Source: a virus
Virus record (IMG/VR): IMGVR_UViG_3300030060_002021
Span: 1 to 23,858 of that record
Length of the DNA: 23,858 nucleotides
Direction: 5' to 3' (one strand)
Both the position numbers and the translations under genes were made by a program. Shown here piece after piece: positions 1 through 23,858 of this stretch; position 1 is the stretch's first letter, and each line of letters opens with the position of its first letter. The notes under the pieces were generated by a model. The model was not told the DNA's origin. It searched no databases and saw nothing but the letters and a program-made list of their open reading frames with translations.

Positions 1-1799
1 AGGTGCGCTTTAGACAAGGGTATCCAGAAGTTATCGGTGGATGGGAAAAATACAGTGAAGAGAGATATCTAGGCACGGTTAGAGCGTTACATAACTGGGT
101 TGCTCTCGATGGTTCTGATTTTTTAGGATTAGGGACCGAGTTAAAATATTACATCGAGCAAGGTCAACAGTTCTATGATGTAACCCCTATAAGAAAAACA
201 TCAACTAACACGGTAACATTTTCTGCAACCAATGGCTCTTCCAGTATTACCGTAACTGATTCCAATCACCAAGCGGTTCAAAACGATTTTGTTACCATAT
301 CCGGCGCTGTTTCTTTGGGTGGTAATATTACGGCTGCTGTTTTGAATCAAGAATATCAAATAGATTCTATAGTCACTGCAAACACTTACACTATAACTGC
401 AAAGGACACAGCAGGAGCAACGGTTACTGCAAATGCCAGTGACAGTGGTAATGGTGGGTCAAGCGGATCCGGTGTATACCAAATAAATGTTGGCCTAAAT
501 ACGGGCGTTGGTGGCACGGGCTGGGGTGCTGGCACCTGGGGTAGAGGTGGCTGGGGATCTGCTGCGACACAAACTGTTTCAACGCAACTTCGTATATGGA
601 GTCATGATAACTTTGGTGAGGATTTGTTAATCAATCCTCGAGATGCTGGAATATTTCTCTGGGACAAAAGCAATGCTCTTACCACGAGGGCGGTGAATAT
701 TGTTGACATACCTGGAGCACTTAACCCTCCTACGATATGCAAACAGGTTATGGTATCGGATGTAGATCGTCATGTAATTGCTTTTGGTGCAGACACCATA
801 AATACCGGAGAACAAGATCCGCTTTTAATAAGATTTTCCTCACAAGAAACTGCCACTGATTGGACACCAACTGCCACCAATACAGCGGGAGATTTAAGAA
901 TAGGCTCTGGTTCCGAGTTCGTTCGAGCAATAGAAACCAAACGTGAGATAGTTATATTCACTGACAGTTCCATGCATTCCATGCAATTTATAGGGCCACC
1001 ATTTACTTTTGGTATACAGCCCATAGCATCGAACACAACCATAATGGGACCAAATGCTGCTGTTGCTGTTGATGACTCAATCTTCTGGATGGGCAGACAG
1101 AATTTCTATGTTTATGACGGTAAAACACAACAGCTTCCTTGCACTGTAAGAGAGCGTGTGTTTTTTGATTTTGACTTTGATCAGACTGATAAAACTTATG
1201 CGTCTGTGATATCTGAGTTTAGTGAAATCATATGGTTCTACACCTCTAATACAAACTCATTGGCAAATGGTGGCACAGGTGAGAATGATCGCTATGTGAT
1301 ATTTAACTATCTTGAAGGCACTTGGTACTATGGCGACTTGACCAGAACAGCCTTTTTGGACAGAGGTATACGAAAGTTTCCAATCGGAGCAGCCGATACC
1401 TACTTGTTTAATCACGAGGTGGGTTACACAGATGACGGAGCGGTGATGCCATCGAGGTTAGAATCAAGTCCTATTGATATGGGCGACGGTGACAAGTTTA
1501 CATCCATACGACGTGTCATACCTGACTTTACCTTTAACGGATCAACGACAACGGATCCGACTGTTAACTTGACGTTGCAGTCCAGTAACTTTCCAGGGGC
1601 CAACTTCCTTCAGACAGAGCTATCTCAGGTGGATAGAAGTGCAACCTCGACCACGGTGCCTTTTGAGCAGTTTACAAACAAGGCTGATGTCAGGTTACGA
1701 GGTCGAGCATTCTCACTAAAGGTTGATTGTGCCACGGCGGGTGTCAGATGGAGACTTGGTAGTCCAAGAGTAGACATCAGAGAGGATGGTAAACGCTAA
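1..1799 (+). CDS. Tail/stabilization-type structural protein, 5'-truncated by window edge
   Basis: The frame is open to the left edge, so the GTG at position 3 is probably an internal Val codon: VRFRQGYPEVIGGW is the kind of segment seen some way into this class of marine phage structural protein. Numbering from that codon, residues about 68-150 form a Thr/Ser/Val-rich beta-like insert, followed by a Gly/Trp-rich stretch (GTGWGAGTWGRGGWGS, 171-186). The rest resembles a beta-rich propeller-like fold (repeated short strands with W, Y and D). By position at the head of a late virion cluster it is likely a tail or head-tail stabilization protein, as in podoviruses; that role is inference. It ends TAATG, overlapping the next gene by 1 nt, so the two are probably translationally coupled. 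Confidence 0.75.
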   Translation, partial: VRFRQGYPEVIGGWEKYSEERYLGTVRALHNWVALDGSDFLGLGTELKYYIEQGQQFYDVTPIRKTSTNTVTFSATNGSSSITVTDSNHQAVQNDFVTISGAVSLGGNITAAVLNQEYQIDSIVTANTYTITAKDTAGATVTANASDSGNGGSSGSGVYQINVGLNTGVGGTGWGAGTWGRGGWGSAATQTVSTQLRIWSHDNFGEDLLINPRDAGIFLWDKSNALTTRAVNIVDIPGALNPPTICKQVMVSDVDRHVIAFGADTINTGEQDPLLIRFSSQETATDWTPTATNTAGDLRIGSGSEFVRAIETKREIVIFTDSSMHSMQFIGPPFTFGIQPIASNTTIMGPNAAVAVDDSIFWMGRQNFYVYDGKTQQLPCTVRERVFFDFDFDQTDKTYASVISEFSEIIWFYTSNTNSLANGGTGENDRYVIFNYLEGTWYYGDLTRTAFLDRGIRKFPIGAADTYLFNHEVGYTDDGAVMPSRLESSPIDMGDGDKFTSIRRVIPDFTFNGSTTTDPTVNLTLQSSNFPGANFLQTELSQVDRSATSTTVPFEQFTNKADVRLRGRAFSLKVDCATAGVRWRLGSPRVDIREDGKR

Positions 1800-2089
1800 T
1801 GGCTACTAACGTAACTCCATTTCCAAGACTGCCTACTCCGGGTCAACAGGTTGACACGAAGTACATAACAGACCTCGTCAGAGCTTTGGAAATTTTCTTA
1901 AAACAGGCACAAAATCCACAGCTTAACTTTCCTGAAGTGCCTACTGACGGAAACAACCACTTGCTTCAGCAGGGTGATATCTTCATTGCGGATGGTGGTT
2001 TTTTAAAAGTGGTGTTAAAAACAGACATATATGCTGGCACTGTTACAGCAACGGGATCTGTAGGAACTGTTACAGTTGCCGTTTCTTAG
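1799..2089 (+). CDS. Small virion-associated protein of unknown function (96 aa)
   Basis: The ATG shares its A with the stop of the upstream structural gene (TAATG). The N-terminal half contains an amphipathic helix (about residues 23-38, TDLVRALEIFLKQAQN) and the C-terminus is a Thr/Val/Gly-rich beta-like tail (GTVTATGSVGTVTVAVS). There is no enzymatic motif. Proteins with this layout occur directly after the tail/stabilization gene in marine phages as far as I recall, so a minor tail or assembly role is plausible but not demonstrated. It has no signal peptide. The gene is followed by a 39-bp spacer holding a promoter candidate and the ribosome-binding site of the next gene. Confidence 0.75.
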   Translation: MATNVTPFPRLPTPGQQVDTKYITDLVRALEIFLKQAQNPQLNFPEVPTDGNNHLLQQGDIFIADGGFLKVVLKTDIYAGTVTATGSVGTVTVAVS

Positions 2090-2103
2090 GCAAAATGTAT
2101 AAT
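2076..2103 (+). promoter_or_regulatory. Sigma70-like promoter candidate before the 308-aa virion gene
   Basis: TTGCCG (2076-2081) and a perfect TATAAT (2098-2103) are separated by 16 bp. Transcription would start near 2110, leaving a leader of roughly 20 nt with AAGG about 8 nt before the ATG at 2129. The -35 box lies inside the end of the upstream gene. The -10 match is strong, the -35 match is 4 of 6; no experimental support. Confidence 0.4.
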
Positions 2104-2128
2104 GAGCGTATCACAATAAGGTTATGTA

Positions 2129-3055
2129 ATGGCATTATTTGGCGGCATAGGTAAAAAACTAGGACTCGGCAGCGCCGAAGATGTCCTTGGTAGCGGCATA
2201 GGTAGTCTTGTTTCGGATATCGGAGACACGATAAATGAGGCTTTGCCTACGATTGGCGCTGCTGTTGGTTATGCTTATGGTGGACCTGCGTTCGCGGCCC
2301 TCGGTTCTGGGCTTGCCACGGCTGCTCAAGGTGGTAGAAGCACAAAAGATATACTGATTAACTCAGCTTTGGCCTTTGGTGCAGCCAAAATAGCGCCTAG
2401 TTTTGGCATAGAGTCACAGGGTGCAAACTTTGGACAAGAGGGTATAGGTAGCTTCTTGCCTGACGCGTCTGGGTTTAAGTTAAATCCATTCTCAGATGAC
2501 TCTATGTTAGTAGATGCAGGTATAGGAAGCGACACACCTGTCACCGATCTGACTGACACAGGTGGTGGCATAATGGACAGCTTGGCTGGCATCTCTTTGG
2601 GTGATGCTGCGCTTGGTGCTGCCGCTGGTCTTGGCCTTGGCGCACTTCTAGGCGGGGACCCTGCTGATGATGATGATGATAGCATATTAGACAGACCCTA
2701 TCCAAAAGGCGAAGCTTTTGGTACAGTACAGGATCAGGAAGGCAATGTGTATAGCATTGCTGACTCAGAACAGTTGGCTGAGTACAACAAAATGATGCGA
2801 CAGTATCAAAGACCAGACTTTGAGTATGATCTAAGTTCTGTGATCAGAGCCAAACACGGTGGATCTTTTGACGAGCTTGTTGATGGTGAAGTGAAGGGTC
2901 CCGGAACTGGGACCTCGGACTCTGTTCCTGCTAAACTTTCTGATGGTGAGTTCGTATTGACAGCCAAAGCTGTCCGTGGTGCTGGCGCTGGAGATAGAGA
3001 TATCGGAGCGGCACGATTATATGATATGATGGCGGATCTGGAGGCGACAGCGTAA
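2129..3055 (+). CDS. Putative internal virion/ejection protein with C-terminal GTSDSVPA-LSDGEFV motif (308 aa)
   Basis: The protein has two long Gly/Ala-rich hydrophobic stretches (about residues 36-66 and 153-176), a five-Asp run (180-184) and a C-terminal module KHGG...GPGTGTSDSVPAKLSDGEFV ending near residue 276, followed by TAKAVRGAG. This C-terminal motif recurs in many marine phage virion-region proteins from my general knowledge, often as the only conserved part, but its biochemical role is not established. Hydrophobic Gly/Ala segments suit a small ejected or membrane-interacting virion protein; that is inference. The ATG is preceded by AAGG. The stop overlaps the next start (TAATG). 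Confidence 0.75.
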   Translation: MALFGGIGKKLGLGSAEDVLGSGIGSLVSDIGDTINEALPTIGAAVGYAYGGPAFAALGSGLATAAQGGRSTKDILINSALAFGAAKIAPSFGIESQGANFGQEGIGSFLPDASGFKLNPFSDDSMLVDAGIGSDTPVTDLTDTGGGIMDSLAGISLGDAALGAAAGLGLGALLGGDPADDDDDSILDRPYPKGEAFGTVQDQEGNVYSIADSEQLAEYNKMMRQYQRPDFEYDLSSVIRAKHGGSFDELVDGEVKGPGTGTSDSVPAKLSDGEFVLTAKAVRGAGAGDRDIGAARLYDMMADLEATA

Positions 3056-3924
3056 TGTCAAAAGTAGAACAGGTAACAAGACTAGCGCCGTTTCAGGAAG
3101 ACTTTCTTGCGGACATTTTTGCACAGGCAGAGGCTCTTAAAAGCACACCAATGCCCTTTGCTCCGCAACAGCTTGCGGCTCTGTCACAAGATCAACAAGA
3201 CGCTATTGCACTTGGCAGGCAGGGCATAGGTTCATATCAGCCATTTATGCAACAAGCTCAACAAGCTTTGGCACAATCAGGTGCATTTAATCAACCGGGT
3301 GCCGCTCAACAATTTATGAATCCGTTTGAAGATGCTGTCGTTCAACAAAGTATGCAGGACATTGCAAGGGCTGGAATGCAACAACAGAATCAGCTTAGTG
3401 CACAAGCAGCAGGTGCCGGGGCATTTGGTGGTTCTCGTCAAGGTATTGCACAGCAGGAACTGAATCGAAATCTTTTAGATCAACAAGCCCGAACCGCAGC
3501 GCAGCTAAGAGCTACAGGCTTTGGTCAAGCGCAGCAGGCTGCACAACAAGCATCGCAGTTAGCTGGTCAACAGGCTGCACAGTTTAGTGCGTTGGGTGGT
3601 CAGATGCAGCAGCAAGCTGGTCAGGATATAAACACCTTGCTTGGTCTTGGTAGTCTGCAACAACAAAGTGCACAGGCCGCGCTCGATGTTGCAAGACAAA
3701 ATGCTTTAGGTCAGCAGGCTCTACCGTTCCAGCAGATTGGATTTATGTCGGATATCTTCCGTGGTGTGCCGTCACTACAACAAACAAGCACAGCCACAAC
3801 CACGCCGCCGCCTAGCACAACATCACAGTTGCTAGGTCTTGGTATCGCGGGACTTGGTGCAGCAGGCAGTGCAGGTGGATTCGGTAATCTGTTTAACTTT
3901 TCTCCAAGCGCGGCAAAACAATGA
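3055..3924 (+). CDS. Gln/Ala-rich putative internal virion protein (289 aa)
   Basis: Residues about 40-230 are extremely rich in Gln and Ala and predicted helical, with many QQA/AQQ pairs and a central AGAFGGSRQGIAQQELNRN segment. The C-terminus turns into a Thr/Pro linker (TSTATTTPPPSTTSQ) followed by a Gly/Ala/Leu hydrophobic segment (LLGLGIAGLGAAGSAGGFG). No enzymatic motif is visible. A long Gln-rich helical body with a hydrophobic tail fits an ejection or internal core protein; the gene lies between two others of similar character. Translation is coupled on both sides: TAATG at its start and ATGA with the next gene. Confidence 0.75.
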   Translation: MSKVEQVTRLAPFQEDFLADIFAQAEALKSTPMPFAPQQLAALSQDQQDAIALGRQGIGSYQPFMQQAQQALAQSGAFNQPGAAQQFMNPFEDAVVQQSMQDIARAGMQQQNQLSAQAAGAGAFGGSRQGIAQQELNRNLLDQQARTAAQLRATGFGQAQQAAQQASQLAGQQAAQFSALGGQMQQQAGQDINTLLGLGSLQQQSAQAALDVARQNALGQQALPFQQIGFMSDIFRGVPSLQQTSTATTTPPPSTTSQLLGLGIAGLGAAGSAGGFGNLFNFSPSAAKQ

Positions 3925-5696
3925 ACCCATTAAACCGTAAAATGTTTCGTCAGCCCGGTATGTCAAGACAGCCTATGGGTATACTTGCATCATCGCCTGA
4001 GTTGGCAAACGTGGTTCGCAGACGCACAGGACAGCCCGTGCAGATGGCGCATGGTGGATATCACCCACCCGGTGATCCGATGGGTAGGTTGTCAACATCA
4101 AGACGAACAGTGCCGGGAAGTGTGAGAATACCTCTTATAGATTTGTTACCTAAGTCCGGGTTTGCCAGACCAGCACTCGATAGATTCATGGCAGCAGCAG
4201 GTGACGACATACCTTCTACTGGTATAGGTGCGATCAGAGGTAAAGTGCAACAGGACGCTTTGACGGACTTAGCTATGCAGTCAATCAGGCGAGGCGGTTC
4301 ACCTTTTGGTGGTGATGACGGCTCTCGTCAAATGTCTGATGCCGAAAGAATGGCAGCTAATCGTGCTAGTTTAGCTGCACTTCGTGGTAGCGTAGGTCAA
4401 GATGCTCTGACAGATCAGGCCATGTCTGCGATAGCCGCAGGGGGATCTCCTCGTGATGGTATCGAGGCCATTGATCCTCGGATCACGGACAACATTGCTG
4501 CTTTGACTGCACTTCGTGGTAAGACAAGAGCAGATGCCTTGTCTGATGAGGCCATGGCACAGATGAGGCCAGATCCATCCGCTACCACAAATCCAAATAT
4601 TTTACCTGCTATGCCTGATGAATCCTCTGGTCTGGGTGTTTTGGGTGAGGATCCAACAGGTTTGCCATTCGGTATAGAAAAGCCATTCATTGCAGGTGAA
4701 GCGGCTAAGCCAAAGAATGAGCAGCCAACAGATGCTGAACTTGCAGCCGGACAAGCAAAGGGTATGTCACAACGCGGTGACTTCCCTAGAAGGCCGTCTG
4801 GAGATCTTCCTAAAGCAGACGTTGAAACTGATAAGCCAGCCGCTGAAACTGATAAGCCAGCCGCTGAAGATGCTGAGACTGCACTGGTTACAGATCCAGC
4901 AGATCTGATTCCAAAACTGTCACAGGCTCAAGACAATCCAAAAAACAAAACAGCAAAACAAAAAGCCGACGCGACAGATAGCGTACTGAACATCAAGAAT
5001 TTAAAAGAACGAAAGGCGCTTCTGAAAAATCTACTTGGAGAAGAGAAAGCAAAAGATATCCGCACCGATGCCGGATACAACTTAATGATGACAGGTCTAT
5101 TGATTGCTGCCGGACAAAGCGAAGACGCAATGACAAACATTGCCAAAGGTTTAGCTGGTGGTCTGCAAGGATTTGGAACCGCTGTTGGAGAAGAGGCACA
5201 AGCAGAAAGAAAATTTGATCGTGAACTTAGTATGCTTGCTTACTCTGAGCTTAGTGATGAACAGAAAACCGCAAGAGCTGCTGAGATTCGCGCTAGAGAG
5301 CTTGCGGAAGAGCGTGATTTTAGACGTGAATTATCGGCTGATAAGATTCAAGCACAAAAAGAAATTGCAGCGATGCCGGGTGAGACACAGAGACTTCTTA
5401 ATTCACTGGCTGCGAGTAGTGGAAGATCTGCCGTTGACATATATCTATCTAAGTCATCTAAGTCTGGACCGGGAGTTCCAGATCGAGAAAGATTCATAAC
5501 TGACGGATTAAAAACACAAGTGACTCGAGATGGTGCTCTAGATGCTCTTGCTAAACAAGGCATAAACAATCCTGACGATGCACAAATAGCCGCGTATCTG
5601 GGGACTCTCTATGATGGTATCGTGTCTGGAGCATCTGCATCACAGGCTCAGACTACCCCTTCCGATGGGTTCGGAGCCAATGTGACAGTGAACTAA
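3921..5696 (+). CDS. Putative virion protein with internal 24-aa repeats (591 aa)
   Basis: The start ATGA overlaps the previous stop by 4 nt. The N-terminus (MFRQPGMSRQPMGILASSPEL, MAHGG) is a pattern I associate with marine phage virion-region proteins. Residues 105-128, 154-177 and 198-221 are three imperfect copies of a module with core DAL(T/S)D-AM. Residues 302-315 are a perfect two-fold ETDKPAA repeat. The second half is charged and probably coiled-coil (about 330-470, rich in K, E, A and R). No catalytic motif is visible. Position suggests a structural, scaffold-like or ejected protein; function is unknown. Confidence 0.75.
   Translation: MNPLNRKMFRQPGMSRQPMGILASSPELANVVRRRTGQPVQMAHGGYHPPGDPMGRLSTSRRTVPGSVRIPLIDLLPKSGFARPALDRFMAAAGDDIPSTGIGAIRGKVQQDALTDLAMQSIRRGGSPFGGDDGSRQMSDAERMAANRASLAALRGSVGQDALTDQAMSAIAAGGSPRDGIEAIDPRITDNIAALTALRGKTRADALSDEAMAQMRPDPSATTNPNILPAMPDESSGLGVLGEDPTGLPFGIEKPFIAGEAAKPKNEQPTDAELAAGQAKGMSQRGDFPRRPSGDLPKADVETDKPAAETDKPAAEDAETALVTDPADLIPKLSQAQDNPKNKTAKQKADATDSVLNIKNLKERKALLKNLLGEEKAKDIRTDAGYNLMMTGLLIAAGQSEDAMTNIAKGLAGGLQGFGTAVGEEAQAERKFDRELSMLAYSELSDEQKTARAAEIRARELAEERDFRRELSADKIQAQKEIAAMPGETQRLLNSLAASSGRSAVDIYLSKSSKSGPGVPDRERFITDGLKTQVTRDGALDALAKQGINNPDDAQIAAYLGTLYDGIVSGASASQAQTTPSDGFGANVTVN
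4233..4583 (+). repeat. Three-copy 72-bp coding repeat within the 591-aa virion gene
   Basis: Copies at 4233-4304, 4380-4451 and 4512-4583 encode IRGKVQQDALTDLAMQ..., LRGSVGQDALTDQAMS... and LRGKTRADALSDEAMA.... They are conserved at the protein level more than in DNA, so the duplications are old and the module is probably under selection. Confidence 0.7.
4824..4865 (+). repeat. Perfect 21-bp tandem duplication (coding, ETDKPAA x2)
   Basis: Positions 4824-4844 and 4845-4865 are identical and in frame (7 codons each). Perfect identity points to a recent slippage or recombination event in a low-complexity linker of the 591-aa protein. Confidence 0.9.
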
Positions 5697-5709
5697 TGGA
5701 GAGGTCTAA

Positions 5710-8700
5710 TTGCCAATTTACTCTATACAAGGGCCAGACGGAAAGACCTACTCTATAGAAGGCCCAGAAGGGGCCACCAGGGAACAAGTCGTAAATGCCA
5801 TAAAAGCTCGTCAGAACTTTGAATCACCAGAGTCTGAGGAACAAGAATCCACCACACAAGAGATAGCCGAAGGCATCGCTTCTGGTTTGCTTGCTATTCC
5901 ACAAGGCATTGCGGAACTGGGAACTGCTGGTGTTGACGCAATCTATGACACAGACTATTCAAGTGATGTGACGAAGTTTTTTGACGGTGTTCGTGAGTCG
6001 GCAGGCATTGATCCTGAAGGCACGGCGGGTGAAATAGCAGAGGTCATAACACAGTTTGCCGTGCCGGGGCTTGGAGCCGCAGGTGCTGTAAGTAAAATAG
6101 GACGAATTGCCAACTCTGGAACCTTAGTCCGAAGAGCCGCGCAGGTTGGTGCTGCTTCTGCAACAGATGCTCTTGTTGCAACAGATGGCGTAACTACTCT
6201 TGGAGACTTTTTTCAAGCTGGTCCTACACAAACAGAAGACACGATTGGTTTAGAGGGCAAAGAAAAAGCACAGGCTCGTATAGCCAATAGACTCAGCTTT
6301 GCGCTCGAGGCAGGTGGTGCCACAGCCATACTGCCTGGAGCATTGAAAGCCGTTGGTATTGGTGGCCGTGTCGTAACAAAGGCAGCAACTCCAATCGTTG
6401 CACCTGTTGTGAGAAAAGCCATTCTTCCCGCCGCAGAAGCGATTAGTAAACCAATAAGAAAGTTAGCAGAACAGGATGACTTTGTTGGCAACGGATTAAA
6501 TGCCATGGCTTCTGTGTTTCGTTCTCGTGGTAATTTACCACAAGATGTGTTTGAAGTTCGATCTAGAATTACAGGTCAGGTAGAGGCTGATCTTAACGAA
6601 GCTTCAAGATATCTAAAGCCAATACAAAAAGGATTAGATGACGTATTTAAAAAGTCCGAAACTGTAATGGTGGAGGGCACACCTCTTGCTCGTTCGGAGG
6701 TAACAAACAGATTGTACGGTTATCTTACCAAAGACCCTGACTTTGTGCGTAACGCTGAAGAACTTGGCGTACCTTTAGAGGACATGTTGCCCGACTTTAT
6801 GCGCTCATCGGCTGTACAAATGAGAGGTCAAATTGACAAGTTATCAAGAAGCATAGAGAACTCTGACTATCTTACTACTCGTGATGCAGATGATGTTGTT
6901 AATGCTATAAACAACAACATCGGATCTTATCTACGTCGTAAATACAAAATATTTGAAGATAAAAATTTTGTTAACAGTGCTGAGTTTGCAGAGGCTAGAA
7001 AAGAAGCGGTTAACTTTTTCAAGGCTAGCCCAAAAGCTGCTGAAAGTTTGTTCAATGATCTTAATAATGTTCCAGTTCCTGATGACTTTTTTGTGGGAGT
7101 GGGCAAGTCGCAAAGAGTTAGCGACAGAGCCGCAGAAGATTTAGTTGCATCTTTTACCAATAAATATGCCAACAGAGGTCGCCGTCCAATAAAAGCTGGT
7201 ACGGAAGCACAGGCTAGAGTTGCTGATAATAAAATAAAAGAGGCTTTGTTTAAGTCTAGACAAGTAAACAATCCTTATCTTCGGCGACTGTTGGGTGAGA
7301 TAAAAGATCCACAAGAGGCATACATTTCAACAGTTGCTGATCTTGCAGAGTTCAAAGCAGTCGATGATTACTTTAAAACCATTCGTTTAAATTTTGTAGA
7401 TAAAGGCAACGACTTTATAAGTGAAGCACGATTTGCGGAAGCACCTTCATTGTATGAGGGCTATCAACAATTGGGTAAGGGGTTTGGTTCCATTGAGGGC
7501 GTGTACGTTCCCAAAAGAATTTATAACGATCTAACCCGACTAACTGTTGGTGACGCTGGCACAATGGGCAATATAATGAAAGCTTCCTACTCAAGTTTTT
7601 TACGAGCCAAAGGTGTTACTCAATATGCGAAGACTGTTTTATCTCCGATAACACAGGTTCGTAACGTGACATCTGCATCTCTTTTTGCTTTGTCGCAGGG
7701 CAACGTGGGTGGCGGTGCAAATCTTTTTGAATCTTTCAGCACGGTTCTCGGTAATATTCACAAAAGAAATCCTGTTAAAAAAGCAGAATACTATGAGAAT
7801 CTACAAAGACTTGGTGTGGTTGGCACTCAAACACAAGTTCGAGAGATGGATAGACTGATAGGTGAAGGACTTGGATTTACTCGTCAGGCTGACGCAGACA
7901 TCATGGGTGTTCCTATAGGTCAGAAAACAAGTAACGTATTTACTCGCTCAAAGGTGGGTAAGCTTCTGACCAGCGCAAACACGGGTGCTCGAGCTTATTA
8001 TCAAGGCGGAGATGATCTGTGGAAAATATACAACTTTGAGTTTGAAAAGAGCAAGATCACTCAGGCTTTTGGTAGCGAGGCCGCTGCCACACGAGCACTC
8101 GGGATGTCCACAGATGAATATGCTGCTGACATTGTTAGGAACACTGTGCCCAACTATGAGCGTGTCCCAGAGTTTGTGAAAGGCATACGCAAGCTACCAA
8201 TCGGAAACTTCATTGCTTTTCCCGCTGAGATAATAAGAACTAGCGCAAACACTTTTGGACAAGCCTTGAAAGAATTAGCTAGTGACAATCGTGCGATGCA
8301 AGAAATAGGTATGCGTCGTCTAATAGGCTTTACATCAACTGCTGTCGTTGCCCCGGCTGCACTGCAAAAGATGGCAATGGATCTAACAGGCGTGTCACAA
8401 GAACAGTTAGATGCAGCCCGTGAAAGTGGTCCGCCTTGGCAAAAGAACAGTCGTTTGATTCCAACCAGTACGGACGAACAAGGTAATCTTACAGGATACA
8501 TAGACTACAGCTATACAAATCCATATGATTATTTACAACGTCCTGCCCTTGCAGTTCTAAACTCAATAAACAGAGGAGAGGCACTGGGCAAGGACTTCAT
8601 GGAAACAGCAACAGATGCCACACTTGGCGCAGTAGTGGAGGTTCTTGAACCATTTGCTGGAGAGTCCATCATCACGGAAAAAATGCTAGATACCACTATT

Positions 8701-9633
8701 CGTAAAGGTGTTACGCAAACAGGGGCCAAGGTTTATCGTCCTGAAGATACTATAGGAGATAAGGCTTTTAAAAGTTTTGTGCACATAGCAGATTCAATAG
8801 TGCCGGGTGGTGCGCCATTTGAATTAAAAGGAATGAGAAAAGAAGATCAAAGACCAGGATTTGAACCTGGACGTTTTACTCGAAGTCTGTTCATGGAAGA
8901 CACAGTTGATCCATCTGGTAATGAAAGAAGAGCAGCATCAGAACTTCTTAGAGCTTTTACAGGAGTGACTGAAATAGAAGTTAAACCAGAAAATATTTTG
9001 ATGTATAAGGGTTATGAGTACAGTAGAGGTATTCGCAGCGCCAGTCAGATATTCAACAGTGCTGTTTCGACAAGAAGCAAACTCGATCCAGAGAATGCAA
9101 AGAGCACTTATCGTGAAGCTAATGAGGCACGATTTAGAGTCATGCGTGAGATGTATCGTAACGTGCAAAATATGAGACGGCTGGGTATGTCAGATGCCAG
9201 CATACGTCGTGCCATGAAGAGAAATAAAGTTGGCAACATTCCTGAGTTGATGCGCGGTGTCTTTTCACCTATGAAAATAAGCACAGAAATACGTCGCAGA
9301 GTCAGAGAAAATGATAACAGGCTCCCAATAGCTGAGTTAAACACTATACGAAGAGAGTTTCGTAATCGAAGACTTGATGAACCACTTGAACCACAGGTTG
9401 AAGAAACTCCCACCTTGGACCTTGAACCTGTGTCACAGACACCTACAATAGCACCGACCCAACAAGTTGCTGCTGATGGCGCTCCTCCGTCATTAGCGCA
9501 AGCGGGGGTCGCACCCCTTGGCGGCTCCCGCACCTCTTCTGCCGCTAACAACTCACAGCTTCAACAGCAGCTTGCCGGAGGAGGCAATCCGGTTGCTGCT
9601 CTCAAAAACTTACAAGCAACAGGAAATGTATAA
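5710..9633 (+). CDS. Large putative internal virion (DNA-ejection) protein (1307 aa)
   Basis: The start is TTG, supported by GGAGAGG 6 nt upstream (5698-5704); the ATG at 5696 is in another frame. The N-terminus has a doubled motif, YSIQGPDGK / TYSIEGPEGA (residues 4-22), followed by a short helix, an arrangement I have seen in phage internal virion proteins. The body is mostly helical, with Ala/Gly-rich possibly membrane-active stretches (about 190-250) and a charged Arg-rich C-terminal third; the extreme C-terminus is a low-complexity Gln/Pro/Ala/Gly tail. I see no lysozyme or transglycosylase catalytic motif. Size and position just before lysozyme match large podoviral ejection proteins (T7 gp16-like in role, not in recognisable sequence). 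Role is inference. Confidence 0.8.
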   Translation: MPIYSIQGPDGKTYSIEGPEGATREQVVNAIKARQNFESPESEEQESTTQEIAEGIASGLLAIPQGIAELGTAGVDAIYDTDYSSDVTKFFDGVRESAGIDPEGTAGEIAEVITQFAVPGLGAAGAVSKIGRIANSGTLVRRAAQVGAASATDALVATDGVTTLGDFFQAGPTQTEDTIGLEGKEKAQARIANRLSFALEAGGATAILPGALKAVGIGGRVVTKAATPIVAPVVRKAILPAAEAISKPIRKLAEQDDFVGNGLNAMASVFRSRGNLPQDVFEVRSRITGQVEADLNEASRYLKPIQKGLDDVFKKSETVMVEGTPLARSEVTNRLYGYLTKDPDFVRNAEELGVPLEDMLPDFMRSSAVQMRGQIDKLSRSIENSDYLTTRDADDVVNAINNNIGSYLRRKYKIFEDKNFVNSAEFAEARKEAVNFFKASPKAAESLFNDLNNVPVPDDFFVGVGKSQRVSDRAAEDLVASFTNKYANRGRRPIKAGTEAQARVADNKIKEALFKSRQVNNPYLRRLLGEIKDPQEAYISTVADLAEFKAVDDYFKTIRLNFVDKGNDFISEARFAEAPSLYEGYQQLGKGFGSIEGVYVPKRIYNDLTRLTVGDAGTMGNIMKASYSSFLRAKGVTQYAKTVLSPITQVRNVTSASLFALSQGNVGGGANLFESFSTVLGNIHKRNPVKKAEYYENLQRLGVVGTQTQVREMDRLIGEGLGFTRQADADIMGVPIGQKTSNVFTRSKVGKLLTSANTGARAYYQGGDDLWKIYNFEFEKSKITQAFGSEAAATRALGMSTDEYAADIVRNTVPNYERVPEFVKGIRKLPIGNFIAFPAEIIRTSANTFGQALKELASDNRAMQEIGMRRLIGFTSTAVVAPAALQKMAMDLTGVSQEQLDAARESGPPWQKNSRLIPTSTDEQGNLTGYIDYSYTNPYDYLQRPALAVLNSINRGEALGKDFMETATDATLGAVVEVLEPFAGESIITEKMLDTTIRKGVTQTGAKVYRPEDTIGDKAFKSFVHIADSIVPGGAPFELKGMRKEDQRPGFEPGRFTRSLFMEDTVDPSGNERRAASELLRAFTGVTEIEVKPENILMYKGYEYSRGIRSASQIFNSAVSTRSKLDPENAKSTYREANEARFRVMREMYRNVQNMRRLGMSDASIRRAMKRNKVGNIPELMRGVFSPMKISTEIRRRVRENDNRLPIAELNTIRREFRNRRLDEPLEPQVEETPTLDLEPVSQTPTIAPTQQVAADGAPPSLAQAGVAPLGGSRTSSAANNSQLQQQLAGGGNPVAALKNLQATGNV

Positions 9634-10082
9634 TGAACAAAGATAAACTACGCGAAGAGATCGCGGAGGATGAAGGATGTAAATACGAGATTTATCTCGA
9701 CCATCTTGGACTCCCAACCTGTGGCATAGGCCACCTCATCACAGAAAGTGACGAAGAACACAGCAAACCTGTGGGCACAGTCGTTGAACAGGAACGAGTC
9801 AAACAACTATTCACTTTGGACATGGCAGTGACCATCGATGAGTGCAAAGTATTGTACCCTGACTTCGATGACTTGCCCGAAGAGTGTCAGCACATTATTG
9901 CAAACATGATGTTTAATATGGGTAGGCCTAGACTCAGCAAGTTCAAAGGCATGAAGGCCGGGGTCGATGCCCGTGATTGGAACGCCGCAGCCGACGAAAT
10001 GGTGGACTCGAGGTGGTATACACAGGTTACAAACCGTGCAAGGCGCTTAGTCGATAGAATGCGTAGCCTTGCAGATGACTGA
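9633..10082 (+). CDS. T4-type lysozyme / endolysin (GH24, 149 aa)
   Basis: This is a glycoside hydrolase family 24 muramidase that cleaves the MurNAc-GlcNAc bond of peptidoglycan during lysis. The catalytic region is intact: Glu14 in EDEG, Asp23 in YLDHLG and Thr29 in PTCGIGHL, matching the Glu11/Asp20/Thr26 triad of T4 lysozyme with the same spacing. A second conserved block, NMMFNMGRPRLSKFKGM, and the C-terminal SRWYTQVTNRARR follow family order. Length is close to T4 lysozyme. There is no signal peptide or signal-anchor segment, so it would need a holin for access; no holin is recognisable in this window. The start overlaps the previous stop (TAATG). Confidence 0.95.
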   Translation: MNKDKLREEIAEDEGCKYEIYLDHLGLPTCGIGHLITESDEEHSKPVGTVVEQERVKQLFTLDMAVTIDECKVLYPDFDDLPEECQHIIANMMFNMGRPRLSKFKGMKAGVDARDWNAAADEMVDSRWYTQVTNRARRLVDRMRSLADD

Positions 10083-10122
10083 AATCATTCAATAAAAACA
10101 TCGATTCTCGTGGACCTCGTTG

Positions 10123-10141
10123 ATAATGGACGTACCATTAT
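10123..10141. terminator. Inverted repeat at the convergent junction; possible bidirectional terminator
   Basis: ATAATGG (10123-10129) and CCATTAT (10135-10141) form a perfect 7-bp stem with a 5-nt loop ACGTA, lying between the end of the lysozyme gene and the end of the last leftward gene. No clear U-run follows on either strand, so it would be a weak intrinsic terminator or another kind of site. Confidence 0.35.
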
Positions 10142-10145
10142 ACCT

Positions 10146-10364
10146 TCAAGTCGCTGAGAATTGCTGTTTTGTAGTCTCAACAGGCTCACATCTACCAGTT
10201 ACAACAAAGTATCTCTTGTCGATTGCTAAAACATCAGCCGACATCTCCACTGTTCTATCCGCGCATGTCCTTGCGTTGACATACGGACCTCGAGTGTCCT
10301 CAATAACAGCGCATTCCTTTTGTTCGGCGGACATGCATACAACTATCAATGCTTCAAACATCAT
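10146..10364 (-). CDS. Four-cysteine small protein of unknown function (72 aa)
   Basis: The start ATGATG overlaps the end of the upstream 55-aa gene by 8-11 nt. The N-terminus is hydrophobic (MFEALIVVCMSA) and resembles a short, uncharged secretion-type segment; cysteines sit at residues 10, 18, 34 and 59, and the centre reads CAVIEDTRGPY. Four spaced cysteines plus a hydrophobic N-terminus would fit an exported, disulfide-bonded protein, but the segment has no basic n-region, so export is uncertain. Related small IEDTRGPY-type proteins occur in marine phages to my recollection. It is the last gene of the leftward operon, next to the lysis gene. Confidence 0.65.
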   Translation of the reverse strand: MMFEALIVVCMSAEQKECAVIEDTRGPYVNARTCADRTVEMSADVLAIDKRYFVVTGRCEPVETTKQQFSAT

Positions 10365-10521
10365 CTCGAACCTCCCTCTCTGCCTTTTGGATCAGGCTTT
10401 CTACTTCATGCAGTTTGCTTATGGCTTCGTCCAGCAGCCCAGACTCGTGCTTCAGGAACAACTGAGTCACGGACTGAACTGACTGGCTTACTGACAGCTT
10501 TGCGTCAGAAAAGTTACTCAT
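10354..10521 (-). CDS. Small helical protein (55 aa)
   Basis: A short gene running from the ATG at 10521 to TGA at 10354-10356. The ATGA at its start overlaps the stop of the AT-hook gene by 4 nt, and its end overlaps the 72-aa gene, which supports it being translated. The protein is a likely single long amphipathic helix: heptad-like spacing in SQSVQSVTQLFLKHE and DEAISKLHEVESLIQKAE suggests a coiled coil. Nothing in it identifies a function. It could be a small accessory or partner subunit for its neighbours. Confidence 0.6.
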   Translation of the reverse strand: MSNFSDAKLSVSQSVQSVTQLFLKHESGLLDEAISKLHEVESLIQKAEREVRDDV

Positions 10522-10721
10522 TTTTTCTTCGGTGGTCTGCCGCGCTTCTTGGCCTTCGGCGGACGGCCTCTCTTTTTGGCAGGTGCTTTACCACCCTTCC
10601 ATGCTTCGTTGATGGTCGGAGTCTTCTTGTCGTCCCCCTTCAAACGTCCATCCATATACCTAGCTCTCTCTGGCTCTTTAACGAGACAGGGAAAGAACAG
10701 TTTTAAAAATTTAGTCCACAT
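10518..10721 (-). CDS. Double AT-hook basic protein (67 aa)
   Basis: The C-terminus carries two KKRGRPPK motifs spaced nine residues apart, the AT-hook type of minor-groove DNA-binding peptide (core RGRP). The N-terminus is hydrophobic/basic (MWTKFLKLFFPCLVKEPERARYM). I chose the ATG at 10721 because GAGGAG lies 7 nt upstream; a longer GTG start at 10769 lacks this and would run further into the zinc-ribbon gene. The start overlaps the zinc-ribbon gene by 11 nt and the end overlaps the next start as ATGA. It may bind AT-rich DNA of phage or host; that is inference from the motif. Confidence 0.75.
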   Translation of the reverse strand: MWTKFLKLFFPCLVKEPERARYMDGRLKGDDKKTPTINEAWKGGKAPAKKRGRPPKAKKRGRPPKKK

Positions 10722-10875
10722 CTTCTTGCTCCTCTTGTTTTGGAAGATACACTTCCACAAATGCCCCACACTCGGGACAAGTTAAATTGGTGACCATGCA
10801 GAAAAACTCACTGTCTTCTTCACAATCATGATCACCACCCCAAATAAGTTCTGTCTTACAATGCCAACAATTCAT
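10711..10875 (-). CDS. Small zinc-ribbon protein (54 aa)
   Basis: The sequence starts MNCWHCKTELIWGGDHDC and later has TCPECGAFVEVYL, giving two CxxC knuckles (Cys3/Cys6 and Cys33/Cys36) of a rubredoxin-like zinc ribbon, with extra Cys18 and Cys26. Very similar small CWHCKTELIWGGDHDC-type proteins are common in marine phages as far as I know; function is unknown. Its ATG overlaps the polymerase stop by 4 nt (ATGA), so it is translationally coupled to the polymerase. The C-terminus is acidic (EEQEDVD). Confidence 0.8.
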   Translation of the reverse strand: MNCWHCKTELIWGGDHDCEEDSEFFCMVTNLTCPECGAFVEVYLPKQEEQEDVD

Positions 10876-12782
10876 CCGACCTCTCCCCAGTTATCACCAA
10901 GTTCTGCGTCAACTTCAAAGGGCACCTTTAAATCTGGCACACAAGTTGACATAATTTCAACAATCTTGTCCGATTGTTCTTGACTGCTAATGCTAAAGCA
11001 CAACTCGTCATGCACTGTAAGCATGGGTGTCAGGCCCTCGGCATGGCAATCTACCATGGCTTTCTTTGTTTGATCGGCACTCGAACCTTGGATGAGTTTG
11101 TTCAGAGCCTTGTATGTAAAGGCACGACGTATCATACCCTTGCCACCATACTCTTTGATTGCATCCTCGAGCTTCATGGCCTTGTTGTACCCGAAAGACT
11201 TAGGTTCCCACATATCAAACCTGCATTTACGTCCCAGCCATGTGCGTATTGACCCGGACTTACTAGCGGTTGACGCTGCCAGATCTGCAATACCTTTCAC
11301 AAACGGCACTCTTTCATGATACTTTTCGAGCAAAGACTTGGCCTCCATCTCATCGATGTCCATAACACCAGCCAGTTTCTTACGCCCCATACCGTACATG
11401 ATACCAAGGTTTACAGTCTTGGCTTCCTTACGGGTTATATCTGCGATGTCTGCAACCATCTGATGGAAGTCAGCGTTGCCCTGTTGATACATATCAATTA
11501 CACTATCTATCTGAGGGTGCCTGTGAACTCCCGTTAGTTGAGCACAGTAGTGTGCCAGCCAGCGTGGTTCTTGTGACGCATAGTCAAAGCTGCCCCACTT
11601 TGTACCCTCTTCGGGTATGAATAGACCACGGATCATGGACTTTATTTCTGGATCTCTTGCCGGGATCTGCTGTAGATTCGGGTGGGACGACGAAAATCTT
11701 CCTGTAACTGTCCCCCCTTCATCAGAACGAAGAGGGTTAAAATCACAATGGATGCGACCATTACACGAATGTTCAAGTATTGTCTCAACAAAGGTAGTGT
11801 TTGCCTTATTAAATTCACGCAACTTCACAATCTTCTGCGCGATGGGGTGAGTATGATTGCTAAGAAACTGCTTTGTAAAGGACGGAGCATTAGAATTTTC
11901 TGTCCTATGGTATTTAAGCCCAAGGGCATCGAACGCCTTTGCCACAGATGCAGCCGCCCACGGCTCGACAGTCACCCCGGTTTCGGTCCTTATTTCTTTT
12001 AAGAGTTCCTTCTCACGGTTGCCAAGCTCGATCTGAATCTGCTCTGCACCATCGATATCAACACGCACACCTTTAGTTTTCATCTCAAGAAGTACGGGTA
12101 ACAGACTGGATTCCAACTCGAATATGCCTGTGACTTCATCCTTCTTAATGTCTACACGCAGCCTGTCCCAGAGCCGCAGTGTTACCGCAGCATCCTGTTC
12201 GGCATAGCTGCCCACAAACTTCGACGGCAATCTCCACATGTCACTCTTCGGATCCACATGGTACATAGCAGCCGCAGCCTTGAGCATCTTCTCGTTCTTG
12301 TATTCGCCAAGGTATTCACCTGTTAGAGAGTTGAGATTGTAGAACCTACGGTTTTCGTTGAGCAGTGGCGCGGCTATCATGGTATCGATTATCGGACCTT
12401 GAACCTCGATCCCTGCCCAGCGCATCCAGCCCAGATCATACATGGCATTGTGCATAACCTTCTCGATCTTGGGTGTCGCCATCTGTTTCTTCAGCCAGTT
12501 AACCACCAGCTTCTCCGGCAGGTTGCCCTCCTCGTGACGCACAGGATAGTAGCCAACGAAGTCACCAGCCGCCACAGCGTAGCCTATGACATAGCCATCG
12601 TTCCTGCACCACCCCGGCCCCAGCTTCATCAGATTCGGATCTCTTGTCTCCAAGTCAATAGCGATACGATCATATCCTGTAAGATCAGGAAAGGATGACG
12701 GCGGCTCCCACTCATCATCACCGAATCCAAGGGCAGCTTCTTTGACATCAATATCAAGAAGGTTCATCTGCTTGTCAGTCAT
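10872..12782 (-). CDS. Family A DNA polymerase with 3'-5' exonuclease (636 aa)
   Basis: This is the phage replicative polymerase by context. The 3'-5' exonuclease domain is intact: Asp43/Glu45 in IDLET (Exo I), Asn112/Asp116 in HNAMYD (Exo II), Tyr193/Asp197 in YAEQD (Exo III). The polymerase domain has motif A at Asp400 (FDYASQEPRW), motif B at Arg451-Lys455-Leu459 (RKEAKTVNLGIMYG) and motif C at His591-Asp592-Glu593. Leu459 corresponds to E. coli Pol I Phe762. There is no N-terminal 5'-3' exonuclease and no inserted DnaJ-like zinc domain. The ATG at 12782 overlaps the upstream DUF6378-type gene by 8 nt (ATGACTGA). Confidence 0.97.
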   Translation of the reverse strand: MTDKQMNLLDIDVKEAALGFGDDEWEPPSSFPDLTGYDRIAIDLETRDPNLMKLGPGWCRNDGYVIGYAVAAGDFVGYYPVRHEEGNLPEKLVVNWLKKQMATPKIEKVMHNAMYDLGWMRWAGIEVQGPIIDTMIAAPLLNENRRFYNLNSLTGEYLGEYKNEKMLKAAAAMYHVDPKSDMWRLPSKFVGSYAEQDAAVTLRLWDRLRVDIKKDEVTGIFELESSLLPVLLEMKTKGVRVDIDGAEQIQIELGNREKELLKEIRTETGVTVEPWAAASVAKAFDALGLKYHRTENSNAPSFTKQFLSNHTHPIAQKIVKLREFNKANTTFVETILEHSCNGRIHCDFNPLRSDEGGTVTGRFSSSHPNLQQIPARDPEIKSMIRGLFIPEEGTKWGSFDYASQEPRWLAHYCAQLTGVHRHPQIDSVIDMYQQGNADFHQMVADIADITRKEAKTVNLGIMYGMGRKKLAGVMDIDEMEAKSLLEKYHERVPFVKGIADLAASTASKSGSIRTWLGRKCRFDMWEPKSFGYNKAMKLEDAIKEYGGKGMIRRAFTYKALNKLIQGSSADQTKKAMVDCHAEGLTPMLTVHDELCFSISSQEQSDKIVEIMSTCVPDLKVPFEVDAELGDNWGEVG

Positions 12783-13041
12783 TTACAATCTCTCCGCCAA
12801 GGGCAGCGTATCCTATGATATCCACCCATGAGTCATCCTTTGTCATGTCTTCGGTTAATCTAGCTAATTTGAGGCCCACCATGCAAGCCACCACCTGTTC
12901 AGGTGTGATCTCCTGCTCGAGTATGATGCTCCATATCTTTGCTATGCGCTCATGGTTCTTTCTAGCCGGACCATACTCCTTGGCTCTTGGACCGTTGATA
13001 AGCTCTTCTGCCGTCTTCAAAAAAAATTGTCTGTCTTTCAT
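12775..13041 (-). CDS. DUF6378-type small phage protein (88 aa)
   Basis: The sequence matches my memory of the DUF6378 pattern: an N-terminal RAKEYGPARKNHERIAKIW block, then CMVGLKLARL and the C-terminal DSWVDIIGYAALGGE. The fold is probably all-alpha; the conserved acidic and aromatic residues and DSWVDI element recall MazG-like all-alpha nucleotide pyrophosphatases, but that link is speculation. Its ATG overlaps the helicase stop by 4 nt and its end overlaps the polymerase start by 8 nt, so it sits inside a tightly coupled helicase-polymerase unit, which suggests a nucleotide- or replication-related role. Confidence 0.8.
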   Translation of the reverse strand: MKDRQFFLKTAEELINGPRAKEYGPARKNHERIAKIWSIILEQEITPEQVVACMVGLKLARLTEDMTKDDSWVDIIGYAALGGEIVND

Positions 13042-14552
13042 AGCTGAAACCCATAATATGATTGTGACTCTACAATGTGCAGGGACTTTCGAGCGCGAGT
13101 CAGGCCAACATAGAATGTCCTGATCTCAGAGTCCTGATCCCTACTCTCAGCACAAGCTCTCGAAGAGTCGAGCAGCAGAGCCACGTTGTCTGCCTCACCA
13201 CCCTTGGCTTTGTGGATGGTTGATATCCTGATTCGCGGCTTGCCTGTCAGGATTGACTCACCCATCCGGCGCACAGATGTAATGTATATCCGCTCTCGTT
13301 CGGATACCTTGAGCACCTCGTGCCATGGTGTGTCTGTCTCTGCTGTCAACTCGCCCAGAGTTTTGACATCACTGAAACCATATGTCTCTTCAGCATCCAG
13401 ATTACCTAGTTGTCTTCTGCCTCGCTTAGTGGTGGCATCCGCCGCCAGTATCGTAGATAGCTTCTTGATGTCTGCCGCAGACAGGAATCTTCCCCTACAC
13501 AGATCCAGCCACATCTCGATTCCGCTCAACACGTTTGGTGATATCGACCAGCCCGACCCCTCGCGCCAGTACAAGAAACCCTGATCCTTGAGATCACTCG
13601 CCACCTTGTTGGCTATGAAATTTGTTCGAGTCAGTATAAGCCACTCACCCTCTCTGATATCCACATCCATGATGTCACGGTGCCAGACAATCGCACCTTG
13701 CTCATCGGTGCCCGACCATGTCTTTGGTTGCCGTGTTATCAAACGCCTGACCATATTGTCAGCTTGTTTGTGTATAGACACAGGCAGGCGGTAGGACTTG
13801 TCCAGTATTATCTTATTATCGCAGGCGTTCAGGAAATCCTTAACGTCCACACCCATCCAAGAATAGATGCACTGATCGTCATCCCCGGCATAGTATATGC
13901 GCTTGGCGTTGGGCTTCATGACCTCATGTACCATGCGCCACTGCAACGGAACCAGATCCTGCGCTTCATCCACAATCAAAACATCGAGCAGCGGACTGTC
14001 ACCCTGTTCGATAAAGTCCTCGATCATGTCTACAAAGTCTACCTTGCCTGTCTCTTTCTTGTAGTCACGGAACACCTGATCTACCAGTTTGAGTTGCTGG
14101 TAGTGCAGCCTGCGGTCAGCTACATCGTTAAACTGTTGCTCAATACTCACACCTCGAACCCGTGCCATCTGAATGGTGGACAGGTACGCATCGCCGCTCT
14201 TGCCGGGTCTGAACAGAATACCTTCAGCCATAGTTGCAGATGAGTTGGATGTAAACTCAAGACCCAAGAGTCCACCCAGCTTGGAATAGTCCTTGCCGCC
14301 CAAAACCTGCTTGACCTGCAACCCCAGCATTTGAAACGCGAAGCTATGCAATGTGCGGAACCAGACCATCTGATTCACATCCATGTTCAGCTTTGCAGCC
14401 GCCCTCTCTCGAGCTTCTTCCGCCGCCTTGCGACTGAACGATACGAATGCTATCGACTCAGGTCTGGTGCCACTGTCCAGTTCCTGCTGTACAATCTCGA
14501 TGAGTCTTGTTGTCTTGCCCGTGCCCGGGGGTCCGAAGATAGTTGTTTCCAT
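13038..14552 (-). CDS. UvrD/PcrA-like superfamily 1 DNA helicase (504 aa)
   Basis: All core SF1A motifs are present in order: Walker A GPPGTGKTT (residues 7-15, Lys13), motif Ia FVSFSRKAAEEARER (36-50), Walker B IVDEAQD (193-199), motif III AGDDDQCIYSW (222-232), motif IV-like KSYRLP (252-257), motif V TIHKAKGGEADNV (445-457) and motif VI YVGLTRAR (481-488). It should be an ATP-dependent 3'-5' DNA translocase/helicase. At about 500 aa it is shorter than UvrD (about 720) and lacks much of the accessory domain bulk. The stop of the primase overlaps its start (TGATG), so replication helicase and primase are co-translated. Confidence 0.93.
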   Translation of the reverse strand: METTIFGPPGTGKTTRLIEIVQQELDSGTRPESIAFVSFSRKAAEEARERAAAKLNMDVNQMVWFRTLHSFAFQMLGLQVKQVLGGKDYSKLGGLLGLEFTSNSSATMAEGILFRPGKSGDAYLSTIQMARVRGVSIEQQFNDVADRRLHYQQLKLVDQVFRDYKKETGKVDFVDMIEDFIEQGDSPLLDVLIVDEAQDLVPLQWRMVHEVMKPNAKRIYYAGDDDQCIYSWMGVDVKDFLNACDNKIILDKSYRLPVSIHKQADNMVRRLITRQPKTWSGTDEQGAIVWHRDIMDVDIREGEWLILTRTNFIANKVASDLKDQGFLYWREGSGWSISPNVLSGIEMWLDLCRGRFLSAADIKKLSTILAADATTKRGRRQLGNLDAEETYGFSDVKTLGELTAETDTPWHEVLKVSERERIYITSVRRMGESILTGKPRIRISTIHKAKGGEADNVALLLDSSRACAESRDQDSEIRTFYVGLTRARKSLHIVESQSYYGFQL

Positions 14553-16087
14553 CAGAACGGCACCTCACCATCTTGAACCTCGATACTTGGAACTTGAACC
14601 TCTGTATTGAACGCAGGCACCCACCACACCCGAAGCTGCTTTGACTCACCCTTGGTTGTCTTGAATCTTTTATGACCATTGGCAGATCCTCCAGAGTTCA
14701 TCTCTTTCAGACGCTCCTGAATCTGACCCCTGCTATATGTCTCGAACTTGTTGTTGCGAAGAAACTTCATCAGTGCCTCGATCTTGAAGTACGTCATGTT
14801 GTCTTCTTCATCAGTGAATGGCTTGCCAAGTGTGATCTCTTCGGCTGACTGAGCCTGTACTCTGCCATCACAAAACGACTCGAGCAGATCCATGAACTGG
14901 CCTTTGTATGTCAGTTCTTCCGGCACCTCGATCTCACTCATATCCTCCATCATCAACGACACAATGATCTGCCACTCCGCCAGCTTCATCAGCGGTGGCA
15001 TCTTGCGTATCTGTTCCATGCAGGCTTTCTGGAATCTCTGCGGTGTTTGTAGATCGTCCGTTGTCATCTCGACACGTTGCCCAGCTACATCACAAAACCA
15101 CACAGGTGGCTCCGACTTGACTACACATAGCCCCGATATCTCTACGTTCGATGCGTGACCACCAATGCCATACTTCTTTGTCTTGCATAAGTTCTTGTTG
15201 CAAAAGCTCTTGAGCGGCTCCTGATCACACGGGAATCCATACTCTTTCTTTTCATGCTGGTTCTGTATCGTCACAACCTCAGACGCTGGTAGCGGAGGTG
15301 TGCAATGCTTGTTGTTTATTTCCTCGAGTCGAGCTTTCCAGTTGTCGGGCTGCTCTTTTTTACAGCCCACGGCTGCTGCAAACATCACTGTGTTGCGTGT
15401 GCCTTCGGGAATCCCCTGCCCAAACATACAGTTCAGGCAGGGTGCCCACTCATCAAACTCATCGATCTGTTTGCCAAAAGTCAAACCAACAAAAACTTCT
15501 GGCTCAACACTCCTCCTATCGACAAGCTCCAAGAATTCTTTTAACGTCGCTGGTTCGCCATCTTCCTTAATAGCGTAGCGGAGCGTCTGTTTCGCATCAA
15601 AGTACGGAAGGTTAATAAAGTTCCCCACATCACCACGCTCGACAATAACCTGCTCCTGCTTTGGAAATATCTCACAGCCACCATATCCAAGATACGATGC
15701 AATCTCTGACGCTTTGTCACGGAACTCTCCTGCGCTTATGTAACCTTTGAAGAAGAAAAATATATGTGCCCCACCAGACTTGGATCGACATACGACTGCC
15801 GGAACCTCCATCTTCTGTATCTTTTTATCAAGTGCCGCTAAGTCGAGCGGATACTGATCGATATCTAACGCACCGAACCTGCACCTGTTATCTTCATTGA
15901 TGGGTATGGAACCCACACCAAGACCACCCTTTAGATGATCGGCAATGAGTTCCACTGTAAGTGGTTTGCGAACGATGATAGACTTGGCCTTTTGTTTGCC
16001 AGCCCTTCGCTCTTCTGATATTTGTGTCTGTCCATGTGCCGCACTAAATCCCTCAAACGCAGCCATGAACCTTTGTAGGTAGCTCAT
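14552..16087 (-). CDS. Archaeo-eukaryotic-type (AEP) DNA primase (511 aa)
   Basis: The N-terminal half has the AEP catalytic signature: Asp75-x-Asp77 in GALDIDQY, SGGAHIF (104-110, with His108) and the CEIFPKQ element (138-144). This resembles the primase domain named in TOTE systems and other plasmid/phage AEP primases, not bacterial DnaG. A PriCT-like region follows (GIPEGTRNTVMFAAAV, 225-240), with cysteines at 217, 220, 287, 296 and 301 that may bind metal. The C-terminus contains repeated EVQ segments and ends DGEVPF, like an SSB tail. The ribosome-binding site AAGGGG lies 7 nt before the ATG and can pair with CCCC next to the start. Confidence 0.85.
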   Translation of the reverse strand: MSYLQRFMAAFEGFSAAHGQTQISEERRAGKQKAKSIIVRKPLTVELIADHLKGGLGVGSIPINEDNRCRFGALDIDQYPLDLAALDKKIQKMEVPAVVCRSKSGGAHIFFFFKGYISAGEFRDKASEIASYLGYGGCEIFPKQEQVIVERGDVGNFINLPYFDAKQTLRYAIKEDGEPATLKEFLELVDRRSVEPEVFVGLTFGKQIDEFDEWAPCLNCMFGQGIPEGTRNTVMFAAAVGCKKEQPDNWKARLEEINNKHCTPPLPASEVVTIQNQHEKKEYGFPCDQEPLKSFCNKNLCKTKKYGIGGHASNVEISGLCVVKSEPPVWFCDVAGQRVEMTTDDLQTPQRFQKACMEQIRKMPPLMKLAEWQIIVSLMMEDMSEIEVPEELTYKGQFMDLLESFCDGRVQAQSAEEITLGKPFTDEEDNMTYFKIEALMKFLRNNKFETYSRGQIQERLKEMNSGGSANGHKRFKTTKGESKQLRVWWVPAFNTEVQVPSIEVQDGEVPF

Positions 16088-16100
16088 GGGGTATCCCCTT
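16085..16100 (-). promoter_or_regulatory. Ribosome-binding-site hairpin at the primase start
   Basis: In the leftward transcript, AAGGGGAUACCCCAUG places the Shine-Dalgarno GGGG opposite a CCCC immediately before the start codon: four G-C pairs closing a 3-nt AUA loop. The pairing would hide the ribosome-binding site until opened. Sequence is plain; the regulatory effect is inference. Confidence 0.45.
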
Positions 16101-16106
16101 GTTGGT

Positions 16107-16186
16107 TTGGGATGGGCTAATAGAAGTATCCACTAACTATGGCACTGCGACCATCGACAGTCCTGAACTGTGTTCACCCACCCCAA
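16107..16186 (-). promoter_or_regulatory. Structured RNA leader between SSB-like gene and primase
   Basis: The 106-bp gap (16088-16193) holds no ORF. In the leftward RNA, UUGGGGUGGG (complement of 16177-16186) pairs fully with CCCAUCCCAA (complement of 16107-16116) with one G-U, extended by one further U-G pair. Inside lie two hairpins: ACAGU/ACUGU (16157-16171) and AUGGU/GCCAU (16139-16154, one U-G). Each wobble pair would be an A-C mismatch if read from the + strand, so the fold is specific to the transcribed strand. No U-run follows, so it is not an ordinary terminator. It begins about 7 nt after the SSB stop. Confidence 0.5.
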
Positions 16187-16193
16187 GAGGTAT

Positions 16194-16976
16194 TTAAAAA
16201 GGTACGTCTGAGTCTTCTTGCTTTTGCTTCTCCTCACCAGTTCCAGTTTTAATCTCACCAGCCCTGAACGAATTGTACAGATCACGAGCCTCGATAATCG
16301 CTTCAGGTGCTACGCTATCCATCTCTTCCTGCGCTACTGCGTAGTTGAACCACGAACCTTTGTCGTTGCTCTCCTGCACAGAAGTCAGCTTCCACGGCAC
16401 AGCCCACATCGGTGGGTTGAACAAGCCCTTGCTTGGATGCGAAATCTTCAGACCAGCCCGACGAGTATTCCATTGCTTGGCAATCTTCATCTGAGTCTTC
16501 TTCATATCGCAGATCATTTGAGTAGTTGCACCATTTTCATCGACACCCAACACCAAAAACTGAGCAGACCGGACAAGCTCGTTACCGCTTGGTAACATCT
16601 CAGTAGAACCGTTACGCTCAGTCTTACGGATATCTGGATCATCGGCACTCAACTCACCCATGAATCCACCACCGGACTCCCGGAGTTGGAACTCCAGAAA
16701 CTTGGTAGTATATGCACACATCAGTACAGTCAGACCAGTATCGGCCTCCCAGAACTGACCAGTTACAGTATTGAAGATATCACCTGCCGAAGCACCCTGA
16801 ATAAACTTGGGGTCCGTCTTCAACAGTTGCGGTGACAGAGGCTGTAAGATCCGCAGGAACGGAATCTGCATATCATCTGCACCAATAGTCTCCATACCCT
16901 GACCTTGACTATCAAACAGGTCATCCATTAGATTTGCCACCGCAGTGGTCTTTGCATTTGCTACTTCTGTTGCCAT
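16194..16976 (-). CDS. Putative single-stranded DNA-binding protein with acidic DSDVPF tail (260 aa)
   Basis: The C-terminus is charged and acidic and ends EDSDVPF, matching the SSB-type acidic tip (consensus D-D-[IV]-P-F) that recruits replication partners. The body (about residues 30-230) is a mixed beta-rich domain with many aromatics, and I cannot show a canonical OB-fold by eye. Position directly before the primase and in an operon with polymerase and helicase supports an SSB role; similar proteins in marine phages are annotated that way. GAGGAG lies 8 nt before its ATG, inside the end of the preceding gene. Alternative: another DNA-binding replication accessory protein. Confidence 0.7.
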   Translation of the reverse strand: MATEVANAKTTAVANLMDDLFDSQGQGMETIGADDMQIPFLRILQPLSPQLLKTDPKFIQGASAGDIFNTVTGQFWEADTGLTVLMCAYTTKFLEFQLRESGGGFMGELSADDPDIRKTERNGSTEMLPSGNELVRSAQFLVLGVDENGATTQMICDMKKTQMKIAKQWNTRRAGLKISHPSKGLFNPPMWAVPWKLTSVQESNDKGSWFNYAVAQEEMDSVAPEAIIEARDLYNSFRAGEIKTGTGEEKQKQEDSDVPF

Positions 16977-16980
16977 GATT

Positions 16981-17544
16981 TTAGCTCCTCGATATCTTGG
17001 CTTCTGTTCCTACGAAAACTCCGAACGTGTCGAAGTCGATCTCCTGACCCTTCTCAATACGCTCCTTCACCCATGCTTTTAGTTTCATGGGATGGACATG
17101 CGTCTTCTGGGCTGGGTCTAGTCCCTTGCTTTTAAGATCATCAACGACGGCTCCTGCCACATTATCCTGACCTGCATTAAACGATACAGTCACATCATTC
17201 TTGATAATGTCACCCTCACCGATAGAACGTATCCAAGCGAAAGCCTCATCGCGCTTCTCCTCACTTATACGAGCGTGGACAAACTGACGTAAAGTAACCT
17301 TGTTACCATCAACTGTAATACCATCCATACCCATCTCCTGCATAAGAGATGGTATGTCTTCTTCGTTTACTTTCTTTTTACGGAACTTCAGATCTTTGAG
17401 ATGCTGCTCTGTTGCTGCAATATCTTCATCGATCTTCATAGACTGACGGATAAGAGTAGACAGCGCACTGCCCTTCTCTCCATCTACTTTGTCGAACTTC
17501 TGGGCATCGACCTCCTCATCAATCAGCGAGAATATATCGCTCAT
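16981..17544 (-). CDS. Conserved phage protein with N-terminal coiled coil (187 aa)
   Basis: Residues about 30-65 form a charged coiled coil (AATEQHLKDLKFRKKKVNEED) and the remainder is a compact alpha/beta domain with the segment GITVDGNKVTLRQFVHARI and the patterns AFAWIRSIGEGDIIKNDVTV and HVHPMKLKAWVKERIEKG. I have seen this arrangement in many phage genomes next to SSB-like genes, without an assigned function. GGAGAAGGAAG just before the ATG is a strong ribosome-binding site. Only 4 bp separate its stop from the SSB-like start, so the two are probably functional partners. Confidence 0.8.
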   Translation of the reverse strand: MSDIFSLIDEEVDAQKFDKVDGEKGSALSTLIRQSMKIDEDIAATEQHLKDLKFRKKKVNEEDIPSLMQEMGMDGITVDGNKVTLRQFVHARISEEKRDEAFAWIRSIGEGDIIKNDVTVSFNAGQDNVAGAVVDDLKSKGLDPAQKTHVHPMKLKAWVKERIEKGQEIDFDTFGVFVGTEAKISRS

Positions 17545-17568
17545 CTTCCTTCTCCTTCGTTAAAGTTT

Positions 17569-17623
17569 AACCCCTTCGGGTTGAATGCAGACGTTATCGC
17601 CTGCAACCTGCTTGGTCAAGCAG
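17569..17623 (-). promoter_or_regulatory. Three consecutive hairpins between RHH gene and 187-aa gene
   Basis: In leftward order: CUGCUU-GACC-AAGCAG (17608-17623, spanning the RHH stop codon), UGCAGGCG-AUAA-CGUCUGCA (17586-17605, 8 bp including one G-U that would be A-C on the other strand), and AACCC-GAAG-GGGUU (17569-17582). They end about 15 nt before the Shine-Dalgarno of the 187-aa gene. No U-run follows. They may be processing, stability or attenuation elements. Confidence 0.45.
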
Positions 17624-17768
17624 ATTCCTTAGTCAGCTTATCAGCCTCCTGTTTAACAATCCAAGTGATCTGCATTGGAATACTCCTGTGTTCCATCTCT
17701 GCAAGCTTCACTAGATCTTTATATGTATCAACTGGCACTGCCACTGATTTGAATTTCTTTCTGTCCAC
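17616..17768 (-). CDS. Ribbon-helix-helix (CopG/Arc-like) small DNA-binding protein (50 aa)
   Basis: The gene begins with GTG, preceded by GAGGAG at 6-nt spacing, and ends TGA at 17616-17618. The protein MDRKKFKSVAVPVDTYKDLV... has the RHH pattern: a basic N-terminus, a short beta strand (KSVAVPV), helix 1 (DTYKDLVKLAEME), a turn (HRSIP) and helix 2 (MQITWIVKQEADKL). RHH proteins dimerise to bind operator DNA, typically as repressors. It stands alone between the SNF2 helicase and the 187-aa gene, with its own leader and a weak promoter candidate, so it could regulate this replication operon. Confidence 0.75.
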   Translation of the reverse strand: MDRKKFKSVAVPVDTYKDLVKLAEMEHRSIPMQITWIVKQEADKLTKESA

Positions 17769-17792
17769 AATATTCTCCTCTTATGTTTTCAT

Positions 17793-17822
17793 AACTTATC
17801 TCATGTATCCGGTGATCGTCAA
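17793..17822 (-). promoter_or_regulatory. Weak sigma70-like promoter candidate before the RHH gene
   Basis: On the leftward strand TTGACG (17817-17822) is followed after 18 bp by TAAGTT (17793-17798). The -35 box matches 5 of 6, the -10 only 3 of 6. It would start transcription near 17786, 18 nt before the RHH GTG, in one of the few non-coding gaps (17769-17835). Confidence 0.25.
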
Positions 17823-17835
17823 ACAATAAATTGTA

Positions 17836-19287
17836 TTACTCCTTACGAGGCGATAGCTCGAGCCATTGCCTTGCTTCCTCACCCAGTGTCTTTGCTGACA
17901 GATCGATCTTAGCCCGAAGACTCTTAACTATATGCTCATCGACTGTGCCCTTCGAGACAAGATCAACATAGGTCACTGTGTTCTTCTGACCGATACGATG
18001 ACATCGGTCCTCTGACTGCACCCGTGTCTCCAGATTGAAGTCATTGGCGTAGTAAATCACGTTGGTTGCTGCGGTCAGCGTCAGACCATAGCCTGCGGTC
18101 TGAGGGTTAGCCACGAAGAATCTCGCATCTCCGAACTGGAAACTCTGGATTGCTTTCTGCCTGTCCTCGTCCGATGTGTCTCCGAAGTAATTGACTGTCG
18201 AGTCCGAACCATAGGCTTTCTTCAGTGCGGCCTCGATGTTTCGTATATCATACCTGAACCTCGACCAGATGATTACCTTGCCGGACATCTCCTCGACTGT
18301 CTCCAGCACCGCATCGACACGCCTGCTTTTGAACTCCACAAGTTCTTTGTCATCGGTCATGATGTGGCCGCACAATACCTGTTGGAGTCTGAGTAGCTGA
18401 GTCATGGCCGCAGGTGCAGACACCAGTCCACCATCCTCGAGCAATGCAATAGCTGCATTCTTCAGTGACATATAGTGTTTGATCTGCTCGTCAGTCAGAC
18501 TCACATGCCGGACTGTGTATATCTTTTCTGGCAGATCGAGAGCATCTTCTTTGGTAACTCGATATGAGAACTTGTCCAGCTTGGTAGAAAGCTCGTCAAG
18601 ATTTCTGTATCCCACGACTTGCTGAAAACTGTGACCGCCCATCCGTTGAGTTCTTGTAATTGCATATCGTCCCTGAAAGGAATAGAACGACTCGAAACCA
18701 AGCAGGGCTTTGTCCATGAATCCACACTGTGCGTATAAATCCATCGGCGATTTCGTAACGGGCGACCCTGTAAGTATACGCCGAAACGATGCTGCTTTAC
18801 CAAGTGCAACCAGAGCCTTAGTCCTCTTGGCTTTCGGGTTCTTAATAGTTGTTGACTCATCAACCGCAAGTAGGAAAGTCGAGTCTCGAACAAACTTCTC
18901 CACGAACGCTTTGAGTTTTGTTGTTGCAAATCCCTCCACGTTGACCAGCAGGATGCGGAGCTTACCACGCTCCTTGATACCCGATACGAGGTGTTCTTTC
19001 TGAGTCTTGTTCGGGTTCGGATTCCAAACATAAACCTCACGTTCAATGTCGTCGTGCAGGTGGGCTGGGATCTCCGACGTTTGCCAATTGCGATAAACAC
19101 CTTTGGGTGCAACGACAATAACGGTGTCGATCTTTTTGTTTTCGTACAGCCATGCCATGTTGTCGATAAGAACTTTTGATTTACCACAGCCCATCTCCAT
19201 GAAGTAAGCGTAGTTTATCTTATCGTATGAACGCTCGAGCGCAATGCGCTGATGCTCATACGGCTGAGTCTTGTATTTGAATTTCAT
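17836..19287 (-). CDS. SNF2-type superfamily 2 helicase/translocase (483 aa)
   Basis: Two RecA-like domains with SNF2-type motifs are present: the N-terminal YEHQRIAL (Q-like), motif I MGCGKSK (Lys36), motif II VDEST (142-146) in place of DEAH/DEGH, motif III LTGSP (172-176), motif V NPQTAGYGLTLTAA (394-407) and motif VI QSEDRCHRIGQ (424-434). This is a minimal-length SNF2 core without extra domains. It should be an ATP-dependent DNA translocase that could remodel or unwind replication or recombination intermediates. AAGGGG lies 6 nt upstream of the ATG. The 67-bp gap after it precedes the RHH gene. Confidence 0.93.
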   Translation of the reverse strand: MKFKYKTQPYEHQRIALERSYDKINYAYFMEMGCGKSKVLIDNMAWLYENKKIDTVIVVAPKGVYRNWQTSEIPAHLHDDIEREVYVWNPNPNKTQKEHLVSGIKERGKLRILLVNVEGFATTKLKAFVEKFVRDSTFLLAVDESTTIKNPKAKRTKALVALGKAASFRRILTGSPVTKSPMDLYAQCGFMDKALLGFESFYSFQGRYAITRTQRMGGHSFQQVVGYRNLDELSTKLDKFSYRVTKEDALDLPEKIYTVRHVSLTDEQIKHYMSLKNAAIALLEDGGLVSAPAAMTQLLRLQQVLCGHIMTDDKELVEFKSRRVDAVLETVEEMSGKVIIWSRFRYDIRNIEAALKKAYGSDSTVNYFGDTSDEDRQKAIQSFQFGDARFFVANPQTAGYGLTLTAATNVIYYANDFNLETRVQSEDRCHRIGQKNTVTYVDLVSKGTVDEHIVKSLRAKIDLSAKTLGEEARQWLELSPRKE

Positions 19288-19299
19288 GATCGCCCCTTG

Positions 19300-19542
19300 C
19301 TACTCCTCTACATCGCCAGACATCAGTGCGTGTTTTGCGGCCTCGAGATGCCAGATAACTTCAGCCACGTCCTCTATCGTGGTCATCATCTTGACACTGC
19401 CATCTGCCGCAGTGCCAACAATGACGGCGCTATCCATCATCTTGCTTGCTATTGCACACACCGCAGGCACTGATGCCCTTGGCACTTTGCTTACCTTCGG
19501 CTTTTGCTTCAGATACACAACATTGTTCTGGTCTTCAGTCAT
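19300..19542 (-). CDS. Unknown small protein (80 aa)
   Basis: I place the start at the ATG at 19542 rather than farther upstream (19641), because the upstream 33 codons overlap the preceding gene in another frame and look like a shadow (RRRRLERGSR). The chosen start gives an 8-nt ATGACTGA overlap, like other genes here. The protein MTEDQNNVVYLKQKPK... has a central hydrophobic segment (VPAVCAIASKMMDSAVIVGTA) and a helical C-terminus (DVAEVIWHLEAAKHALM). No motif identifies a function. It lies 12 bp before the SNF2 helicase and is probably cotranscribed with it. Confidence 0.6.
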   Translation of the reverse strand: MTEDQNNVVYLKQKPKVSKVPRASVPAVCAIASKMMDSAVIVGTAADGSVKMMTTIEDVAEVIWHLEAAKHALMSGDVEE

Positions 19543-19723
19543 CCTGAACCGACTCTCCTCGCAACTTTGCCAAGGCCACCTTGGCTTTGTTACGCATATC
19601 CATGTAGACCTCGAGCCTCTTTCGAGTCTTCTCCGCCTCACGATATAACCCCGAGTCCATGAGTAATGTCAACTCATCGTCCAGAATGCGTATGACTCTG
19701 TCCATCGACTTTGTGTCACTCAT
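19535..19723 (-). CDS. Small helical protein (62 aa)
   Basis: The ATG at 19723 has AAGGGG 8 nt upstream, inside the end of the 449-aa gene, which decides the start over the earlier ATG at 19807. The protein is highly charged and helical (MDRVIRILDDELTLLMD; YREAEKTRKRLEVYMDMRNKA), probably a two-helix or coiled-coil hairpin. Function is unknown; it overlaps the next gene by 8 nt, indicating translational coupling. Confidence 0.65.
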   Translation of the reverse strand: MSDTKSMDRVIRILDDELTLLMDSGLYREAEKTRKRLEVYMDMRNKAKVALAKLRGESVQDD

Positions 19724-19725
19724 TG

Positions 19726-21075
19726 CTATCCCCTTTTCTTTTTTAAATTGTAGTCGTGGATGATCACACCCAGATCCGCATTGCCTCGAGTGTGAGGCGG
19801 TATCCATGTTCTCTTGACAACATTACCGAACCTGTCTCGTTCAACGGCTCTCCAATGTCCTCGAACCTCGTGCTGCCTCTTTGGCGAACCTTGCCCCGTG
19901 AACATCTGTTCATAGACGTTCTTGCCTCTGGGCTTGGGCAACTGCACATCGATAAGTTTGTATTCGTTCTTCGGAACTTTCCTGCCAAGCCTGATGTGAT
20001 CAATCTTTTTCTTTGGCACCTTGTTCTCGAATACAACCAGATCATAATTTAGAATGGATAACAGAGGGATCAGAAACCGCAGATCGCCTGTCATCTTTCT
20101 AAGATTGTCCGATTCCATTTGTGCCATGTCCCGAATATCCCAACCCATCTGCCATCTATCTTTGTGAACAACCATTGCCATGCCGTTGGTTTGTGCTACG
20201 GCTGTTCTGTTAAAGATCTCTTCAAGATAACGAGCTTGCTCTTTGTTTTTTCCGTGATGTTCAACATACCAAGGAGCCAACATCTCAGTGCATGACAGGA
20301 TTTGAGACGACCTCATCTGTGTTAAGTCAGTCATGTAATTTAATTCTGGAGTCGTGCTCTCTGCGACAGGCTGATCAAATGTGCCCTCATTCGAGAGATA
20401 AAAACCTATGGGATAAATTGTTACCCTGTCATCCAGTGCCGTTGCGTGTTTGGTGAATAAAAACTGATCGTTCACCCTCATGATGTGATACCCAACTTTG
20501 TGGTTGGGATCACCTCCTTTGGAAGTCTTAAATTTTTCTTTATAGCCTTTTCTCTCGAACCACTCATCCATGGATCTTTTTCTGGCGTGAGTCCGGGCTA
20601 ATTCGTTCCATTCGATCCACATATTGTCAAAGCATGGAACGGCTCTAAACAACATATCCAAAAGTCTTTTTGGTTCTTTAAGACTCGCTTCCATAACATC
20701 TGGTATCAGGTCATTACTAACCATAAACTTTTGAGCCTTAGAGATATTAATCTGTGCGTTTATACGAGCAGACTCAGCATACTTCCCACCCGAATAATTA
20801 TTCACGCCTCTCTTTGGCTGTGTAAGACAGGCAAGAGTAGAGTTGGCAAGAGTCGGCGCGTCAGGGTCAATCTCCGATAGACTCGTAAGATCTTCTATAT
20901 CCTCTGTTGCTTCAATGTCTTCGCCTGTCAGCAAGTTCTTGTAATGATGGGGGCTACGCTCATCTCCTCCGTTCTGCTCAATAGAAAAAAGATCAGACCA
21001 CTTGTCTTGCTTAGACAAATCAGACCTTTGTTTGTTTATCTTACCCATCATTTCTTTCAGTGGATCTTCTGCCAT
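19726..21075 (-). CDS. Unknown conserved phage protein with C-terminal VRGHWR...PHTRGNADLG motif (449 aa)
   Basis: The ATG at 21075 has GAGGGGG at 6-nt spacing; a GTG at 21102 would add nine residues and overlap the previous gene by 25 nt, so I prefer the ATG. The acidic N-terminus is followed by TLACLTQPKRGVNNYSGGKY, a central Trp-rich segment (AVPCFDNMWIEWNELAR), and near the end HEVRGHWRAVERD and WIPPHTRGNADLGVIIHDY. That C-terminal VRGHWR-PH-RG signature recurs, to my recollection, in many phage proteins of unknown function. I see no nuclease or ATPase motif. This is the largest unassigned leftward gene and is AT-richer than the helicase genes. Confidence 0.85.
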   Translation of the reverse strand: MAEDPLKEMMGKINKQRSDLSKQDKWSDLFSIEQNGGDERSPHHYKNLLTGEDIEATEDIEDLTSLSEIDPDAPTLANSTLACLTQPKRGVNNYSGGKYAESARINAQINISKAQKFMVSNDLIPDVMEASLKEPKRLLDMLFRAVPCFDNMWIEWNELARTHARKRSMDEWFERKGYKEKFKTSKGGDPNHKVGYHIMRVNDQFLFTKHATALDDRVTIYPIGFYLSNEGTFDQPVAESTTPELNYMTDLTQMRSSQILSCTEMLAPWYVEHHGKNKEQARYLEEIFNRTAVAQTNGMAMVVHKDRWQMGWDIRDMAQMESDNLRKMTGDLRFLIPLLSILNYDLVVFENKVPKKKIDHIRLGRKVPKNEYKLIDVQLPKPRGKNVYEQMFTGQGSPKRQHEVRGHWRAVERDRFGNVVKRTWIPPHTRGNADLGVIIHDYNLKKKRG

Positions 21076-21077
21076 GA

Positions 21078-21404
21078 CTACCCCCTCAAGATCCTGTGCC
21101 ACGCCAAGGCTACCTTCATAGCCCTATCCAAATCCTCATCCTCTTTAGTATCAAGAGTCTTGAGTTTTTCGTTGATAACTTCTTCCATTACATGAACCGC
21201 ATCAGACCAAGTTAGTTCCTCGATGGGTTTCGCTTCCGACTCTGTCAGCATTGACTCCTCCTTTGCTGAATTGTAACCAATCATCAGACCACAGATCGTG
21301 CACCTAGCCTGCGACTCACCGCTCATAGTGACTCGAGCCTCGCACCTTGGACATCGATCATCCTCGATGACCTTGCCCCATGATCCATCCCCTTCAATAA
21401 TCAA
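21078..21404 (-). CDS. Zinc-ribbon protein with helical C-terminus (108 aa)
   Basis: Two CxxC knuckles at residues 18/21 (CPRC) and 35/38 (CTIC) form a likely zinc ribbon; the C-terminal half is acidic and helical (WSDAVHVMEEVINEKLKTLD). I place the start at TTG 21404, whose TTGA overlaps the preceding stop by 4 nt with GAGGA upstream; a longer TTG start at 21434 would only add a simple-repeat Arg run. The start is uncertain. Small zinc ribbons in phages often contact nucleic acid or host RNA polymerase, but nothing shows this here. Confidence 0.65.
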   Translation of the reverse strand: MIIEGDGSWGKVIEDDRCPRCEARVTMSGESQARCTICGLMIGYNSAKEESMLTESEAKPIEELTWSDAVHVMEEVINEKLKTLDTKEDEDLDRAMKVALAWHRILRG

Positions 21405-21640
21405 TGACAGGTTTCCTCTTCTTCTTCTTCGCAATTGTTCTGGGCGGCAACCATCGATGCCGTCATCAGCCGCATCACTTCGACTGAACTACCCATGTTA
21501 TTCTGCATGGCAAGAGTCAGACCTGCGGACATCAACAGATAGGCCGCAAAGTCTATGTCCAGTTCCATAGCCTCGAACTCGCGCAATAGCTTCTGCACAC
21601 TCTTGCCAGCTTTATACTTTTCCTTCGACACACTAGTCAT
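21401..21640 (-). CDS. Unknown small protein with Glu-rich tail (79 aa)
   Basis: The ATG at 21640 overlaps the stop of the preceding gene by 8 nt (ATGACTAG). The protein is predicted helical with a hydrophobic middle (DIDFAAYLLMSAGLTLAM) and Met-rich helix (EVMRLMTASMVAA), then a Glu run (CEEEEEETCH) encoded by a GAA repeat. The middle segment is too short and polar on its edges to be called a membrane anchor confidently. No function can be assigned. Confidence 0.65.
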   Translation of the reverse strand: MTSVSKEKYKAGKSVQKLLREFEAMELDIDFAAYLLMSAGLTLAMQNNMGSSVEVMRLMTASMVAAQNNCEEEEEETCH

Positions 21641-22043
21641 CTTTTACAACCTTTTTATCTTCCCAGTTTTCCCAAAGAAATCTGGGGTTGCATCTTGTGT
21701 TTGGATCTTTACCCACAGTTAAAAGAAGAACACTGACTATGTAGTCACTCCTAGACTTCCTCTTTTTTCTGTAATGAATAAACTGAGCTTTTTTCTTTGC
21801 CAACAAAGTTACAAACTCACCCTTTAAACTCACAGTCTGACCAACACGAGGAACAGGACTTGCTCGTTTGCCGCTAGTCCAACGATACTTGTAGTATCTG
21901 TACCCCTCTGGTGGCCTATAATTTTTATAGTCCTTTGGCAAATTTGTTTGGAAATGCTCAATAGCTTCGGCGTGTTCATCCACTAGATTTTTACCTGCTT
22001 TTGAAAACGTTATGTAAGTCTCGTCTGCCAACATACTAGTCAT
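21633..22043 (-). CDS. Unknown basic protein (136 aa)
   Basis: The start is taken at the ATG at 22043 (MTSMLADETYITF), giving an 8-nt overlap (ATGACTAG); the upstream 11 codons read as a shadow. The protein is basic, with an aromatic segment (YKNYRPPEGYRYYKYRW), a VKLKGEF-like strand region and a Lys/Arg cluster (YRKKRKSRSDY), and ends VVKDD. It could contact nucleic acid, but has no known motif. Its AT-rich base composition (20 G/C in 60 at 21721-21780) contrasts with the helicase genes and suggests recent acquisition. Confidence 0.65.
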   Translation of the reverse strand: MTSMLADETYITFSKAGKNLVDEHAEAIEHFQTNLPKDYKNYRPPEGYRYYKYRWTSGKRASPVPRVGQTVSLKGEFVTLLAKKKAQFIHYRKKRKSRSDYIVSVLLLTVGKDPNTRCNPRFLWENWEDKKVVKDD

Positions 22044-22272
22044 CTTTAACCATGCCCCCATATGCTTCCTTGCCAATGGACTCTTGATACTCAGTCCAGA
22101 TCTCAGCCAACATATTCATCACGTCATCAAGACCCATGTGATTTACCAGATCCATATGACTCTCCATTTTGCTGGAGAACTGATGCCACGTCTCACAGTC
22201 ATGAGCCACCATAAAGGCTTTCTCATCAAACAACTCTTCACGCTCCATCATCATCGCTTTGACTCTACCCAT
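22036..22272 (-). CDS. Unknown Met-rich acidic protein (78 aa)
   Basis: AGGAG at 8-nt spacing supports the ATG at 22272, and the first codons overlap the preceding stop by 8 nt (ATGGGTAG); earlier in-frame ATGs are inside the neighbour. Eleven of 78 residues are Met, in MGRVKAMMM and later helical segments (LVNHMGLDDVMNMLAEIWTEY). The sequence is helical and acidic, with no catalytic motif and no assignable function. It ends MVKDD, like the following gene, which ends VVKDD. Confidence 0.6.
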   Translation of the reverse strand: MGRVKAMMMEREELFDEKAFMVAHDCETWHQFSSKMESHMDLVNHMGLDDVMNMLAEIWTEYQESIGKEAYGGMVKDD

Positions 22273-22468
22273 GTGCCATCTCCTTGAAAAATGTACCAGT
22301 CGCCTTCTTCGCGTTCCTGATAGTACGCTCCTCGTAGCCCCACAGATCCTCGCCATTGCCGGACTTGAACATTGACGATAAGCCAACGCCCGAAAACAAA
22401 CGAGTCTCGACTCTGCGAACTGTGCCGTGCCGATCAAAGTCATCGGCTGTTGGATCATCTTCAAACAT
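22265..22468 (-). CDS. Unknown small protein (67 aa)
   Basis: The ATG overlaps the stop of the 97-aa gene by 1 nt (TAATG), with a GGCGGTGAG segment just upstream as ribosome-binding site. The N-terminus is acidic (MFEDDPTADDFDRHG) and the remainder basic (RVETRLF, ERTIRNAKKATGTFFKEM). No recognisable motif; likely one of a series of short accessory genes. Confidence 0.55.
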   Translation of the reverse strand: MFEDDPTADDFDRHGTVRRVETRLFSGVGLSSMFKSGNGEDLWGYEERTIRNAKKATGTFFKEMAHG

Positions 22469-22761
22469 TACTCACCGCCTTTCCTAAACATTGGCAACTG
22501 ATAACCAAAGCCGCCTGTCATGTTGAACTGTGTCTCCAGATCACCCTTGGCCTTTGCCAGCTTCGGCAAGATGCGAGCGTCTGTTAACTCAAAGTCCTCG
22601 CACTCAGTATAGTCACACACAAATTCCTGTATGACTTGTGCCGCATCCAGTATGGCCTGCATCTGGGCTGGAGTCAGCTTGTTTTCCAACTCCTCAACCT
22701 TTTCGAGACGCTCTGCCTCACGCTTCCTTGCCGCCATTTCATACTTATCTGGTCTTCCCAT
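22468..22761 (-). CDS. Unknown coiled-coil protein (97 aa)
   Basis: I choose the ATG at 22761 because GAAGGGAG lies 7 nt upstream; the ATG at 22782 has no such site and would overlap the preceding stop. The protein begins MGRPDKYEMAARKREAERLEKVEEL, a charged helix likely to form a coiled coil, followed by a second helix (PAQMQAILDAAQVIQEFV) and a Gly-rich C-terminus. Function is unknown. Its initiation region is nearly identical to that of the next gene upstream. Confidence 0.65.
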   Translation of the reverse strand: MGRPDKYEMAARKREAERLEKVEELENKLTPAQMQAILDAAQVIQEFVCDYTECEDFELTDARILPKLAKAKGDLETQFNMTGGFGYQLPMFRKGGE

Positions 22762-22776
22762 TATCTCACTCCCTTC
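22753..22776 (-). repeat. 24-nt translation-initiation repeat, copy 2
   Basis: On the leftward strand this reads GAAGGGAGTGAGATAATGGGAAGA, spanning ribosome-binding site to codon 3 of the 97-aa gene. It differs from the copy at 23178-23201 at one base (A to G). Confidence 0.85.
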
Positions 22777-23186
22777 TAACATTCTGCTTCAAAAACGCAC
22801 TGTCCATGCTTAGTGATAGACCCTAAAATTTCAGTGCCTAAATCATACCTTGCATACCATTCTAAAATATTCCGAACATCCTCTTCAGTAAAACGAGGCT
22901 TCATGTGCTCGTTAAGATATGCCATTAAAATCTCAGTATTATAGCTATCATTCTTCATAAAAAATTCATCCAAGTGAGGCTTGGCATCTCCTAATTCTTT
23001 AAGACATGTTTCCAAGCCCTCACGAACACTGGGTTCGTGTTCCTTATAAAACTCATAATCAAGAGCTTCCGGTTCATCTGGGTCTTCTACCTCAACACCC
23101 TCTACACCAAAAAAATCTGCATCATCGGATGGTTGCACACCGACCCAAAATTTGCCTTCAATATCGCCTTGATAAAATCTTCCCAT
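22776..23186 (-). CDS. Unknown acidic protein (136 aa)
   Basis: The start is the ATG at 23186 (GAAGGGAG 7 nt upstream), not the earlier ATG at 23240. The N-terminus MGRFYQGDIEGKFWVGVQ is followed by an acidic stretch (SDDADFFGVEGVEVEDPDEPEA) and helices ending near YNTEILMAYLNEHMK. Strong acidity is typical of proteins that mimic DNA or bind basic partners, but that is speculation. I have seen MGR(F/Y)Y-GDIEGKFW-type proteins in marine phages without function. The gene is AT-rich (19 G/C in 60 at 22921-22980). Confidence 0.75.
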   Translation of the reverse strand: MGRFYQGDIEGKFWVGVQPSDDADFFGVEGVEVEDPDEPEALDYEFYKEHEPSVREGLETCLKELGDAKPHLDEFFMKNDSYNTEILMAYLNEHMKPRFTEEDVRNILEWYARYDLGTEILGSITKHGQCVFEAEC

Positions 23187-23201
23187 TATCTTACTCCCTT
23201 C
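23178..23201 (-). repeat. 24-nt translation-initiation repeat, copy 1
   Basis: On the leftward strand GAAGGGAGTAAGATAATGGGAAGA carries the ribosome-binding site, the TAA stop of the 50-aa gene overlapping the ATG of the 136-aa gene (TAATG), and codons 2-3. It is paired with 22753-22776. Confidence 0.85.
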
Positions 23202-23338
23202 CTCAGAGTTATTGGTTTGGACAAGGCACCTTTGTGCCATGCCCGATGGTTGATTCTAAGATGCATCTGCCTTGATAGTACAGGCTTACGCAGACCCACT
23301 GTGCGGACAACTACGTCCTTGGAACTAGGCTTCGGCAT
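23186..23338 (-). CDS. Small basic protein (50 aa)
   Basis: A short gene from the ATG at 23338 to TAA at 23186-23188, overlapping the 52-aa gene by 14 nt and the 136-aa gene by 1 nt (TAATG). It is strongly basic with Lys, Arg and His throughout (MPKPSSKDVVVRTVGLRKPV; RINHRAWHKGALSKPITLRKG). It fills an otherwise unexplained gap, and its stop lies exactly in the repeated initiation segment, supporting translation. It may bind nucleic acid; no motif proves it. Confidence 0.55.
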   Translation of the reverse strand: MPKPSSKDVVVRTVGLRKPVLSRQMHLRINHRAWHKGALSKPITLRKGVR

Positions 23339-23483
23339 CGTCAGCCTCCTCGACATCCATGATCACATCCTTAATGTGATCGTCCCAGATTTCCCCTTTG
23401 GCTAATTCTTTTGCCTCTTCCTTATTGGAAGCTTCAACATCGATCCGGTGATACACTGTGACGTAAACCTTAAAGTTAGGCAT
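23325..23483 (-). CDS. Unknown small acidic protein (52 aa)
   Basis: The ATG at 23483 has GGGAG upstream and overlaps the preceding stop by 8 nt (ATGCCTAA); a longer upstream ATG lies within the neighbour. The protein begins with a likely beta strand (FKVYVTVYHRIDVEA), then a Lys/Glu-rich helix (NKEEAKELAKGE) and an acidic tail (VEEADDAEA). The beta-helix layout (VYVTVYHRIDVEASNKEEA) resembles small single-domain accessory proteins common in phages. Function unknown. Confidence 0.6.
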   Translation of the reverse strand: MPNFKVYVTVYHRIDVEASNKEEAKELAKGEIWDDHIKDVIMDVEEADDAEA

Positions 23484-23858
23484 CCTGCATCTCCCTGCGC
23501 TCGATCTCTGCACGTTCTTCCAGTTCCTGATTGATAGCTGCCATGGCATCGACCATGAACGCACTCGATACCGACCACCGATCAACGCCGCCATGCAGAT
23601 TGAGTCCACGCTTCGACCAGTCAGTCGGGGTCTTGCCGTTCAAGATCTCATCAAACTTCAGAGTAGACCAGCAATACCGACTCACAAACTGACCGTACTC
23701 TTCAGCCAGATAGGCTTCAGTCTTATCGTCAGAGCCGCGCATAAGTTCTGCGGCTCTAGAGTCCATATCGTAGAACTCGATCATCGGCTCAGTCTCATCG
23801 TGCGTCAGACAATGGTTAAGACCATAGTCGTCACCCTCGAACACGATGCGAACGCACC
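23476..23858 (-). CDS. Unknown protein, N-terminus outside window
   Basis: The frame is open to the right edge; the GTG at 23844 is probably internal because CVRIVFEGDDYG continues upstream of it, so the gene is treated as 5'-truncated. The visible sequence has an acidic start (FEGDDYGLNHCLTHDETE), a middle of mixed helix (YLAEEYGQFVSRYCWSTL) and a long charged C-terminal helix (QELEERAEIERREMQDA). No motif identifies a function. Confidence 0.65.
   Translation of the reverse strand, partial: CVRIVFEGDDYGLNHCLTHDETEPMIEFYDMDSRAAELMRGSDDKTEAYLAEEYGQFVSRYCWSTLKFDEILNGKTPTDWSKRGLNLHGGVDRWSVSSAFMVDAMAAINQELEERAEIERREMQDA

Follow-up and report, generated by a model that had tools for sequence, protein, structure and literature searches.

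The window, the whole stretch of DNA analysed here, is a 23.9-kb IMG/VR virus record (23,858 nucleotides) with a leftward replication module encoding an SNF2-type helicase, a Pam3 gp33-like gene, an SSB-like gene, an AEP-TOTE primase, a UvrD-type helicase, and a family A DNA polymerase. The SSB-like gene (positions 16194..16976, minus strand; 260 amino acids, Pam3_Gp34 family PF23977, phrog_2402) lies upstream of the primase gene (14552..16087, minus strand; 511 amino acids, PF22548, phrog_21866), and the two are separated by a gap of 106 nt (16088-16193). Identification of the upstream protein as an SSB, made in a first-pass annotation of the sequence, is plausible given its acidic DDVPF-like tail (EDSDVPF in the window). 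Against this label, phrog_2402 is listed with function unknown, and no usable fold match was obtained: the predicted structure is a poor model (pLDDT 49.8) with no structural matches at E ≤ 0.001, and a sequence search against solved structures returned three matches only, with E values of 0.1-0.7. In Vibrio phage JSF33, moreover, a separately annotated SSB adjoins the SSB-like gene.

The leftward RNA of positions 16107-16186 folds at -32.6 kcal/mol (z -3.65), as compared with -23.6 kcal/mol for the antisense strand. When the flanks were included, the sense strand gave a z of -2.73 (2/200 shuffles as good) and the antisense strand a z of -0.41 (56/200). These values confirm the structure and assign it to the leftward mRNA, in agreement with the strand specificity first claimed for it. 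It begins 7 nt past the SSB-like stop codon (16194-16196), in line with the start right after the stop that had been noted, and several details of its original description were revised. The closing helix, TTGGGGTGGG/CCCATCCCAA, is formed in the folds by a 5' strand, UUGGGGUGGG (16177..16186, minus strand), whose homologous stem covaries in the clade, and a 3' strand, CCCAUCCCAA (16107..16116, minus strand). Here, 10 pairs are possible and 9 or 8 are formed depending on the fold, rather than 11. Three hairpins, not two, are enclosed in a four-way junction: hairpin 1 (UGAAC-ACA-GUUCA; 16164..16176), hairpin 2 (16141..16163), and hairpin 3 (16116..16137), all on the minus strand and predicted by folding. 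The G-U pairs number four instead of three: a single one joins 16181 to 16112 in the closing helix, and the other three belong to hairpin 3.

Between the stop codon and the stem lies a 5' flank, AUACCUC (16187..16193, minus strand). In sister locus L004, the AUACCU of this flank can pair with the locus's own loop AGGUAU when read by eye; the same by-eye reading of the window flank found no loop partner of that kind. Pseudoknot-type pairing of the 5' segment was assessed in the 18 clusters whose gaps measure 100 nt or more, of which 6 reached p ≤ 0.05; the cluster of the window (L003) gave no signal (p 0.9), and no interlocked pseudoknot was seen in the window. Downstream of the stem, the linker ACCAAC, a Shine-Dalgarno-like AAGGGG (16095-16100), and AUACCCC precede the primase start (16088..16106, minus strand), and a small GGGG/CCCC hairpin is possible within this segment. 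The sequence behind the stem, ACCAACAAGGGG, contains no U-run, which upholds the earlier statement that this is not a standard terminator; the terminator pattern scan, which takes loops of 3-8 only, is blind to the window stem. The anti-Shine-Dalgarno motif CUCC is absent from the window gap, and no loop complementary to the Shine-Dalgarno (SD) sequence was seen.

Considered within the window, the energy of the site alone is not exceptional: by raw energy it is absent from the 15 best 90-nt leftward segments listed. What exceeds chance is that relatives keep a structure at the same site. The stem sequence recurs in the rest of the window no more often than chance predicts. No tRNA was found, and a nucleotide search of phage records, with the stretch spanning the two genes and their gap as query, gave one 57-nt match. 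A compact RNA with covarying helices resembles the members of Rfam, but neither the window nor 12 related loci matched any family at the gathering score. At a relaxed threshold, the single match around the site was an lncRNA fragment with an E value of 2, which was rejected. A pair of 24-nt, 79% complementary arms at the end of the SSB-like gene and the start of the primase gene fell outside the best structure when folded with more context.

Relatives with the same gene order were collected by scans with both proteins and by alignments, giving 225 loci at first and then 366. The latter include contigs fetched by more than one scan and reduce to about 199 distinct contexts (gap plus 150 nt upstream and 300 nt downstream) and 149 distinct gaps; because each scan contributed its 80 best matches, they are not a random sample. 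Within loci so chosen, a stem of at least 8 bp was present in 148/148 distinct gaps analysed and in 30% of base-shuffled gaps, and stems of 9 bp or more in 134/148 and 12%, respectively, with three base shuffles per gap. Locus L284 was skipped because a broken SSB-like frame extends its gap beyond 320 nt; its stretch before the primase resembles that of L177. The position of the stem is narrowly set, with a median start 6 nt past the upstream stop and a 10-90% range of 5-9 (n = 106 simple gaps).

In the first set of loci, the sense strand reached z ≤ -2 in 34/51 gap clusters, as compared with 4-7 of 48-51 at five of the six control offsets. Stems of at least 9 bp peaked 0-50 nt past the SSB-like stop, in 29/51 clusters on the sense strand and 14/51 on the antisense strand. 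The other 50-nt bins within ±1.5 kb held 0-3 clusters, with the exceptions of +700 to +800 (10 and 7/51) and -1450 (7/42). The sense strand folded better than the antisense strand in 35/51 clusters (Wilcoxon p 1.8e-4), a bias that is weak by itself because two coding control offsets were also somewhat biased (p 0.007 and 0.03). At the sixth control offset, -700, corresponding to about 16788-16893 (minus strand) inside the SSB-like gene, z ≤ -2 was observed in 21/47 clusters for sense and 13 for antisense; the structure in this coding region is unexplained. Hairpins are common in sizeable gaps of genomes of this kind: among same-strand gaps 35-150 nt long, 11/16 across 50 kb of Dinoroseobacter phage R5C and 8/15 in JSF33 carry stems of at least 8 bp. 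It is the constancy at the SSB-like/primase site, rather than the mere presence of a hairpin, that is striking.

The first-pass annotation had named compensatory change in related phages as the check on which an RNA structure would stand or fall, and the stems proved to be kept through two-sided changes. In the clade of the window (17 gaps, with the branched form of the window left out), 98% of cells were paired, and two-sided changes were observed in 4/12 pairs and 17 cells. The covariation score of 0.251 exceeded the maximum for slid structures (0.131) and was reached by 0/500 shuffles; less extreme measures were the number of pairs with two-sided changes, reached by 9/500 shuffles, and further pair types, reached by 48/500. 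A distant clade, with primases about 55% identical, provided 15 distinct 12-bp stems. Here, native arms formed 11.9 of 12 pairs, as compared with 9.7 for swapped and refitted arms (sd 0.34, maximum 10.8, 5000 swaps). An earlier version of this test, which refitted the native arms only, had given 98.9% versus 61%; the fair version refits both. Retention of the stems through changes on both sides shows selection for pairing at the level of RNA. Selection thus holds an RNA shape at one place between replication genes while nearly all of its bases, and even its topology, are replaced, and RNAs of this kind are easily missed by sequence-based RNA families.

In one group of gaps, which includes those of the window, L003, L084, L010 (183-nt gap), and L022 (218-nt gap), the basal stem bears an apex that is large or branched. 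In L010:3272-3457 and L022:3272-3492, the gaps are enlarged by material inside the apex and the basal stem is unchanged. The apex of the window is the branched junction, an exact 22-base piece of which was found in two contigs only, L003 and L084; what the window has in common with its sister phages is the basal stem alone. The apex is exchangeable, because L004, whose primase is 98.6% identical, carries in its 63-nt gap the same basal stem topped by a very different apex.

A second architecture was recognized by a G-run/C-run signature in 40 distinct gaps, 27 of which (L034 not counted) carry a first helix, P1, of 6-11 bp. In P1, bases at the stop codon pair with a segment about 50 nt downstream, and in 27/27 of these gaps the start of the helix falls within the stop codon or no more than three bases past it. 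The G-run lies in the loop of a small hairpin, S1, the C-run lies before the SD, and P3 lies between. For P1, S1, and P3, native pairing exceeded swapped pairing in 13 clusters (p 5e-5 each, the smallest value that 20000 permutations can give); L034, L301, and L186 were left out of this comparison, and P1 is weak or absent in L358, L160, and L154. Interlocked pseudoknots are seen at L159:2370-2503, L174:2368-2503, L177:2375-2503, and other loci, with differing P1, S1, and P3 sequences. Nine of the 12 related loci searched against Rfam carry the G-run/C-run signature and none reached threshold, so that among the loci searched this is a pseudoknotted RNA architecture without an Rfam match.

Simple hairpins, with a stem of at least 8 bp and a loop of up to 20 nt, account for 93 distinct gaps, although some of these are larger structures. 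A nearly identical loop, CTAGGTAT(T/C/A)AACTA, is carried on different stems in distant clades (L004, L002, and L009; L162, L163, and L164). In JSF33 (L259), a core, GGTGTCGACGTCGACACC, is common to the gaps behind 7744, 13180, and 17910, and two similar hairpins lie behind 6875 and 35472.

The association of the hairpin with the upstream gene was apparent in cultured phages. The set consists of 16 records with an SSB-like gene, all assigned to that family by profile with E values of 2.5e-25 or better; the primase records of VLCpiS6a, ct3Et533, and Barton, in which an SSB-like gene was not seen just upstream of the primase in the same direction, are not counted. A hairpin was present in the gap after the SSB-like gene in 15/16, with z values of -2 or below in 13 of these. 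The next gene is the primase in six of the 15, another annotated gene in eight (helicase, endonuclease, spanin, another SSB, or hypothetical gene), and one record is without annotation. In HTVC023P, the gene pair is kept with a gap of 5 nt and no hairpin. Given that the hairpin tracks the upstream gene in 15/16, in eight cases ahead of annotated genes other than primase, it resembles a structure at the 3' end of the SSB-like message more than a leader of the primase. The earlier description as a primase leader is correct only in part: in cultured phages the structure still trails the SSB-like gene where a different annotated gene comes next.

Most likely, the gap RNA helps to set the amounts of both proteins, a known type of control that here has some unusual variants. 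The reading we favor, at a probability of roughly 0.45, is by analogy with the hairpins of the Escherichia coli malE-malF gap: a protective intercistronic hairpin would keep the SSB-like message more abundant than that of the primase. The element would then be an intercistronic structure marking the 3' boundary of the SSB-like message within a polycistronic replication transcript. After downstream cleavage or premature termination, 3'-5' exonucleases would be halted by the stable stem just past the stop codon; the SSB-like part of the transcript would then persist longer than the primase part and yield a larger amount of SSB-like protein than of primase. A fixed position, compensatory pairing, association with the upstream gene, and the lack of a U-run in the window are observed properties of the structured gap; exonuclease blocking and the resulting protein ratio are what the malE analogy would predict. 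The earlier suggestions that the element tunes relative expression or is an RNA-processing site come close to this reading.

In E. coli, 34 gene pairs have a stabilized 5' gene; in 26/34 the stable portion has its 3' terminus just past a stable hairpin that lacks a U-tract, and 17 of those 26 3' ends fall inside the next coding sequence (PMC5927463). As in malE-malF, a stable hairpin of conserved structure lies behind the upstream open reading frame of an operon without a U-tract (PMC5927463); in the window it lies directly behind the frame (7 nt, z -3.65). The two differ in that the phage gap is known from its sequence, which shows extreme turnover, that some phage relatives carry U-runs, anti-SD loops, or pseudoknots, and that the window has a four-way junction. 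Another phage RNA, the pseudoknot operator of the T4 gene 32 (SSB) mRNA, is similarly a structured RNA tied to an SSB-type gene, and pseudoknots occur in relatives of the window. By contrast, the T4 structure is upstream of gene 32 and bound by gp32 (PMC3014915), whereas the gap structure is downstream of the SSB-like gene and no pseudoknot was seen in the window. The proposal that the element is undescribed stands in so far as no Rfam match was found, although intercistronic hairpins are known as a kind. No description of an SSB-like/primase gap RNA was found among the titles and abstract openings listed.

The main rival, which we consider unlikely, is a translational gate in which the structure holds or frees the primase SD through loop-SD pairing or competition by the C-rich 3' strand of the stem, such that completion of the SSB-like gene by ribosomes, or the SSB-like protein itself, would govern primase synthesis. 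In favor of such a gate, CUCC, complementary to the SD core, occurs in 9/21 loops of relatives with simple hairpins, with 1.5 expected from shuffling (p 3e-4). Pairing of native loops with their SD exceeded swapped pairing (p 0.005, with 6/27 clusters having loops under 6 nt left out); this value was 0.020 before two start codons were corrected by assigning to L216 and L226 the GTG start of their sisters. The earlier loop-SD test covered 67/105 distinct gaps (those no longer than 90 nt whose main hairpin lies within 12 nt of the stop) and left out 6/28 clusters with loops under 6 nt. Loop and SD have also changed together in L212, L215, L219, and L220 (ACACUC/GAGUGU, with CUCC/GGAG elsewhere in their clade), and the start of P1 at the stop codon in all 27 pseudoknotted gaps with a P1 of at least 6 bp is in keeping with such a gate. 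Against composition-shuffled loops, however, a less favorable control, just 3/22 clusters gave p ≤ 0.05 (combined p 0.004), and the hairpin also stands ahead of genes other than primase. The window itself lacks CUCC and thereby the SD-complementary loop expected of an SD-sequestering hairpin or pseudoknot. When nested folds were modelled with a ribosome occupying the stop codon, mean SD accessibility in the window hardly moved, from 0.43 to 0.44; among ten sequences a clear rise was seen only in L003 (0.36 to 0.44), and L058 dropped to 0.01. Release of the SD by a terminating ribosome thus found no support from the nested-fold model in the clade of the window. In other clades, loop-SD complementarity suggests an additional or different role. 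A broader and rather improbable reading would make all of the gap RNAs one family of translation-sensing switches, with the architecture and not the sequence inherited and the window junction a rebuilt version. The strand from the SSB-like stop codon would pair about 50 nt downstream, the S1 G-run could pair with the pre-SD C-run, and a terminating ribosome or the SSB-like protein would break or hold the fold and so set primase synthesis.

Protection of the 3' end is preferred for the window because it has neither a U-run nor an anti-SD loop and its SD was not freed in the ribosome model. A leaky intrinsic terminator or attenuator between the two genes is improbable here: the GC-rich intergenic hairpin is present, but the U-run of Rho-independent terminators is missing behind the stem both in the window and in 17 related gaps of alignment A4. 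Elsewhere, at least 5 U in 8 follow a GC-rich stem in 9/27 simple-hairpin clusters, which depart in this respect from the malE type and where termination may therefore be the role; cultured phages with U-runs include JSF33, Kyle, CN2, Bella, and Bas99. For the PB1-like phage JG024, six terminators have been predicted (PMC3008698), a count that speaks neither for nor against one behind the SSB-like gene. Processing by RNase III or RNase E to separate the two messages would suit an intergenic stem with an exchangeable apex, and phage R5C encodes an annotated RNase III; such processing is also improbable, given that many of the simple stems are about 8-13 bp. Stems of this length are short for RNase III. 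A DNA-level feature, namely an origin or a primase-loading hairpin extruded on single-stranded DNA, would fit the proximity to the primase and SSB-like genes. It is nevertheless highly improbable, in view of the better folding of the sense strand in most clusters, qualified as above by the biased coding controls, and of the presence of the hairpin without a neighboring primase. The gap offers a way to study the balance that phages strike between an ssDNA-binding-type protein and primase.

Two further structures were seen in the window. The primase start codon (about 16063-16089, minus strand) can pair with codons 7-8 (AUGAGCU/GGUUCAU; UUCAUG). Relative to synonymous shuffles, the AUG was unpaired at 0.32 versus 0.45 (median z -0.6); the trend is only weak, with z below -1 in 13/41 clusters and above 1 in 8. 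In addition, positions 17545-17615 (minus strand) of the window contain a second structured gap, with the hairpin GCAGGCGAUAACGUCUGC (z -3.18).
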